A DNA stretch of 64,000 nucleotides from assembly GCA_030651695.1 (NCBI GenBank), contig JAUSCD010000033.1, positions 1 to 64,000 on the forward strand. The letters run 5' to 3'. The position numbers were made by a program, and so were the translations under genes. Below, in pieces: positions 1 through 64,000 of this stretch (positions within the stretch are counted from its first letter, which is position 1; every line of letters starts with the position of its first letter). Source of the stretch: Pseudohongiella sp. GTDB lineage: Bacteria > Pseudomonadota > Gammaproteobacteria > Pseudomonadales > Pseudohongiellaceae. Below the pieces are notes generated by a model. It searched no databases and was not told where the DNA came from. It saw only the letters and a list, made by a program, of their open reading frames with translations.

Positions 1-140
1 GGCAGGATATATTTGCTTACATCGAAATGTTTTACAATCCAGTTCGTCGACACGGAACTAATGGAAATGTGTCGCCGGCCGAGTATGAAAAGAGTTACTT
101 TAAGCAGCTGGGAAGTGTCTAGAGAACTGGTAGCGATTCA
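1..140 (+). mobile_element. Right end of an IS3-group insertion sequence
   Basis: The sequence begins inside an insertion sequence. The last 39 codons of its transposase run to a stop at 120-122. The terminal inverted repeat appears to be 115-140: read on the minus strand it starts TGAATCGCTACCAG and continues to TCTAGACAC, matching the usual IS3-group end (5'-TG and an inner GACAC-type block). The transposase stop codon therefore lies inside the repeat, as is common in this family. Sequence from 141 onward reads as hsdS, so the element inserted into that gene. The left end and the target duplication partner are outside the window. Confidence 0.8.
3..122 (+). CDS. IS3-family transposase (OrfB), C-terminal fragment
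   Basis: Open at the window edge; only the last 39 residues are visible. The frame reads FAYIEMFYNPVRRHG, then SPAEYEKSYF, and ends QLGSV. This is the conserved tail of the IS3-family DDE integrase domain (rve): the YNPxRRHxxxGxxSPxxYE signature follows the last catalytic glutamate. The protein catalyses copy-out/paste-in transposition of the element. Whether the whole gene is intact cannot be judged from this window. Confidence 0.85.
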   Translation, partial: QDIFAYIEMFYNPVRRHGTNGNVSPAEYEKSYFKQLGSV

Positions 141-436
141 CTCTCATGAAGGGCGGGGTGTATGAATTTATAATTTGCCCAATTAATACGCCCATTTTTT
201 ACGTTGGTGCTCGATAAGAAAGGAACGCCTTTACCCTCTGGAACATACAATGGAGTTGCAGCCACACCGCAAGTTATAAGGTTCGTAACTTCGGAAAACC
301 GAGAACATTCCCAATCCTCCGGAATAATGCCAACCTCACTCTGCTTATACCCAGCAGGCGCGACTGGACTAGACTGCCGTAAATCGTAACCGATCGGAGC
401 GTCCCGTACCTCTATCGCTTCACTGCTTACGCCCAT
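119..436 (-). pseudogene. hsdS: hsdS, type I restriction specificity subunit, truncated by an IS
   Basis: The first ~98 residues match the N-terminal part of a type I specificity subunit: the YKQSEVGIIPEDWE segment is the typical start of the first target-recognition domain and is followed by a VPFLSSTNVKNG segment. A full HsdS is about 400 residues. Here the reading frame enters the insertion-sequence end (115-140), gains seven foreign residues (SESLPVL) and stops at 119-121. The start overlaps the end of hsdM by 10 bp, which is normal for hsdMS operons. Without the second recognition domain and the conserved helices, this product should not assemble a sequence-specific methyltransferase, unless the remainder is supplied from beyond the IS. 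Confidence 0.85.
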
Positions 437-2859
437 ACCGCCCCCATCTTTTTCAGGTGCTCATCCACCATAGCGGACAGTTCGGTGACTTCACCCACCA
501 GTTGCGACAGTGGTGTGGCGTAGCGCTCAGCCAGTTCCCGAATGCGAGCTGTTAGAGTTTGTGAAACGCGATCCAGCTCACCCTGCACTTCAGTGGCAAG
601 GGCGGTAAGCCATTTGTCATCCACCACCAAGGTTTTGATTTCATCCACACTAAGCTTGGAATACTGGTCATGAGCCAGTTGGTCGAGTTCAGCATCGGCG
701 GTTTTGATCTGGCTTTTCAGGTCGGCTTGCTGCTGGTCCAGCTTGATCCACTGCTTTAGTATTTTGGCTTCATTGGCGTAATCAGCATCTCCCTTTATCT
801 CCCTCAGGCGCTTGTTGACTTCTCCCTTGTTGATCTTGTCCAGCTCTGCGAATGCACCTTCTTCACCACCTTGCTCTTCTTCCAGCTCTGTCTGTTGGGC
901 TATGGCAGATTCCAGTTCCGCTTGCAGCGCATCCAGCTCGGCTTGTTGTGCGGCAAAGTAGCGCGCGACAATATAGGTCTTCGGAATCAGGTCGCAGGCC
1001 CAGCCTTTATCTTTCAGCTGACCCTTCTTGCTGCCTGCTTTAATTTCTTCCAACACTCGCTGGGGTTTAGCTTCCCAGCCATCCGCCGCAATCAGGTAAG
1101 CATCGTCCTGCAGAACTTCTGCCCAGTAGTCCATCAGATGTTGGTACATATCGTAGGCATCCAGCAGCGGCGCGCTGCGGAACGCATCGAGCAGATTCTC
1201 ACCAACCGTGGTGATCAGTTCCTTTGGCAAACCATCCACGTCAAAGGCTTTCAGGTTCGGCACGTTTGTACTTCGCCATTTATCAAAGCTGCCTGTTACG
1301 GCTGCTTTGAATTGGGCGAATTCCGGATGACTCAGAATGGCTGTTTTGACTTCGGCAATTGGCACACGCAGCTGGCTGTAACCAGCGCGACCGGCTTCCA
1401 CGAACAAGGCAGAACGTACCGCTGGCATGACCTGCCAGTAAGCGCTCAGGGCATTTAGATCGCGATCCGGAATACCGCCGCGCAAGTGACCATCGATGTC
1501 CTGGATGTCCTCTGGCTCAGTGCTGTCGATGTACCGTGGCAGGTTAAGGTTGTGGTCGTTTTTGGTATCAGCAATTTCGTCGAACGGCACCATACGCGCG
1601 TAGCGCGGGACATCTTGCTGTTTGGTGAAGGTGTCGACAATACGGTGGATGTCCTGCTCCCGCAGACGGTTTTTATTGCCATCCTTAATGTAGCCCTTGG
1701 AGGCATCAATCATGAAGATGCCTTTCCTGGCTTGAGCGTTCTCTTTGTCTAACACCACAACACAGGCGGGGATGCCGGTGCCGTAGAACAAGTTTGCGGG
1801 CAGACCAATAATGCCCTTGATGAAACCAGAGCGAACCAACTGTTTACGGATCACGCCTTCAGCATTACCCCTGAACAACACGCCATGAGGCAGAATCACA
1901 GCACCCTTGCCAGTGCTCTTCATGGAACGTATCACGTGCAACAGATAAGCATAGTCACCCTGCTTGGCAGGTGGCACACCCCAACCAAAGCGCTGAAACG
2001 GATCGTTCTCAGGCGTGAGACCTGTACCCCAGCTCTTGTCAGAAAATGGAGGGTTGGCCACCACATAGTCGTAGGTGCGCAGCTGCTCACGATCTTTGAA
2101 CTTGGGATTGGCCAGCGTGTCGCCCTGCTGAATGTTGGCCGTGGGGAAGTTGTGCAGGATCATGTTCATGCGAGCCAGACCTGCCGTTGTCACATCCTTC
2201 TCCTGACCTTCCAGAGTGATGTGCTTGCCTGCCTCAGCCGCAACTTTCAAAAGCAATGATCCTGAGCCGCAGGTAGGGTCATAGGCTGTTGTAGCCGCTA
2301 CTGCAGTCTGGGGTGATATTCCGATCACTTGAGCCATGATACGACTGACCTCAGAAGGGGTATAGAACTGCCCCTTACTCTTGCCGCTTTCGGTAGCGAA
2401 GTGCCGCATCAGGTACTCATAGGCATCACCCAAAATGTCGTCGTGCTCCGCACGATTTTTGGCAAAGTCCAGTTCAGGCTTCTGGAAGATGCTGACCAGA
2501 TTGGTCAGCCGGTCGACCATGGCCTTACCTTCACCCAATTTGTTTGGATCATTGAAGTCAGGGAAGTCACTGCGAGCCAAACGTTGATTGGCTTCAATCA
2601 GAGGCTGAATGATCTGGGTATTGATCTTGTCACCGATATCGCTCTTGCCCTTGAGCAGAACCATATCCTTGAAACTTGAACCAGCAGGAATGACTACTGG
2701 AGGCGCAAAGTCATCAGAGTCAGCATACTTGTCAGAGATGTACTTGATGAACAGCATGAACAGGACGTAGTCCTTGTACTGACTGGCGTCCATACCGCCG
2801 CGAAGTTCGTCACATGATGCCCAGAGGGAGGAGTAGAGTTCGGATTTCTTTATAGCCAT
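427..2859 (-). CDS. hsdM: Type I restriction-modification DNA methyltransferase subunit HsdM
   Basis: An 810-residue N6-adenine methyltransferase subunit of a type I restriction-modification complex (HsdM2-HsdS). Visible features are an N-terminal HsdM helical domain (about 1-150), the GQFYTPSEV segment at 163-171, the AdoMet-binding motif I at D194-PTCGSGS, and the catalytic NPPF at 269-272. The last 200 or so residues are rich in Glu, Gln, Lys and Leu and look like an extended coiled coil, making the protein longer than the classical ~530-residue HsdM and like the long subtype. It is translationally coupled to hsdS (10-bp overlap). Because hsdS is interrupted, the methyltransferase is probably orphaned. 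No hsdR is visible; it could lie beyond the left edge. Confidence 0.93.
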   Translation of the reverse strand: MAIKKSELYSSLWASCDELRGGMDASQYKDYVLFMLFIKYISDKYADSDDFAPPVVIPAGSSFKDMVLLKGKSDIGDKINTQIIQPLIEANQRLARSDFPDFNDPNKLGEGKAMVDRLTNLVSIFQKPELDFAKNRAEHDDILGDAYEYLMRHFATESGKSKGQFYTPSEVSRIMAQVIGISPQTAVAATTAYDPTCGSGSLLLKVAAEAGKHITLEGQEKDVTTAGLARMNMILHNFPTANIQQGDTLANPKFKDREQLRTYDYVVANPPFSDKSWGTGLTPENDPFQRFGWGVPPAKQGDYAYLLHVIRSMKSTGKGAVILPHGVLFRGNAEGVIRKQLVRSGFIKGIIGLPANLFYGTGIPACVVVLDKENAQARKGIFMIDASKGYIKDGNKNRLREQDIHRIVDTFTKQQDVPRYARMVPFDEIADTKNDHNLNLPRYIDSTEPEDIQDIDGHLRGGIPDRDLNALSAYWQVMPAVRSALFVEAGRAGYSQLRVPIAEVKTAILSHPEFAQFKAAVTGSFDKWRSTNVPNLKAFDVDGLPKELITTVGENLLDAFRSAPLLDAYDMYQHLMDYWAEVLQDDAYLIAADGWEAKPQRVLEEIKAGSKKGQLKDKGWACDLIPKTYIVARYFAAQQAELDALQAELESAIAQQTELEEEQGGEEGAFAELDKINKGEVNKRLREIKGDADYANEAKILKQWIKLDQQQADLKSQIKTADAELDQLAHDQYSKLSVDEIKTLVVDDKWLTALATEVQGELDRVSQTLTARIRELAERYATPLSQLVGEVTELSAMVDEHLKKMGAVWA

Positions 2860-3296
2860 GTAGTTTTTATATCCCTTTGAATCAGCTTCGTAATCGGCCT
2901 GGCAGCATGTTGAATATGCTCGGCATGCCGGATACTACATCAATTGTGAGCCAAGGACGAAGAGCCAGGATAACGAGGTCACTTCGACGAGGGACTGGAA
3001 GCCGATCACAGGAACCGGTAACTTTCGCCCGCCTTTGAGTTTACTTGAAGGGTATTGACATGAACCAAGTCGCCTCCGGCTCAATTGGTGGTAAACAACA
3101 GCTTGGAAGCATGTCTTTCCTTACCACTAATACAGGGAGTTACAAATCGCTCATTGACCTTATTAGATTATTAATATCAACAAGATAACAGTCTTTATTG
3201 GGCCCCATAAATGATCCAGAAATGACACCACTGAAACCAATATGCTCCAAAACAACAGTTAACTGGAGCGCTTTTGAACCATGCTCAGAGTGACCG
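2860..3296. other. 437-bp intergenic region between hsdM and the element's first plus-strand gene
   Basis: No recognised gene. It must hold the hsdM promoter on the minus strand: a TATAAA-like sequence sits just upstream of the start at 2859, but no convincing -35 was found. A 42-codon open frame at 3060-3188 on the plus strand (ATG after a GAAGGG-like ribosome site) is possible, but nothing in its sequence supports it as a real gene. No strong inverted repeat was seen here, in contrast to the next gap. Confidence 0.4.
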
Positions 3297-3809
3297 ATGA
3301 ACAGCAATAAACCAAAAGATCCCAAATCCGTATACCAATGCAAACCGCTCAGACAGTCGAAGATCAAACAGTCTACGTACCACTACCTCCGCTTGCAGGA
3401 CAAAGTTGACGTGATGAAAACCTGCAAGGAGGCTGGGCTTATCCTATATGAGTTTTACCTCTCCAGAGCCGGCTACCAAGATTTCACCTTTGATGATGAC
3501 ACGGTAGCCAAGTCACTCAAATGGACGAAGTCCAAGGTCAAGAAAACCAGATTGAAGCTGACAATCCATCGCTACTTCCTGCAGCGCAAAGGAAAACTCA
3601 ACGATGGCGGCAAGATGGTCATCACCTACTTGGACCGGAAGCTTATCAAGGCTGTGTTAGGCGAAAGCGATGAAGCTGAAACTGAAGACTCTCAACTGCC
3701 GCCTGCTGAAGACGTCTTGACTAAACCATCAACAAACAAACCAACACAGCCTCTGTTCACCAAACCAGACGAGCAAGCAGAAACGAGTCACGTATCTCAA
3801 ACTGCCTGA
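3297..3809 (+). CDS. Unrecognised mobile-element protein, possibly winged-helix
   Basis: 170 residues, not recognised. The first ~110 residues are basic and predicted mostly helical. The stretch with TVAKSLKWTKSKVKKTRLKL followed by a YFLQRKGK strand looks like a helix-turn-helix plus wing, as in replication initiators and regulators of plasmids and integrative elements. The C-terminal ~50 residues are rich in Thr, Pro, Gln and Glu and probably disordered. It stands immediately before a 515-bp non-coding stretch full of inverted repeats, so a DNA-binding or replication role acting on that stretch is a reasonable guess. There is no strong ribosome site before the ATG. Confidence 0.5.
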   Translation: MNSNKPKDPKSVYQCKPLRQSKIKQSTYHYLRLQDKVDVMKTCKEAGLILYEFYLSRAGYQDFTFDDDTVAKSLKWTKSKVKKTRLKLTIHRYFLQRKGKLNDGGKMVITYLDRKLIKAVLGESDEAETEDSQLPPAEDVLTKPSTNKPTQPLFTKPDEQAETSHVSQTA

Positions 3810-3834
3810 TCCTTCTATGGATCGATCTTGGCAA

Positions 3835-3919
3835 TGCACGATGCAATGGGTGTTAGGAATGGAGACCGGCGCTTTAGCGCCGGAGGGTCCATGACGACAA
3901 CACCCGATTGCATCGTGCA
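3835..3919. repeat. Nested inverted repeat with inner G+C-rich hairpin
   Basis: Outer arms 3835-3854 and 3899-3919 pair over 20 bp with one bulged base. The apical part contains a second, perfect dyad at 3866-3883 (CCGGCGCT-TT-AGCGCCGG). As single-stranded DNA or RNA this would form a long stem with an inner stem. It starts only 26 bp after the stop of the preceding gene, so a transcription-terminator role is possible, but no run of T follows the arm. Confidence 0.75.
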
Positions 3920-3988
3920 GCAGCCTTTGATCTGTCGTTGAATACCCTTCTTACAATACTTTAATACTTATATATCTGACACTTACTA

Positions 3989-4068
3989 TTAAGCCGCAAC
4001 CGTCCTTGGGTCATCCCGGCGTCGTCGCAGGCTCCTCCTTGGGCGACCCAAGGACGGTTGCGGCTTAA
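3989..4068. repeat. Perfect 24-bp inverted repeat with 32-nt loop
   Basis: Arms 3989-4012 and 4045-4068 are exact reverse complements over 24 bp, beginning TTAAGCCGCAACCG on the left. The 32-nt loop is G+C-rich and contains a partial copy of the arm core (CCTTGGGC). The left arm abuts an A+T-rich tract. Perfect arms of this length are rarely neutral; candidates are a replication or transfer origin, a recombination site, or a double terminator. It does not match the attC core consensus. Confidence 0.85.
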
Positions 4069-4324
4069 AACACTCCCCTCCTTCTTACCCGAACTTGAAT
4101 ACCACTTCGAATAACACTTCCTTACGACTCTGAGTACTGGAGTCCTCCGGACTCTCTGTGATCAACATAACCATTAAGGGTTGGTCTGGGGGGACTTGGA
4201 TTCCCCAGCCCTGGCCAGATCTCGGAAACATTTTCCGAGTCTGCGGCTCGTCGGGTATCGATGAGTCGAGGGCTTATATATATGGGGCCGTTTATATCAT
4301 TGACTTACAAGGACTTTAAATTTA

Positions 4325-4816
4325 ATGCTCGAACCAAGAATTGACGACTATCCAGAACTGAAGGCACAGCTCGGCAAAGCAAGAACCGACCGCATACGCG
4401 CCTATCAGAAATGCACCGGCCGCCGACAACCGGCTGCTACAAACCTCGACAATCCACTACAGGAACAACTGACTTACCTTGACCATATCCCTCCTGCCGT
4501 CGATGACATTTTGACTGGGGTGATTGCACTGATCCCTACGGGTGACAAACCACTGAGCATGAAACGCCTGTTTACCATGCTTCAATGTCTGTCACTCATA
4601 AATACCCACGAAGTCCAGCGCATGATGGATCTTGGTGAGCGTCACGCACGCAAGTACATGCAGGCAGCGAAGATTGCCCTGCCACTCCTGATAAGACACT
4701 TCAACAAACACTCATTACCACCTGCGATCGGACAAACACAAACCTCCAGTTCTGCCCTTGACGATTATTGTCCGGGTCAGTTTACCGACGTGTACGCCCA
4801 AAGCGATGTTAACTAA
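4325..4816 (+). CDS. Unrecognised integrative-element protein
   Basis: 163 residues, not recognised. It is predicted all-helical and soluble with no signal peptide. Noticeable pieces are a basic N-terminus (KARTDRIRAYQKCTGRR) and a helix-turn-helix-like stretch around LFTMLQCLSLINTHEVQRMM, followed by GERHARKYMQAAKIALPLL. It ends 13 bp before the excisionase-like gene, so it probably shares its transcript with xis and int. The position suggests an accessory or regulatory protein of element excision. The start follows an AAGGA-like site at about 11 bp. Confidence 0.5.
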   Translation: MLEPRIDDYPELKAQLGKARTDRIRAYQKCTGRRQPAATNLDNPLQEQLTYLDHIPPAVDDILTGVIALIPTGDKPLSMKRLFTMLQCLSLINTHEVQRMMDLGERHARKYMQAAKIALPLLIRHFNKHSLPPAIGQTQTSSSALDDYCPGQFTDVYAQSDVN

Positions 4817-4829
4817 GAAGGATACATTT

Positions 4830-5033
4830 ATGAAAAACGCCCCCATATACTCTTTTGCCAAGTGGGTCCGTATCACCATGCTGGAAACCATCAACGGTTA
4901 TACAGCTGATGCTGCTCGCGGCAAGATCAAGACTGGCCTCTGGAAAGAAGGTCTGCAGTGGAAGAAAGCACCTGATGGCAACATCATGGTTAACCCCCGA
5001 GCGATAGACGAATGGATTGAGACACATGGATAA
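4830..5033 (+). CDS. Excisionase-like small DNA-binding protein
   Basis: 67 residues starting MKNAPIYSFAKWVRITMLE. The pattern resembles small excisionases: a short winged-helix in which KWVRITMLETINGYTADAA would be the recognition region and LWKEGLQWKKAPDGNIMVN the wing. Family members bend DNA at the attachment site to direct the integrase toward excision. The ATG at 4830 is chosen over an upstream in-frame start at 4758 because AAGAAGGA lies at the right distance and the upstream residues overlap the preceding gene. The gene overlaps the start of the integrase (ATGGATAA), indicating translational coupling. Confidence 0.7.
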   Translation: MKNAPIYSFAKWVRITMLETINGYTADAARGKIKTGLWKEGLQWKKAPDGNIMVNPRAIDEWIETHG

Positions 5034-6279
5034 ATTCCCCAAGGGTGTTGATGCCCCAACCGGTTACCTGCGTATACGGTTCACCTTCAAGGGTGTACGT
5101 TGTGCAGAGATACTGGCGGGCATGAAACCCACCAAAACCAACATTGCGTATGCTGTACATAAACTCTCTGTTATCAAACTGGAGATACGTGAGAACCGGT
5201 TCAACTACACTGAACACTTCCCCAACTCTCCTAAGGCTGGTTGGTTTGGTGGCCCATCTAATGCCAAACGTACTGTGGAAGAAGGTGTTACCAACTGGCT
5301 TAGCGTGAAGAAAGCCACCGTTGCTCCTTCTGGGCATCGCAAGTATGAGAAAGACGCCAATCTCTATGTGATCCCTAAATGGGGCACACGGCTATTCTCC
5401 GACATTACGCGTTCAGAGATTGTCCGTTGGCAGACGCTGGAGCTTCCAGGGCAAGGCCTCTCGAACAAGTCAATCAACTGTCTGATGACAACCTTGCGGG
5501 GGCCGTTTGAAGATGCCCATGCGGACAACGTCATTCAAACCAATCCGATGGATACCATCAAGAACTTGGTACTGGATGCTCAGGGTGATCCGGATCCTCT
5601 GAGCTTGGAGGAACTGGCTCGACTTACCGGCATGCAAACTCACCGAGTACAGGAGATTAATGCTATTGGTTTTAATGCGTGGTCAGGTTTGCGTGAAGGT
5701 GAGTTGATTGCATTGGCTTGGGAGGACATTGACCTAAAGAACTGGACCGTGAAGATCAGCCGTAACCGGGTGAACAATGAATACAAGCTGCCAAAGACCA
5801 AAGCCAGTATCAGAGAGTTTGATCTGTTGCCTGAGGCCATCGAGTTCTTGAAGAAACAGATGGAGCATACCTACATGCTGCCACCCGTTGAGGTGAAGGT
5901 ACGTCAACGGAACAATCGAACCTTCACGAAGGAGAAGGTTAGGTTTGTCTTTCACAGTTCAGTTGCCCACCGACCATGGGCAGGTGATTCATCATTCAGA
6001 ACTGCATGGGCGGGGATACTGGCAAAAGCGAAAGTGCGATACCGAGGACCGAACCAACTCAGACACACATTCATCAGTCAGATGCTGACTCAGTACATCC
6101 CGCCTGAATGGATTGCACCGATGTGTGGAACGAGTGTGGAGATGATCCGGAAGCACTACGGCAAGTTCATCAAGGAAGACCGTCCGAACTTGGGAGCGGC
6201 TATTGCGAAGATCCGACATCAGAATGACCAGAATCGGTCAGATAATGGTCATGTCGGCAAACTCAACTCAGCTAAGTAG
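5026..6279 (+). CDS. Tyrosine-type site-specific integrase (DUF3596 arm-binding)
   Basis: 417 residues (420 if an upstream ATG at 5017 is used). The first ~75 residues match the DUF3596 arm-site binding domain (a GVRCAEIL strand, KPTKTNIAYA, then FNYTEHFPNSPKA), followed by a SAM-like core-binding domain and a catalytic domain. Visible catalytic residues are the Arg in GLREGE, the Lys in KLPKTK, the Arg-His of NQLRHTF and the Tyr in IRKHYGKF. The first His of the usual HxLRH box is Asn here, a variation I associate with this subfamily. The protein integrates and excises the element. Its stop lies 21 bp from the tRNA-Arg 3' end, the expected layout when a tRNA is the attachment site. Confidence 0.93.
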   Translation: MDKFPKGVDAPTGYLRIRFTFKGVRCAEILAGMKPTKTNIAYAVHKLSVIKLEIRENRFNYTEHFPNSPKAGWFGGPSNAKRTVEEGVTNWLSVKKATVAPSGHRKYEKDANLYVIPKWGTRLFSDITRSEIVRWQTLELPGQGLSNKSINCLMTTLRGPFEDAHADNVIQTNPMDTIKNLVLDAQGDPDPLSLEELARLTGMQTHRVQEINAIGFNAWSGLREGELIALAWEDIDLKNWTVKISRNRVNNEYKLPKTKASIREFDLLPEAIEFLKKQMEHTYMLPPVEVKVRQRNNRTFTKEKVRFVFHSSVAHRPWAGDSSFRTAWAGILAKAKVRYRGPNQLRHTFISQMLTQYIPPEWIAPMCGTSVEMIRKHYGKFIKEDRPNLGAAIAKIRHQNDQNRSDNGHVGKLNSAK

Positions 6280-6300
6280 TTGATATTAAAAAACAAAATA

Positions 6301-6377
6301 TGGTGCACCCGGAGAGATTCGAACTCCCGACCAAGTGGTTCGAAGCCACCTACTCTATCCAGCTGAGCTACGGGTGC
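6301..6377 (-). tRNA. tRNA-Arg (anticodon UCG)
   Basis: A complete 77-nt tRNA with encoded CCA. The acceptor arms GCACCCG and CGGGTGC pair perfectly, the D arm is GCTC...GAGT, the anticodon loop is CTTCGAA (anticodon TCG, plus-strand bases 6341-6343), and the T arm is GGGAG-TTCGAAT-CTCTC. It should read CGA codons as arginine. The 3' end faces the integrase, so it is the likely attachment site, with the inserted element restoring the 3' end. It is the only intact copy of what was apparently a three-copy array. Confidence 0.95.
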
Positions 6378-6440
6378 GTAACTGTGATATTTGTTTATTT
6401 AAATCACTGTCATCTCAGTGATCTGCCATCCCCCAACATA

Positions 6441-6585
6441 CGGAGAGATTGATTCGGCATTTGGCTAAGCCAAATGCCTCACCCCTTCGGGGCGGCTTTC
6501 AGCCGTCTAAAACGCTGCGCGTTTTATCGAACTCCCGACCAAGTGGTTCGAAGCCACCTACTCTATCCAGCTGAGCTACGGGTGC
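6441..6585 (-). pseudogene. tRNA-Arg copy interrupted in the T-loop by a 77-nt hairpin element
   Basis: On the minus strand, 6585 down to 6528 reproduces the tRNA-Arg from its first base through TTCG of the T-loop without visible change. Then 77 nt of unrelated sequence (6527-6451) follows, after which AATCTCTCCG (6450-6441), the far side of the T arm, resumes. The remaining acceptor 3' strand and CCA are not recognisable. Unless the 77 nt is removed and the 3' end rebuilt, it cannot become a normal tRNA. It is called a pseudogene, although the perfectly kept anticodon half leaves other roles open. Confidence 0.8.
6451..6527 (-). repeat. 77-nt four-hairpin insert, copy A
   Basis: The insert is almost completely tiled by four dyads. 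In plus coordinates these are 6456-6478 (GGCATTTGGC arms), 6482-6492 (CCCC-TTC-GGGG), 6493-6505 (CGGCT-TTC-AGCCG) and 6509-6525 (AAAACGC-TGC-GCGTTTT). It has no coding capacity. It interrupts the T-loop of a tRNA-Arg copy and is repeated with the same length in the next copy. Confidence 0.85.
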
Positions 6586-6653
6586 GTAACTTTTGGTGTT
6601 TAACTTATTCCGATCACTGCCACCAACAGTGATTTCCCGTCCCGGACCAGTCC

Positions 6654-6774
6654 GGAGAGATTGACTCGGCATTTGGCTAAGCCAAATACCTCACCCCTAC
6701 GGGGCGGCTTTCAGCCGTCTAAAACGCTACGCGTTTTATCGAACTCCCGACCAAGTGGTTCGAAGCCACCTACT
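6654..6774 (-). pseudogene. tRNA-Arg remnant with T-loop insert and lost 5' half
   Basis: On the minus strand the sequence joins the tRNA-Arg at the anticodon arm (GTAGGTGGCTTCGAACC), continues through the variable region and T arm to TTCG, is interrupted by the second copy of the 77-nt insert (6739-6663), and resumes with AATCTCTCC to 6654. The acceptor 5' strand and D arm are missing: similarity ends at about 6774, where the sequence passes straight into a promoter-like region. It is clearly non-functional as a tRNA. Confidence 0.8.
6663..6739 (-). repeat. 77-nt four-hairpin insert, copy B
   Basis: Same length as copy A, differing at four positions. Two differences are in hairpin loops, one is outside the stems, and one turns a C-G pair into a U-G wobble when read as minus-strand RNA. 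All four hairpins are therefore still formable in the tRNA sense of transcription. Confidence 0.85.
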
Positions 6775-6785
6775 TATCAGGGGCG

Positions 6786-6816
6786 CGATTATACACATCA
6801 GTCGAAGCCAGATGCC
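6786..6816 (-). promoter_or_regulatory. Probable promoter of the tRNA-Arg array
   Basis: The minus strand has a perfect TATAAT at 6793-6788 followed by a G+C-rich discriminator CGCGCCC, the arrangement of growth-rate-controlled (stringent) stable-RNA promoters. The -35 region 17 bp upstream is poor. The truncated tRNA copy begins about 15 bp downstream, so this was probably the promoter of the original array and would still drive the intact tRNA about 400 bp away. Confidence 0.55.
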
Positions 6817-6852
6817 ATAGGGAATTTACACCCCATGACATCCGGCCCAAAC

Positions 6853-8460
6853 TCAGTTAATCGTAGCCGAACTCACAATAGCCTGAGCCTGTATCTGCTG
6901 CATATTGGTATTCGCTGGCAGCACCTGACCCGAGTCGTACTGGCTGACCCGGCCAGCCGGTACATTTCTCGCTGTGAACGGAATACGCGTGAGCTGACCG
7001 TTCAGGACGGCGCGCAGCTCCATGGTTACCGTGGCCATCGGCACAGGTGCGCGGTTTGTCACCTGCACAATCACCCGTCCGCTTCGGTCAAGCACGGGAA
7101 CCGCCTGCACGTAGACGGTGGGATTATCAGCAATATCCAGACGCATGAAGTTGGCTTGTGCCTGTGCGCCCATGTCGCCGGGAGCGGCAGCGGCCATCTG
7201 GAAGTACTGTTTGGCGCTGCCTCTGTCGTTGGCGGCCAGAGCCAGCGTGCCGAGTTCATTGGCGGCCAACGCGGTAGGCAGCAGCTTTACGCTGGCTTCC
7301 AGATCGGATTTGGCACGAGCCTGGTTGCCCTGGCGTGAGTACGCCATGCCGCGGCCGAGATAATAGTCAAAGTAGGCATCGTCGCGGGCCATTGCCAGAT
7401 TGTATTGCTCGATGGCGGCACCGTAACGGCGCTGCATCAGGGCAATGTCGCCTTTTAGACCAAGGAAACGGGCTTCACGCGGCATCAGGGCGATGGCCTG
7501 ATCGAGTTTGCTTTCGGCTTCCTCTATTTTGTCTTCGCGCAGCAGCTTGTTGGCTTCGTCAAACAGGTCGTAGGCCGGTTTGTTGGCCATCAGACTGGCG
7601 GTGCGCTGGCGGTAGCGTTGTTCGCCGGCATCACCCGCGGTGAAACCTTCCGAGCGCAGCTGACTGACCAGCTGGCGGTTGTTGTTTACACGCTCTTGTG
7701 AGGGCGGGTGACTTGCGAACAAGCCATCCAACCAGCCGGGTGCGCGGCCTTCGGACAGGCGCACAAAAGTCTGTTGCAGCTCGACCGCGCCTTGTGGGTC
7801 GTAACCGGCCTGCGCCATATAGCGGGTGCCGTAGAGGTCGGATTCACGTTCGGCTTCGCGGCCATAGCGCTGGGAGATCAGCTGTGCGCCCACTTGAGCA
7901 CCACCCACAATGGCGCCAGCGTAAGGGTTGTCGCTGACGGTGGCTGCAACCGCCGTCACTACCAGCGCACCTTGCAATAACATGCCGCGCTCTACGCTCT
8001 GGGCGCCGTGACGGGCGGCTGAGTGAACAACTTCGTGACCCAGTACGGCGGCCAGTTCGGCTTCGGATTTCAGCTCGTACAGCAGGCCGCGGTTGATGGC
8101 GATTTTGCCGCCGGGCAAGGCCCAGGCGTTGGGCACGGAGTTGTTCAGCACCACAAACTCGTACGGCAACTGGCGCGGGCTGTAAGCAGCCACTCGCTGA
8201 CCGACTTCGTTGACGTAGGCGGTAAGCTCGGGATCAACCTTGAGTTGTCCTCCCTGGCTTTGTTGGGAGGGGCCATAATGCTGGCCGCCAATGGATATTT
8301 CTTCAGCCTGAGATATAAAGGCCAACTCGCTGCGTCCGGTCACGGGATTGGCGCTGCAGGTCATCAGCAACCCGCTGATGACGACGACGCTCATCGCCCT
8401 CATACCAACTGCCCTGGGGCTGATTACCTTAACAAGCGGCATTCGGCTCGTCCTGTTCAT
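6853..8460 (-). CDS. M48-family zinc metalloprotease lipoprotein with TPR repeats (BepA-like)
   Basis: 535 residues. The N-terminus carries a hydrophobic stretch ending in LLMTC, a lipobox-like cleavage site. The zinc-protease motif HEVVH lies near residues 141-145, and the third ligand is expected in the REAERESDLYGT segment. The C-terminal half contains tetratricopeptide repeats (around ALMQRRYGAAIEQYNLAMA and the next ~100 residues). Relatives such as BepA act in the periplasm as quality-control proteases for outer-membrane protein assembly. AGGAG lies just upstream of the start. It is transcribed away from the PQQ dehydrogenase gene. Confidence 0.87.
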   Translation of the reverse strand: MNRTSRMPLVKVISPRAVGMRAMSVVVISGLLMTCSANPVTGRSELAFISQAEEISIGGQHYGPSQQSQGGQLKVDPELTAYVNEVGQRVAAYSPRQLPYEFVVLNNSVPNAWALPGGKIAINRGLLYELKSEAELAAVLGHEVVHSAARHGAQSVERGMLLQGALVVTAVAATVSDNPYAGAIVGGAQVGAQLISQRYGREAERESDLYGTRYMAQAGYDPQGAVELQQTFVRLSEGRAPGWLDGLFASHPPSQERVNNNRQLVSQLRSEGFTAGDAGEQRYRQRTASLMANKPAYDLFDEANKLLREDKIEEAESKLDQAIALMPREARFLGLKGDIALMQRRYGAAIEQYNLAMARDDAYFDYYLGRGMAYSRQGNQARAKSDLEASVKLLPTALAANELGTLALAANDRGSAKQYFQMAAAAPGDMGAQAQANFMRLDIADNPTVYVQAVPVLDRSGRVIVQVTNRAPVPMATVTMELRAVLNGQLTRIPFTARNVPAGRVSQYDSGQVLPANTNMQQIQAQAIVSSATIN

Positions 8461-8763
8461 ACAAATCTCCTGAGATAACTATGTCCTGATACACACTGTC
8501 TCCAGTTATATCAGAGGCTGCAATGAAACTCCCGCTGCCAAGGTCATACAGCATAAGCCCGATTGCTGTGCGCTGATTGTACTCTGGCCAACAGTTCAGC
8601 GAAATTTTGCGTCACGTTCTGTTGCAGACAGGCGCTTTAATGGCCCGGCCAATCGCGGTACTATCGTGCAGCCATTAATAGGCCGGATTGCTGCCAAACC
8701 ACTCCGCAACAAAAACAATAAAAACCAGATCTGTTTCCATACCCATCCAAAAGGAGAGACCGC
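8461..8763. other. 303-bp divergent promoter region
   Basis: This separates the minus-strand M48 protease from the plus-strand PQQ dehydrogenase and must contain both promoters. Both ribosome sites are clear (AGGAG for the protease, AAGGAGAG for the dehydrogenase). I could not single out a convincing -35/-10 pair or operator. Confidence 0.5.
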
Positions 8764-10968
8764 GTGACCAGAGCACTTCTGTTCATGTTTATAACGCTGC
8801 TGGCTGCTGCCAGTGCCCAGGCCCAAGATGCCGCCCCAGGCAGTGCCTCCGCAGAACGGGGAGCCACCCTGTTCCAGTCAGAATGTGCGCGCTGCCACGT
8901 TCAGGCAGATATCGAAATGCGCATCAGTAATAGCTGGCTCGGCAAACCGGCCAGCGAGCTGCATCTGGATATCATGAGCACCATGCCGGCGGAAACCCCG
9001 GGCTCGCTGAGCCCTGCTCAATACCTTGACCTGACAGCTTATGTGCTGCAACTGGCCAGCATCAGCGGTTCTATTGCTGATATGACCATTGCCCAACTGC
9101 CTGAGTTCATCATCAACAAGGGTGTTGCCGCCGAAGGCCCTGACTACACGCCTTGGAATAATATCAATGGCGGGCTTAACGCCAACCGTTATTCCCCGCT
9201 TGAGCAGATCAATGCCAGCAATGTGCAGCGTCTGCAGATTGCCTGGCGCTGGAAAGCCGATAACTTTGGTCCGCGTCCGGAAGGTCTGAATGTCACTACC
9301 CCTCTTATGGTGGACGGCGTGCTGTACGCAACAGCCGGCACCACGCGCAATGTGGTGGCGATTGATGCTGAAACCGGTCAGACGCTGTGGATGTGGCGTC
9401 CGCAGGAAGGAGAGCGCTTTGAAGGCTCACCGCGCAAGAACTCCGGTAAAGGCGTGGCGTACTGGTCTGATGGCCAGAACGATGTGATTTTTGTGGTGAC
9501 GCCGGGTTATTTTATGGCGGCGCTGGATGCTAAAACCGGGCAGATGGTTGAGAGTTTTGCTGATGGCGGCATTCTCGATCTCACTGAAGGCCTGCGCCTG
9601 AGCCCGGTGCGTGACGATCTGGATGTGACGCTGACATTTCCGCCCACTGTTATTGGCGACGTGGTTGTTGTTGGCGCAGCACACCAGGTCAGTATGCGTC
9701 CGCCGCACTCTGACAACATCAAAGGTGATGTACGAGCCTTTGACGCCCGTACCGGCGAGTTGCTGTGGACTCACCGCAACATCCCTGCTCCCGGTGAGAT
9801 GGGTTACGACACCTGGCTCAATGATTCTGCGCTGACCACCGGCAACGGTGGTGTGTGGACCTCTATGTCGGCCGACCCGGAGCTGGGTCTGGTGTACCTG
9901 CCTGTAGAAGCCGGTACCGGTGACCGTTACGGCGGAGACCGTCCGGGAAACAACCTGTTCACGACCTCTATTGTGGCGCTGGACTACCGCACTGGCGAGT
10001 ACCGGTGGCACTTCCAGCATATTCACCACGACATCTGGGACTATGACACGCCGTCTACCCCGATTCTGGCGGATCTGCCGGATGGCCGTAAGATACTGGT
10101 ACAGCTGACCAAACAGGCGTTTGCTTTTGTGCTGGACCGCGCTACCGGTGAACCCATCTGGGAGATCAAGGATCGTCCTGTGCCGCAGACTGACGTACCC
10201 GGCGAATGGACGGCGGCAACACAGCCGCATCCGACCAAACCGCCTGCGTATGACCGTCAGGGAGTGAGCGATGCCGATCTGGTGAACTTCACACCGGAAA
10301 TTCTGGCCATGGCCAGGGAAGCGGTGAAGCCCTATCGTATGGGTGAGTTTTTTGCTCCGCCATCACTGGCTAACGCGGCAGATGGCACGCTGGGTACCTT
10401 GAGTCTGCCGGGCACACTGGGTGGTTCCAACTGGGAAGGCGGCGCTTACGATCCTGAGACCGGCATGCTGTACATCCCTTCGCGTACCGAAGTGGCAGTG
10501 CTGTCGCTGGTTCCGGGCGCAGAGTTCTCAACTGTTGACTGGATTCAGGGCCCGGCGCGTACACCGACTGTCGACGGCATCCCGATCATCATGCCGCCAT
10601 GGGGCCGTATCACTGCCATGAACCTGAACACCGGTGAAATTGACTGGTGGATTGCAAATGCCGACACGCCTGAGCGTGTGGCCAACCACCCGCTGCTGCG
10701 TGGCGTGGATATTCCGCGCACGGGCATTCCTACCCGCGCGGGACTGCTGCTGACCAAGTCGCTGCTGTTTGCCGGTGAAGGCCAGGGTGGCAACCCGGTG
10801 TTCCGTGCACATGACAAAGCAACCGGTGAAATACTGGCAGAAATTGCTCTGCCTGCATCTCAGACAGGTTTGCCAATGACCTATACACAAAACGGCAAGC
10901 AGTACATTGTGATGGCGGTGAGTGGTAATGGTCCCGCTGAAATTATTGCGCTGTCTATAGCAGACTGA
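8764..10968 (+). CDS. PQQ-dependent dehydrogenase with N-terminal cytochrome c domain
   Basis: 734 residues starting at GTG 8764, six bases after AAGGAGAG. There is a Sec signal peptide ending ASAQA (about residue 20), then a cytochrome c-type domain with heme motif C41-ARCH, then an eight-bladed quinoprotein propeller from about residue 130, recognisable by GGLNANRYSPLEQIN and repeated DxxTGxxxW blades. It should oxidise a sugar or alcohol in the periplasm using pyrroloquinoline quinone and pass electrons to its own heme. The substrate cannot be told from sequence. Having the heme domain at the N-terminus is less usual than at the C-terminus. A strong terminator follows; no pqq synthesis genes are nearby. 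Confidence 0.88.
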   Translation: MTRALLFMFITLLAAASAQAQDAAPGSASAERGATLFQSECARCHVQADIEMRISNSWLGKPASELHLDIMSTMPAETPGSLSPAQYLDLTAYVLQLASISGSIADMTIAQLPEFIINKGVAAEGPDYTPWNNINGGLNANRYSPLEQINASNVQRLQIAWRWKADNFGPRPEGLNVTTPLMVDGVLYATAGTTRNVVAIDAETGQTLWMWRPQEGERFEGSPRKNSGKGVAYWSDGQNDVIFVVTPGYFMAALDAKTGQMVESFADGGILDLTEGLRLSPVRDDLDVTLTFPPTVIGDVVVVGAAHQVSMRPPHSDNIKGDVRAFDARTGELLWTHRNIPAPGEMGYDTWLNDSALTTGNGGVWTSMSADPELGLVYLPVEAGTGDRYGGDRPGNNLFTTSIVALDYRTGEYRWHFQHIHHDIWDYDTPSTPILADLPDGRKILVQLTKQAFAFVLDRATGEPIWEIKDRPVPQTDVPGEWTAATQPHPTKPPAYDRQGVSDADLVNFTPEILAMAREAVKPYRMGEFFAPPSLANAADGTLGTLSLPGTLGGSNWEGGAYDPETGMLYIPSRTEVAVLSLVPGAEFSTVDWIQGPARTPTVDGIPIIMPPWGRITAMNLNTGEIDWWIANADTPERVANHPLLRGVDIPRTGIPTRAGLLLTKSLLFAGEGQGGNPVFRAHDKATGEILAEIALPASQTGLPMTYTQNGKQYIVMAVSGNGPAEIIALSIAD

Positions 10969-11015
10969 GGCTATTGCAGACTGACTCTCTGCGGGCAATC
11001 TGCAGACCACAAAAA

Positions 11016-11037
11016 AAAACCGGCGCAAGCCGGTTTT
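11016..11037. terminator. Intrinsic terminator after the PQQ dehydrogenase gene
   Basis: AAAACCGGC-GCAA-GCCGGTTTT, a perfect 9-bp stem with a GNRA-type loop, preceded by an A run and followed by a T run. It lies 47 bp after the stop and could work in both directions. Confidence 0.92.
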
Positions 11038-11075
11038 TTTCTTCTTGTACCAGCATTGCAGATCCTTAAGTCTTA

Positions 11076-11103
11076 TTGACAGTGATATCAATAGTGGTAT
11101 CAT
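11076..11103 (+). promoter_or_regulatory. Promoter and dyad operator of the hicA/hicB locus
   Basis: TTGACA (11076-11081) and TATCAT (11098-11103) are separated by 16 bp. The spacer and -10 contain a dyad, TGATATCA (11083-11090) and TGGTATCA (11095-11102), well placed for repression by the ribbon-helix-helix end of HicB. Confidence 0.65.
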
Positions 11104-11109
11104 TTTTGC

Positions 11110-11249
11110 ATGGCAAAAGTTCAAGATATTCTCGGCCAAATGCGAGGGTCAATATCCAGAATGCCAAAGGAATGTCTAAAGCCTATCAAGTGAAGCAGGT
11201 GCTTCAGGCTGTCGAGCGGTTGGAGGTGCAAATTGGCAAAAAATATTGA
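11110..11249 (+). pseudogene. hicA: hicA-like toxin gene with internal deletion
   Basis: The first 12 codons (MAKVQDILGQMR) match the start of a HicA-family toxin, and the end of the locus, read in a different frame, gives VNIQNAKG and then KAYQVKQVLQAVERLE, the characteristic HicA C-terminus. The middle, including the region expected to hold the catalytic histidine of this mRNA-cleaving toxin, is gone and the two parts are out of frame, so translation from 11110 stops after 27 codons. The C-terminal frame ends at 11247-11249, overlapping the hicB start. The toxin is therefore dead while its promoter and antitoxin are kept. Confidence 0.75.
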
Positions 11250-11571
11250 TCGTTATACATATAGAGTCACTTGGTCTGAAGAAGATCAGGAACACGTAGG
11301 TCTTTGTGTTGAATTTCCAAGCCTCAGTTGGCTGGCAGATGACCCTGAGCAAGCTTTGAAGGGTATTCGCCAATTGGTTAATGATTGCGCAGAAGACATG
11401 CGAAAAAACAACGAACAAGTCCCTGAGCCCTTGTCATCAAAGCAATTCAGCGGAAAGTTTATGGTGCGTGTGCCGCCTGACACCCATCGGCTACTTACCA
11501 TCGAAGCAGCCGAATCTGGTGTTAGCTTAAACCGGCTAATCTCCAGCAAGCTTCATCAACCACGTATGTAA
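11233..11571 (+). CDS. hicB: HicB-family antitoxin
   Basis: 112 residues. The N-terminal ~70 residues have the HicB fold pattern (YRVTWSEEDQEHVGLCVEFP, then an SWLADDPEQALKGI helix), and the C-terminus (GKFMVRVPPDTHRLLTIEA and SGVSLNRLISSKL) is a ribbon-helix-helix DNA-binding domain. The antitoxin normally neutralises HicA and represses the operon. Translation starts at TTG 11233, six bases after GGAGG, overlapping the end of the toxin remnant by 17 bp. With its toxin deleted it may survive as a regulator or through recent decay of the partner. Confidence 0.85.
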   Translation: MAKNIDRYTYRVTWSEEDQEHVGLCVEFPSLSWLADDPEQALKGIRQLVNDCAEDMRKNNEQVPEPLSSKQFSGKFMVRVPPDTHRLLTIEAAESGVSLNRLISSKLHQPRM

Positions 11572-11868
11572 CACGTCAGGACACCGGAGCGAGAAGCAGC
11601 GCCGGCGCTCAAAGCGCCAGCACTTATCTAAATTGTTGCGCGAGTCGCCTGACATCGTACTCTCCGGGAAATTCACAAAATTAAGGCCATTTTCCTGCAT
11701 TTTTATCTCAGGCCCGTAAGCAACTGTTCTCCGGTAGCTTTTTAGAATATATAACTAATTATGCTAAAGAATAAGCCCAATAACTAACCTTTCGGTTTAG
11801 ACATCAGCGCCCTCGCTTGTTAGTCTTGTCGCGATCATTTATTAACAGGAAGGGAAATATCCAGCCTT

Positions 11869-12405
11869 ATGAGCATGTTTCAAGAGGCGCCCGCGCTTCA
11901 GGAAAGACCCAACACTCATCATCAAATTCTCATTCGCCAGCCTGCGCCGGATGACGGCATTGCCGTTCATAATCTGATTCGCAAGAGCGCATTTCTGGAC
12001 GATAACTCGCTTTACTGCTATCTGGTGCTGTGCACTCATTTCAGTGAAACCAGTGTGATTGCCACCCTGGGCGACGATCTGGCCGGTGTGGTAACCGCCT
12101 ATATTCCTCCGCAGCAGCCTGACACGCTGTTTGTCTGGCAGGTCGCTGTGGATACTGCAGCTCAGGGCCGCGGCCTGGCCAGCAGCATGCTTAACCATAT
12201 TCTCGAACGCGACACCATGCGCCGCATCAACTACGTGGAAACCACAGTGACGGCAGACAACCACGCATCGCGTGCCATGTTCATGTCACTGGCCAGACGA
12301 TACAAGGCTCAGGTTGCCGAGTCCGTCATGTTTGATCGTGACAAGCACTTTCTGAATCTGCATGACTCTGAGCACAAGCTGCGCATCGGGCCGCTCACGC
12401 GTTAA
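11869..12405 (+). CDS. ectA: L-2,4-diaminobutyrate N-acetyltransferase (ectoine biosynthesis)
   Basis: 178 residues of the GNAT superfamily. It transfers acetyl from acetyl-CoA to the gamma-amino group of L-2,4-diaminobutyrate, the second step of ectoine synthesis. Characteristic pieces are IRQPAPDDGIAVHNLI near the start, LFVWQVAVDTAAQGRGLAS (the acetyl-CoA-binding loop) and ETTVTADNHASRAMF. It heads the ectABC operon, 82 bp before ectB. The purine-rich AGGAAGGG lies about 14 bp before the ATG, farther than ideal. The 297 bp upstream should hold the osmotically controlled promoter; TATAAC/TATGCT-like -10 candidates exist, but none is decisive. Confidence 0.95.
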   Translation: MSMFQEAPALQERPNTHHQILIRQPAPDDGIAVHNLIRKSAFLDDNSLYCYLVLCTHFSETSVIATLGDDLAGVVTAYIPPQQPDTLFVWQVAVDTAAQGRGLASSMLNHILERDTMRRINYVETTVTADNHASRAMFMSLARRYKAQVAESVMFDRDKHFLNLHDSEHKLRIGPLTR

Positions 12406-12487
12406 TTACGCATCTTCTTGATGTAGTGGCGCCTGCCACTGAAAAATCAGATTCAAACCATTTGTTATAAAAACGGGGAACACTCTC

Positions 12488-13762
12488 ATGACAAGCATTT
12501 TTGACAACATCGAATCAGCCGTACAAAGTTACGCACGCGCCTTTCCAGTCATTTTTAAACGGGCCAAAGGCAGTTATCTGTATGACGAAAAAGAAAATGC
12601 CTATCTCGACTTTCTGGCCGGCGCCGGAACGCTTAACTATGGCCACAACCATCCGGTATTAAAAACTGCGCTGATCGAGTACATCGAACAGGACGGCATC
12701 ACTCATGGCCTGGACATGCATACCAGTGCCAAAAAAGCTTTTCTGGAAAATCTGAACGAGCTGATTTTTAAACCGCGCAATCTGAACTATGTAGTGCAGT
12801 TCACTGGCCCGACTGGCACCAACGCTGTCGAAGCCGCCATGAAAATTGCACGTAATGTTACTGGCCGTCACAACATCGTGGCCTTCACCAATGGTTTCCA
12901 CGGCGTCACCATGGGTTCTATGGCAGCCACCGGCAACTCGCACCACCGTGATGCGGCCGGCATCCCGCTGATCGGCGTCAGTCACCTGCCCTATGCCGGT
13001 TATATGGGCGAAAATCTGGACACGGTGAAACTGCTCAAGCAATTGATTGAAGACTCTTCAAGTGGTCTGGATAAACCTGCTGCAGTGATGCTGGAGACTA
13101 TTCAGGGTGAAGGCGGTCTGAACACGGCCAGCAATGAATGGTTACGCGCGGTGGAAAAAATCTGCCGTGATCACGACATTCTGCTGATTGTGGACGATAT
13201 CCAGGCTGGCTGTGGCCGCTCAGGTCGCTTCTTCAGTTTTGAAGAATCCGGCATCAAACCGGATCTGGTGACGCTGTCAAAATCCCTCAGCGGTTATGGC
13301 CTGCCATTTGCGGTCACACTGATCAAACCGGAGTACGACACCTGGAAACCGGGCGAACACAACGGCACTTTCAGAGGCAACAACCACGCCTTTGTCACCG
13401 CGGCCAAAGCATTGGAGCACTTCTGGGCGGACGACAAATTCCAGACTGAAGTGCAGGCAAAAATTGCGCATCTGAGCAAACGTCTACAGGGCATCGCCAA
13501 AGGTTTTGATAAAAAACTGATCAAACCCAAAGGTCGTGGATTTATGCAGGGCCTCGAATGCCGCAACGGTGAACTTGCCGGCGCCATCTGTCGTTATGCC
13601 TTCGACAACGGCCTGGTGATTGAAACCAGCGGCGCCGACAGCCAGGTTGTCAAGTGCCTGTGCCCGCTGACCATCACCATGGAAGAACTGGATAAAGGTC
13701 TGGATATTCTGCAGAAAGCTGTCAATCACGTATTGAAGGACTCATTGCGCGCGGCTTCGTAA
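12488..13762 (+). CDS. ectB: Diaminobutyrate--2-oxoglutarate aminotransferase (ectoine biosynthesis)
   Basis: 424 residues, a class III PLP-dependent aminotransferase that converts aspartate semialdehyde to L-2,4-diaminobutyrate with glutamate as donor, the first committed ectoine step. The PLP lysine is K265 in LVTLSKSLSGYGLPF. The LLIVDDIQAGCGRSGRFF segment is the cofactor-contacting Asp region typical of the family, and FTGPTGTNAVEAA binds the phosphate. Length and gene order (A-B-C) are typical. It is followed 19 bp later by ectC. Confidence 0.97.
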   Translation: MTSIFDNIESAVQSYARAFPVIFKRAKGSYLYDEKENAYLDFLAGAGTLNYGHNHPVLKTALIEYIEQDGITHGLDMHTSAKKAFLENLNELIFKPRNLNYVVQFTGPTGTNAVEAAMKIARNVTGRHNIVAFTNGFHGVTMGSMAATGNSHHRDAAGIPLIGVSHLPYAGYMGENLDTVKLLKQLIEDSSSGLDKPAAVMLETIQGEGGLNTASNEWLRAVEKICRDHDILLIVDDIQAGCGRSGRFFSFEESGIKPDLVTLSKSLSGYGLPFAVTLIKPEYDTWKPGEHNGTFRGNNHAFVTAAKALEHFWADDKFQTEVQAKIAHLSKRLQGIAKGFDKKLIKPKGRGFMQGLECRNGELAGAICRYAFDNGLVIETSGADSQVVKCLCPLTITMEELDKGLDILQKAVNHVLKDSLRAAS

Positions 13763-13781
13763 TAAATAAAGGAGACAAATT

Positions 13782-14180
13782 TTGATAGTCAGAACACTCA
13801 CAGATTGTGAACAAAACGAACGTCTTGTTAAATCGGACACCTGGCAAAGTGTGCGCATGCTGCTGGCGGACGACAAGATGGGGTTTTCATTTCATATCAC
13901 CACCATCTACGCCAATACCGAAACCCCTATGCATTACAAAAACCATCTGGAATCGGTGTACTGTATAAGCGGTGAAGGTTCTATCAGGGATCTGGCCACG
14001 GGTGAGCAGCATAAAATCGCACCCGGCACCTTGTATGTGCTGAACAATCACGACAAACATATCCTGTTTGCCGGCAAGGAAGATCTGGTGCTGGCCTGCG
14101 TATTTAATCCGCCGGTTACCGGCAAGGAAGTGCATGACAAGGATGGCGCTTACCCGCTACCAGCTGCAGCAAGTGCCTAA
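13782..14180 (+). CDS. ectC: L-ectoine synthase
   Basis: 132 residues, a single-domain cupin that cyclises N-gamma-acetyl-diaminobutyrate to ectoine. It shows the usual [10 protein letters not shown] start, the [16 protein letters not shown] cupin strand with metal-binding residues, and [16 protein letters not shown] for the second cupin motif. Translation starts at TTG 13782, seven bases after AAGGAG. No ectoine hydroxylase (ectD) or dedicated aspartokinase (ask) follows. The stop overlaps the end of the convergent membrane-protein gene by 4 bp. Confidence 0.96.
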
Positions 14181-14752
14181 AACGCTGTGAGACCACGCAC
14201 CGGCAAATAAAACGACACCAGTAGCAGATAACTCACATTAAATATCATCAGACCGAAGTGGACTTTGCGATTGCGTGTGAACAGCAACCAGATCACCGAT
14301 AGTGTTACCAACAATGTGCCCAGCATCCGCTGCGGCCAGGTGTAGGCAAAATCCGGCAGGAGAGGATCGGAAGCTCGCGACAGTACCAGAAAAATAAACA
14401 CCATCACAAAAAACCAGTTTTTCTGCAGGAAAAAATGACTTTCCAGATTGGTGGTGCGGTAGTGGCGGATTTCCGGCATCAGGGTGAATGTCAGCAGCAC
14501 CATCATGATGGGAGCTGACAAAAACAGCAGCATGGGCGCCACACGTGTGAAGTTGTAGGCCTGATACTCCCAGAACCCCAGATAGTGGTAGGTCATGATG
14601 ATCAGCAACCAGATGGACCAGCCCGCCAGTAACCAAGGCTGTTCCATGCGGTGTCGGTTGCGGATAATACGGCCCCAGCTCATCAGCAGTTCGGCCATGG
14701 CGAATGCCACCACCACCGAAACAAACATCATGATGAACTCAAATTTGGACAA
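14177..14752 (-). CDS. Uncharacterised integral membrane protein
   Basis: 191 residues with about six hydrophobic helices and short basic connecting loops (for example [11 protein letters not shown] and [10 protein letters not shown]). No enzymatic or transporter motif is recognised. It lies 6 bp downstream of the receiver-like gene on the same strand, so the two probably form an operon. It runs tail-to-tail against ectC with a 4-bp overlap. A role as membrane partner of the receiver-like protein is only a guess from position. Confidence 0.65.
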
Positions 14753-14758
14753 GTGCCT

Positions 14759-15250
14759 TTACTCCTCTTGCAGGGATTCGCTCAGGAACTCTTCCATGGC
14801 CCGCTGATTCATTTCACGCGGATTGTGATTATCCACCAGCTCTGCCATCAGGCTGATCAGTGAATCTTTGAAAGTATCCGGATGCAGATAGGCAATGACT
14901 CCGCCATCGTTGCTATCGAGTGCACGGCGCTTGAGGTCTTCGCGGTGGTCTTCGGTAATCAGGATCACCGGTGTGGGCTGGCGTAACGGACTTTTTTTCT
15001 CCATCGCGCGCAGATGGTACAAAAACTGATCACGCGGCTTTTTGTAGTTGTTCCAGCCGGTGATGACGCACGTCAGTTTGTTGGTCAACAGACCAAAACC
15101 ACGGTCGTACTGAAGCACGGCGTCCATCGCGTTGCCTTCATTATAGGTATTGATACTGGTATAGCGGCCAGTGTTACCAAGCAAGGCTGCTGCTTCATCT
15201 ACCAGTTTGTTGTTCAGATCGTATATCAATACTACAGGTTTAAATCGCAT
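14759..15250 (-). CDS. Degenerate response-regulator receiver-like protein
   Basis: 163 residues from the ATG at 15250, which has a better ribosome site (GGTGGAAAAGAG) than the in-frame TTG at 15280. The beta-alpha pattern resembles a CheY-type receiver: FKPVVLIYDLN for strand 1, LTCVITGWNN where the phospho-acceptor Asp should end strand 3, PVILITEDHRED for strand 4 and GVIAYLHPDTF for strand 5. The acceptor Asp appears replaced by Gly and the strand-5 Lys by His, so ordinary phosphorylation is unlikely. The C-terminus is an acidic helix. Likely cytoplasmic and coupled to the membrane protein that follows. Confidence 0.6.
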   Translation of the reverse strand: MRFKPVVLIYDLNNKLVDEAAALLGNTGRYTSINTYNEGNAMDAVLQYDRGFGLLTNKLTCVITGWNNYKKPRDQFLYHLRAMEKKSPLRQPTPVILITEDHREDLKRRALDSNDGGVIAYLHPDTFKDSLISLMAELVDNHNPREMNQRAMEEFLSESLQEE

Positions 15251-15329
15251 CTCTTTTCCACCAGCACGTGGCTGACTCAATTCTTCTTATTAAAGTTACG
15301 AACGACTTTACACTAACAACGACCTCAGG

Positions 15330-16037
15330 CTACGAACGGAATATCACACTGGTACTGACCGGATCCCGCGTTGTACGGGTACGGTTGGCAGCCACGTCCG
15401 GATCTTCATAACCAAAAGCCAGACCAAACAATATCCGGTTTTCTTCACCCAGACCAAAGGCTGCGCGCACAAGATCAGGATAGTTGCGCATGGTACCCAT
15501 GGGACAGCTGTGTAGTCCATGGGCTACCAGTAATAACATCAGATTCTGCGCATACATACCGACATCGATGGCGACAGTGGTGCCAAAAGCCTTGTCCATG
15601 CCGATAAAAGCCATATACGGCGCATCAAAAAACTCAAAATTGCGCATGATGGCGCGCTGACGGCCGGGCTTGTCATTACGCTCGATTCCCATCTCGTTAT
15701 ACAACGCAACGGCACACTCAACCTGTCGCGTACGATACTCGCCCACAAAATCACCGCGGTAGTCGTAATCGGGATTTGGCGTGACGCCTTCGAGAATACG
15801 CCGCTGCATTTCAGTGCTGAGCCGGTCACGCAGCGCTCCGCTGGCAATATAGACTTTCCATGGCTGCACATTACAGTTGGAGGGCGCCAGTTGTGCCAGC
15901 TCAAAAATATTCTGCAACACATCATCGGGTACCAGGTCCGGCAAATAACCGCGCACCGATCTGCGTTGACGTATGGCTTGCTCCAGGCTCATGTCTGAAG
16001 CGGCATTTATGACAGCATCAGTGGTGGCGGCGCTCAT
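15330..16037 (-). CDS. Nitroreductase-family FMN oxidoreductase
   Basis: 235 residues. It has the nitroreductase signature RRSVRGYLPDLV near the N-terminus, the APSNCNVQPWKVYIAS flavin-binding segment, and a typical C-terminal half (GMYAQNLMLLLVAHGL, then GLAFGYEDP). Members are homodimeric FMN enzymes using NAD(P)H to reduce nitro groups, quinones or enones; the physiological substrate cannot be inferred. The start overlaps the stop of the upstream SDR gene by 4 bp, so the two reductases are translationally coupled and may act in one pathway. Confidence 0.88.
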   Translation of the reverse strand: MSAATTDAVINAASDMSLEQAIRQRRSVRGYLPDLVPDDVLQNIFELAQLAPSNCNVQPWKVYIASGALRDRLSTEMQRRILEGVTPNPDYDYRGDFVGEYRTRQVECAVALYNEMGIERNDKPGRQRAIMRNFEFFDAPYMAFIGMDKAFGTTVAIDVGMYAQNLMLLLVAHGLHSCPMGTMRNYPDLVRAAFGLGEENRILFGLAFGYEDPDVAANRTRTTRDPVSTSVIFRS

Positions 16038-16777
16038 GACAGCAGTTGCCCGCCGTCTACATCAACCGTGGTGCCGGTGGCATAGCCGTTCTGCATGAGA
16101 TAGATCAGGGCGCTGGCCACTTCTTCCGGACGGCCAATACGACGTACCAGCTGACCGGCGGTCATGGCGGCAACACGATCATTTTTCTCTGCGCCCATCC
16201 AGTCAAACAGCGCCGTATCAATGATGCCGGGCGCCACCACGTTAACACGAACCGGACTGAGCTCAACCGCCAGGCTGCGCACCATATTTTCAACCGCGCC
16301 GCCTACTGCGCTCAAGGCAGACATATTGGGTTTGAAGCGACGTGCCGGAGCACCACTGACAAATGTGATGGAGCCGTCTCTGGCAACAAAAGGCGCGCCG
16401 GTGCGGGCCACCTTGGCGTATCCCCAGAGTTTGCCAAACGCGGCTTCAAACTGCTCTTGTGTCTGCTCGATGAACGGCTTAAGGGTGCGGGTGCCGCCGG
16501 TGGCTGCGGATACAAGGTGATCAATGGTGCCGATAGAGGAGAACAGCGCTTTCATTCCGGCTTCATCATGGGTATCCAACTGCACAAACTGCACAGTGTT
16601 TGCTTCGGCAGCCTTTGCAGCGGCGCGTGCTTTATCCATGTGCTCAGCTGAACGGCCGGCAGCCCAGACTTTGGCACCCAGCTGGCTGGCAGCAATTGCT
16701 GTTGCCAGACCTATTCCTGAGGTACCTCCGATAACCACCACATTTTTTCCGCTCAGCGCTGAAACTGCTGTCTGCAT
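16034..16777 (-). CDS. Short-chain dehydrogenase/reductase
   Basis: 247 residues with the classical SDR cofactor motif VVVIGGTSGIGLA (TGxxxGIG type) at the N-terminus and a C-terminal YATGTTVDVDGGQLL motif. An S-Y-K catalytic set in the usual YxxxK spacing is not obvious: the region reads SGAPARRFKPNMSALSAVGG, with Met/Ser where Tyr would be expected. It may therefore be a divergent SDR of the type lacking the catalytic Tyr. It is the first gene of a two-gene operon with the nitroreductase. Confidence 0.82.
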   Translation of the reverse strand: MQTAVSALSGKNVVVIGGTSGIGLATAIAASQLGAKVWAAGRSAEHMDKARAAAKAAEANTVQFVQLDTHDEAGMKALFSSIGTIDHLVSAATGGTRTLKPFIEQTQEQFEAAFGKLWGYAKVARTGAPFVARDGSITFVSGAPARRFKPNMSALSAVGGAVENMVRSLAVELSPVRVNVVAPGIIDTALFDWMGAEKNDRVAAMTAGQLVRRIGRPEEVASALIYLMQNGYATGTTVDVDGGQLLS

Positions 16778-17032
16778 TATTATTCTCCTGATCCGTATTT
16801 ATGGCCAATACCCATAAAGCATAGCCTGAAAATTGATGCCGGCGATGGTATCACAGTCAATCAGGCTGTCGCTTACGGTGAACAGACGTTCGATAAACGT
16901 GAACTCATTCACATTAAACACATTGCAATTGCAACTCCCCATTCGGGCAGTTGATTACTGCCCGGGAACACGCATAATACCTGCAGTCCTGCACCAATCG
17001 AGTCCTGAACTGTCAAATTCCGAGTCAAGTTT

Positions 17033-17416
17033 ATGAATATCACTTCTTTTTTTATTAACACCCTCCCATTCCGGGTTTCTACATCTGTTCGTTCCGCCGG
17101 CCGGTATCTGGCAGTGGGCGGCCTGATTGCTGCTCTGAGCGCTTGCGGCGCCAGCAGCAACTGGGTGCAAGTCACAGCAGAAGGCGCGCCGGTCAGGCTC
17201 GCTACTACGGCTGAAGTTGCCAACTGCACCCGCGTCGGCAGCGCCAACGTGAATGCAGTAGACAATATTGCCTTTGTTCAGCGCGGCGCCAACCGCCTGC
17301 AGGAAGAGCTGGTACGTCTGGCTCGCAACGAAGGCGGCCGCCTTGGCGGGAACCGTGTTGTGCCAGAGTCAGTTATTGATGACGGACGCCAATCCTTCGG
17401 TGTATTCCGCTGCTGA
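17033..17416 (+). CDS. DUF4156-type lipoprotein
   Basis: 127 residues. A long N-region precedes a hydrophobic segment ending in the lipobox LSAC, indicating a lipid-anchored envelope protein. The mature part (VQVTAEGAPVRLA, then VANCTRVGSANVN, and GGNRVVPESV near the end) fits DUF4156. Two or more cysteines remain in the mature part (CTRVG and the C-terminal FRC), so a disulfide is possible. Function unknown. It stands alone, divergent from the SDR operon and upstream of the MMPL operon. Confidence 0.75.
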   Translation: MNITSFFINTLPFRVSTSVRSAGRYLAVGGLIAALSACGASSNWVQVTAEGAPVRLATTAEVANCTRVGSANVNAVDNIAFVQRGANRLQEELVRLARNEGGRLGGNRVVPESVIDDGRQSFGVFRC

Positions 17417-17507
17417 CGCCTTCTTGTTACTGACAACCAAATAGTAAAAACAAAAACAATAGAGATGCCCTGGTGTGAAGCGGTACAGGGCGTGCTGGAG
17501 CTATGTT

Positions 17508-20243
17508 ATGGAAAACCGCCTTCTGGTGCTGAGCCGCTTGTTCGCGGCTGCACCTGCGCTTGCTGTGAGATACCGTGCCATCATTCTGCTCACGCTGATC
17601 ATGATCAGCGTTCTGCTGGCGTGGGGAGTTGCCACCCGTACCCGCATCGATATGAGTGTCGACAGCTTTCTTGACCAGTCTGACCCCGCAATCACCGCTC
17701 TGAATAATTTCCGGACACAGTTCGGCAGTGATGACTCCCTGTTTCTTGTCTATGAGGCCAGAGACGGCGATGTTTTTTCTGCCCGGTCGCTCAAAGCCGT
17801 GCAGGCTCTGACTGAAAAACTGCGCGACTGGCGCTCGCTCGACGCATCGCGTTATGAGGCCGATCTGAGCGAGCTGGATATTATCCGGCGCGTGCAATCC
17901 ATCACCACTTTACGGGTGCAACGCGTCGACGGCGACACTCTGCGCTCGGAACGTCTGGTGCCGGAAGCGATACCCGACAATGCCGCCGGGCTGGCTGCCA
18001 TCCGTGAACGCGCCATGGCCGAAGATGATTACAAACTGGCTTTTTATTCTGCTGATGGCCGATTCGGCGCGCTGCTGATTCAGACCACGTTCGGCGCCCA
18101 ACCGGTAGACAGTTATGTACCTGCCGTTAATGCAGAGAACATTTCGCTGGGTGATGCGTTCAGCGATTTTGGCAGCTTCGACGACACCGGCAGTTTTGAA
18201 CTGAGCTTTGACGAAAGCGCAACAGTTGATGAGATCAACTTTGATGTGGTGGATATGGGCGAATACAAAAGCTTTTATTCTGCCGTCAGCGCAGTGTACG
18301 CCGACCACGAGTCCGAACTGACGTTTTACCCGGCCGGCAACCCATCTCTGATGTCATGGGTGTTTGATGTACTGCAGGACATGCTTTGGCTGGCTGCCGG
18401 CATGATTGCAATATTTGTATTTTTGCTTCGCACCCTGTTCCGCTCTTTCAGCGCTGTGGTCTGGTCAATGGTCACCATTTTGCTCAGTCTGTTATGGAGC
18501 TGGGGACTGATGGTCTGGTTTGGTGCCACACTGTCCACCATGGTGACGCTGACAGTGATGCTGGTGTTCGCCACCGGTATAGCCGGTTGTGTCCATGTGA
18601 TGAGCGCGTACTTTGTCTTCCGCCAACAGAGCCTTGATCACGAAACCGCCCTGTCCAGATCCTACGAAAAAACCGGCCTGGCCATTATGGTCACCTCGAT
18701 TACCACCATGGCAGGTGTACTGTCACTGGCAGGCACCGATCTGATTCCGATCCAGGTATTTGGTGTGATGTCGGCGCTGGGCGTTTTTCTGGCATTTGTG
18801 TTTACCGTGGTGCTGTTACCCATTTTGCTCAGCATCTGGCACCCGTCCGCGGCGGCTGCCAATAGCGAAAGCAAGGGACTCGCGTTGATGCAACGCTGGC
18901 AACATCTGCCGCTCTCTGTGCAAATCACTTTGATGCTGATCGTGACTGCGCTGATGATGTGGGCTGTAGGTGTGACTGTCGGCCTTTATCTGGCCCTGAT
19001 CGGTCTGGTGACTCTGGGCGTGCTGCGCTGGCAAAACGAAATACTGGCCGCCTGCCCGGGTCTGGTAGCGCGCAGGCCGTGGACTATTCTGAGCGTATTC
19101 GCCGCAATATTTGCTGCGTCGGTTTATGGCACCAGCCAGGTCCGGATCGACAGTAATGTGGCAGAACTTGCGCGTGCCGATAGTGCGCCGCGTATCGCCT
19201 ACAATATGGTCGATGAGCACATGGCAGGCGCCCAGACCATTGCGGTGATGATCGATACCGGTATCAGCGACGGCCTGATGGAACCTGCCTTGCTGCGCGC
19301 CATAGAAACCCTTCAGGAACATGTTATCGCGCGTTACGACGAGGAAGTCTCACGTACATACTCGCTCGCCAATATTGTCAAAGATACCTACCGGGTCATG
19401 AATCAGGATAACCCGGCGTTTTATCGCATTCCGGACGATGCGGTGACCATCTCTCAACTGCTGTATCTGTTCAACAGCGCAAATCCGGAAGAACGCCGCA
19501 GTCTGGTGTCTGATGACTTCAGTCGCAGCCATATCACCATCAACGCCTATAACGCCGGCTCCTACCAGTACACACGTTTTTTTGAAGAACTGGATCAGGA
19601 AATTGTCAGCCTGTTTGATCCTTTGAAAGCACAGTTTCCGGATCTGCAGGTGACGGTAACCGGGTCGGTGCCCTTGATGATGCGCGCCATGGATGAAATC
19701 GCACAGTCGCAGTACAGCAGTTTTCTGATTGCCCTGAGTGTGATCAGCGTCATCATGATTATCACGCTCGGCTCTGTGCAGGCCGGCCTGATTTCTGTTA
19801 TCCCCAATCTGATTCCGGCACTGATGACATTTGGATTGATGGGTTTGTTAGGCATCACACTGGACACCGACACGCTGTTGATAGCGCCGGTGATTATCGG
19901 TGTCGCGGTTGATGACACCATTCACTTTATGACCAGCTACCGGCTGGAACTGATCAAAACCCGCGACATGAAGCAGGCGCTGCACAATACCTTGCGTGAT
20001 GTTGGACGGGCGGTTATGTTCACCACCATGATCCTGGGACTTGGGTTTGCCATCCTCGGTTTCTCAGAGTATCTGGGCATCGCGAAGATTGGTATATTCG
20101 GCGGACTGGCCATTTTTATGGCGCTGTTGTGTGACCTGCTGCTGTTACCAGCGCTGATTATGAAACTGCAACCGCGCTTTGGCCTGAAAGGCCCGATTGT
20201 CGGCTTTGGTGATACAGGGAGACTTGTGCATGAACATGCTTGA
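17508..20243 (+). CDS. MMPL/RND-superfamily transporter
   Basis: 911 residues from ATG 17508 (GGAG seven bases upstream; an in-frame GTG at 17475 lacks a good site). The architecture is one N-terminal helix, a large periplasmic domain, six helices (about 290-480), a second helix and periplasmic domain, and five more helices, as in MMPL/RND permeases. The sterol-sensing-like TM block (LVFATGIAGCVHVMSAYFVF and VGVAVDDTIHFMTSYRLEL) contains conserved Asp residues of the proton relay. Members export lipids or other hydrophobic molecules. It overlaps the next gene by 14 bp. The three-gene operon suggests movement of a lipid-like substrate across the envelope. Confidence 0.88.
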   Translation: MENRLLVLSRLFAAAPALAVRYRAIILLTLIMISVLLAWGVATRTRIDMSVDSFLDQSDPAITALNNFRTQFGSDDSLFLVYEARDGDVFSARSLKAVQALTEKLRDWRSLDASRYEADLSELDIIRRVQSITTLRVQRVDGDTLRSERLVPEAIPDNAAGLAAIRERAMAEDDYKLAFYSADGRFGALLIQTTFGAQPVDSYVPAVNAENISLGDAFSDFGSFDDTGSFELSFDESATVDEINFDVVDMGEYKSFYSAVSAVYADHESELTFYPAGNPSLMSWVFDVLQDMLWLAAGMIAIFVFLLRTLFRSFSAVVWSMVTILLSLLWSWGLMVWFGATLSTMVTLTVMLVFATGIAGCVHVMSAYFVFRQQSLDHETALSRSYEKTGLAIMVTSITTMAGVLSLAGTDLIPIQVFGVMSALGVFLAFVFTVVLLPILLSIWHPSAAAANSESKGLALMQRWQHLPLSVQITLMLIVTALMMWAVGVTVGLYLALIGLVTLGVLRWQNEILAACPGLVARRPWTILSVFAAIFAASVYGTSQVRIDSNVAELARADSAPRIAYNMVDEHMAGAQTIAVMIDTGISDGLMEPALLRAIETLQEHVIARYDEEVSRTYSLANIVKDTYRVMNQDNPAFYRIPDDAVTISQLLYLFNSANPEERRSLVSDDFSRSHITINAYNAGSYQYTRFFEELDQEIVSLFDPLKAQFPDLQVTVTGSVPLMMRAMDEIAQSQYSSFLIALSVISVIMIITLGSVQAGLISVIPNLIPALMTFGLMGLLGITLDTDTLLIAPVIIGVAVDDTIHFMTSYRLELIKTRDMKQALHNTLRDVGRAVMFTTMILGLGFAILGFSEYLGIAKIGIFGGLAIFMALLCDLLLLPALIMKLQPRFGLKGPIVGFGDTGRLVHEHA

Positions 20244-21141
20244 TCGTCGTATCCGTTTCACAACCTCCTTCACCGGACTGGTGTTCTCCCTGTTTATGGC
20301 ATCAGGTCTGCATGCGCAAGAGACCAGCGATGCCCGGCAGATTCTGGAGCAGGTTGAAGACAACCAGCGCGCCATTTCTGATGCCGCCTTTAATCGCATT
20401 CAGCTTTCCAGCTGCCGCTTTGGTTTGCAGAATAACCAGATCACCTGCGCCGAACGTGCGCGTGTCAAAGCTCTGGAATCAGTCAGCATCAACACCGGGC
20501 CGACTAAAAGGGACACCCGCGCCATTTCCATCGTGCTGGAGCCGGCGGCCGAACGCGGCATAGGCATGCTCAGTTACACTTACGACGATCCAACCCAGGA
20601 CAATGAAACCTGGTTGTATCTGTCCGCGCTGGGTCAGGTCAAACGTATTGCCAGCGGCAACTCCGATGACGATTCTGAAGCCGCCTCGCTTTTTGGATCC
20701 GAGTTCACCACAGAAGATCAGGACACCGGCAAACTGCAGGACTACACCATCAATATGATGGGTGAAGGCACTGAGTCCGGCCGCGATGTCTGGCTGATCG
20801 AGACCATACCAAATGAAAAACGTGCGCGCGCTTCGCGTTATGCACGCACAGTTCAGTACGTAGACAAAGAACGTCTGGTGGTACTGCGCGCGGATATGTA
20901 CGATCGCAGCGGCCGCGAGATCAAACGCCTGATGGCCTCGCGTATTGAACAGATCAACGGTGTGTGGACTCCGCGCTCGCTGACCATGATGAATCTGGTC
21001 GCAAACCGGTTATCCAATATGGCAATTCTGGAAATTAATACCGGCGTTACCATTCCGGAAAACTTCCTGACACCGCGCACCTTGACCGACGTCGCCTTCC
21101 GTGAAGCCGAGTTACAGAATATCCGCTCGCAAGTGGATTAA
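20230..21141 (+). CDS. LolA-like outer-membrane lipoprotein-sorting family protein
   Basis: 303 residues from ATG 20230, preceded by GGAGA. The signal peptide ends LHAQE. The mature protein has the half-barrel pattern of the family often annotated as outer-membrane lipoprotein-sorting protein, with strands such as SYTYDDPTQDNETWLYLSAL, then GQVKRIASG and WLIETIPNEKRA. These periplasmic proteins sit beside MMPL transporters and are thought to shuttle a hydrophobic ligand. It overlaps the upstream permease gene and is followed 10 bp later by a beta-barrel gene. Confidence 0.8.
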   Translation: MNMLDRRIRFTTSFTGLVFSLFMASGLHAQETSDARQILEQVEDNQRAISDAAFNRIQLSSCRFGLQNNQITCAERARVKALESVSINTGPTKRDTRAISIVLEPAAERGIGMLSYTYDDPTQDNETWLYLSALGQVKRIASGNSDDDSEAASLFGSEFTTEDQDTGKLQDYTINMMGEGTESGRDVWLIETIPNEKRARASRYARTVQYVDKERLVVLRADMYDRSGREIKRLMASRIEQINGVWTPRSLTMMNLVANRLSNMAILEINTGVTIPENFLTPRTLTDVAFREAELQNIRSQVD

Positions 21142-21151
21142 GAGGCCGCTG

Positions 21152-22618
21152 TTGTATAAACCAGTTTTCAGACACTGCCTGCCTGCTTTTGTTGGCCTGA
21201 TTATCGCGCAGGCGGGTTTTGCCGATGCACAGGAGCCCTCGCAGGATCAGGCACCCGTTGTTTTTGACAGCGGCTCGTTTGATAGCAGCGCCTTCGACAG
21301 CCTGTTTGATAATGCCTTTGATGACTCATCATTATTCGGCAACAGCAGCAATTCTGCCCGTCATTTCCGTTTCCGGCTCAGTCATCAGATCAGTGGCCAT
21401 ATCAACCGGCACAAAACACAAACACCTGATGGTTCGGTATTTCAACGCACGCGCGGACTGGAAAATAATCGGCTCGGATTGAATGTCAGGTATCAGAATC
21501 CGTTTGCCAGCGGCTGGTTATTGCAAGGCAGTGCGCAGATCCGCGCCTGGTTACCCGGCGATTACGAATACAGCGCGCCCGGACAATACGGCCATCCTGA
21601 ACGCGATGATGCTGAGTGGCGCATCAATGAACTGTTTGTTCAACGCAGCGGAAGCCAACACAGTTTTTCGTTTGGTCGCCAGACCATTGTCTGGGGTGAA
21701 ACCGTCGGCAATTCGGTGCTGGATGTTATCAACACCACCGAGTACCGGGACCTCAGCATTATTGATATAGAAGACGCCCGGCTTAATCAGTGGCTGCTGA
21801 TCTGGGACATGTTTGGTGATCAGGGCAACTGGTCAAGTTTTGTGAATCTGTATCCGGAGTTTGATCCGGTGCCGGTAACCGGCAGCCCCCTGTTTCCGCG
21901 TGCAGCACACGTCAACGGCCAGCCACTACGCCTCGGTTATCACCATCGCAACAAAGCGCTGTTTGAAGCCGGCACACGCTGGAACAGATCATTCGCCGGC
22001 AGTGATATCGCGGTGATGGCAGCCCGGCTCTATGAAAATCCTCTGCGCTATACACTACCCCAATTGGGGACGGAGGAGTTGTACGGGCAGTTAAACGCTG
22101 TCTCCAACATCAACGACTACAATTTGCTGGGCATCAGCGCCAACCGCGCCATTGGTCGTCTGCTGCTGACACTGGATGTGTCCTGGAGCCAGGGCATTCT
22201 GAGTGACAGCATCAATAATCTGGAACTACCGGGAGGTGGCAGTGTGCCGGTACCGGGTTTTGAAAAACGTAACCGCCTGGGAATGTCAGCGGGAATGGAA
22301 TACGGCATCAGCCCGACACAACAGATCAGCCTCAGTGTGGCTGCACAAAGGGATCAGGGCACAGATCTGGATGCCCGCGGCAATGTTCTGATGCGTTACA
22401 GCAACAACCTGCGCAATGACGAACTGGTGCTGTCGGCGACCATGCAGTCGCAACTGGATGGCGAGGCCCTGCTGCTGTTTCTGGCGGCAGACTATCGCCT
22501 GAGTGATGACTGGGAAATCAGCAGCCAGCTGGTGCTGACCAAAGCCGACGCACAGACCCCTTTGTATTTTCTGGATCAGGATGTGCGCGCCGGCGTCACG
22601 GTGACGTGGAACTTTTAA
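21152..22618 (+). CDS. Predicted outer-membrane beta-barrel protein (DUF1302-like)
   Basis: 488 residues from TTG 21152, after AGAGG; this start gives a clean signal peptide (hydrophobic LPAFVGLIIAQAGFADA, cut before QEPSQ). The rest alternates polar and hydrophobic residues, is rich in Asn, Arg, Tyr and Trp, and ends VRAGVTVTWNF with the terminal Phe typical of outer-membrane barrels. An acidic, Ser/Asp/Phe-rich repeat (about 35-70) precedes the barrel. As last gene of the MMPL/LolA-like operon it could be the outer-membrane end of the same export path. Confidence 0.72.
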   Translation: MYKPVFRHCLPAFVGLIIAQAGFADAQEPSQDQAPVVFDSGSFDSSAFDSLFDNAFDDSSLFGNSSNSARHFRFRLSHQISGHINRHKTQTPDGSVFQRTRGLENNRLGLNVRYQNPFASGWLLQGSAQIRAWLPGDYEYSAPGQYGHPERDDAEWRINELFVQRSGSQHSFSFGRQTIVWGETVGNSVLDVINTTEYRDLSIIDIEDARLNQWLLIWDMFGDQGNWSSFVNLYPEFDPVPVTGSPLFPRAAHVNGQPLRLGYHHRNKALFEAGTRWNRSFAGSDIAVMAARLYENPLRYTLPQLGTEELYGQLNAVSNINDYNLLGISANRAIGRLLLTLDVSWSQGILSDSINNLELPGGGSVPVPGFEKRNRLGMSAGMEYGISPTQQISLSVAAQRDQGTDLDARGNVLMRYSNNLRNDELVLSATMQSQLDGEALLLFLAADYRLSDDWEISSQLVLTKADAQTPLYFLDQDVRAGVTVTWNF

Positions 22619-23917
22619 TTAACTGACAGGCTCATCGGTACGCGGATCAACAAAAGCATGTCCGCTGTTGAACATTTCTTCGTCAAACTCGCCTTCCCAT
22701 TTTGCAACTGCTGTTGCCACCGCCAGATCACCCGTGACATTCAGGCAGGTACGCAGCATATCCAGCGGCCGGTCAAATGGCAGTACAAATCCCACCACAA
22801 TCGCAATCTGGGCAGGAGTCAGACCTATGGTGGCCATCACACCGGCCATCAGAAACACTGATGCGCCGGGCACTGCCGCGGTGCCGATGGATACCAGTGT
22901 AGTAGCGCCGGCCATGATGACGTAATCAACAAAACTCAGATCAACACCAAAGGCCTGAGCCGCAAACACAGACACCACACCAACATAAATGGCTGAACCA
23001 TCCATGTTAATGGTGGCTCCCAACGGCAATACTGTCGAAGCAATCACGGGTTTGATACCCAGATTCTTCTCCGCCACTGATATTGTGACCGGCAATGTCG
23101 CTGAACTGGATGAGGTTGAAAATGCGACCAGCGTGGCATTTTTTGCATCACGGAAAAAGTTGTAAGGTGAAAGTTTCAGCACCACTTTCATCAGGCCGCC
23201 ATAGACCAGGAAGAAGTGTGTAGCAAACGCCAGAATCGCAGTGCCGGCCAGCGGCAAAACATCCAGCAGGGCTGCCACACCCTGCGTGCCTGATACCCAG
23301 GCGATCAGGGCAAACACACCAAAAGGGGCTATTTCCATTACCCAGCCAGTGAGTTTGAGCATAATGGCTGCGCCAGCGTCCATCAGATCTGCCATTGGTT
23401 TACCGGCTGGCCCGACTGCCAGAATGCCGGAGCCAAACAGAATGGCAAAAAAGATGATGGCCAGAAAATCGCCATTGGCCAGCGCTGCCACCGGATTGGT
23501 TGGCACAATGCGCATCAGTTGATCACGAAAAGAAATGGGCTGCTGCAAGGTGCCGGGCACCGCGTTGGACATATCCACACCAAGCCCGGGCTGAATTATC
23601 GCAGCCAGCGCCAGACCAATAGAGATTGCCAGCAGCGTGGTGGACATATACAGGGCCAGTGTCTTGACACCGAGAGACCCCAGCCGTCGTGGATCACCCA
23701 TTGATACAATGCCGGCCACAATGGTGATAAACACCAAAGGCACAACCACCATCTGAATAGCGCGGATAAACAGGTCACCAATCCAGCGTATGGATTGGGC
23801 GCCTTCGCCCCAGATAGCTCCTACAATCACACCTAAAACCAGCGCCAGCAAAATGCGTCGCCACAAAGGCGTGTTAAACCAGCGCTGCATCAGGGAAGGG
23901 GATACATCAGACGACAT
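22619..23917 (-). CDS. Dicarboxylate/amino acid:cation symporter (DAACS family)
   Basis: 432 residues with eight helices and two re-entrant loops. Diagnostic motifs are the serine-rich hairpin AFSTSSSSATLPVTI, the LGATINMDGSAIY segment (NMDG cation site) and the C-terminal DMLRTCLNVTGDLAVA. It is related to GltP and DctA and takes up C4-dicarboxylates, glutamate or similar amino acids with protons or sodium. Substrate cannot be fixed from the motifs. It stands alone and is divergent from the fpr gene. Confidence 0.92.
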   Translation of the reverse strand: MSSDVSPSLMQRWFNTPLWRRILLALVLGVIVGAIWGEGAQSIRWIGDLFIRAIQMVVVPLVFITIVAGIVSMGDPRRLGSLGVKTLALYMSTTLLAISIGLALAAIIQPGLGVDMSNAVPGTLQQPISFRDQLMRIVPTNPVAALANGDFLAIIFFAILFGSGILAVGPAGKPMADLMDAGAAIMLKLTGWVMEIAPFGVFALIAWVSGTQGVAALLDVLPLAGTAILAFATHFFLVYGGLMKVVLKLSPYNFFRDAKNATLVAFSTSSSSATLPVTISVAEKNLGIKPVIASTVLPLGATINMDGSAIYVGVVSVFAAQAFGVDLSFVDYVIMAGATTLVSIGTAAVPGASVFLMAGVMATIGLTPAQIAIVVGFVLPFDRPLDMLRTCLNVTGDLAVATAVAKWEGEFDEEMFNSGHAFVDPRTDEPVS

Positions 23918-24042
23918 TGCTCACCTCTTGTTATTGGTAGTAAATAAATTGCTCCAAAGACTATAGAATCCCGGCCTCAAGTGCCAATCATTTTCCGATT
24001 GTGCGAGAATGGCGCCCCAAGTAAAAATGGCAACAGGCAGCG

Positions 24043-24837
24043 ATGATGACAGACTGGGTGAAAGGCGTAGTAGCAGCGAATACACACTGGACTGACAATC
24101 TTTTTTCCTTGCGCATTGAGGCCAATGTGGAGCCCTTTGATGCCGGGCAATATACCTGGCTGGCGCTGGATTCAAAAACCGAACAGGAAGCCGAAAGCAG
24201 CGGCCAACCCTACTCCATCCTGAGCAGCCCAAGCGAACAGACGCTGGAGTTCTTTTTTTACACGCATATAGAAGGCGATCTGTCGCAATACCTGTCACAG
24301 CTCAACCCCGGCGAGCAGCTTTGGGTCAAACGCCAGCCAGCCGGCAATCTGACTCTGTCCAGCATCTGCGAAGCCAATGTGCTTTGCCTGTTGGCAACGG
24401 GCACTGGTGTTGCACCTTTTATATCAATGTTGAAAACCGCCGAGCCCTGGCAACGTTTTGAGCAGGTGGTGCTGGCTTATGCCGTACGTGAGGTAGACGA
24501 TCTGCGATACCGCAACCTGTTTGATGCACTCAGTGCCAAACACGGCAAGCGTTTCCGTCTGATTCCGTTTGTCAGCCGCGAATCACCTGCAGCACTGAAA
24601 TTGCCCGATGCCATTCACGGTCGTATACCTGCCTGCCTTGAAAGTGGCGAATTTGAAACTGTGCTGGGCACAACACTGGCCCCGGAAAACAGTCAGATCA
24701 TGCTGTGCGGCAACCCCGGCATGGTCAAGGACGCCATTGCCGTGCTGGTCAAGCGGGGTTTCAATGACAACCGGCGCTCTGACAGCAACACCAACCCGGA
24801 CTTGCCCGGTCAACTGACTTACGAGGCGTACTGGTAG
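24043..24837 (+). CDS. fpr: Ferredoxin/flavodoxin--NADP+ reductase
   Basis: 264 residues. FAD-binding features are GQYTWLAL and QPYSILSSP (the RxYS-type motif with Gln for Arg), and the NADP-binding motif is LLATGTGVAPFISML. The C-terminus TYEAYW ends in the aromatic Tyr-Trp pair of the bacterial Fpr subclass that stacks on the flavin. It transfers electrons between NADPH and ferredoxin or flavodoxin, often in oxidative-stress defence and Fe-S cluster supply. It is a single gene. Confidence 0.93.
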   Translation: MMTDWVKGVVAANTHWTDNLFSLRIEANVEPFDAGQYTWLALDSKTEQEAESSGQPYSILSSPSEQTLEFFFYTHIEGDLSQYLSQLNPGEQLWVKRQPAGNLTLSSICEANVLCLLATGTGVAPFISMLKTAEPWQRFEQVVLAYAVREVDDLRYRNLFDALSAKHGKRFRLIPFVSRESPAALKLPDAIHGRIPACLESGEFETVLGTTLAPENSQIMLCGNPGMVKDAIAVLVKRGFNDNRRSDSNTNPDLPGQLTYEAYW

Positions 24838-24989
24838 GCCTGGGCCTGTACCGGTTGAGGTCTGCATGCGTAACCATCTGTCTACGCAAATCGTTCATCA
24901 GACGTAAATACTGGAAATATCGCGCCATTCCGCTACATTAGGTCTATTCATTTTTAATACTGTTCATTCGCAGGATTCGGAGATTTGTT

Positions 24990-27900
24990 ATGTTGACAGG
25001 CAGTATCTCTCACAGCGCTTCTGAGCGTTCCGGCAACCTCCCTTTCAACTCAATAATCCGGCGTCTCTGTGCTGGTATGATTCTGTTGCCGGCAATGGCG
25101 CTGGGACTTGTGGCCTGCGGCCCATCTGATTCAGGTAGCCAGCCGGCCCAACCCGGCACCGGAGCTTCATCAGCAGGTTACACCCGCCTGTATGAGCCCA
25201 ATCCGGCCGACCCGCTGGATGCACATATTTACGAGCTCGATAACGGCCTGCAGGTCTATCTGACCCGCAATGCCGAAGAGCCGCGTTTTTACGCCGAGAT
25301 CGCCGTGCGCGCCGGCAGCAAACACGATCCTGCTGACGCCACCGGTCTGGCACATTATCTGGAACACCTGTTATTCAAAGGCAACCAGACCATGGGCACG
25401 CTGGATTTTGAGTCCGAGCGACCTTACCTGGAGCAGATAGAGACGCTGTACGAGGAGCATTTCCGCACCACTGACAACAATCGCCGCGCGGAGATATATG
25501 CCGAGATCAATCGTCTGTCACAACTCGCTGCGCAGTACGCTATTCCCAACGAAATCGACAAAGTCTATAACAGCATGGGCGCCAGCGGCCTGAATGCACA
25601 CACCTGGCACGAAGAAACTGTGTACAAGGTCGGGCTGCCTTCCAACCGCCTGGAACACTGGGCAGAAATTGAAGCTGCACGATTTATAAATCCTGTGTTC
25701 CGTTTATTTCACACCGAACTGGAAGTGGTCTACGAGGAAAAAAACCGCACGCTGGATAACCGCGACCGTATTTCCTACTACGCGCTGGCGGATCTGCTGT
25801 ACAAAAATCATCCCTACGGCCAGCAGTCCACCATTGGTGATTCCGAACATCTGAAAAATCCGTCGCTGGTTTACATCCAGCAATACTTCGACACCTATTA
25901 TGTGCCGAACAATATGGCGATTTTTATCAGCGGCGACATCAACATTGATGAAACCATTGACCTGATCAGCAAGCAGTTTTCCAGCTGGGAACGCAAAGAA
26001 TTACCACCGGCACAAACCTGGACTGAGGCGCCCATCAACGATGTTGAGCGAGTCACCGTGACCTACCCCGGCCAGGAAGAAGTGCAGATGGCTTTCCGCA
26101 CAGTGCCTAAAGGTCACCCTGACCAGGAAGCGCTGATGCTGCTGGACATGATTCTGGACAACCGCACCGCCGGTCTGATCAACCTCAATCTGAATCAGCG
26201 GCAGCGTGTACAGGCCGCCGGATCATCCCCGGAATTCCACAACGATTATGGTTCCCAGACGCTGTGGGGAGCGCCACGCGAAGGCCAGACTCTGCTGGAA
26301 GTGGAGCAACTGCTGCTGGAACAGATTGATATTATCCGCAGTGGCGAATTTGAAGACTGGATTCTGCCGGCCATTATCAATGACTTCAAACGCATGGAAA
26401 AACGCGGGCTGGAATCCAATACCGCACGTGTATCCACCATGCGCGCTGCATTTCTCGCCAACGCTGACTGGGACTATTCGATTGCTCAGCTACAGCGTCT
26501 GGAGCAGGTTACCAAAGCTGACATCATTGAAGTCGCCAACAAGTACTTCACACACCAGAATTATGTTGCCGTACATCGACTTAACGGCCCGGCCAATATT
26601 CCAGCGGTGGACAAACCCCGCATTGATCCGGTGCAGATTGACCCCAGCCGTCAGTCCGAATTTGCGGCGGCAATTCTGTCCAAACCGGTTGAAGAAATCG
26701 AACCAACCTGGCTGGTAGCGGGTCAGGACTACCAGATTCTGGATTACGCACCGGGCGTGAAGCTTTATTACGCTGAAAACCCGCTCAATGATCTGTTCAG
26801 CTTCAGCATGAGTATTGAAGTGGGCACAGAAGAAAATGACCTGCTGAGCCTGGCTGGTCCGGTGATGGGCAAAGCCGGCACGGTGGATTACCCGGCTGAA
26901 GAACTACAGAAGCAGTGGTATCGTCTGGGCGCTGATTTTAATTTTGGCACCGGCGCCAACGAAACTGTGATCAGCATTTCGGGTATGGATCCGCAGTTTG
27001 AAGAAGCACTGGTGCTGATGCTGGAACTGGCCAGCAACCCGCAGACCGATGCCGCCACGCTGGAAGAATTAAAAAATTCTATTCTGCAGGCACGTCGCGA
27101 TCAGCGTGAAGATCCTGCCGCTATCAGTCAGGCCCTGTACCTCTACAACCGCTATGGTGACCAGTCTCCGATGCTCAGAGCACTGGGCAGCGATGCCATT
27201 CGTGCCGTTGAACTTGACCAGATACTGACGCTGATCAGTAGCCTGCAGAACTACAAACACACGCTGACCTACACAGGTTCAATGACACCACAACAGGTGA
27301 CTGAGATCCTGAACCGTCACCATCAGGTGGGTGCAGATCTGCGCGATCCACCTCCGTTCCGCTTCCGCACTGCGCGCCAGGTGGGCAGCAATGAAATTTA
27401 CCTGATCAATCGCGAAACCGCGCAAGCTCAGGTACGCCTTGAGTTTCCCGATGGTGAATACGATGAGTCGCTGGTTGTACCCTCCTCTTTATATAACGGC
27501 TACTTTGGCACCAGCATGTCCAGCGTGGTGTTTCAGGAGTTGAGAGAGGCGCGTGCACTGGCGTATTCGGCAGCCGCTTCCTACGCACAAGGCGGCCGGC
27601 TGGGTGCTGAAAACCTGACGCTGGGCGCTATCGGCTCACAAAATGACAAGGCCGTGGAAGCCACTGCCGCATTTATTGAACTGTTTGACAATATGCCAGT
27701 CTCGGCTGAGCGTTTTGCCGACGCCTGGGGTGCCCAGATCAACCGTTACCGCACCGGCAACATCAGTTTCCGCGCGATCCCGGGCACCGTACGTGGATGG
27801 GAACTTCTCGGCCTGGACGGCGATCCAAGACCGGCACGTTTTGCCCAACTGCAGACTTCATCGCTTGAAGATCTGATGAAGTTCCAGCGTGAACGTATTG

Positions 27901-28016
27901 CCGGCCGTCCCAAACTGATTTCTATTGTAGGCGACACCACCCGCATGGATATGGAAACCCTGTCTGCACTTGGCACCATCCGTGAACTCTCTGTTGATGA
28001 TGTTTTTGTAGAGTAA
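24990..28016 (+). CDS. M16-family (pitrilysin/insulinase) metallopeptidase lipoprotein
   Basis: 1008 residues. A hydrophobic stretch ends in the lipobox LVAC (Cys43) followed by a Gly/Ser/Pro-rich linker, so the enzyme is probably lipid-anchored in the periplasm or outer membrane. The inverted zinc motif H122-YLEH is present, with the third ligand expected in VVYEEKNRTLDN near residue 249. The two M16 halves continue to the C-terminus, which also holds the RELREARALAYSAAASY segment typical of the inactive domain. These peptidases degrade unfolded peptides in a closed chamber. It is followed within 5 bp by an ABC transporter pair. Confidence 0.92.
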   Translation: MLTGSISHSASERSGNLPFNSIIRRLCAGMILLPAMALGLVACGPSDSGSQPAQPGTGASSAGYTRLYEPNPADPLDAHIYELDNGLQVYLTRNAEEPRFYAEIAVRAGSKHDPADATGLAHYLEHLLFKGNQTMGTLDFESERPYLEQIETLYEEHFRTTDNNRRAEIYAEINRLSQLAAQYAIPNEIDKVYNSMGASGLNAHTWHEETVYKVGLPSNRLEHWAEIEAARFINPVFRLFHTELEVVYEEKNRTLDNRDRISYYALADLLYKNHPYGQQSTIGDSEHLKNPSLVYIQQYFDTYYVPNNMAIFISGDINIDETIDLISKQFSSWERKELPPAQTWTEAPINDVERVTVTYPGQEEVQMAFRTVPKGHPDQEALMLLDMILDNRTAGLINLNLNQRQRVQAAGSSPEFHNDYGSQTLWGAPREGQTLLEVEQLLLEQIDIIRSGEFEDWILPAIINDFKRMEKRGLESNTARVSTMRAAFLANADWDYSIAQLQRLEQVTKADIIEVANKYFTHQNYVAVHRLNGPANIPAVDKPRIDPVQIDPSRQSEFAAAILSKPVEEIEPTWLVAGQDYQILDYAPGVKLYYAENPLNDLFSFSMSIEVGTEENDLLSLAGPVMGKAGTVDYPAEELQKQWYRLGADFNFGTGANETVISISGMDPQFEEALVLMLELASNPQTDAATLEELKNSILQARRDQREDPAAISQALYLYNRYGDQSPMLRALGSDAIRAVELDQILTLISSLQNYKHTLTYTGSMTPQQVTEILNRHHQVGADLRDPPPFRFRTARQVGSNEIYLINRETAQAQVRLEFPDGEYDESLVVPSSLYNGYFGTSMSSVVFQELREARALAYSAAASYAQGGRLGAENLTLGAIGSQNDKAVEATAAFIELFDNMPVSAERFADAWGAQINRYRTGNISFRAIPGTVRGWELLGLDGDPRPARFAQLQTSSLEDLMKFQRERIAGRPKLISIVGDTTRMDMETLSALGTIRELSVDDVFVE

Positions 28017-28021
28017 TTGCA

Positions 28022-28954
28022 ATGGCAGATGCGGTACTGACGATCAAGGATCTGACAAAACGTTATGGCGATGTTGAGGTTTTGCAAAAACTCAATCTTG
28101 TAGTGACACGCGGCGCCATTCATGGACTTGTCGGCCTGAATGGTTCCGGCAAAACGACTACCATGGAATGCCTGCTGGGTATGCAGGGGTTCAGCAGCGG
28201 AGACATCTCAGTGATGGGACGTCATCCGCGGGATCTGTGGCAGGGCCAGGGTGATGTGGTTGGAATATTTGATACACCCGGTTTGCATCCCGGCCTGACG
28301 GTTCGCCAGTGCCTTGAGCATGCCCGTCTGTTATGCGGCAATCCGGTACGCACGCCCGAACAAGTGGAAAACCTGCTCGGCATCGGCAAGTACTCAGGTT
28401 ATAAAATCCGACAACTGTCACTAGGCAACCGGCGACGTGCATCCATTGCCCACGCCCTGATCGGGCAGCCTGCGTTTGTAGTGCTGGACGAGCCGTTTAA
28501 TGGTCTGGACGCCGGCGGCGTTGATGATGTGCTGGCTTTGATTCAGAAGCTGAACCGCGAAGAAGGCACCAGTTTTCTGTTGTCCAGTCACCAACTGGCT
28601 TACCTGGAAAACATCTGCACACATCTGTCGATCCTGCATCAGGGCAAAATTGCACTAAGCGCATCCACCTACGAACTGATCAGCCCCACCGAATCGCGGC
28701 TGAGAGTCGTATGCAATCACCCGGAAGCGGCTTATCAAATATTGAAACAGACTGTCGGTGTAATAAAGATGGAACGCAGCGGACCAGCCTTTCTGCTGAA
28801 GCTCGACGGCGTGGGCCCGGCAGATATCAACCACAAGCTGGTGATGGCGGGTCTGATGGTGTCCGAGTTACAACCGGAACGTCGTGATCTTGCAGCCCTG
28901 TTCCAGGATATTGTGAATTCGACCCACAAAGTCAAAAAGCAGGAGGCCGCATGA
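28022..28954 (+). CDS. ABC transporter ATP-binding protein
   Basis: 310 residues. The Walker A GLNGSGKTTT, signature LSLGNRRRASIA (LSLGN instead of LSGGQ, as in many ABC-2 type exporters) and Walker B FVVLDEPFNGLD are all present, followed by an H-loop in LLSSHQL. The C-terminal ~80 residues form the regulatory extension common in bacitracin/gliding-type ATPases. It overlaps its permease by 4 bp. Cargo unknown; relatives drive lipid, peptide or antibiotic export. Confidence 0.92.
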   Translation: MADAVLTIKDLTKRYGDVEVLQKLNLVVTRGAIHGLVGLNGSGKTTTMECLLGMQGFSSGDISVMGRHPRDLWQGQGDVVGIFDTPGLHPGLTVRQCLEHARLLCGNPVRTPEQVENLLGIGKYSGYKIRQLSLGNRRRASIAHALIGQPAFVVLDEPFNGLDAGGVDDVLALIQKLNREEGTSFLLSSHQLAYLENICTHLSILHQGKIALSASTYELISPTESRLRVVCNHPEAAYQILKQTVGVIKMERSGPAFLLKLDGVGPADINHKLVMAGLMVSELQPERRDLAALFQDIVNSTHKVKKQEAA

Positions 28955-29835
28955 TGCAGGGCCTGCTGACCGCCATCAAGGCAGAACTGTTTGTTGCGTT
29001 ACGAAGTCGTGCCACACAAATGATCTGTGTTATCCCTGCCGTGGTTGCCATGCTGCAGCTACTGATCACCAGCAGCATCAGTGCCGGCAATCAGGCACGA
29101 GAGGCTGTTACCGCATCAGGTGGCGGTTTTGGCGGCGGTTTTGGAAGTGCGGCTCAGGTAGAAGGCGCGGATGCCTGGGGTGCACTGGTGGATTCACTCG
29201 GCACCGGGCTGGCACTGATCAGTCTGATTATGGTGGCCTATGCGGCCTGGAGTTTTGCCAGTGATCGTGATCTGGGTGTGGCGCGTCATCTGTTGATCCG
29301 CCGGGTCAGCAGACCTGCACTGGTCTTGAGCAAACTTGTCATGGCGCATTTACTGGCACTGATTTCGATAGTGCTGCTACTGCTGTTGACCCGACTGACT
29401 GCTTCACTGCTGTGGGACTTTGGCCCGGTGGTGGAAGATGGTTATGAGCTGATTGGTGTGGCGGAAATACAGTCCGAATTACGTCTGGGTTTAATATTGG
29501 CGCTGATCCCCATTCCGGCTGGCATTGCGATGGGTGTATTACTGTCTGTCGTGGCTGGCAGCACCACACAGGCGCTAAGCGCCGCATTGGGCCTGACATT
29601 GGGCCTGGATCTGTTCAAATCCGTACTGGGCAGCGCTGCTGACTACCTGTACGTCTCGTACCAGGTCTCACTGCTGGATGAGTCTTATCTTAATGACGTG
29701 GCACGTCTGGTGCGTGGATATTCGGACGTGATGATTGATCCGGCCGTGCTGCAGTTGAACCAGTGGGTACCATGGCCACAAATGCTGCTGTTCATTGCGC
29801 TGGCATTGTGGCTGGTTCGTAGAAAAACTTTGTGA
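28951..29835 (+). CDS. ABC-2 type transporter permease
   Basis: 294 residues, about six transmembrane helices with a large first extracytoplasmic loop that is Gly-rich (SGGGFGGGFGSAAQVEGADAW). It is paired with the preceding ATPase by a 4-bp overlap. The helix order resembles ABC-2 membrane subunits. No separate binding protein is encoded nearby, which points to export rather than uptake. Confidence 0.85.
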   Translation: MMQGLLTAIKAELFVALRSRATQMICVIPAVVAMLQLLITSSISAGNQAREAVTASGGGFGGGFGSAAQVEGADAWGALVDSLGTGLALISLIMVAYAAWSFASDRDLGVARHLLIRRVSRPALVLSKLVMAHLLALISIVLLLLLTRLTASLLWDFGPVVEDGYELIGVAEIQSELRLGLILALIPIPAGIAMGVLLSVVAGSTTQALSAALGLTLGLDLFKSVLGSAADYLYVSYQVSLLDESYLNDVARLVRGYSDVMIDPAVLQLNQWVPWPQMLLFIALALWLVRRKTL

Positions 29836-29845
29836 GGACTTGGCA

Positions 29846-30838
29846 ATGACGGCATGTTTTTCTCTTGAACCATTCAATTCTGCATCGATAAAGACCGCGC
29901 TGGCGTCTCTGCTGTTGGCAGGCCTGATGTCGGCCTGTGCCAGCACTGAGCCACGGCAACTGATGCCGTCGGTTGCCCTGTCGCCGGAGAATATGCTGCT
30001 CGACGGCAACGATGGCAGCGCACAGTCGCCCGGAGTCAGTTTTGGTTTGACCGGCGGCATCAATGAAAGCGACTCACTGACCAATGTCAGTATTCTGCCG
30101 GGCGTGCGGGTACGTGCGGTGATACCCAATGGCGCTGCAGAACGGGCCGGTATTCGGGCCGGTGACGTGGTACTGAGTGTGGATGGCGCCGAGACCAATC
30201 ATCCCGACATGCTGGATGCTCTGGCACTACAAACCACTGCTGAACGCACCTTCAATTTTGAAGTGAGGCGCAACACCACTGTGTTTCAGGCCAGTGTCAC
30301 GGTAAGACCCGCGCTTGAAAACCAGGCGCCACCGGTAGAACTTTATCGCGCTGATCCGTTGCTGCTGCGCGCAGGGTTCAGCACCGAGTGGTTGCAAACC
30401 GCTGATCAGGGCCGGGTATCCGGCGCGCGCCTGGTAAGGGTTTTTGAACAAAGCCCGCTGCCTGCTGCCGGCCTGCGCGCCGACGACATCATCCTGTCAG
30501 TGAACGGACAGGCGGCGTCCTCGGCGCAGGGCCTGATCTCTCTGATCAACAACAGTCATCAGCCTGGCGACCGTGTCACGCTGAGTTACAGTCGCAACAA
30601 TCAGATCCAGAATGCCAATGTGAAACTTTGGGACCCGGGCCGCCGGTTGAGCTCGCTCAGGGTGTGGCCGCTGTTCAGTTATGAATCGACGCTGAGTCCC
30701 GCGCGCAGTCGTCTGCGTGTGGGCGACCTGATACTGTTCTCCCTGTTTAGTTATGAACGCAATGGTCCTGAGCGCTCTTACAGCGTGTTAGGCCTGATCC
30801 GCTCATCCAGTGGACTTGGCGAGCTGGCGGAGGAATAA
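29846..30838 (+). CDS. Two-PDZ-domain lipoprotein
   Basis: 330 residues from ATG 29846 (after GAGGACTTGGCA). The N-terminus has a hydrophobic segment ending in the lipobox GLMSAC (around residue 31). Two PDZ domains follow: the first around RAVIPNGAAERAGIRAGDVV and the second around VFEQSPLPAAGLRADDII. There is no serine-protease domain, so it is a stand-alone peptide-binding adaptor in the envelope. It starts 10 bp after the ABC permease and ends 1 bp before the first FG-GAP gene. It could present substrates to the M16 peptidase encoded upstream; that is inference. Confidence 0.8.
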   Translation: MTACFSLEPFNSASIKTALASLLLAGLMSACASTEPRQLMPSVALSPENMLLDGNDGSAQSPGVSFGLTGGINESDSLTNVSILPGVRVRAVIPNGAAERAGIRAGDVVLSVDGAETNHPDMLDALALQTTAERTFNFEVRRNTTVFQASVTVRPALENQAPPVELYRADPLLLRAGFSTEWLQTADQGRVSGARLVRVFEQSPLPAAGLRADDIILSVNGQAASSAQGLISLINNSHQPGDRVTLSYSRNNQIQNANVKLWDPGRRLSSLRVWPLFSYESTLSPARSRLRVGDLILFSLFSYERNGPERSYSVLGLIRSSSGLGELAEE

Positions 30839-30839
30839 G

Positions 30840-32393
30840 ATGCGCTCCCGTGTGTTGTTGCTTGCGCTGGCTCTGAACATCCTGGGTACACCGGTGCTGG
30901 CTCAAGGCCGTGCGCCTGGCTATCTTGCGCCCAACTACAAAGCAACAGAATTACCCCGGCCGGAATGGCCTCAGGACGTGCACGTTGCTGATATGGACGG
31001 AGACGGACTGCAGGATCTGATTGTGCCGTTCTGGTCAGCAGAAACCGGCCGCCAGCTGCACATTTTCCTGCAGGATAACACTCAGGGTTTTCCTGCCCTG
31101 CCCTCACGAATTGTTGAAATTCGCTCTGAAATTGTTGCTGTGATGCTGGCCGACGTGCGGCCTGATCCCGGCACTGAGTTGTTGTTGTTCACCGGCAGCA
31201 CTGTGTTCAGTCTGAGCAGCGCAATTGCAAGTTACAGCGGCAATCTGCGCCGCCTGTTTGACTGGCCGCTCTCCGCTGCCACACCAGATCCGCAGCGTAC
31301 CCGTTTTATGTCACCCGCCATCGACAGAACCGGCAATGGTTTTGTTGATCTGTTGCTGCCCGGTGTAGATGAGTATGGCTGGTTTACCGGCAGCGCTGAT
31401 GAGCAATTCACACTCAGCACACGCTTCAGCACCATCAATGAGGATGTTGATGAAACTGACTTGCCACCACCGGCAGGCCGTTTCTCAACCAATATTTCTT
31501 TTAACGCCCAGGATGGGCTGCTGGTTGATGTGCAGATGCGATCAGGCTCGGTATTTGAGGATTTCCTGCAGGAAGGTTCTGCCAGTGAGACCACACTGCT
31601 GGAGATCGACCGCTGGATGCCTTCGGCGCTAATAGCACCGCTATCGGCGGCCAACGCCAATGATCTGATTTATCTGAACATCGGTGCCGATCTGCAGGGC
31701 CAGATCAACATCATGAACATGCGTGGTGATGGCAACTTTGGCGATACGCCGGACTGGCGTGGCCCGGTTGAAATGCGTGGCGATTTTCTGCTGATGGATG
31801 TCAACGGTGACGGTCTCAGTGATGTGGTGCGTCTGAATGAATCCGGCAGTAACTGGACGGTATCGTTTTATATCAATCAGGGCGGTCGTTTCGATTTTAA
31901 TCGCGCCGATCAGGTGATGCGTTTTTCCGGATACGACCTGCGAGTGAGCACCACCAACATTATTGGTGACAACCCACAGCTGAGTGTCAGCTACTACACC
32001 ATCCCGGTGGTGAGTGCGGTGCGTGATGCCAGCATCGTGCGTACAAACCTGTTATTCGGCAGCAGCGCCCAGGGTCTTTTTAATAACCGCCCGGACTTTT
32101 TGCTGGAAGAAAGTTTCTCCGCCAGCACCGTGCGCGGCCTGTCCAGCCCCATCGTGCTGGAGGCTGACATGGACGGTGACGGTCGCATTGATGCCTTGTA
32201 TGTCACTCCGGAAGGCGCACTGGCAGCCAAACGCGTAAACAACACACTACGTTTTGAAAACACACCGTTCTGGCAATATGTGCCCACGCGCAGCATCGCC
32301 CGCTTCAGTGTGCAGGATCTTAATGGCGATGGCCGTCCGGATCTGATTCTGGACCATTCCAATACCATTACTGTGCTGGTGTCTGCACCATGA
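30840..32393 (+). CDS. FG-GAP/VCBS-repeat secreted protein (first of tandem pair)
   Basis: 517 residues from ATG 30840 (GAGGAATAAG just upstream). The signal peptide ends PVLAQ. At least four calcium-binding FG-GAP motifs of DxDxDGxxD type are visible: ADMDGDGLQD near the N-terminus, MDVNGDGLSD in the middle, and ADMDGDGRID and DLNGDGRPD near the C-terminus. This predicts a calcium-stabilised beta-propeller in the periplasm or on the surface. Its stop overlaps the start of the second FG-GAP gene by 4 bp. Confidence 0.82.
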   Translation: MRSRVLLLALALNILGTPVLAQGRAPGYLAPNYKATELPRPEWPQDVHVADMDGDGLQDLIVPFWSAETGRQLHIFLQDNTQGFPALPSRIVEIRSEIVAVMLADVRPDPGTELLLFTGSTVFSLSSAIASYSGNLRRLFDWPLSAATPDPQRTRFMSPAIDRTGNGFVDLLLPGVDEYGWFTGSADEQFTLSTRFSTINEDVDETDLPPPAGRFSTNISFNAQDGLLVDVQMRSGSVFEDFLQEGSASETTLLEIDRWMPSALIAPLSAANANDLIYLNIGADLQGQINIMNMRGDGNFGDTPDWRGPVEMRGDFLLMDVNGDGLSDVVRLNESGSNWTVSFYINQGGRFDFNRADQVMRFSGYDLRVSTTNIIGDNPQLSVSYYTIPVVSAVRDASIVRTNLLFGSSAQGLFNNRPDFLLEESFSASTVRGLSSPIVLEADMDGDGRIDALYVTPEGALAAKRVNNTLRFENTPFWQYVPTRSIARFSVQDLNGDGRPDLILDHSNTITVLVSAP

Positions 32394-34087
32394 AAACACT
32401 TCACCACCTGACAATCGTCCCGGCACTGTTGCTTTTAAACTCCGGCGCATCAAGCGCCTTTGCCCAGGCTGCTGAGTATCAGCAGATCCCGTTCGCCCTG
32501 CATGCAGATACCGAAAAATTGCTGGTGCGCGATTTAAACCGTGATGGCCTGATGGACCTGATTGCAGTGCAGGGTCATACATTGAATGTTTATTTCCAGC
32601 GCAGCAGCGCACCGGGTTTTGATTTCGCTACACCGGATGCCTCGCTGGAACTACCCGGCGATGCAGTGGGCTGGGATTTCCCGCTGGCTACAGAGCAGGA
32701 TACTCAGCCCGCTCTGATTGCCCTGGTGGACGGCCAGAGAGTCGTGCAATGGCAAATCAGCAACCAGCAATTCTCTGAAGCACAGGAACTGGTCAGTGGC
32801 CTCAACGGTTTTCTGGGCAAGGGCTCCTGGCAACTGAATTTTTATCAGGACATCAACAACGACGGCCGGCCCGATCTGGTAGTGCCCGGCGCTGGTGTTA
32901 TGCATCTGTTGATACGCAACAGCGATGGCAGTTTCCAGCCTGCTCTCAGTGTACAGTCCGATATCCAGCAGCGCGTGGTGCTGCAAGCGACCAATCAGCT
33001 CAACCGCGAGGTCGGCCAGTCACTGACTATTCCGCAGATCAGCCTGCGCGATGTCAACGGTGATGGCCTGCCGGATCTGATTTCCGACACCGATGCCAGA
33101 CTGGATGTTTTTCTGGCCAGCACACGCGGCGATTATTTCCCCTCGCTGCCCAGCTACTCAATTGATCGTGAAGCCATTCGCGAACGGCTGGGCGAATTTG
33201 ATGTTGACCAGCTCGATTTTTCCAACCTCACCGGCGTGCTGGCGCTCACGCATGAAGAATTGCTGCAGGACATGAACGGTGACGGTATTGACGACTTTAT
33301 TCTGCGTGAAGGCGGCCGTGTGGCCCTGCACCTTGGCAAAAATAATAGCGGCCAGCCCGGCACCATGGATTTTACCCAGCCTGATCAGATTCTTCGCTCC
33401 AGCGGCAATGTGTTATCGATATTTCTGGCGGACGAGAATGAAGACGGACGCCCGGATCTTTGGTTGTGGCGTGTGGATCAGGTTTCGATTGGCGATCTGT
33501 TCCTGTGGCTGGCGGTGTCCGGCACCATCAATCTGGAAGCCTTTGTTTATCCTAACGAAGGCAACCAGTTTGCGCGCCGGCCTTCGCGTCGGCTGACAGT
33601 TGCCATGCGCTTCCCTTCGGTTTTACGCATGATAGGTTCTGTGCAGGAAACCCGGGCCCGCGTTGAATCACTGGAACCTGTAATCCCCACCACGCGCGCC
33701 CAGGTTATGGACGCTGCGAGCGTCAATGCTGCGATGGATGACCTGCTGGTATTGATGAATGATCAGGTAGAAGTATTTTTCCAGGCTCTGCAAAAACCCG
33801 AGCCACAGGCTGACGACCGCTTCCTCGCATCACTAGGGTACCGCCGCGGGCTGGACTCTTATGAAATCGATTTGCGACGCATCATCGATGCCTTTAACGT
33901 AGAAGTGAATCAGGAAGTAAATCAGGTGCGTGTGCGCGAAGCCGATTTGCGGATTCCGTTACCCGAAGCCGCCACACGCGGTGACATTGTTGCCAGCAAC
34001 CTGAACAATAATCAGTACGACGATATTTTTGTGTTTATCAATCGTGATCGTGAATCAGTCAGAGGTATTTTGTTCCTTTCCGAATAA
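32390..34087 (+). CDS. FG-GAP/VCBS-repeat secreted protein (second of tandem pair)
   Basis: 565 residues. The signal peptide ends SSAFAQ. FG-GAP calcium motifs are RDLNRDGLMD, QDINNDGRPD, RDVNGDGLPD, QDMNGDGIDD and ADENEDGRPD, plus a weak C-terminal SNLNNNQYDD. A segment of about 100 residues near 430-540 is helical and interrupts the propeller. The first and second proteins share architecture and probably arose by duplication, but have diverged widely. Translational coupling (4-bp overlap) suggests they work together, possibly as a complex. Confidence 0.82.
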   Translation: MKTLHHLTIVPALLLLNSGASSAFAQAAEYQQIPFALHADTEKLLVRDLNRDGLMDLIAVQGHTLNVYFQRSSAPGFDFATPDASLELPGDAVGWDFPLATEQDTQPALIALVDGQRVVQWQISNQQFSEAQELVSGLNGFLGKGSWQLNFYQDINNDGRPDLVVPGAGVMHLLIRNSDGSFQPALSVQSDIQQRVVLQATNQLNREVGQSLTIPQISLRDVNGDGLPDLISDTDARLDVFLASTRGDYFPSLPSYSIDREAIRERLGEFDVDQLDFSNLTGVLALTHEELLQDMNGDGIDDFILREGGRVALHLGKNNSGQPGTMDFTQPDQILRSSGNVLSIFLADENEDGRPDLWLWRVDQVSIGDLFLWLAVSGTINLEAFVYPNEGNQFARRPSRRLTVAMRFPSVLRMIGSVQETRARVESLEPVIPTTRAQVMDAASVNAAMDDLLVLMNDQVEVFFQALQKPEPQADDRFLASLGYRRGLDSYEIDLRRIIDAFNVEVNQEVNQVRVREADLRIPLPEAATRGDIVASNLNNNQYDDIFVFINRDRESVRGILFLSE

Positions 34088-34125
34088 ACGATATCAAACA
34101 CCCAACTGCAGCCCGGAGCACAACA

Positions 34126-34326
34126 ATGAAAAAAAAGATCTGGATGTGTTTTTTTATCGCGCTGGTTGTCGTGAATGCACTTGCGATGCTCGCCGACTAC
34201 GTCTGGGGTGTCTACATCGCCATCCCGTACCGATTGGTAGTGGTCCTTGCGATCAGCTTTATCAGCATGATATTTATCGGAGCATGGCACCTGGTACTGG
34301 ACGCAGAGAAAGAAAAACGCGGCTAG
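34126..34326 (+). CDS. Small two-helix membrane protein
   Basis: 66 residues with two hydrophobic helices (WMCFFIALVVVNALAML and VVVLAISFISMIFIGAWHLV) and charged ends (MKKK at the start, KEKRG at the end). No family is recognised. It follows the second FG-GAP gene by 38 bp on the same strand and could be the last gene of that run. The start and length are typical of small inner-membrane proteins. Confidence 0.55.
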   Translation: MKKKIWMCFFIALVVVNALAMLADYVWGVYIAIPYRLVVVLAISFISMIFIGAWHLVLDAEKEKRG

Positions 34327-34366
34327 CTACTGGCCAGTTGGCTTGCAACGGTTTTGCCGGAGCCAC

Positions 34367-36238
34367 CTACAAAGGCCACACCATTAATAACACCGGAACA
34401 CTGACCACCACCACGAGTATCTCCAGTGGCAAACCCAGGCGCCAATAGTCACCAAACTTGAGTCCGCCAGGACCCAGAATCAGCGTATTGTTCTGGTGCC
34501 CGATCGGTGTCAGGAACGCGCACGAGGCACCTATTGCAACCGCCATCAAAAACGAATCAGCATTTGCGTCCAACTGCGAAGCTATGCTGACAGCCAGCGG
34601 ACACATCACTGCCGCGGTGGCAGCGTTATTCATGAAATCCGACAGCGTCATGGTGACAACCAATACCAGCACCAATGCGACCACCGGATTACCTTGCGCC
34701 AGTGAGTCCAGCAGAACAGTGGCGAGAAGATCTGCTGTACCTGTCTCAGCCATTGCATGGGCGATGGGTAACAAAGCCCCCAACAATACAATCACCGGCC
34801 AGTCGACGGCCTGGTAAACCGAGCGCGGCGGGACGATACGAAGTGCCATGTATGCCAGTACCGCAGCCGCGAATGAGACCGCCACCGGCAGCACTGAAAA
34901 CGCTGTTAACAAAATGGCAATCAGAAATATTCCAACCGCAGCAAGGGCGTGACCTTTAACCGGTACGCGGATATCACGCTCTGCCAGCGGCACACAGTTG
35001 AAGTCGCTGGCGAATCCGGCAACTGACTCCGGCCTGCCCTGCATCAGCAGCACGTCGCCAGCCTGCACAGCAGTTGAGCGCAGGCGCCTGACTGTACGCC
35101 GGCCCTGCCGGGATATCGCCAACAGATTGATACCATAACGGGTCCGCACCTCCACATCAGTCGCTGTCCGCCCGTACAAAGCAGAGCCAGGCATCACTAC
35201 CAGCTCCTGTATAACCAGCTCCTCGTTTTTTTCCCGCGCTTTTTTCTTTTCAGTCTTACCTGCACCATTGTTATCGGCCGTGGCAATTTCCGCAGTCGTT
35301 GTGTCGGGCTGCGGAGCATCGTCATCAACATCCGTTTCTTTGGTGGCACGTACTTCTTCTTCCAGCTTCAGGCCCAGGCTGGTCAGCGCGGCACCTAACG
35401 ACTCGGGTTCGGCCTCAATCACGAGGATGTCGTCCTCGCGTAATATGCGTTGCGAGTACGGTGCGATCACACGCACGTCGCTGCGCACAAGACCTACAAT
35501 CTGTGCATCGGATTTTTCGAGTATCGCTTCCACTTCGCGCAACGTTTTATCAATAGCTTTGCTGCCGGCAACTAGACGTACTTCAGTCAGATAGGTGCCG
35601 GTATCAAAGCTGCCCGCATCTGCCTTGCCCCTGGCTGGCACAATTCGCCAGCCAATGATGCCAATAAACAGCACGCCGATGATGGTGACGCTGATTCCGA
35701 CCGGGGCAAAATCGAACATGGCAAAGTGGCCCATACCCTGCTCGGCCCGGAAACCCGACACAATCAGATTGGGAGGTGTGCCTATCAATGTTGTCATGCC
35801 GCCCAGAATCGAACCGAATGCCAGCGGCATCAGTACCCGTGCGGTGGGAATTTCCAGCCGCGCTGCGATCTGAATTGCAATTGGCATGAGCAGTGCCAGT
35901 GCGCCGACATTGTTCATGAATCCGGACAACAACGCGGCGAGTAGCGTGAGTGCAAATATACTTAAGGTAGGACCCGCGGACGCTGGCAGAACGCGTCGGG
36001 TGAAGGCATCAATGGCGCCGGTTTGCTGCAGGCCGGCACTGAGAACCAGCACGCACGCTACCGTAATGACCGCGGGGTGGCCAAAACCGACAAAAGCCTG
36101 ATCGGCCGACACCAGTCCTGTCAGCACCGCTGCCAGGAGGGCTGCGCCGGCCACCATATCATGGCGCCAGCGCCCCCAGATAAACATACCCATGCTCATT
36201 ACCAGAATGGCTAGTACCAATAACTGGTCTTGAGTCAT
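34367..36238 (-). CDS. SLC13/DASS-family permease with two RCK_C domains
   Basis: 623 residues from the ATG at 36238, after GGAGGCACC; an upstream ATG at 36295 is less well placed. Two blocks of helices carry the DASS re-entrant motif with SGFMNNVGALALLMP and SDFMNNAATAAVMCP (the cation/anion site NNA/NNVG), separated by a cytoplasmic insert holding two TrkA-C (RCK_C) domains (LREDDILVIEAEPESL and VQAGDVLLMQGRPESV) and a charged linker. The family imports sulfate, di- or tricarboxylates with sodium; the RCK_C type has been linked to sulfate and other anions. Substrate undetermined. Confidence 0.87.
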   Translation of the reverse strand: MTQDQLLVLAILVMSMGMFIWGRWRHDMVAGAALLAAVLTGLVSADQAFVGFGHPAVITVACVLVLSAGLQQTGAIDAFTRRVLPASAGPTLSIFALTLLAALLSGFMNNVGALALLMPIAIQIAARLEIPTARVLMPLAFGSILGGMTTLIGTPPNLIVSGFRAEQGMGHFAMFDFAPVGISVTIIGVLFIGIIGWRIVPARGKADAGSFDTGTYLTEVRLVAGSKAIDKTLREVEAILEKSDAQIVGLVRSDVRVIAPYSQRILREDDILVIEAEPESLGAALTSLGLKLEEEVRATKETDVDDDAPQPDTTTAEIATADNNGAGKTEKKKAREKNEELVIQELVVMPGSALYGRTATDVEVRTRYGINLLAISRQGRRTVRRLRSTAVQAGDVLLMQGRPESVAGFASDFNCVPLAERDIRVPVKGHALAAVGIFLIAILLTAFSVLPVAVSFAAAVLAYMALRIVPPRSVYQAVDWPVIVLLGALLPIAHAMAETGTADLLATVLLDSLAQGNPVVALVLVLVVTMTLSDFMNNAATAAVMCPLAVSIASQLDANADSFLMAVAIGASCAFLTPIGHQNNTLILGPGGLKFGDYWRLGLPLEILVVVVSVPVLLMVWPL

Positions 36239-36326
36239 GAACGGTGCCTCCGGCGTGAATCCTGCAACTACTGAATACTGATCCTTGCAGACCATTAGAC
36301 AACAGATCAGGGCTCACAGGAACCCA

Positions 36327-36995
36327 TCAGAAGCGTACGATAGCGCCCAGACGATAAACTATCGGGTTTACATCGATGCCGCTCGCTCTGAGCGTCGCAC
36401 CGTCTACACTAAATGATGCTGCGGTATCTGCCCAGCTGTAGCTAGCCTCTCCGAAGAAGCCAAGTCTCTCGCTGGACCAGATCTCCGCGCCCGCACCGGC
36501 TATAAAACCGGTTGAACGGTTCACTACCAGACCGATGTTATCGGTACCCAGACCCGTCTTCATCTCGGAGGTGGCACGCCCTTCCCGCGGATGCAGATGA
36601 ATCACACCAGCCTGAAAATAAGGCTTGAGCGCCATTTCTGTGGGGAAACGGTATTTGCCGGTTAAGGTAAACACCTCCAGTTCAAAACGACCTGCGTCAC
36701 CAATGCCAAGACCTGCCTCCCGCACTCTGTGTGTCAGGCCAAGATTGGCTGTTGCGCCGATAGAAAACTCGCTGTCAATATTGTATGACAAGCCAACAAA
36801 ATATCCGTTGTCACCATTTATGTCGGACACGCTGGTTGGCAGCGTGACGCCGTTCAAGGTCAGGTCATTGCTGTTGACGCTTGATGGTGCAACCTGAACC
36901 AACCCGCCGGACAGTTCCAGTTGTGCCAACGCGGGGGTACTCATAAATGTTGCCAGTATTACTGCAGAACCCAGTGTTTTAATAGTGGTATTCAT
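36327..36995 (-). CDS. OmpW-family outer-membrane protein
   Basis: 222 residues. The signal peptide ends TPALAQ, followed by a small beta-barrel with typical OmpW elements: VAPSSVNSNDLTLNG, GLSYNIDSEFSIGATANLGL, KPYFQAGVIHLH and the C-terminal YRLGAIVRF ending in Phe. OmpW forms an 8-stranded barrel with a hydrophobic channel for small apolar molecules. It lies divergent from the NIPSNAP gene. Confidence 0.9.
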   Translation of the reverse strand: MNTTIKTLGSAVILATFMSTPALAQLELSGGLVQVAPSSVNSNDLTLNGVTLPTSVSDINGDNGYFVGLSYNIDSEFSIGATANLGLTHRVREAGLGIGDAGRFELEVFTLTGKYRFPTEMALKPYFQAGVIHLHPREGRATSEMKTGLGTDNIGLVVNRSTGFIAGAGAEIWSSERLGFFGEASYSWADTAASFSVDGATLRASGIDVNPIVYRLGAIVRF

Positions 36996-37250
36996 CTGAC
37001 TCTCCTTTTGATTACTTCTTTGTGTACTGCCTGTTTACTTCAGAAAAAACGGCTAGTGGCCGCGGTCATTTACGGCCGTCGCTGCAAGGCAGATCATAAA
37101 CCCTCAGTCTCCCACTTGCGAGGCCAGCCGCCACGCAAGGCCAGCGGCTTGTCGTAAATCAAGGCTTCTGCTAGTCTGCCTGCAGATCAAAACGTCGCTA
37201 ACCGACTGCCATTAAACAATAATTAGGAAACCCTCTAAAAGGAGCACATC

Positions 37251-37673
37251 TTGAGAACTTTGATCAGAACATTAACGATCGCCTCGGTACTGTCATTGGG
37301 GCTGGGCATGATGCCCGCAAGTTTGCAGGCCCAGACTGACGGCCCGGTTTTTGAGCTGCGCACCTATAAATCCACTCCCGGAAATCTCGAAAAACTGTTG
37401 ACCCGTTTCCGCGACCACACCATGCGTATTTTCGAAAAACATGGCATGACCAATATTGGTTACTGGATTCCAACTGACGAAGTAGAAGCACAAGACACAC
37501 TGGTGTATCTGCTGAAACACGACAGCATGGAAGCTGCCACCGCATCGTGGCGCGCGTTTGCACAAGATCCTGAATGGCGCCAGGTGAATGACGATTCAAA
37601 TCGCGATGGCGCAATTCTGGATTCTGTAGTGCGTAAATATATGACGGCCACAGATTTCTCGCAGATGAAGTAG
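37251..37673 (+). CDS. NIPSNAP-family protein, exported
   Basis: 140 residues from TTG 37251, six bases after AAAAGGAG. The signal peptide ends ASLQAQ, unusual for the generally cytoplasmic NIPSNAP family. The body shows the dimeric ferredoxin-like pattern FELRTYKSTPGNLEKLLTRF, then HGMTNIGYWI and EAATASWRAFAQDPEWRQV. Function is unknown in bacteria. A short hairpin (37686-37701, CCGGGT-ACCA-ACCCGG) follows the stop and faces the convergent SLC13 gene. Confidence 0.85.
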   Translation: MRTLIRTLTIASVLSLGLGMMPASLQAQTDGPVFELRTYKSTPGNLEKLLTRFRDHTMRIFEKHGMTNIGYWIPTDEVEAQDTLVYLLKHDSMEAATASWRAFAQDPEWRQVNDDSNRDGAILDSVVRKYMTATDFSQMK

Positions 37674-37685
37674 GTGTTACAGAAG

Positions 37686-37701
37686 CCGGGTACCAACCCG
37701 G
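37686..37701. terminator. Hairpin between convergent NIPSNAP and SLC13 genes
   Basis: CCGGGT-ACCA-ACCCGG, a 6-bp G+C-rich stem 13 bp after the plus-strand stop and 6 bp after the minus-strand stop. There is no T run, so termination strength is uncertain. Confidence 0.4.
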
Positions 37702-37706
37702 TAATA

Positions 37707-40055
37707 CTAAAGAGGCCAGATGAACGGCATCAGGGCTGCACCCACTACGAATACCAGCAAGGTGAGCGGCAGCCCCAGTTTCAGGAAATCAACAAAGCGA
37801 TACGCCCCCGGCCCCATCACCAGAATATTGGCTGGATGGGCCACCGGGCTGGCAACGCTGGCTGAAGCGGCCAAAGCAATCGCCATCATCGCTGGATACG
37901 GTTGAACTTCCAGGCCCAGACTTAAAGCAATTCCAATCGGGGCCATCAACACCACCAGCACCACCACCGGAATAACCAGAGTTCCCAGTACACAAATAAA
38001 ATACAGCGCAGCAATACTTATCCACGGACTGTGCCCACCGGTAAACTGCAACAACAATCCCGACAGATAGTCCGCCGCTCCGGTGCCTTGCAGAGCAGCG
38101 CCTAGCGGCATCATACCGGCAAGCAATACAATGGAACGCCAGTGAATGGCTTTGTAGGCCTGCTCCATAGTCAGGCAGCGCCCCAATACCATCAACGTGG
38201 CACCTATCATGGCAGCCACATACACCGGCAACACTCCGCTCAGGGAAATCAACACCACAAGCGCCATACTCGCCAGTGCGATGGGTGCACGTGTACGATC
38301 CACTTCTGCGCTCGCAACCGGATTGAGGATTATCAGATCGCGATTATTGTTCAGATCCGCAAGCTGTTTGAGCGGCGCCACCAGTAGCAGAGCATCACCA
38401 CGTTGCAGCAGCATATCTTTCAGGCCGGAGCGATAAGGACGTCCGCCGCGCCACAAAGCCGCGACCTCCACCTGCCAGGCTTCGCGCAGTTTGAGATCGG
38501 ACACCGACTTGTTGTCTATCCATTTGTGCGGATGCATGATGGCTTCCACCATGCCGAGTTTGCCCTGCTCAAACACCTTCATGTAAGGCGTGGCGTCATC
38601 CAGAATTTTTAGCTGCTGCAACCCGCGCAGCATCTCGAAATCTTCAATTCGTCCCTGCACCAGCAATAAATCTGCACCCTTGATCTCCTGCTCCGGAGGC
38701 AGTGGCCGGATAAACTCCGAGTCGCGGAACATGGCCAACAGCCGCAAATCAAATGCATGCGACAACCGGGTTTCGGACACGCTGCGACCGATCAGTGCAG
38801 CTTCCTGAGGCACACGAAACACCAGCAGGCGTTCATCGAGCTGATAACGCGATTTGACCTGCTCTTTGTCGAGGCTGCGCCGTGATTCCAGTTCAAACCG
38901 TGTCTGCAGTGTTTTGACAGCTTTTTCGTCCGCCTGTACCAGAAGCTGATCGCCCGCTGCCAATGCATAATCTGCCAATCTGGTACGTTTTGCGATTTCC
39001 CCCTGACGAATAGCCAGTAACCAGCATTTTTGCGTTTCGTAAAAGTCCGCAGGATTAATGCGTTTGCCGATCAACGGGGATTTGTCACCCAACCTCAACT
39101 CGTACAAGCCGGCTTGTTCCAGGAGACGATCGTGTAATACCGGAGCCTCTCGCTCGATAGTCAGCTCACTCCAGAACCGCAGACCGCGAAACTGGTCCAG
39201 CAGCCCCTGCGCCAGCAGAATGTCACCAGCCTGCAGCCGCGTGGCTGATGATGGCAAGGCCTGCGTCTGTCCGTGCCGGCTCAGCGCAATAATCATCAGG
39301 CCGGCGGCAGCCGTGATACCGGTTTCACCCAGACTTTTATTAACCAGCAGAGAGTCTTCAGGTACCTGAACCGCAAAAATGCGCTCCTGCAAACTGTAGA
39401 GTTCCCGCAGGTCACGGCTGTCACCGGTCTCTGCTACCAGATCGCGGTTGGGTAGCAAGTGACGGCCAATCAGCGCAACAAATGCGGTACCCACCAGCAG
39501 CACCGGCACCGCAATCGGAGTGAAAGCAAAAAAGCTGAAACCTTCAAAGCCGGCTTCCTGCAGCGCAGTGCTGACCAGCAGGTTGGGCGGTGTGCCAATC
39601 AACGTCAGCGCACCACCGAGCAGACAACCGAACGTCATCGGCATCAACAGTCGGGATGCGGATACACCACTTTGCCGGGCAACACCCACCACGACCGGCA
39701 ACAACAGCGCGGCAACACCCACATTGTTCATAAAACCCGAAATAACACCTGCCAGCAGCATGAACGCCGCTACCAGCGCTGTCTCACTGTGTCCCGCCAC
39801 TTTTAATACTTTCTGTCCCAGCATGTCAGCCAGACCGGCACGGGTGAGACCATCACTGAGAATAAACATGGCCCAGATAGTGACTACGGCCGGATGGCTG
39901 AATCCGGAAATGGCCTGTTCAGGGCTGACCAGGCCAAAGATGGCGAGCAAGCACAGCACAATCAGCGCCACCACATCCATGCGCAGCCACTCGGTGGCGA
40001 AAACAATTACGGCACCCAGCAGGATCAGAAGAATCAGAATGATGTCGACACTCAT
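37707..40055 (-). CDS. SLC13-family permease with multiple RCK_C domains
   Basis: 782 residues from the ATG at 40055 (another ATG lies two codons upstream). Helical blocks with SGFMNNVGVAALLLP and the C-terminal VASPVAHPANILVMGPG flank a ~370-residue cytoplasmic insert with several TrkA-C (RCK_C) domains (AGDILLAQGLLDQFRGL, AGDQLLVQADEKAV, GADLLLVQGRIEDF and RGDALLLVAPLKQL). It resembles sodium/sulfate-type transporters with regulatory domains. The second block has AHPAN where the other SLC13 protein has GHQNN, so the ion site differs. It is the second such permease within 6 kb. Confidence 0.87.
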   Translation of the reverse strand: MSVDIILILLILLGAVIVFATEWLRMDVVALIVLCLLAIFGLVSPEQAISGFSHPAVVTIWAMFILSDGLTRAGLADMLGQKVLKVAGHSETALVAAFMLLAGVISGFMNNVGVAALLLPVVVGVARQSGVSASRLLMPMTFGCLLGGALTLIGTPPNLLVSTALQEAGFEGFSFFAFTPIAVPVLLVGTAFVALIGRHLLPNRDLVAETGDSRDLRELYSLQERIFAVQVPEDSLLVNKSLGETGITAAAGLMIIALSRHGQTQALPSSATRLQAGDILLAQGLLDQFRGLRFWSELTIEREAPVLHDRLLEQAGLYELRLGDKSPLIGKRINPADFYETQKCWLLAIRQGEIAKRTRLADYALAAGDQLLVQADEKAVKTLQTRFELESRRSLDKEQVKSRYQLDERLLVFRVPQEAALIGRSVSETRLSHAFDLRLLAMFRDSEFIRPLPPEQEIKGADLLLVQGRIEDFEMLRGLQQLKILDDATPYMKVFEQGKLGMVEAIMHPHKWIDNKSVSDLKLREAWQVEVAALWRGGRPYRSGLKDMLLQRGDALLLVAPLKQLADLNNNRDLIILNPVASAEVDRTRAPIALASMALVVLISLSGVLPVYVAAMIGATLMVLGRCLTMEQAYKAIHWRSIVLLAGMMPLGAALQGTGAADYLSGLLLQFTGGHSPWISIAALYFICVLGTLVIPVVVLVVLMAPIGIALSLGLEVQPYPAMMAIALAASASVASPVAHPANILVMGPGAYRFVDFLKLGLPLTLLVFVVGAALMPFIWPL

Positions 40056-40226
40056 AAGCATTGATAGTCCCAGATATGCAGGCAGCCAGCAAGCCGGCAA
40101 AATTGCTGCCAACGGTTCTGTTCATCACAGGCTTACAGTAGACTCCAGACCGCAGCGCTGCAATCGCCGAAAAACGCACCGGCAACAGGGCATGGACAAG
40201 AACATAACAGGACGGCATATCAAATA

Positions 40227-41456
40227 ATGCTGAATATCATCTGGCTGGGATTTTTTCTGCTCGGATTTCTCGCTGCACTGTGGCAGTGGCTTTCCGGAAG
40301 CAACCCCACGGTATTCAGTGAAGTGATGGCCGGCATGTTTAATATGGCCTCGCTGTCAGTTGAAATTGCCATTGGCCTGATCGGTTTGATGGCTCTGTGG
40401 CTCGGACTGTTCCGTATTGCTGAACACAGCGGACTGATTGGAGTTGTCTCGCGCGCCGTCACACCCCTGTTTACCCGGCTGATGCCGGAAGTGCCTGCCG
40501 GACACCCTGCGATGGGCTCCATCAGCATGAATCTGGCTGCCAATATGCTCGGGCTGGACAATGCAGCCACCCCCATGGGCCTGAAAGCCATGCAGGATCT
40601 GCAGAGTCTGAATCCCGATAAAGAGACGGCGTCCAACGCCCAGATATTGTTTCTGGTACTGAACACGTCGGCCGTCACGCTGCTGCCTGTCACGATATTT
40701 CTGTACCGCGCACAACAAGGCGCGCCTGAACCAGCCATCGTGTTTTTGCCCATCCTGATGGCAACCTGTGCGTCAACACTGGCGGGACTGCTGGCGGTGT
40801 CCTGGGTTCAGAAAATCAATCTGCTCGACCGTGTGATATTGGCCTGGGCTGCCGGTTTTGCCACTCTGATGGCTTTATTCCTGAGCTGGATTGTCAGTCT
40901 GCCCTCAGAACAGTTGTCTGATCGGTCAGCGTTGATAGGGAATCTGTTATTGCTGAGCACGGTCAGTCTGTTTTTGATTTCAGGCATACAGCGCAAGCTG
41001 GACTGCTACAGCGTTTTTATTGAGGGCGCCAAAGAAGGTTTTGAGGTTGCCGTGCGCCTGATCCCCTTCCTGCTGGCCATGTTGGTGGCGATCGGTGTGT
41101 TCCGCAGCAGCGGTTGTCTGGATCTGCTGCTGGCGGCAATCCGCTGGCTGGTGAGCGCATTGAATATTGACACCGGTTTTGTGGACGCACTGCCCACCGC
41201 ATTCATGAAACCCCTGAGCGGCAGTGGTGCACGCGCCATGCTGCTGGAAACCATGTCTGTGCACGGTGTGGACTCCTTTGCTGCCCGAACCGCCGCCACC
41301 ATTCAAGGCAGCACCGAAACCACGTTTTATGTACTGGCAGTCTACTTTGGCAGTGTGGGCATACGTAAAACCCGCCATGCAATCGGCTGCGGGCTGTTTG
41401 CAGATTTTGCCGGAGTTATCGCAGCCATCCTTGCAAGCTACTGGTTTTTCGGCTGA
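40227..41456 (+). CDS. Nucleoside-recognition-domain membrane protein (SpmA-SpmB fusion type)
   Basis: 409 residues. The N-terminal half matches SpmA (FRIAEHSGLIGVVSRAVTP, SISMNLAANMLGLDNAATP) and the C-terminal half matches SpmB (EGFEVAVRLIPFLLAMLVAI, GSTETTFYVLAVYFGSVGI), each a gate/nucleoside-recognition domain. In sporulating bacteria these are separate spore-maturation genes; in proteobacteria the fused form is widespread and of unknown transport role. It is divergent from the SLC13 gene by 171 bp. Confidence 0.88.
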   Translation: MLNIIWLGFFLLGFLAALWQWLSGSNPTVFSEVMAGMFNMASLSVEIAIGLIGLMALWLGLFRIAEHSGLIGVVSRAVTPLFTRLMPEVPAGHPAMGSISMNLAANMLGLDNAATPMGLKAMQDLQSLNPDKETASNAQILFLVLNTSAVTLLPVTIFLYRAQQGAPEPAIVFLPILMATCASTLAGLLAVSWVQKINLLDRVILAWAAGFATLMALFLSWIVSLPSEQLSDRSALIGNLLLLSTVSLFLISGIQRKLDCYSVFIEGAKEGFEVAVRLIPFLLAMLVAIGVFRSSGCLDLLLAAIRWLVSALNIDTGFVDALPTAFMKPLSGSGARAMLLETMSVHGVDSFAARTAATIQGSTETTFYVLAVYFGSVGIRKTRHAIGCGLFADFAGVIAAILASYWFFG

Positions 41457-41593
41457 GCAGGGGCTTCAGAGCGCACGATTGCGACCGATAAGCTATGTAC
41501 TGGGAAAATTCAGGGTCTATTTGAGCCTGAACGGTAATAATCAGGCGATTGCCCCGCTATAATCCGGCATTGGTCAAAAACAGGGATACAAAT

Positions 41594-42298
41594 ATGAATA
41601 AGAAACTGGCTTTCAGGTTTTCAACGGTAGCACTGACACTGGCTGCGCTGACTGCATGTCAGGGCGGCTACACTCCTCAGCCGCGCGCCACCATGTTCCC
41701 TGCCAGTAACCAGAACGTACTTCGGTCAGCCGGGCACTGGGATGTGCTGGCCGCCAACGAAGCTGACTCTGTGCGCAACGTAGTGCCAGCCGGTTCTTTG
41801 TTAGGTGTCCCAAATCCCAGCCCTGCACACAGCCCTTTTGAACAGGCCTATCGTAATATGCTGACCTCGCAACTGGTCGGCAACGGCGTGCAGGTTGCAC
41901 TGTCGCCGGCCAGCGCTGTATACCAGCTGGAGTACGATGTGCAGGTGGTCAAGCATACCGATCGTGATTCACTCTGGCCTCGTCCGGGCACAGCTACCGC
42001 GTTTTTTGCCATTGGCACGCTGGCAGCCAATGTCAGGCACTGGAGTGATCAGTCTCTGGCCATGATCCCCGCAGCCCTTGGTCTGGAGTATCTGACTCTG
42101 CTGTGGCGGGACACTGAAGGCTCGATCACTGAAGTTATTGTCAACAGTCGTGTGCATGATGGCGTTCGTCTGCTGGCGGCAAATTCAAACGTGTATTACT
42201 TCCGCGATGATGACCAGCACAACTTTACCGGTGGTGGTCGTGCGTTCCCGGTGGTGGCCCGCAGTGTGGAAACCAATGTCATCGGCGGAGGTCAATAA
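41594..42298 (+). CDS. Uncharacterised lipoprotein upstream of a FlgO-domain gene
   Basis: 234 residues from ATG 41594 after CAGGGATACAAAT. The lipobox is LTAC (around residue 22). The mature part has no recognised domain; one hydrophobic segment (TATAFFAIGTLAANV) and a beta-rich C-terminus are visible. It ends 2 bp before the FlgO-domain lipoprotein, so the two are an operon. The pairing of two outer-membrane-type lipoproteins recalls flgO-flgP, but this sequence does not look like FlgP. Confidence 0.65.
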   Translation: MNKKLAFRFSTVALTLAALTACQGGYTPQPRATMFPASNQNVLRSAGHWDVLAANEADSVRNVVPAGSLLGVPNPSPAHSPFEQAYRNMLTSQLVGNGVQVALSPASAVYQLEYDVQVVKHTDRDSLWPRPGTATAFFAIGTLAANVRHWSDQSLAMIPAALGLEYLTLLWRDTEGSITEVIVNSRVHDGVRLLAANSNVYYFRDDDQHNFTGGGRAFPVVARSVETNVIGGGQ

Positions 42299-42300
42299 GC

Positions 42301-42840
42301 ATGTCCAGACCTGCTGTGTTTAAAGCACTCGTGATCGCAATGCTTGCCCTGCTGCTCGCTGCATGCGCCTCCAACCGTATACCCGGCCCCAACAATCGCA
42401 TGATTGCGGCACACCACGATGCTGCCAAATACCTGATCCGCATGGCCGGCCCCGAGCTGCAGCCTAACAGCCGCATGATTGCAGCCAGCTTTGCTGATGT
42501 GAACAATCTGACCATGTCGTCAACATTTGGCCGTATGGCGTCACAGAACCTGGTGTCTTCCTTTGTTATCGAAGGTTACTCTTTTGTCGAAATGCTGATG
42601 CGCAGCAGCGTCTACATTGATGAGCGCCAGGGCGAATTTCTGCTGTCGCGTGAAGTCGCGGACATCAGCGCCCAGCACAATGCTCCGGTTGTACTGGTAG
42701 GGACCTACGCAGTTGCCGATGACAATGTGTTTGTCACCGCCAAGCTGATCCGCACCGCCGACAACGTGATTGTTGCCTCATACGACTATGCTGTGCCTTA
42801 CACGCGTGATATGCGCACGCTGGTGCGCCCGCAACGCTGA
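42301..42840 (+). CDS. FlgO-domain lipoprotein
   Basis: 179 residues. The lipobox is LLAAC (around residue 22). The FlgO-type domain runs from about residue 60: RMIAASFADVNNLTMSSTFG, RMASQNLVSSFVIEGYSFVE and a strand-rich end (PVVLVGTYAVADDNVFVTAKL). In Vibrio, FlgO is an outer-membrane lipoprotein needed for flagellar stability. No flagellar gene is found in this window, so a more general envelope role is likely. It forms an operon with the preceding lipoprotein. Confidence 0.8.
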   Translation: MSRPAVFKALVIAMLALLLAACASNRIPGPNNRMIAAHHDAAKYLIRMAGPELQPNSRMIAASFADVNNLTMSSTFGRMASQNLVSSFVIEGYSFVEMLMRSSVYIDERQGEFLLSREVADISAQHNAPVVLVGTYAVADDNVFVTAKLIRTADNVIVASYDYAVPYTRDMRTLVRPQR

Positions 42841-42931
42841 TCAGCTCATGAACTGGTGTGGCTGGCCGCAGGCGAATTGAGCTTTGCGGCCAAATATGCT
42901 TACATCTGCCGTCATGAAAAGATCAGACCCC

Positions 42932-43963
42932 ATGAAAACCAAACTCACATTATTTCTGGCCATCTGCCTGCTGCTGGTTTCATGCTCGGAAGAGCTGAGC
43001 AATACGCGACGCTATGTGCTGACCACGGCAACCACCGGCGGCGCCTACTATCCAATCGGTGTGGCCATTGCCACCATCACCAAATCCCAGCTCGGCCCGT
43101 CCCACGGCATCACGCTGTCAGCTATCAGCTCGGCGGGCTCACTTGAAAACATCAAACTTCTGCGCGACAACCAGGCTCAGTTCGCTTTGCTGCAAGGCCC
43201 GTTTGCAGCCTGGGGCTGGAATGGCGAAGGTCCTATCAGCCGTCCGCAGGAAGGGCTGCGCTCGGTAGCGGCGGTCTGGCAAAATGTTGAACACTTTGTT
43301 TTGATGACCAATCTTGCGCCCACCGGCACTATGCAGGATCTGGGCAACCTGAACGGTGCCCGCTACGTGCTGGGTGCTCGTAATTCCGGCGCCGAACAGA
43401 CCGGGCGTTATATTCTGGACGCCCTCGGCATCGATTATGAACGGAGTATGTCGCTGGCCTGGATGGGTTACGGCGGCGCCGCGAATGCCATACAGGACGG
43501 CAACGTGGTGGGTATGAATGTGCCAGCCGGAGCACCGGTCAGTGCCATCACGCAAGCCATGGCGCAGATGGGTGATCGCCTCACCCTGTTGCAGTTCACG
43601 CAGGAAGAACTCGACGCCATCAATGAAAAATACCCTTTGTGGGACTGGTACGAATTCCCGCCCGGCACTTACCCCAACCAGAATGAATTGGTGCGCACCA
43701 TCGCCAGTCCCAACGTACTGGCTGTGCGCTCTGATGTGCCTGAAGATGTGGTTTACGAAATTACCAAAACCATGTGGGAAAATCTGGCCGCCTTGCAGGA
43801 CATCCATGCCGCGACCAAGGATATGAAAATAGAACTGGCTGTCAGTGGACTGGGCGCGCCTTTGCATCCCGGCGCTGTGCGCTATTACCGCGAACGCGGT
43901 CTGAATATTCCTGAGCATCTTATTTTGCCGGGCGACGACAGACCTGTGGCAGCCGATCTCTGA
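42932..43963 (+). CDS. TAXI-family TRAP transporter solute-binding protein
   Basis: 343 residues from ATG 42932 (an ATG at 42884 is in frame but without support). It begins MKTKLTLFLAICLLLVSCSE, so cleavage at a lipobox (LVSC) is likely and the binding protein would be membrane-tethered. The TAXI pattern is clear: TATTGGAYYPIGVAIA, RDNQAQFALLQGP, RSVAAVWQNVEHFVLM, ARYVLGARNSGAEQTGRYIL and a late PLHPGAVRYYRERG. TAXI proteins bind glutamate-like or other carboxylates for sodium-driven uptake. It is followed by the fused TRAP permease gene. Confidence 0.9.
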   Translation: MKTKLTLFLAICLLLVSCSEELSNTRRYVLTTATTGGAYYPIGVAIATITKSQLGPSHGITLSAISSAGSLENIKLLRDNQAQFALLQGPFAAWGWNGEGPISRPQEGLRSVAAVWQNVEHFVLMTNLAPTGTMQDLGNLNGARYVLGARNSGAEQTGRYILDALGIDYERSMSLAWMGYGGAANAIQDGNVVGMNVPAGAPVSAITQAMAQMGDRLTLLQFTQEELDAINEKYPLWDWYEFPPGTYPNQNELVRTIASPNVLAVRSDVPEDVVYEITKTMWENLAALQDIHAATKDMKIELAVSGLGAPLHPGAVRYYRERGLNIPEHLILPGDDRPVAADL

Positions 43964-44045
43964 GAATTTTACTGAGTCACCCGATAAACCGGACTGCCCG
44001 TGTGACCCATGGGCAGCCATAAAAGAACAACAGCTGAGCCAGCGT

Positions 44046-46079
44046 ATGAAAACTCCCCTGCTTAAATGGGCCGCCTTCCTGTTTGCCCTGTTCCATGTCT
44101 ATGCCAACGTATTTGCCACCATTCCCGAGTTATGGTTCTCCGCCATCCACTTCGGTGGTTTTGCTGCACTTTGTGCCCTGTCCGGCAACGAAGCCAATAT
44201 CAATAATCAGAAACCATCTCCATTGATACAGCTCAGTAATATCGTGCTGGCAGCGCTGGCGGTTCTGGTCACCGCCTACCTGATATTTTTTGAAGATGCC
44301 TTGTATGCCCGTGAAGCGGAATTTATCTGGTCAGACTACGTGGTGACAGCGATTGCAGTTTTGCTGGCGATTGAAATGACAAGGCGCACCACTGGCTGGT
44401 TCATGCCAATTCTGATCATAATTTCGCTCAGCTACATTTTGTTTATGGGGCGATATGTCAGCGGTGTTTTCGCGTTCCCAGGCCTGAGTCTGGAAACCGT
44501 GTTGTACCGCAGCTACTTCAGTGAAGAGGGCATGTTCGGTTCTACCGCGAGCATCTCGGCCACCTTTGTTTTTATGTACATTCTGTTTGGTTCTTTTTTG
44601 CTGAAATCAGGCGCAGGAGATTTCATTGTTAATTTCTCACGTTGCCTGGCAGGCCGCTTTACCGGCGGTGCCGGCATTGTGGCAGTCATCGGATCGGGCC
44701 TGATGGGTTCGGTGTCGGGCTCAGCCGTTGCCAACACAGTCTCCACGGGTGTCATCACCATCCCGATGATGAATAAATCCGGATTTAATCCCCAGTTCTC
44801 TGCCGGTGTGGTGGCTGCATCATCAACCGGCGGCGCCATGATGCCTCCCATTATGGGTGCGGGCGCTTTTGTGATGGCGAGTTACACGCAGATTTCTTAC
44901 CTGACCATCATCGCCGTTTCAGCACTTCCGGCCCTGTTGTACTACCTCACCGTGATATTTTTTGTGCGCATTGAAGCCAACCGACTGGGCCTGAAGGTTG
45001 ATAAAAAAGGTGACCACGAAAGTGTCTGGGAGGTCGTCAAAGGCGGCTGGCAATTTATTATCCCGCTGGCTGTGTTAGTGGGTTTGCTGGTGATGGGTTA
45101 TACACCTATCCGGGCAGCAGCCGTGGCGATTCTTGCGGTTATCCTTGCATCGTGGCTGTCCAAAAACCCCATGAAATGGCAAGGCGTTTTTGATGCCACA
45201 GTGGATGGTGTACGCACCGGTGTGTCCACAGCACTGTTGTTGGTTGCCGTAGGCCTGATTATCAATGTCGTCACCACTACCGGCGTCGGCAACGCCTTCT
45301 CACTGATGATTGTGGAATGGGCTCAGGGCAGTCTGTTTATCACTCTGGTGTTGATTGCCCTTGCATCATTGGTATTGGGCATGGGCTTGCCAGTGACGGC
45401 TGCCTATATCGTGCTGGCAACGCTGTCTGCTCCCATTCTGTATGACCTGATTGCACAGGAGCAGATGTTGTTGGCACTGAGCGCTGCGGATCTGCCGGCC
45501 AGCGTGGTTGCCACACTGAATCTGTTTGGCGGAGATCCCGTGATTGCCCTGCAACAGATGCCCCTGGAAATGCGACAACTGCTGCGCGAGGAACTGCTGA
45601 GCCCGGAGCTATTGATGGGTATGCTACTTAGTGCCCACCTGATCATTTTCTGGTTATCACAGGACAGCAACGTGACACCACCGGTGTGTCTGGCGTCTTT
45701 TGCCGCGGCCGGTATCGCAGGCACCAAACCCATGGCGACGGGTATTACTTCTTGGAAACTTGCCAAAGGGCTTTACCTGATACCTTTGCTGTTTGCTTAC
45801 TCGCCCATTATCACCGGCACCTGGCCTGAACGTTTTTATGTGTTTGTGTGGGCATGTATGGGGCTGTATGCGCTATGTGGCGTATTGCAATGGCGACTGG
45901 ATCGCGCGCTCAATCCGCTCACCGCCCTTATGCTGCTGGTTGCTGCCTACCTGCTGATGTGGTCTCCTCTTGGTCTGGGCTACCACTTGGCGGGTGCCGC
46001 GTTGCTGTTTGCCGTGATACTCTGGCAAGGTTTGCAAAAACGTAATGAAGAAAAAGCCCGCAGCGCACAAATTACCTGA
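44046..46079 (+). CDS. TRAP transporter permease, DctQ-DctM fusion (4TM/12TM)
   Basis: 677 residues. Helices in the first ~200 residues correspond to the small DctQ part; the remainder is the large DctM-type domain with GSGLMGSVSGSAVANTVSTG and GMGLPVTAAYIVLA, conserved substrate/ion-site motifs of TAXI-TRAP permeases, and VTPPVCLASFAAAGIAG near the C-terminus. It forms a sodium-dependent, ATP-independent uptake system with the TAXI protein encoded 82 bp upstream. Substrate unknown. Confidence 0.93.
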   Translation: MKTPLLKWAAFLFALFHVYANVFATIPELWFSAIHFGGFAALCALSGNEANINNQKPSPLIQLSNIVLAALAVLVTAYLIFFEDALYAREAEFIWSDYVVTAIAVLLAIEMTRRTTGWFMPILIIISLSYILFMGRYVSGVFAFPGLSLETVLYRSYFSEEGMFGSTASISATFVFMYILFGSFLLKSGAGDFIVNFSRCLAGRFTGGAGIVAVIGSGLMGSVSGSAVANTVSTGVITIPMMNKSGFNPQFSAGVVAASSTGGAMMPPIMGAGAFVMASYTQISYLTIIAVSALPALLYYLTVIFFVRIEANRLGLKVDKKGDHESVWEVVKGGWQFIIPLAVLVGLLVMGYTPIRAAAVAILAVILASWLSKNPMKWQGVFDATVDGVRTGVSTALLLVAVGLIINVVTTTGVGNAFSLMIVEWAQGSLFITLVLIALASLVLGMGLPVTAAYIVLATLSAPILYDLIAQEQMLLALSAADLPASVVATLNLFGGDPVIALQQMPLEMRQLLREELLSPELLMGMLLSAHLIIFWLSQDSNVTPPVCLASFAAAGIAGTKPMATGITSWKLAKGLYLIPLLFAYSPIITGTWPERFYVFVWACMGLYALCGVLQWRLDRALNPLTALMLLVAAYLLMWSPLGLGYHLAGAALLFAVILWQGLQKRNEEKARSAQIT

Positions 46080-46118
46080 GCAGGTTCCCCCGTTTGTTGA
46101 AGTAACAGGGTTACACGC

Positions 46119-46538
46119 ATGTTTTCTGAAAAAGAGCTGAATCTTGAAGAACATCAGTTGCGTGAGCAGATCCGCCAGTTATCGCCGGCGGAGATGGCTT
46201 TGTATGATCAGTTGGAAATCCCACGCCTGAAACAGGCAGATATTTATCTCAGACTGAACTTGTTGTTCCCCTTTGGTGTCCATCATTTTTACCTGCACCG
46301 CTGGGGCCGCGGAGCATTGAGTCTGGGGCTTACGCTCGGCGCGATCATGAGTGCCACCGGTTTTAATCCCTGGGATGTCCGCAATCATTTATTGGCCCTG
46401 ATGCTGCTACTCGCCATGATCATTATTGAAGTGCCGCAACTGATGAACGCAAGACACCTGGTACATAGCCGCAACAATCGCATCATGCATTTCTGTTTGT
46501 CTGAAGTACGAAGGCTGTGGCCCGGAGACCAACCCTGA
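46119..46538 (+). CDS. TM2-domain-like membrane protein
   Basis: 139 residues. The N-terminal ~45 residues are charged and helical; two or three hydrophobic helices follow. The first (LNLLFPFGVHHFYLHRWGRG) has the TM2-domain pattern of a helix, a GxHxFYxxR-like turn and a second helix. A conserved role is not established. It lies 3 bp upstream of the DUF58 gene and may belong to that operon. Confidence 0.6.
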   Translation: MFSEKELNLEEHQLREQIRQLSPAEMALYDQLEIPRLKQADIYLRLNLLFPFGVHHFYLHRWGRGALSLGLTLGAIMSATGFNPWDVRNHLLALMLLLAMIIIEVPQLMNARHLVHSRNNRIMHFCLSEVRRLWPGDQP

Positions 46539-46541
46539 TCA

Positions 46542-47960
46542 ATGAGCAATAACCTGTCCAGAACCAACGTCTCAGACACCCTCAGACAATGGCAGTACAC
46601 ACTGCGCAGTTGGCTTGTCTGGTTTCCACTGACTGCTGCCGGCGTTGCCGTCACCGTGGTGTGCCTGCTGTCGCTGCGTACATTTGGTTATGGCCGCATG
46701 GATCTGGTGGTATTTGCTCTCACCATCTGCGGGCTCAGTATTGTGGGTTTCAGCCTGGTGATGGTGATCATCAGCGGGTTGATGATGCGCCCGCGCTTGC
46801 GTAAAGCCATGGCAGAGCTACCCAATCCTGCCCTGAATGCTGAAGCCGGATACGCCAACAGCAGCGGTTTTGTTCTGCCAGCTTACAGCTGGTTGCCGCT
46901 GATGAGCCTGGAGTGGCAGCTGGTGTCCCCGGACCGGATGCGCACCACCATCAGGCTGGACGCCGACACGGGGCAGTTGGAGGAAGAAATCACTCCGGAG
47001 CTGCGCTGCCTCAGCCACAGTGTTACTCGGCGCTTTACGCTGCGCGATGTACTTGGGCTGTGTCGTTTTTCCTGGCACGATACCCGGCCTGCAAACTGGC
47101 AGATTCTGCCACAGACCGGACGTCTGCGAAGTCTGCCGGTTCTGCGCTCGATGGATGCCGAGGACGGCATGCCCAGCACGTCCGGCACACCTGAAGGCGA
47201 TCGCATGGAAATCCGTCGTTATGCCCCGGGTGACTCTACGCGCGACATTCTTTGGCGTGTTTACGCGCGCAATCGTCATCTGAACGTGAGACTGCCCGAA
47301 CGTAGCGTGTTTTATGCTGAGCGCACTCTGGCATATCTCATCACCGGTGCAGAGGACGAAGCCGCTGCCGGTGTCGCCCGTTATGCCATCACTCAGGGTG
47401 CGCTGGGTTCGCCTTGGGTGTTTGGGGCTGACGGCAGTTCCTATACTGCCAGCACCGCAGCCGCTGCAATGCCGCTGATTGCGGGTTCACGGACATTGCC
47501 TGCGGGTACCCGCCTCGCGGGCTCCAGACAATCAAACCGCGGGCAAATAAACCACTGGGGGCTGGAAGATTTCCTGCGCCAGCAAGGTCAGCAATCAGGT
47601 AGCTCACAACAAAGCGCCTGTATCATTTTTGCCCCTGCCACCCCTGGCCCCTGGCTGGAGCGACTACAGCAGACGCTAAGCCGGTTTCCCGGCCCGTTTT
47701 CCATTGTACTGGCAGCAGATGGGTTGGCTGCTGCGCAGCTGCAGAATCCGTCCGGCTCAGCTCTGAGAGCACGCCTGCAGGCCGCAGCCAGACATGTGGG
47801 CAACCTGATGTTGGAAAGACATGCTTCATCAGCAGGAAACGGGGTAGATACCCGCAGTCTAAGCACCATCATGGCCGATTTCAGCCGGCGCGGAGCGCAC
47901 GTAGTGCTTATCGACCGGCAGAGCGGGCTGTCTTTTGACCAGCGTCTTAAAAGGGTTTAA
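46542..47960 (+). CDS. DUF58-domain membrane protein
   Basis: 472 residues. Two N-terminal helices (about 25-80) precede a beta-rich region and the DUF58 motif, seen as RRYAPGDSTRDILWRVYARN near residue 225-245. In bacteria DUF58 proteins occur with a MoxR ATPase and a transglutaminase-like protein and are thought to act in envelope protein maturation. The stop overlaps the start of the next gene by one base, indicating coupling. Confidence 0.85.
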   Translation: MSNNLSRTNVSDTLRQWQYTLRSWLVWFPLTAAGVAVTVVCLLSLRTFGYGRMDLVVFALTICGLSIVGFSLVMVIISGLMMRPRLRKAMAELPNPALNAEAGYANSSGFVLPAYSWLPLMSLEWQLVSPDRMRTTIRLDADTGQLEEEITPELRCLSHSVTRRFTLRDVLGLCRFSWHDTRPANWQILPQTGRLRSLPVLRSMDAEDGMPSTSGTPEGDRMEIRRYAPGDSTRDILWRVYARNRHLNVRLPERSVFYAERTLAYLITGAEDEAAAGVARYAITQGALGSPWVFGADGSSYTASTAAAAMPLIAGSRTLPAGTRLAGSRQSNRGQINHWGLEDFLRQQGQQSGSSQQSACIIFAPATPGPWLERLQQTLSRFPGPFSIVLAADGLAAAQLQNPSGSALRARLQAAARHVGNLMLERHASSAGNGVDTRSLSTIMADFSRRGAHVVLIDRQSGLSFDQRLKRV

Positions 47961-50188
47961 TGTCGATTGCCATGAATACTTCAAGCACAAGCATCTCAAG
48001 CACGCATCTGTCAGATAATCGTTCGGGGCGTCCTGTCCACCGGTTGATCCGGGCACTGATTCTGGCGGTAGCGTGCTGGGTGCTGAGCACACCGCTGACT
48101 ACGGTAGGCGGTTCAGGCGCCGCTGCGCTCGGTTGCCTGCTGGCCTGTTTCTGGATAGACGGACAACAGCGCTCACACACGCTACTGCAATTGCGCGCAC
48201 CGGCGCTGATTCTGCTGGCAGGCCTGCTGGTCGCGTTTTCGGCCTACGTCTCCACCTTGCTGACCAACAGCACCTGGCTGGCGGGCAGCATTGGTGCATT
48301 ACCACTGTATCAGTCAGCACAGTTTGTGTTCTGGTTCACACTGGCCGCCGCCATCACCATCACACTTCGCCACACCGCCCGGCGGCATGCCTGGGGTGCC
48401 TTGCCTGAATTATTGTTTGTTGCCAGCGCGTTTGTCATTACGCTGGCCGCTCACCAGCGCGGCATGATCGACCGGCCGTATTTTATTGGTGACTATGCAC
48501 TGATCAGAGGGCTTGACCCCACCTCGATTTTGATGGCGATTGGCGTCGGCGCCGTGCTCGCCCTGGCTGTGCTGCTGATGATGGAAAACCAGAACAGGCA
48601 TCTGCCCTACCATGTCGGGATACTGACAGTACTGTGTTTCTCACTGCTGTTTTATGTACAGTTTTTTGGACTGCCAAGCCCCCAGCTGACCAACGATCTG
48701 GGCCTGACCGGACAGCAGGGCTCCGGTGGCGGTGCTGATCCTGACAACCCCTTCCGTGATGGTGAAAACAACGCCAGCGACCGCGAAGCCCCTGTCGCCA
48801 TCGTGCTGTTCCGGGATGACTACGAACCGTCTAATGGCGCCTATTATTTCCGTGAATCGGCCTATTCCGAATTTAATGGCAGGTTGTTGTGGACCGCCGA
48901 GAACCCGGATCTGGATCCCGACCTGGTGTCACAGTTCCCATCCAGCCCTATTGATGTTTCCGGTGAAGTTCCGGCCCAGGACAAGCGGCGCAGTGTCACT
49001 ACCACCATCGGTTTGCTGACCCCACATCGCAGCCCGTTTGGTCTGGATGCGCCTGTGCGTTTTGAAACTGCGCCCAACCCCAACAGCCTGCGTTTTCGCC
49101 AGACCTATACCGTGACTTCGCTGGTACCGGAGTTCGAATTCCCTGATCTGATAGGACGCAAAGCAGGCTCGCCGGACTGGACCCTGGAACAATGGGCCGA
49201 GTATGTGCAAATGCCGGATGATCCGCGTTATGGCGAATTTGCGCGCCAGCTGACTGCCACCTTGCGTCCTGAATTTGCTGACGATCCCTATGCCAAGGCG
49301 ATGGCGGTAAAAGCCTGGCTGGATGAGAACGGTATTTACAGTTTAAAAAATGAACATGCTTATGCCACTGATCCGGCTGCTTCGTTTTTGTTTGGGGACC
49401 TGACCGGATACTGCGTGCACTTTGCTTATGCCGCGACTTATCTTTACCGCAGTCTTGGTATTCCGGCGCGCGTAGGCGTGGGTTATTCGGTACCTTCCTC
49501 CAACCGCGCCGGTGGGTCTGCCCTGCTGATACAGGCGGTTAACGGGCATGCGTGGCCGGAAATTTATCTGGAAGACATGGGTTGGGTAATTGTTGATCCT
49601 GCGCCGCGTCAGACGCTGGTAGACATGAGCGTGGAGCCACAGGATTCTCTGCAACAATTATTGGGTGACATGCTGCGTGATGACGCCGCGTTCCAGGCCT
49701 TTTTGCAGGACAGGGCCGGCAACGCAGTCATCAACTGGGCGCTGTTGACGCGTGCTTTGATGATACTGACATTGTCGCTGCTGGCATTGTGCTGGCTGAT
49801 TAAAATCTATCGTTTGCGCTGCGCCGCGTGGGCCGCAGAGAACGAGCAGTACCGGCTGGTTTACCGCGCCGCGCTAGACACTCTGGCCGCCCACGGCGAA
49901 CGCCGGCGTTTTGGTGAAACCCGCGAAGCGTTTGCACGTCGTATCAGTCCTCAACTGCCTGCCTTTAAGATCATCAGCGACTGGCATCTGGCTGCGGCCC
50001 CGGGTTACGCTTTTGATGCTTCATTGGCAATGGCCGGTGCCGGCAGCCAGCAACGCATCAGCGGGCACAGCAAACAACAATGGTCGGCTCAATTTATTGA
50101 GCTGCAGACACAATTACAGCAATCCAAAGCCTGGTGGCAAAAAACACTGGCAGTGGTGCATCCGCTGTCATGGATAAAAAGTCGCTGA
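47960..50188 (+). CDS. Transglutaminase-like membrane protein (TgpA type)
   Basis: 742 residues. N-terminal helices (about six between residues 30 and 240) are followed by a periplasmic region with a transglutaminase-core domain: FGDLTGYCVHFAYAATYLYR supplies the catalytic Cys, NGHAWPEIYLEDMGWVIVDP the His and Asp. One helix and a cytoplasmic C-terminal domain (DUF4129-like, around ETREAFARRISPQ) end the protein. TgpA of Pseudomonas is essential for growth and acts in the periplasm. It overlaps DUF58 upstream and precedes moxR by 48 bp. Confidence 0.87.
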   Translation: MSIAMNTSSTSISSTHLSDNRSGRPVHRLIRALILAVACWVLSTPLTTVGGSGAAALGCLLACFWIDGQQRSHTLLQLRAPALILLAGLLVAFSAYVSTLLTNSTWLAGSIGALPLYQSAQFVFWFTLAAAITITLRHTARRHAWGALPELLFVASAFVITLAAHQRGMIDRPYFIGDYALIRGLDPTSILMAIGVGAVLALAVLLMMENQNRHLPYHVGILTVLCFSLLFYVQFFGLPSPQLTNDLGLTGQQGSGGGADPDNPFRDGENNASDREAPVAIVLFRDDYEPSNGAYYFRESAYSEFNGRLLWTAENPDLDPDLVSQFPSSPIDVSGEVPAQDKRRSVTTTIGLLTPHRSPFGLDAPVRFETAPNPNSLRFRQTYTVTSLVPEFEFPDLIGRKAGSPDWTLEQWAEYVQMPDDPRYGEFARQLTATLRPEFADDPYAKAMAVKAWLDENGIYSLKNEHAYATDPAASFLFGDLTGYCVHFAYAATYLYRSLGIPARVGVGYSVPSSNRAGGSALLIQAVNGHAWPEIYLEDMGWVIVDPAPRQTLVDMSVEPQDSLQQLLGDMLRDDAAFQAFLQDRAGNAVINWALLTRALMILTLSLLALCWLIKIYRLRCAAWAAENEQYRLVYRAALDTLAAHGERRRFGETREAFARRISPQLPAFKIISDWHLAAAPGYAFDASLAMAGAGSQQRISGHSKQQWSAQFIELQTQLQQSKAWWQKTLAVVHPLSWIKSR

Positions 50189-50236
50189 ATCAATTTCCGA
50201 AGAATTTTATACAGTTTTCTGTTTGTGGAGTCGTGC

Positions 50237-51271
50237 ATGCAAGTAATGGAAGCTCAGGCAACAAGCAACACCGATCTTGATCAGGCCCGCGAAGTTCTGG
50301 TGCGGCTGGGCAGCGCGGTCCGCGCCCAGGTACTGGGACGCGATGATGTAATAGAACTGGCGCTGATCGCGCTGATGGCCGATGGCCATGTGCTGCTGGA
50401 GGATTTTCCGGGCTCAGGTAAAACCACCCTCGCGAAAGCGCTGGGCGAAGCCATTGTGGATGACCAGCAAGTGAACACCAGAACATCAAACGTGCCAATT
50501 GCCCCTTTCCGCCGCATTCAGTTCACACCTGATCTGTTACCTTCCGACGTCACCGGCAGTTCGGTGTTTGACGCCAGCACCAACAGTTTTCATTTCCGCC
50601 ATGGACCTATTTTTGCCCACGTTGTACTGGCTGACGAAATCAACCGCACATCACCCAAAGTGCAATCAGCAATGCTGGAAGCCATGGGTGAAAAACAGGT
50701 CACCGTCGACAATCAGACCTATGCGCTCGATCAGTTGTTCTTTGTGATAGCCACACAAAACCCGCTGGACCTGGTCGGCACCTATCCACTGCCGACTCCG
50801 CAGCTGGATCGTTTCCTGTTCAAGCTCACCATGAATCACGTTGAGCGCGACGCCGAGCTGGAAGTGCTTAACACCTGGCAGCAACGTCGTGACAAACAAA
50901 GTAAAAAAATCGAAGTGGGCCGCACGGAGATTCTGCAGGCGCGTCACGCCATCGATGCCGGCGTGTTTATCTCCGACGCAATCAAAACTGCACTGGTTGA
51001 TATCTCTCGCGCATTACGCGTTGATGAACGCATTCTGCAGGGCAACTCCACACGCAGTCTGGTACTGATTCTGCCTGCACTGCAGGTGCTGGCCGCCATG
51101 CGTGGACGCAATTATGTTAACGCTGACGACCTGGAAACTTTGCTGCCACATGTACTGACACATCGTGTGGAATTGGCGCCCGGCTCATCAGATTTTGTCA
51201 AAATACTGCGCGACAATATGCGCGCGCCCATGGATCACCTGGCGCGATCAACCTTAAGCCAGCGCGCATGA
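50237..51271 (+). CDS. MoxR-family AAA+ ATPase
   Basis: 344 residues from ATG 50237, after GGAG; an in-frame GTG at 50225 lies within the leader. The Walker A motif is FPGSGKTT (57-64), Walker B is VVLADEINRTSPKVQ, sensor 1 is FFVIATQNPLD and the arginine-finger segment is YPLPTPQLDRFLF. MoxR ATPases remodel proteins to help metal insertion or complex assembly. Here it comes third, after DUF58 and the transglutaminase gene, whereas MoxR usually comes first in this cluster. Confidence 0.92.
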   Translation: MQVMEAQATSNTDLDQAREVLVRLGSAVRAQVLGRDDVIELALIALMADGHVLLEDFPGSGKTTLAKALGEAIVDDQQVNTRTSNVPIAPFRRIQFTPDLLPSDVTGSSVFDASTNSFHFRHGPIFAHVVLADEINRTSPKVQSAMLEAMGEKQVTVDNQTYALDQLFFVIATQNPLDLVGTYPLPTPQLDRFLFKLTMNHVERDAELEVLNTWQQRRDKQSKKIEVGRTEILQARHAIDAGVFISDAIKTALVDISRALRVDERILQGNSTRSLVLILPALQVLAAMRGRNYVNADDLETLLPHVLTHRVELAPGSSDFVKILRDNMRAPMDHLARSTLSQRA

Positions 51272-51293
51272 GCAGAAAGAGCCCGAGCTCATT

Positions 51294-53459
51294 ATGACAC
51301 TGCGCAACATGACAGCCTGGAAGAACCGGCAGCCCCTGAAACCGATACTGAAGTTGACACTGAAGCGGGTGTTGAAATCGGTGGTTATGATCGGCTGCAC
51401 GCTGCTCGGCGGCGGGTCCGCATTATATGCACAGGACACAGGCAGTCAGGGGTTCGACGACCTTGAATTCCCGATGACCCAGATTCTGTGTTTTGGCATG
51501 AGCGGCATTACCGATCGCAATGCGCTGGGGGTTTGTGATGCATTGGCGCTGGGGCAGAATGTGCGCGCACGTGAACTTGCACAGGCCTGGGTCACTGAAC
51601 AACCCAACTCACCGGCCGCCCAATTTGCCCTATCAGAAGTACTGTTCCGGGTGGAAGGAAATCTGCCACGTGCGTTGTTTCATTTGAATGTTGCCGAATC
51701 CCTGATGAACTACACCAGTCTGGGCCGTGCTATCGAATCAGGCAATCTTGAGTGGCACTACCTGACGCTCAGCCAGCTGTCTTACACCCACCAGTTGATC
51801 GGTAATCAGAATGAATCCCTGCGTTATCTGGATATGATCAGCCAGATTTATGGACAGGATGTGGAGTCATTTCGTGGCTGGCCACTGATCAAGCTCAAAC
51901 GCTACGATGATGCCCGCGCCAGCGCCGAAAGTGTACTGGCAAACAGCGACAATCCACGCGACCGCAGCCGGGCGTGGAATACATTATGCGCGGTGGAGCT
52001 GGCGGACCTGCGTCCCAATGAATCCCTGATCGCTTGTGAAAATGCCATGAGCGAGGATCAGAGTATTGCGCTGGCGGATGCCAACGCAGATCTGGATACT
52101 GTGCACCTGCTTAATGCTTCAGAAGTTTCTCTCAATCTGCTGCGTTTTGATGAGGCTGAGGATTACCTGAACCGGGCATCACGCAATATTGATCCCAACA
52201 GCGTCGGCAACCCATGGGTATACAAACTTTATCTGTATATGAATCAGGCACGTTATGACAGTGCCCGCGAAGCACTGGATCGTATGCTGGTGTGGCGCGA
52301 TGCTCAAAGCCCGCTCACCAATGTCATGAACCGGGGTGACCATTTTATGGTCAGTGCCATTTTTCTGATGCTGGCCGGATATCCGGAAGATGCCGCCCGC
52401 CTGACGCAGGCTGCCCTGAATCAACCGGACCGTACCGGCTCGTACACTGCCGACGAAGCACAAAAAGATTCGGTGGCCGCGCTGGTCAACAGCATGGCTC
52501 ATCGTCTGCGCTACGAAAGAATTCGTGAACAGCTTGCCACCCAATCGTGGTGGAGCGCATGGCGCCTGCGTATCGAAGCACAAGCTGCACGTTTTCAATC
52601 CTGGCGCGCCGGACGACATGCGGCATCTCTGTTTGCTGATCAGGAAACCTTGCAAAACCGTATGCGTCCCTATGCGCCGCTGGATGTCCATATCCCGGAA
52701 TGGATTGAATCTGAACTGATCAGGCTGATGGGCGCGGGTGTCATGCAGAATCTGCTCAACAATGCGGCCGCACAAGGTGCCTTTGCGCTGAACCAGGGTT
52801 ACTTTCATTCTTATCAGACTGAAATCGCCGCCGTGCGCGGGCAACATGACTTGCTGCGCTCATCGGCCGAAGATGCGCTGCGCCTGCTGCCGTCACACGA
52901 AGTGTTATTGCGTGCACGTGCCTCTGCACGGCTGGCAGAAATGTTATGGAATACGGCCGGTTCCGGTAGCGCACAACGCACCGAAGCACTGGGACATTAT
53001 GCTTACGCACTGAGACAGGACCCGGGACTGTTCCGACGTCTGGGCACTGCAATTCCCGTCACTTTTGTTGCGCCTCCGGCACAAGCTGGTAACGAAGAAT
53101 TTGTCCGCGAATTGCGCAAGTACCTGCGCCGCTCTCCGCGCCTGATGGCACATAACGAAGGGCTCCCGCTGGAATTGTTGGCTGACGGTTCACAGACTTT
53201 GTGTCTGCGCGATGCGGGTGGCGACGCCCTGTCCTGTATACAGCTGGCGCCGGCAGCAGTATCGGAACAGGGACCACCGCTGGCAGAAGCAGCACAGAGT
53301 GACGCACAGAGACTGGCACAGCAGTTCCACGAAGGGACTTTCAGTCTGGCCTATGATATAAGCCGCACACAACGCCTTGCCCTGCTGGGCAACAGCGTGA
53401 TTTTCAGCAACCAGAATAATAATGCTGCGCAGGAACAAAACACGCTTTTGCAACGTTAG
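51294..53459 (+). CDS. Large exported helical-repeat (TPR-like) protein
   Basis: 721 residues, family not recognised. A positively charged N-terminus and a hydrophobic stretch ending SALYAQD suggest export to the periplasm with a long signal region. The remainder has TPR-like helical pairs (for example AAQFALSEVLFRVEGNLPRA, LTHQLIGNQNESLRYLDMIS, AEDYLNRASRNIDP and LLRARASARLAEMLW). It starts 22 bp after the MoxR gene and probably belongs to the same operon. A scaffold role for the DUF58/transglutaminase proteins is conjecture. Confidence 0.6.
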   Translation: MTLRNMTAWKNRQPLKPILKLTLKRVLKSVVMIGCTLLGGGSALYAQDTGSQGFDDLEFPMTQILCFGMSGITDRNALGVCDALALGQNVRARELAQAWVTEQPNSPAAQFALSEVLFRVEGNLPRALFHLNVAESLMNYTSLGRAIESGNLEWHYLTLSQLSYTHQLIGNQNESLRYLDMISQIYGQDVESFRGWPLIKLKRYDDARASAESVLANSDNPRDRSRAWNTLCAVELADLRPNESLIACENAMSEDQSIALADANADLDTVHLLNASEVSLNLLRFDEAEDYLNRASRNIDPNSVGNPWVYKLYLYMNQARYDSAREALDRMLVWRDAQSPLTNVMNRGDHFMVSAIFLMLAGYPEDAARLTQAALNQPDRTGSYTADEAQKDSVAALVNSMAHRLRYERIREQLATQSWWSAWRLRIEAQAARFQSWRAGRHAASLFADQETLQNRMRPYAPLDVHIPEWIESELIRLMGAGVMQNLLNNAAAQGAFALNQGYFHSYQTEIAAVRGQHDLLRSSAEDALRLLPSHEVLLRARASARLAEMLWNTAGSGSAQRTEALGHYAYALRQDPGLFRRLGTAIPVTFVAPPAQAGNEEFVRELRKYLRRSPRLMAHNEGLPLELLADGSQTLCLRDAGGDALSCIQLAPAAVSEQGPPLAEAAQSDAQRLAQQFHEGTFSLAYDISRTQRLALLGNSVIFSNQNNNAAQEQNTLLQR

Positions 53460-53503
53460 TGTTGCAACGCCGGGTCTTTCCGTTTTTCAATCATCAGGAC
53501 ACT

Positions 53504-54703
53504 ATGAATACAAAACCCAGTCACCTGAGCCGTGGCATGATTTTGCTATTGGCTGCGGCTTCCGCGCTTGGCCCCGTCGCCATGCAAATCATGTTGCCTG
53601 CAATTCCGATTGTGCGTGAAAGTTTTGATATCAGCACCGGGACGGCTCAGCTCACATTGAGTCTGTCCATGTTTTCGATTGCTGTCGCCACGCTGATTTA
53701 CGGTCCTTTGTCTGACCGCTACGGGCGACGTCCGATTATGCTCATTGGAATCTGCATCACTGTGCTCGGATCAATCCTGTGCATGATGGCTGGCTCCATT
53801 GAATGGTTGATCGCCGGCCGTATCGTGCAGGCTGCTGGCGGCGCCGTAGGTCTGGTGCTCGCGCGCGCCATTGTGCGCGATGTCTACGATGCAGGTCAGT
53901 CCGCCAGCATTATTGCCACGCTGGTGATGGTAATGGTGGTAATGCCCATGATCTCACCCCTGATTGGCGGCGAGCTGATGGTGCGTTACGACTGGCATTC
54001 CATATTTTATCTGGTCGCAGCCATCAGTCTTGTCATGTTATTCGCCATGTATCGCCTGCTACCGGAAACGCTTGCCACACCGGTTCCATTCACCGGCACA
54101 ATAAACATGCTGAAGGGTTTTGTCGGCCTGTTCAGGTCACGCGTATTCACCGCTTATGCATTCAGTACAGCATTTATTTCTGTAGTGTTTTTCACTTTTA
54201 TTTCTGCGGCCCCCGAAGTGATGGTATCGGTGCTGAAGCGACCACCAAATGAATATGGTTACTATTTTATTATGGTGCCGGCAGCATTTATGGCGGGCAA
54301 TTTCATGGCCAGAAAGTTGTCCCGGGAAATGGGCATCCACCGCATGATCACCATGGGCTCCAGACTCAGTCTGTTCGGGATTGTGGTGGCAATCGTCTTG
54401 CAGGTCGCCGGACTACATCATCCGTTGGCGCTGTTTGTACCGGTAGCAGTGAGCACATTGGGTAATGGTATTTCTTTGCCTAACGCTCAGGCTGGCGCCA
54501 TCAACGAGTTCCCTCACATGGCCGGCAGCGCGTCCGGGCTCACCGGCTTTTTGCAGATGGCGCTGTCAGCACTGGCGGCCCAGCTGGTCGCATTGTTGTT
54601 CAACGGTACGGTATATCCCATGCTGTTGTTGATGCTGGCGGGATCAATGATTTCACTGGGCGCTTTTATGATGGTGCGCAAAACCCACCAGACAGCTGAC
54701 TAG
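53504..54703 (+). CDS. Bcr/CflA-type drug efflux transporter (MFS)
   Basis: 399 residues from ATG 53504 (an upstream start at 53459 is possible). Twelve helices are predicted. The DHA1 motif A is present as YGPLSDRYGRRPIML, and motif C-like VQAAGGAVGLVLARAIVRD follows. Bcr/CflA proteins export bicyclomycin, chloramphenicol, sulfonamide or cysteine with proton exchange. The stop overlaps the convergent Na/Pi gene by 4 bp. Confidence 0.88.
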   Translation: MNTKPSHLSRGMILLLAAASALGPVAMQIMLPAIPIVRESFDISTGTAQLTLSLSMFSIAVATLIYGPLSDRYGRRPIMLIGICITVLGSILCMMAGSIEWLIAGRIVQAAGGAVGLVLARAIVRDVYDAGQSASIIATLVMVMVVMPMISPLIGGELMVRYDWHSIFYLVAAISLVMLFAMYRLLPETLATPVPFTGTINMLKGFVGLFRSRVFTAYAFSTAFISVVFFTFISAAPEVMVSVLKRPPNEYGYYFIMVPAAFMAGNFMARKLSREMGIHRMITMGSRLSLFGIVVAIVLQVAGLHHPLALFVPVAVSTLGNGISLPNAQAGAINEFPHMAGSASGLTGFLQMALSALAAQLVALLFNGTVYPMLLLMLAGSMISLGAFMMVRKTHQTAD

Positions 54704-56364
54704 ATGCCTGCGTAGGCTTCCAGATAGTTCACGGTGTGATTTTTGATGTGTTGCAGTGACATGAACATATCACTGAAGGTCTGGGCAGTAATGGCCTGAC
54801 ACTCGCCGGCGCGCAGGCGGTCCAGATGACGTTTGCGCTTGTCTTTGGCACTGCGTCGGACCTGTCGGCCGGCCTTGATCAGCAATCTGATTTCGCCGAC
54901 ATTTGCATTGCGTTTTCGCGCCTCCACCATCTGATCAAAATAGGTGATGACCTCGTCAAAGAAATCCAGAATATCCTGCCATGCTTCCGGCGATATATCT
55001 TCATTACGCTTGTATAAACGACTGCGATAGATACTCAAAGATTGCAGGGCATCGGCAATACTCTCCAGCTCATCGGCCATTCGCATCAAACCATAGGAAC
55101 GCTCCGATTGTTCCTGTGTTACCGAACCGGTCAGCAGCACCGTAATGAAGTTGATCATCTCCTCTTCAATGTTGTCAGTGATATCTTCCAGATGGTTAAT
55201 ACGATCAAAACTCTTTTTATCGTGCGTCGGGCCGGTGATGTAAGTGCGCGTGACATCAAACATTTCACGCGCAATCACCACCATGTTGTCCATCTCCAGC
55301 TCAGCCTGCTGCAGAGACATTTCAGGCGCGATAATGGTACGCGAACCAAGATATTTGAGTTTGTGGACTTCTTTTTCTTCTTTCTGCGGTACCAGCCAGA
55401 CGACCAGATTGGTCAGAAATCCAATCATCGGAATCCAGATCAGCACGTTCAGCAAATTAAACATGGTATGCGCGACGGCAATATGGAAAGCAATGTTGGG
55501 TCGGCTGCCGTCCGCACTCTGCAGATCTGCTTCACCGCCCACTATCAGGTCAACAAACTGCACGTACCACGGGAACAGCACAACAAAAACAATAGCGCCC
55601 AGAACGTTAAAAATGGCATGAGCGCGCGCCGCCCGGACAGCAGAAGTATTGGCGCCGATAGAAGCCAACTGTGCTGTGATAGTGGTGCCTATGTTCTCAC
55701 CGATGATCAGTGCGACAGCCGTGTTGAAATCAATAACGCCGGTTGTCGCCAGGGTCATGGTAATACCCAGCATGGCTGAACTGCTCTGAACAATCATGGT
55801 CAGCACGCAGGCCAGCACGATACAGGCCAGCAAACTGGGTAATGAGTCCGCGCTGAACAGATGCAGATAGGAAATGAACGCTTCGTCAGTACGCAGTGGC
55901 ACAAACGCGCCACTCATGAACTCAAGGCCGGTAAACACCAGCCCCAGGGCGACCAGCGATTTCCCCAATGTACTGAGCCAGGCACGCTGCGCCGACAACA
56001 TGGGATACAAGCCGAGTCCGATCAGCAGCAGACCGTATTTTCCAACTTTGATTGAAATTACCCAGCCGGTTACTGTTGTGCCTATATTGGCACCCAGAAT
56101 GACACCTATAGCCTGGCGCAGTTCCATCAGTCCGGCATTCACAATGCTGACCGTCATCACTGTGGTGATGGTGCTGGACTGAACAAAAACTGTAATGCCG
56201 ACGCCGGCCAACACCGCCAGCACACGATTTCGTGTCAGAGATGAGAGGATCCCGCGTATTGCTTCTTTTCCACTGGATTGCAGCGCCTCAGACAAATATT
56301 TGAGTCCGAGAAAGAACAGGGCTAGCCCGCCCAGTGCGGTGTAGATGATTTCGAAGTAATTCAT
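54700..56364 (-). CDS. Na/Pi cotransporter family protein with PhoU-like C-terminus
   Basis: 554 residues. Two inverted Na/Pi repeats carry the QSSST/QSSSA motifs (FVQSSTITTVMTVSIVNAG and IVQSSSAMLGITMTLATTG), each followed by GANIGTT/GENIGTT, the sodium and phosphate site. The C-terminal ~200 residues are helical with PhoU-like character (FDRINHLEDITDNIEEEM). It imports phosphate with sodium or acts as a phosphate-coupled regulator. It stands alone between a convergent MFS gene and copD. Confidence 0.9.
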   Translation of the reverse strand: MNYFEIIYTALGGLALFFLGLKYLSEALQSSGKEAIRGILSSLTRNRVLAVLAGVGITVFVQSSTITTVMTVSIVNAGLMELRQAIGVILGANIGTTVTGWVISIKVGKYGLLLIGLGLYPMLSAQRAWLSTLGKSLVALGLVFTGLEFMSGAFVPLRTDEAFISYLHLFSADSLPSLLACIVLACVLTMIVQSSSAMLGITMTLATTGVIDFNTAVALIIGENIGTTITAQLASIGANTSAVRAARAHAIFNVLGAIVFVVLFPWYVQFVDLIVGGEADLQSADGSRPNIAFHIAVAHTMFNLLNVLIWIPMIGFLTNLVVWLVPQKEEKEVHKLKYLGSRTIIAPEMSLQQAELEMDNMVVIAREMFDVTRTYITGPTHDKKSFDRINHLEDITDNIEEEMINFITVLLTGSVTQEQSERSYGLMRMADELESIADALQSLSIYRSRLYKRNEDISPEAWQDILDFFDEVITYFDQMVEARKRNANVGEIRLLIKAGRQVRRSAKDKRKRHLDRLRAGECQAITAQTFSDMFMSLQHIKNHTVNYLEAYAGI

Positions 56365-56457
56365 TTGGAGCGGATTCTATGCAACGAGCCGGAATATTAC
56401 AATTTCTTTACAATTTGATGACAACAAAATCTGTTCTGCATCAAAGTTCCGGTGATG

Positions 56458-57405
56458 TCACCCGCCCGGACCCGTGACGCTGGTCAGAGTAGCCGTGAGC
56501 AGCAGCACCAGCAATGCCAGCAACATTTCCAGGCGGATACTGCGCGACAGCGCCAGAAGCACAGCCTGCGTATCTGCGCCGCTGTGCGCGCACTCGCGCA
56601 AGCGTGGAACCCAGCGGAATTTGTGCAAGGCACCCAATGCCATCATACCTGCCACCAGTAAAATTTTGGCGAACAGCAATTGCCCATGCAGATTATCAAA
56701 CAAGGTCAGCAAGCCGCCTTTCAGCAAGCAGATCAGACTCACGCCGGTCAACAGCATGAGCCCCAGCATCCACCACGCGTAAAACCCGAATCGCTCCAGC
56801 ACCACAGCTGTGTCACTGAGCTCTTCGGTATGGGGAAATTGCCCGGCACCAGCATTGCGGCCGACCAGCAGGTAAAGTGGGTATAAGGACCCGGCCCAGC
56901 AGGCTATCGCCAGCACATGAATCCCGGTCAGCAGCTCGGCAAGCCGGCTGACTGCGCTGGCGTGTCCCTGAGATGTCACCGCAATAACAAAACATGTCAG
57001 GGCCGCCAGTGTGACAAACAGACAGAAACGCCTGGCAGCGAGGTGCTGAAAAGGAAAACCGGGGAGATTGAAGGGTATCAGTGCAATCAACGCCAGCAAA
57101 AAACCAATCAGGCGCCAGCGTATTGCTGAGCCCACTTCGGTCTCCGCCAGAATGCTGCCCATCAGGGGGTCAAACATGCCGGCGAAACCGTTTTGATTAA
57201 CAGAGCCGATTTGTATGAGGAAGAACAGACACGTGGCGAGCAAACCGACCAGCGTGACTGGCAACAGATAGGCACGGACGATGATCTGAACGGCAGTTTG
57301 ATGCTGTCGGTTCATCCACAGCACCAGCATGCCGCCCGCTACCGCCAGCATTCCGAGGTAAATCAGCGTTTTGCTGAGTACACTGGCCAGTTCCCACGTG
57401 CTCAT
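56458..57405 (-). CDS. copD: Copper resistance protein CopD (inner membrane)
   Basis: 315 residues with about eight helices. The CopD pattern is visible: RWRLIGFLLALIALI, GIHVLAIACWAGSLYPLYLLVG (with the conserved His) and LLFAKILLVAGMMALGALHKF (helix 7). CopD is believed to move copper across the inner membrane with CopC. It lies 13 bp downstream of copC. Confidence 0.87.
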   Translation of the reverse strand: MSTWELASVLSKTLIYLGMLAVAGGMLVLWMNRQHQTAVQIIVRAYLLPVTLVGLLATCLFFLIQIGSVNQNGFAGMFDPLMGSILAETEVGSAIRWRLIGFLLALIALIPFNLPGFPFQHLAARRFCLFVTLAALTCFVIAVTSQGHASAVSRLAELLTGIHVLAIACWAGSLYPLYLLVGRNAGAGQFPHTEELSDTAVVLERFGFYAWWMLGLMLLTGVSLICLLKGGLLTLFDNLHGQLLFAKILLVAGMMALGALHKFRWVPRLRECAHSGADTQAVLLALSRSIRLEMLLALLVLLLTATLTSVTGPGG

Positions 57406-57418
57406 AAATCAGTTCTTG

Positions 57419-57844
57419 TCAGTGGTGATGATGTCCGGCTCCACTATGGGACTGAACGCTTGCCTCTTCACCATCGGCACTGACAGTAAATATGAATGTG
57501 CCGTTGACCGGATGTCCGTCCGAACCAATAACTGTCCAGTTTACTGTATGTGCACCCATCATCAGCATGGGAAGCTCGTAACTGTAAGTATTTGTGGCTT
57601 CTGTCGAAGGCGTAAAACCAAACTCGATATTATGACTTGCACCGTGAACCAGAGTCAGGCGCAGCATACGCACGCCTTCGTTAAAGGTCAGCTCCAACTT
57701 CTCTGGCGAGACCACGGTGGATTGATTGCCGGGTGAGGAGGCTGTCAGAGAGCTGTGCGCCAGAACTGAGGCAGAAAACAGACTGAACAGACCTGCGACA
57801 CCAGCCGCCAGTAAAAGAGTCTTGATCCTTGAAACAATACGCAT
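57419..57844 (-). CDS. copC: Copper resistance protein CopC (periplasmic copper binding)
   Basis: 141 residues. The signal peptide ends SVLA so that mature residue 1 is His30, as required for the Cu(II) histidine brace (H-S-S-L-T-A-S-S-P). The GSDGHPVNGTFIF segment supplies the conserved Asp and second His. The Met-rich Cu(I) loop of classical CopC is reduced (one Met pair around MLMMGAH). The C-terminus adds HSGAGHHHH, an extra metal-binding tail. It forms an operon with copD. Confidence 0.9.
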   Translation of the reverse strand: MRIVSRIKTLLLAAGVAGLFSLFSASVLAHSSLTASSPGNQSTVVSPEKLELTFNEGVRMLRLTLVHGASHNIEFGFTPSTEATNTYSYELPMLMMGAHTVNWTVIGSDGHPVNGTFIFTVSADGEEASVQSHSGAGHHHH

Positions 57845-58210
57845 TTGAGCAACTCCTTATAATAAATGTCCGAATGTGTCTTCAGGGTACGGCCCGCAGA
57901 CTGAATCCACCCTTAACGCTGTGCGCTGAAGTGTACCCTATTGTTTCTGCCTTTTCAGCGTCTTAACAGTGACACTTCGTCGCAGATCAGCGGGACTTCG
58001 ACGGCAAACCATGCTGTAACTCCCGACGTAGTTCGATACAATGGCGGCGTCCCGCTGCCAAGGCGAAGGCATCAAGTGCCTGATTCCTGCAGAATAAACT
58101 GTCTCCGCAGGTAATAGGGCAATAAAACGGGTGGCCTTGGCCGCCCGTTTTTTGATACAAGTAACGTAATAACAAAGACACCACAGACACACCAAAGCAG
58201 GCCAAGCGGG
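57845..58210. other. 366-bp divergent region with an orphan terminator
   Basis: This lies between copC (minus) and the carbonic anhydrase gene (plus). It contains a possible -10 TACAAT (58037-58042), hairpins at 58042-58060 (TGGCGGCG/CGCTGCCA) and about 58086-58111 (CCTGC/GCAGG), and the terminator described separately at 58124-58153. No protein frame inside is convincing. A short non-coding transcript or an attenuated leader of the carbonic anhydrase gene would explain the arrangement. Confidence 0.45.
58124..58153 (+). terminator. Terminator-like hairpin in a divergent intergenic region
   Basis: AAAACGGG-T-GGCC-TT-GGCC-G-CCCGTTTT with a T run after it. The stem is about 12 bp with one mispaired position. 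It lies 58 bp before the carbonic anhydrase start and belongs to neither flanking gene's 3' end. Confidence 0.75.
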
Positions 58211-58846
58211 ATGAGTGACAAGTTACTGGATGGTTATAAACGTTTTAAAGAAGGTTATTTTGCGCAGAATCGCGACAAGATTCGTGAGATGGCACAACAC
58301 CAGAAGCCCTCTTATGTGCTGATTACCTGTTGTGATGCGCGACTGGAACCTTCTCTGATATTTGATACAGAGCCGGGCGAATTATTCGTGATCCGTAATG
58401 TGGCCAACCTGGTACCTCCTTACGAGACAGGTGGTTCGTATCACGGCACCAGCGCAGCGTTGGAGTTTGCGGTGACGGTACTGGAAGTGCCGGAAATTCT
58501 GGTACTGGGACATTCGCGCTGTGGCGGCATACGTTCACTGGTGACTGAGCAGGACAAACTGCAGCCCGATTCGTTTATCGCCCGCTGGATGTCGATTGTG
58601 GCACCGGTGGCGCAACTGGCCGATCCCGACAAGCTGGATGACATCAAAACCTTTAACCGCTGCGAACAGGCAGCTGTTGGTTTTTCACTGCGCAATCTGA
58701 TGACCTATCCGTGGATTGCCGAACGTGTGGAAACCGGTACGTTAAAACTCAATGGCTGGCACTACAACATCTACACCGGCGCCCTGAAGCACATCCATGA
58801 TCAGGACACCATTTCGATTATTGTTGAGGAAGACGCGCAGAACTGA
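58211..58846 (+). CDS. can: Beta-class carbonic anhydrase
   Basis: 211 residues. Zinc and active-site residues are C40, D42 and R44 (ITCCDAR), H101 and C104 (GHSRCGGI). It hydrates CO2 to bicarbonate in the cytoplasm, supplying carboxylases. Length and motif spacing are typical. The last codons (AQN-stop) form one arm of a perfect palindrome shared with the convergent RND gene. It may be controlled by the hairpin upstream. Confidence 0.94.
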   Translation: MSDKLLDGYKRFKEGYFAQNRDKIREMAQHQKPSYVLITCCDARLEPSLIFDTEPGELFVIRNVANLVPPYETGGSYHGTSAALEFAVTVLEVPEILVLGHSRCGGIRSLVTEQDKLQPDSFIARWMSIVAPVAQLADPDKLDDIKTFNRCEQAAVGFSLRNLMTYPWIAERVETGTLKLNGWHYNIYTGALKHIHDQDTISIIVEEDAQN

Positions 58847-58859
58847 TTCAGTTCTGCGC
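58835..58859. terminator. Palindrome spanning two convergent stop codons
   Basis: A perfect dyad with 12-bp arms around T58847. Each arm contains the last codons and stop of one gene, so carbonic anhydrase and the RND permease both end in the residues AQN. It probably terminates transcription from both sides; the T tract is short. Confidence 0.6.
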
Positions 58860-61800
58860 TGCGGTTTTGTCCGTCAGCGCTGCGTCCGATGCAGCCGCTT
58901 TGCGCGCACGACGTGTGCTGAAGCGGTTGCTTATCCAGCTGCGCAAGGTATAGGCACCCACATAAACTACAGGGATAAACACCAGTGTAATCAGCGTGGA
59001 CGCTGTCAGGCCACCGATCACCACACGACCAAGTGAAGCCTGCATCTCAGCGCCGGCTCCGATTCCCAATGCCATAGGCATTAAGCCCAGCACCGTGGTC
59101 AGCGTAGTCATCAGGATAGGACGCATACGCAGTTTGCCGGCTCGGACAACGGCAGGAATCAGATCCATGCCTTCTTCCCGGCGCATCATATTGATGTAAT
59201 CGACCAGCAGAATGGCATTGTTGACAACAATACCAATCAACATGATCAGCCCCATAAAACTCTGCATGTTCAGTGTTGTGCCGGTCGCCAGCAACATCGG
59301 AATCACGCCCACAATCGCCAGAGGTACGGAGAACATTACAATCAACGGATCCAGGAAGCGCTCAAACTGCGCCGCCATCACCATATAAATCAGCACCAGC
59401 GCCATCACGATTGCCATTACAAAGTCGCGCTGTGCACGTTGCTGTTCCTCGTATTGCCCACCGTAAACAATCGAGAATCCATCTGGCAGCGGCATCTGTG
59501 CAAGATCAGCCCTGATGCGCTCGACCGCGTCTCCCAGCGCAAGGCCTGATTCAAGATTGGCGTTGATATAAGTCACCCGCTGGCCGTTGATGCGGCGGAT
59601 GTCTGTCGGGCCTCTGTCATAGGAACTGGTTACCAGCGACGACAAGGGCACTACCTGACCATTGGCGGCGCGTACGGAAATATTATCGATGTCCTGCACG
59701 TTCAAACGGTCTTCCTGACGCAGGCGGACCATAATATCGATTTCTTCACCACGATCACGGAATACACCCGCACGTGAGCCACCGATACTGGCCTGCACAG
59801 CGCGGCTGACATCGGCAACACTGATGCCCAGACTGGCCATGCGCTCACGATCAAAACTGATATTCTGCTCTGGCCTGCCTTCAAGCCGACTCAGGTTCAC
59901 ATCGGAGATGCCCGGCACTTGCTCAACACGTTCACGTACGGCCTGAGCAACATCCACGGCCTGATCAAGATCGTAACCGCGCAGCTCTATTTGCACAGCG
60001 TCATCGCCACCTGAGCCCAATAGCCGGTTCATAAATCCCATTCCCGACTGTGCACGAACCTGCACACGCATGCCCGGGATGGCCTGCTGCACACGGGCAC
60101 GCAGGAAGTCAGCCAGCGCATCGGCATTCATGGTTCGTTGTGACTGGTCCACCAGCATGATTTCAATTTCAGCGTTGCCGTTAGATACGGTGCGCAGGTA
60201 ATGCAGCACATCGTCCTGAGGCAAAATGGCCTGCACCACGCTGTCCATTTCCATCAGATAGGAATGCAAAATAGCGATATTGGTGCCTTCGTCCATAAAC
60301 ATGCGTACGCGAATGCTGTCGGCCTGCGCCTGAGGGGTGAGTTCGTATGACAGGAAACGGGCACTGTAGAGCGCTGTAGCCAACAGCATAAGCGTCCCCA
60401 GTACCACAACAACGCTATGCTTCAGTGCCCACGCCAGCCCGCGCTCATATTTCGCTTCGAGGGCGCCGAGAATGCGCTCATTCAATCCCGGCTTGTTCAC
60501 ACGTTCATCGTCAGGCACTACCGTGAGGAAACGGCTTGCCAGCATAGGCACCAACGTCAGCGCAACAAACAGTGAACATATCAGGGAGAATGCCACCACC
60601 AACGCAAGTTCCTGATACATGGCGCCAGTAGTTGTTTGCATAAACATCACCGGCAGGAAAATCACCAGCGTAGTCAGCGTTGAGGCGATGACCGCACCTG
60701 TGACCTGGCGGGTGCCTTCAGCTGCCGCATGCATACGTGATGCCCCGTTCTGCCGCAGGCGCACGATGTTTTCAATCACCACAATGGCGTTGTCCACGAT
60801 CATACCGACACCCAGCGCCAAGCCGCCAAAACTCATCTGATTGAGTGTCAGACCTCCGAAGTACAACAGTCCGAACGTCGAGATGATCGCGATCGGAATC
60901 GCAACCGAAATCACCATGGTGATGGAGCCGTTGCGGAAAAATGCCATCAGTACGATTACTGTCAGCATGCCGCCCCAGAGCGCCGAGTTGCGCACGCTGT
61001 CGATGGACTGCTGAATAAACTGGCTCTGGTCCTGCACCACGATCATATTGATATCTGAACGCTCTGCTGAAATGCGCGCAGCTTCACGCTTGATTGCCTC
61101 CGCTACGGCAACTGTATTTGCGCCGGATTGTTTGCGGATACCCAGACGCAGCATGGGCGTCTCGTTGATCTCAACAAAGCGGCCGATGTCGCGGCGATCC
61201 AACTGAACTTCTGCCAGATCTCCGACCCTGACCGGCACGCCGTTAACGTTGCGGATGACGGTGTCGCGCACTTCCTGAACGTTGGAGTACTCACCGGTGG
61301 AGCGTACATACAGATCACTCAGGCCTCGCTGCACATTGCCACCCGGCAACGTAGAGTTCTCGCGACCGATTGCAGAGCTGATATCGCTCATGGTGAGACC
61401 ACTGGCTAACAGGCGATCACGGCTGACCTCGACCCGGATTTCGCGGTTGACGCCACCCCAGATATCAATGGCGCCTACGCCCTGTATCTGCTCGAACCTG
61501 CGGGCCAGGTCACGCTCCAGAATGCGCGTCAGCTCCATCATGTCCAGCGTCGACTGAGCGCCCACCACCACAATCGGCTGGTCATCAGGATTAAACCGAT
61601 TGATACGCGGCGCATCGGCTTCGTCGGGCAATTGACGACGCACCCGATCCAGCGCTTCGCGTACATCATTGAGCATCACATCTATGTTCACGCCCTGCCC
61701 GAAACGCAGAGATACTGACGCATTACCTTCTCTCGAAAACGACTGCATGCGCTCTACATTCGGCACTACCGAAAGGGCATTTTCCAGCGGCTGCGTGATA

Positions 61801-61985
61801 AGCAGTTCAATTTCTTCAGGCCCCACATTGGGATAACTGACCTGCACAGATAATTCAGGCATCTCGATGGCGGGCAGAAGGTCAACCGGCAACAGCCGGA
61901 AAGACAAGGTGCCGAGCGTAATGATGATCAGGAAAATCATCGTTGTGGCAACGGGGCGCCGGATTGAGGTTGTGGTCAAAGCCAT
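58848..61985 (-). CDS. RND-family multidrug efflux permease (AcrB/MdtB type)
   Basis: 1045 residues, the usual size of hydrophobe/amphiphile efflux permeases. It begins with SIRRPVATTMIFLIII, and shows two periplasmic pore regions, twelve helices and the proton-relay stretch GLALGVGMIVDNAIVVIENI. Repeat motifs such as IDIWGGVNREIRVEV and VVNNAILLVDYINMMRREE are typical. The last 50 residues are polar and cytoplasmic. It pairs with the adaptor gene 101 bp upstream; no outer-membrane channel gene is within the window. Confidence 0.94.
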   Translation of the reverse strand: MALTTTSIRRPVATTMIFLIIITLGTLSFRLLPVDLLPAIEMPELSVQVSYPNVGPEEIELLITQPLENALSVVPNVERMQSFSREGNASVSLRFGQGVNIDVMLNDVREALDRVRRQLPDEADAPRINRFNPDDQPIVVVGAQSTLDMMELTRILERDLARRFEQIQGVGAIDIWGGVNREIRVEVSRDRLLASGLTMSDISSAIGRENSTLPGGNVQRGLSDLYVRSTGEYSNVQEVRDTVIRNVNGVPVRVGDLAEVQLDRRDIGRFVEINETPMLRLGIRKQSGANTVAVAEAIKREAARISAERSDINMIVVQDQSQFIQQSIDSVRNSALWGGMLTVIVLMAFFRNGSITMVISVAIPIAIISTFGLLYFGGLTLNQMSFGGLALGVGMIVDNAIVVIENIVRLRQNGASRMHAAAEGTRQVTGAVIASTLTTLVIFLPVMFMQTTTGAMYQELALVVAFSLICSLFVALTLVPMLASRFLTVVPDDERVNKPGLNERILGALEAKYERGLAWALKHSVVVVLGTLMLLATALYSARFLSYELTPQAQADSIRVRMFMDEGTNIAILHSYLMEMDSVVQAILPQDDVLHYLRTVSNGNAEIEIMLVDQSQRTMNADALADFLRARVQQAIPGMRVQVRAQSGMGFMNRLLGSGGDDAVQIELRGYDLDQAVDVAQAVRERVEQVPGISDVNLSRLEGRPEQNISFDRERMASLGISVADVSRAVQASIGGSRAGVFRDRGEEIDIMVRLRQEDRLNVQDIDNISVRAANGQVVPLSSLVTSSYDRGPTDIRRINGQRVTYINANLESGLALGDAVERIRADLAQMPLPDGFSIVYGGQYEEQQRAQRDFVMAIVMALVLIYMVMAAQFERFLDPLIVMFSVPLAIVGVIPMLLATGTTLNMQSFMGLIMLIGIVVNNAILLVDYINMMRREEGMDLIPAVVRAGKLRMRPILMTTLTTVLGLMPMALGIGAGAEMQASLGRVVIGGLTASTLITLVFIPVVYVGAYTLRSWISNRFSTRRARKAAASDAALTDKTAAQN

Positions 61986-62086
61986 AGTAACAATGCTCTA
62001 GGTTAGCAACTCTCTGAGGAAAGTTGGCCCAAAAAGGCCTGCGAAAAAAGGCGCCCTGGTTTCAAATCGCCTGGCGAGGCTCAGTT

Positions 62087-63502
62087 TCAGCTTTCAGTAC
62101 GGGCCTGCGCTTCGCGCCGGGCAGCATCAATAATTTCAAACAGATCACGGCTCTGCATGCGCTGTAAGTCCATCATGCGCTGCCAGTCTACCAGCCGGGC
62201 ACGTGCCTCTGTGGTATTGCCTGTCAGCAGATTCTGACCAACTGTCACCACCCAATCCCCGGCTTTGATGCCGCGCACACCGGATGCCATACGGCCGCTG
62301 GCAATCACATCAACCGGCACAAAACTGACAGGTAGCGAAGGGGTTAATGCGGGGGCACCATCCACCTCAGCCTGGGGCCGGAATTCATCACCGACTGGCG
62401 GCTGCATAACAAAAATACCTTCGACCCCTGTGCGCGGATGACGATATATCGCGCTGTTTGGAATCAGCACTGCTTCCTCAGACTGGCCATAGAGCACATC
62501 AACAGTTACAAACATGCCGGGACGCATCAGGCCATCCTGATTGCTGACATCGATATATGCCTGGGTGCGCAAGGTACTGCTGTCAAGAAACGGGGATACG
62601 CGAGCTATGTCGGCCGATATCATGAGATCCGGCCAACTGTCGGAATACAGGTTAACCGGCATACCTTGGCGAATATAGGTCAGATTGCGTTCAGTCAGCA
62701 GAATTTCCACCTGCATCTGCGTCAGATCTCCAATCAGAAACAGGCGGGTGTTCTGACTGGCAATCTGGCCACGTTCGGCGTTGCGCAAACCAATGGTGCC
62801 ACTGGTAGGCGCACGCACGGTCGTGCGGGCAAGCTCCATTCGCCGCTCTTCGAGCTGGGATTCCACTTGTCGTTGCTGCGCCTGACGCAATTGCACATCG
62901 GCCTGGGCCACTGCCACCTGGGCACGGACCGCTTCCAGCGCGGACACAGTCTCAAGCTGGCGCGTACGCAATTCCTCAATCCGGATCAGCTGATTGGCCA
63001 GTACCTGAAAATTGGCTTCAGCCTGGCGCGTCTGAGCACGTGCGACCTCAAGCTGCGACTCTGCCTGCTGTAAGCGCTCCCGGTATTCCGTGTCACGGAT
63101 TTGCACCAACGGATCACCGGCATTCACAAATTGGCCATTATCGGCAAATATCTGAACAATCGGGCCGCCGACTTCAGGGAAAATTTCAGCCTGATTGCGT
63201 GCAGTTACCTGGCCGGTCAGACGCTCTTCCAGGGGCAAGCCACCGTATTGGGCGGCGACCACTTCAACGGCGGGAATCAGACCCGGAGGCATTCCGCCCT
63301 GACCACCAAATCCCCCCCCAAAACCACCAGGACCGCCGCGCATGCCGCCCTGCGGCCCTGCAGGCGCAGCACCAGTCTGACTGGTATTGCCTGTCTCAGA
63401 CTCGGAGCTACAGGCAGCTACCAGCATCACTACAACAAGCAGGACTATCCTACAGGGTCTGAAACTGAGGCCGTGTGGATTACTGTGAAATTGCTTGATC
63501 AT
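62087..63502 (-). CDS. RND efflux periplasmic adaptor lipoprotein
   Basis: 471 residues from ATG 63502 (an ORF extension to 63580 adds residues without signal features). The lipobox is MLVAAC (around residue 32), then a Gly-rich linker (GGMRGGPGGFGGGFGGQGG). The membrane-fusion core follows: a barrel-sandwich half (RLTGQVTARNQAEIFPEVGG), a coiled-coil hairpin with many Gln/Arg/Glu (about 160-260), and the second barrel with TSGTIGLRNAERG. It links the permease with an outer-membrane channel. It is the first gene of the pump operon. Confidence 0.92.
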   Translation of the reverse strand: MIKQFHSNPHGLSFRPCRIVLLVVVMLVAACSSESETGNTSQTGAAPAGPQGGMRGGPGGFGGGFGGQGGMPPGLIPAVEVVAAQYGGLPLEERLTGQVTARNQAEIFPEVGGPIVQIFADNGQFVNAGDPLVQIRDTEYRERLQQAESQLEVARAQTRQAEANFQVLANQLIRIEELRTRQLETVSALEAVRAQVAVAQADVQLRQAQQRQVESQLEERRMELARTTVRAPTSGTIGLRNAERGQIASQNTRLFLIGDLTQMQVEILLTERNLTYIRQGMPVNLYSDSWPDLMISADIARVSPFLDSSTLRTQAYIDVSNQDGLMRPGMFVTVDVLYGQSEEAVLIPNSAIYRHPRTGVEGIFVMQPPVGDEFRPQAEVDGAPALTPSLPVSFVPVDVIASGRMASGVRGIKAGDWVVTVGQNLLTGNTTEARARLVDWQRMMDLQRMQSRDLFEIIDAARREAQARTES

Positions 63503-63846
63503 AGTGTTGGTCTCTGTAACTTCTGTGGCCAAACAGCCTGAATGACTCGGAACTACGCACAGCATACGCCATCGGGCCACTAAAATGGTGTCAAAACCCT
63601 AGCAATTACAGGGCATTCGTCCTGTCAAACGCGGCATTCACAGCAAGCTGTAACAAGAGTTTTCAGGAACATCAAATCTGCCACATTTCTGACAGATTTC
63701 TCTTCCATTACGCTATTCTTGGCATAGACTTCTAGCTGGTTTAACGTAACGCGACATTTTTTCCGTCTCGCGCCGGTTAATTATGTTTTTCCGACGGCTA
63801 CGAAAGCAGTAATAGCAGCTTTTTTTATGAATCAGCGGGGCACGTT
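63503..63846. other. 344-bp divergent region upstream of the agmatinase-family gene
   Basis: This separates the RND adaptor gene (minus) from the ureohydrolase gene (plus). Two dyads are seen: ACAGG-8 nt-CCTGT (63608-63625) and CGCGA...TCGCG (63750-63772) with an outer TTAA pair. The second lies about 75 bp before the ATG and could act in the leader. No convincing riboswitch signature was found. Confidence 0.4.
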
Positions 63847-64000
63847 ATGAGCACATGGGACAACGCGATCACCGGCACACCGGGTACCGGGGCTGTCAAT
63901 TCGCACAGCTTCGGAGGCGCGGTCAGTTTTTTCCGCACACCGTTCGGCCGCGACCTGACGGGCATTGATGTTGCCGTCATGGGCATTCCGCTGGACATTG
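63847..64000 (+). CDS. Agmatinase/guanidino-hydrolase family protein, N-terminal part
   Basis: The first 51 codons only; the gene runs off the window. It begins MSTWDNAITG and contains FFRTPFGRDLTGIDVAVMGI followed by PLDI, the N-terminal signature of SpeB-like ureohydrolases (agmatinase, guanidinobutyrase, guanidine hydrolase). The metal-binding His and Asp residues lie beyond the edge, so the substrate cannot be judged. The ATG follows a GGGGCACGTT stretch with a weak ribosome site. Confidence 0.8.
   Translation, partial: MSTWDNAITGTPGTGAVNSHSFGGAVSFFRTPFGRDLTGIDVAVMGIPLDI

Follow-up and report, generated by a model that had tools for sequence, protein, structure and literature searches.

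The described elements closest to the sequence reported here are the RtT repeats (Rfam RF00391; the E. coli tyrT repeats, or rttR) and AaHKsRNA22 (RF02902), a small RNA of Aggregatibacter. An RtT unit consists of an inverted T-arm copy, GTTCGA, hairpins that include CCCGAAGGG, TGAG or CGAA, a last hairpin, GA(A/G)T and a tRNA 3' end, lies on the strand of its tRNA and is repeated in tandem, features that recur in the family described below, with little of the tRNA 3' end kept in the two copies reported here. Passages in the literature relate rtT to the enterobacterial BIME repeats (PMC2965389) and place rttR among the small RNAs that hold a REP (PMC12306157), with both leading back to Bosl and Kersten 1991. 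With respect to expression and function, a passage of Rossi et al. (PMC4986893) reports that, in Actinobacillus pleuropneumoniae, Northern blotting gave signals for RtT relatives located upstream of genes for tRNA-Asn and tRNA-Lys, and the RttR row in a table of an E. coli screen (PMC4606813), which gives 97 +/- 9% and dashes, suggests that RttR was without effect in that screen. Another comparison is offered by the GTAG and CGTC REP repeats, the latter with stems of 8-9 bp and loops of 4-5 according to a passage of PMC3733652; compared with the repeats in that passage, the module described here also has short palindromes, and its hairpin 3 is bordered by a GACG/CGTC tetranucleotide, but it comprises several hairpins in a fixed order, mostly with 3-nt loops, and is linked to tRNA genes. 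Among the matches listed in a search of open-licence PMC papers, we found no T-loop insertion, no T-loop-fused form and no wide distribution of RtT.

Here, we analysed a 64,000-nucleotide stretch of a Pseudohongiella sp. contig (JAUSCD010000033.1, positions 1 to 64,000; the window, hereafter), in which an intact tRNA-Arg(UCG) gene stands behind two modules of this kind, each fused at the T-loop to the 5' part of a further tRNA-Arg copy (Table 1). This finding is real and goes beyond a local oddity; it is of a known kind, namely a tRNA-linked module resembling RtT, which here is fused at the T-loop. Read along the minus strand, the locus shows TATAAT-CGCGCCCC (6793-6780), a split tRNA-Arg fragment (tRNA positions 19-59), a spacer, a split tRNA-Arg copy (1-59), another spacer and the intact tRNA-Arg(UCG) (6377-6301), beyond which comes an integrase gene on the opposite strand, 3' end first. 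In the tRNA sense, the split region of each copy starts with GGGAG-TTCGA and continues with hairpin 4 (TAAAACGC GCA or GTA GCGTTTTA), GA, hairpin 3 (CGGCT GAA AGCCG), hairpin 2 (CCCC GAA or GTA GGGG), TGAG, hairpin 1 with its TTA loop, CGA(A/G)TCA and ATCTCTCC. The two copies lie in direct repeats of 122 nt (6441-6562 and 6653-6774), and because these are 97% identical, one event is probably behind both. The preliminary description of this DNA had reported two tRNA-Arg copies, next to the intact gene, that are split in the T-loop by an insert; the common split point, the 77 nt of each insert (bounds set against the intact tRNA-Arg, with the TTCG/AATC cut point ambiguous by one base) and the four hairpins all stand, but copy 2 keeps tRNA positions 19-59 only, and the 3' tRNA part of both copies amounts to about AATCTCTCC(GG) (CTCTCC(GG)), with the acceptor strand and CCA missing. 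Because of this missing end, both split copies look like pseudogenes rather than whole tRNAs with an insert.

Table 1. Features of the tRNA-Arg(UCG) locus, in window positions.
Feature	Positions	Strand	Basis
Tyrosine integrase of the island at the 3' end of the intact tRNA	5017-6279	+	Pfam Arm-DNA-bind_2 and Phage_integrase
Intact tRNA-Arg, anticodon TCG	6301-6377	-	ARAGORN; Rfam tRNA 65.3 bits
Copy 1, RtT-like four-hairpin module (GTTCGA ... GAATCAATC)	6447-6532	-	R1 E 4.0e-23; R2 E 1.4e-26; AaHKsRNA22 36.3 bits at 6445-6536
Net 77-nt insert, copy 1, between TTCG and AATC of the T-loop	6451-6527		sequence
Hairpin 1, copy 1, loop TTA	6456-6478	-	same stem in R2
Hairpin 2, copy 1, CCCC GAA GGGG	6482-6492	-	hairpin parse
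Hairpin 3, copy 1, loop GAA	6493-6505	-	hairpin parse
Hairpin 4, copy 1, loop GCA	6508-6526	-	hairpin parse
tRNA-Arg positions 1-59 in copy 1	6527-6585	-	100% over 59 nt vs. intact gene
Copy 2, RtT-like four-hairpin module	6659-6744	-	R1 E 2.8e-21; R2; AaHKsRNA22 38.0 bits at 6651-6748
Net 77-nt insert, copy 2	6663-6739		sequence
Hairpin 1, copy 2	6668-6690	-	hairpin parse
Hairpin 2, copy 2, loop GTA	6694-6704	-	hairpin parse
Hairpin 3, copy 2	6705-6717	-	hairpin parse
Hairpin 4, copy 2, loop GTA	6720-6738	-	hairpin parse
tRNA-Arg positions 19-59 in copy 2, 5' part missing	6739-6778	-	98%
TATAAT with CGCGCCCC after it; likely tRNA transcript promoter, preceding both copies	6788-6793	-	conservation

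The inserts had also been described as not an obvious intron, and our results agree, with no Rfam intron family matched; a group I intron was rejected, the window showing the tRNA alone at the Rfam gathering score and no intron appearing up to E 10 in 6100-7100. A phage or plasmid origin was rejected as well, given that the insert has no match to phages and that the plasmid matches fall on query positions 126-195, i.e., on the tRNA part and not on the insert. A RAYT transposase as the mover was the third candidate to be discarded, one such gene of the host (locus L168) having other palindromes around it, and a pattern scan of 12 stretches around Y1_Tnp genes revealed no four-hairpin module, only two isolated matches resembling hairpin 2. 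The palindromes around this RAYT-like host Y1 transposase gene (800-2579 of L168), GGGGACGGAGGAG/CTCCTCCGTCCCC, constitute a separate REP-like family.

For the module itself, we built a covariance model (R1) from 12 sequences aligned with MAFFT, with the structure set by hand, after removing six of the 18 rows of the first alignment in which the last hairpin or the core was out of register; the window copy was among those removed and was regained by the R1 search. In this alignment of 12 sequences, 15 of the 25 pairs changed on both sides, and 96.8% of the cells were paired vs. 74.6% in shuffles and 32-44% when the structure was slid, a share that is partly built in because the seeds had been chosen by a parser that requires stems. 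In a control set picked by hairpin 2 and GAATCA only, with the stems disregarded, five or more perfect pairs were found for hairpin 1 in 53 of 113 distinct stretches (3.8% in shuffles), for hairpin 3 in 94 of 130 (12.0%) and for hairpin 4 in 123 of 134 (43.5%). A chance origin of the hairpins is unlikely because perfect stems exceed those of shuffles in the control set and because the pairs covary. The covariation itself is compatible with both an RNA and a DNA reading. The ratio of G-T to A-C changes in the stems, which served as a test for RNA on the tRNA strand, was 28 vs. 16 (p 0.10) in the set picked by hairpin 2 and GAATCA only, a weak lean to RNA on that strand, and 41 vs. 13 in sets picked by RNA-type rules; an initial count was set aside as biased by the parser. 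Among 107 parsed elements, GNA loops were present in hairpin 3 of 57, in hairpin 4 of 29 and in hairpin 1 of about 19, while those of hairpin 2 are mostly fixed by the search pattern. When folded as RNA, 158 nt around copy 1 gave a z of -2.88 (1 of 200 shuffles was as good) and a 491-nt stretch a z of -5.46, with the two copies partly paired with each other in the latter fold, which counts against an RtT-like RNA reading.

The window module is probably homologous to RtT, or at least built alike, and we call it RtT-like rather than a member because it falls short of the Rfam gathering score: the RtT model (gathering score 45 bits) gave no match up to E 10 in 6100-7100, and its best match in the window's genome, a copy at Ser(GCT), reached 40.8 bits (E 2.7e-6), below that threshold, followed by three further weak matches there (E 0.019 to 0.1). 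In the opposite direction, R1 did not reach the E. coli tyrT repeats at E 0.01. A second model, R2, built from 115 matches with E. coli excluded (its alignment includes the copy 1 and copy 2 sequences, while copy 1 is absent from the 12 seeds of R1), matches all four tyrT repeats over all 84 positions, albeit weakly (E 1e-4, 0.0018, 0.0045 and 0.014), and the weakest of them is outscored by a match in 101 kb (E 0.0095, window position 28483) that lies in an open reading frame reading like an ABC transporter ATPase and was taken as chance. The insert has no blastn match in E. coli genomes. However, the four tyrT repeats, which Rfam calls RtT, each show the same order of parts by eye. The kinship to the E. 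coli repeats is one of structure and layout. The window copies differ from RtT in that a tRNA 5' part replaces the inverted arm, in that they stand before an intact tRNA and lack the CCA end, and in being invisible to the Rfam model. Both of them also align end to end with the 101-position model of AaHKsRNA22, at 38.0 and 36.3 bits (E 2.9e-5 and 7.1e-5), which misses the gathering score of 39.8 by 1.8 and 3.5 bits. The ERIC sequence, we assume, shares with the module the GGGGTGAG motif after a hairpin.

Relatives of the module are numerous, and many of them are found at tRNA genes. The search of related genomes that the preliminary description had proposed returned relatives of the insert in 25 of 95 genomes by blastn, own genome included. 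With R1 at E 0.01 or better, we found at least 96 matches (91 distinct in sequence) in all 15 genomes of the genus, 2-11 in each, these counts being lower bounds since the best 150 first-look candidates per genome were scored (the best 24 in the class-wide draw), and being counts of elements, with tandem and orthologous copies included, rather than of independent events. Of these 96, 62 lie within 400 bp of a tRNA called by ARAGORN, all 62 on the strand of the tRNA, 55 after it and 7 before it, and in one of the latter (G001:C12:315155) the tRNA call overlaps the element, i.e., the split copy itself was called. The tRNA types involved are Arg (TCG, CCT, ACG and TCT), Ser (GGA, TGA and GCT) and Phe (GAA). 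The 34 copies away from a tRNA call include 10 near a cut or contig end, some that stand behind tRNA fragments and members of a subfamily whose arms differ. In the window's own genome, R2 found 11 copies, ten of which share a 3-kb stretch with a tRNA call, the remaining one standing behind a tRNA-Ser-like 3' fragment by eye.

Beyond the genus, at least 51 of the 185 genomes of the class-wide draw were matched by R1, own genome included. The best matches of the 29 highest-scoring among the 50 other genomes with matches were near a tRNA in 26 cases, all 26 on the same strand and 25 after the tRNA. Likewise, 21 of 30 loci from the insert searches have a tRNA call, and many of the rest look, by eye, like tRNA fragments. 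Hence, the insert is not a dispersed repeat devoid of tRNA preference, the finding that the preliminary description had named as speaking against its account, although dispersed copies do exist. A pattern scan for hairpin 2 and GAATCA in bacterial genomes returned at least 119 stretches, from Gammaproteobacteria, Verrucomicrobia, Holophagaceae, desulfovibrios and others; 61 of 139 pattern elements lie within 400 bp of a tRNA (55 on the same strand, 6 on the opposite one), compared with 168 of 2380 random positions of the same loci, a control that is biased upward. About half of this wider set is away from tRNAs. One genome (G215) has five dispersed copies whose 83-nt cores are identical; four belong to a repeat of ~300 nt, and the stretches fetched contain no tRNA call. 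Because of these copies, the module can be said to spread in settings other than tRNAs. A scan of IMG/VR gave seven stretches, three with one common arrangement and another two with a second, and no tRNA call was made within 1.5 kb of any of the seven. In two loci of another genome (L335 and L337), the module lies, by eye, within an apparently duplicated protein-coding stretch.

The usual form of the element, which we term class A, stands mostly about 70-90 nt after its tRNA. It starts with an inverted T-arm copy with an altered T-loop (GGGCAGGGATGnGAACCC at Ser(TGA)), continues with a short sense T-arm start that ends in GTTCGA and with the four hairpins, and closes with a CGAATCA-like sequence and the sense 3' strand of the T-stem and acceptor, reaching CCA in some copies. 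The arms follow the local tRNA: in 55 of the 62 tRNA-linked copies of the genus, the best fit of the right arm is to its own tRNA rather than to any other type (mean 11.8 vs. 5.4 nt), and for the left arm this holds in 24 of 55 (41 of 55 with ties). The sequence that a copy has in common with its own tRNA at the junction is 6-10 nt long in 48 of 55 cases and 1-4 nt in the remaining seven. Pairing between the left and right arms by tRNA type was matched by 1 of 20,000 permutations (54 of the 55 copies, one having an N), a signal driven mainly by the Ser types and less strong for Arg TCT and Phe. For Arg ACG, CCT and TCG, the last being the type of the window, outer-arm pairing is absent or weak, which goes against an RtT-like RNA reading. 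We infer from the arms that a class A RNA would form a T-stem/acceptor-like helix with the hairpin domain in place of the T-loop, a tRNA 3'-end mimic, most clearly in the Ser types. In this genus, class A stands behind a terminator-like hairpin by eye, and for this reason its transcription may be rare.

The split-tRNA form seen in the window (class B) is the minority. From 235 elements, the 47 without a TTCGA-like anchor were removed, and the 34 nt before the junction of the remaining 188 were compared with 128 tRNA 5' parts, giving a bimodal distribution with 169 elements at 24 matches or fewer (14 of these are unscored, their left side being too short) and 19 at 28 or more. Of the 19 class B elements, seven belong to six genomes of the genus, and the pattern scan contributed the other twelve, from eight loci of which two are labelled Pseudohongiella; the best tRNA matches of the 19 are of eight types (Arg TCG, ACG, CCT and CCG; Ser CGA, GGA, TGA and GCT). 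The constancy of their junction is partly built in, since the TTCGA-like anchor was demanded by the search. The tie of the insert to the T-loop, as initially described, is borne out. Judging from the repeats at the junction, class B could have arisen by deletion between the short GTTCGA repeats in tandem units, with no new insertion, and the outcome of a direct insertion into the T-loop would look no different. The proposal of the preliminary description that the insert is a tiny non-autonomous element targeting the T-loop is compatible with the occurrence of the split form at several tRNA types, but the deletion between GTTCGA repeats would account for this picture equally.

Comparison of the tRNA-Arg(TCG) locus across species puts the class B copies in the position expected of a transcript leader. 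The string GTGTATAATCG occurs upstream of this tRNA in 7 of the 15 genomes of the genus, beside apparently the same peptidase gene by eye, and GC-rich discriminators are typical of stable RNA promoters. Since the site is conserved and its discriminator is GC-rich, TATAAT-CGCGCCCC is likely the promoter of the tRNA transcript; a consensus scan for promoters and terminators found no sigma-70 site and no terminator. The distance from the TATAAT site to the intact tRNA is 51 nt in G004 (no class B), 105 in G006 (a remnant of the anticodon arm), 106 in G011 (no clear remnant), 213 in G001 (one decayed copy), 292 in G002 (a copy and a remnant) and 419 in the window (two copies), and in a seventh genome, G005, the contig ends between the GTGTATAATCG site and the tRNA. 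In these six genomes, the distance broadly follows the class B copies or remnants that are present. Both window copies are probably transcribed as the leader of the intact tRNA, because they lie between the conserved TATAAT-CGCGCCCC site and the latter.

On the other side of the tRNA, G001, G002, G004, G009 and G011 have a terminator-like hairpin and a class A copy, which is absent in G006 and in the window, where the integrase gene is found instead. Judging from this comparison of loci, relatives have at this place a class A copy that the integrase island has probably displaced in the window. The region beyond the 3' end of the tRNA also carries a gene for a type I restriction methylase (HsdM; 427-2859, minus strand), which probably forms one island with the tyrosine integrase gene (5017-6279). 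In G003, G010, G008 and G012, a tRNA fragment, a terminator-like hairpin and a class A-like copy are found elsewhere, as expected of the far end of an island. The tRNA fragments in these relatives begin at about tRNA position 21-29, and the far end of the window's island is outside the contig.

Based on sequence comparison, we consider it probable that the module is an RtT-like RNA domain of tRNA transcripts and that its split form came about by deletion between two GTTCGA repeats. The guess of an RNA domain added to a tRNA-like transcript would thereby be the best-fitting of the three offered by the preliminary description. Specifically, the module would be a domain of four hairpins associated with tRNA genes and delimited by T-arm pieces of its own tRNA; tandem repetition of tRNA-Arg(UCG) in the window, followed by a deletion that reaches from the GTTCGA of a tRNA to the GTTCGA of the following class A copy, would fuse the tRNA 5' part to the hairpins, resulting in class B. 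The class B copies would then be transcribed as the leader of the intact tRNA and cut away during tRNA processing, and the RNA thus released may have a regulatory role. A broader proposal, which we advance tentatively and regard as rather doubtful, is that these modules are class-wide tRNA 3'-end mimics, in which the helix would be copied from each host tRNA and the T-loop replaced by the four-hairpin domain, and which would be co-transcribed with, and released from, tRNA transcripts. Our confidence in both proposals is slightly lowered because the outer arms of the window's type pair poorly and because one tyrT repeat scores below a chance match. Alternatively, it is possible, though less likely than the RNA reading, that the module is selfish DNA, a palindromic repeat of the REP or ERIC kind, which would fold when single-stranded, settle preferentially at tRNA T-arms and be moved in trans by a recombinase or transposase. 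The dispersed copies with identical cores and the CGAATCA that sets tandem units apart are in line with such a repeat, as are the weakness of the G-T excess and the GNA loops in hairpin 3 of 57 of the 107 parsed elements, which could suit single-stranded DNA, GNA triplet loops being unusually stable in DNA mini-hairpins. On the other hand, the nearly fixed strand and order at tRNAs (62 of 62 and 55 of 62) and the match of the arms to the local tRNA suggest evolution in place, a different palindrome surrounds the host Y1 transposase gene in L168 (one of two host copies, the other being on C17), and no target duplication is evident by eye. Passages that count rttR among REP-holding RNAs (PMC12306157) and relate rtT to BIME (PMC2965389) also fit a mobile DNA repeat.

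The module could, in principle, also be mere debris, that is, pseudo-tRNA copies kept by tandem duplication alone and functionless as RNA or DNA, and the variation of class B copies between species and their decay in G001, G006 and G011 are what such an origin would produce; nonetheless, covariation in the module and its recurrence, throughout the class, behind the same small set of tRNA gene types render this quite improbable. Least probable of all in our judgment is that the repeats are remnants of the attachment sites of integrative elements, with the hairpins as a folded att site and the repeats as old attR ends. Right arms that repeat tRNA 3' ends, an integrase at the same tRNA in the window and the displaced tRNA fragments followed by class A-like copies in four relatives could all be read in this way, but these fragments do not start at the T-loop, an inverted left arm is unexpected of an att site, and the E. 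coli tyrT stretch (1.7 kb fetched) contains no integrase. The related suggestion that the inserts are the scar of repeated integrase action is not supported, for the latter reason and because the window's integrase lies on the other side of the tRNA.

If the mimic proposal is true, the modules would act, in step with the supply of tRNA, on enzymes and factors that recognise the helix, be it RNase P, RNase Z, the CCA enzyme or EF-Tu, and the mimic family would include the E. coli tyrT repeats. With similar modules standing in Gammaproteobacteria behind tRNA genes for Ser, Arg, Phe and a handful of others, the oddity of E. coli tyrT becomes a comparative problem, and arms that track the local tRNA make function testable by comparison and by deletion of a defined element. 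Annotators, for their part, may meet tRNA copies that look like carriers of a T-loop intron.

Finally, a few loci of the wider set have features of their own. A scan of the fetched loci for the HUH motif gave one plausible neighbour, in L062, a Verrucomicrobiales contig, where the hairpin module (near 7191-7293) adjoins an open reading frame whose HUH motif (CNHIHILLE) is of the kind seen in Y1 transposases. In the enterobacterium Intestinirhabdus alba (L105, L132, L158 and L160), copies lie in longer stretches, several with TACCCTAAATAATTCG-like ends, which we take to resemble known enterobacterial repeats. In G102, tandem units stand behind tRNA-Ser(GGA) and tRNA-Arg(CCG) (L338 and L339), each consisting of a terminator-like hairpin, an inverted T-arm, the hairpins and a tRNA 3' end, and the matches are spaced 169-180 nt apart, near the 178 bp of E. 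coli tyrT.
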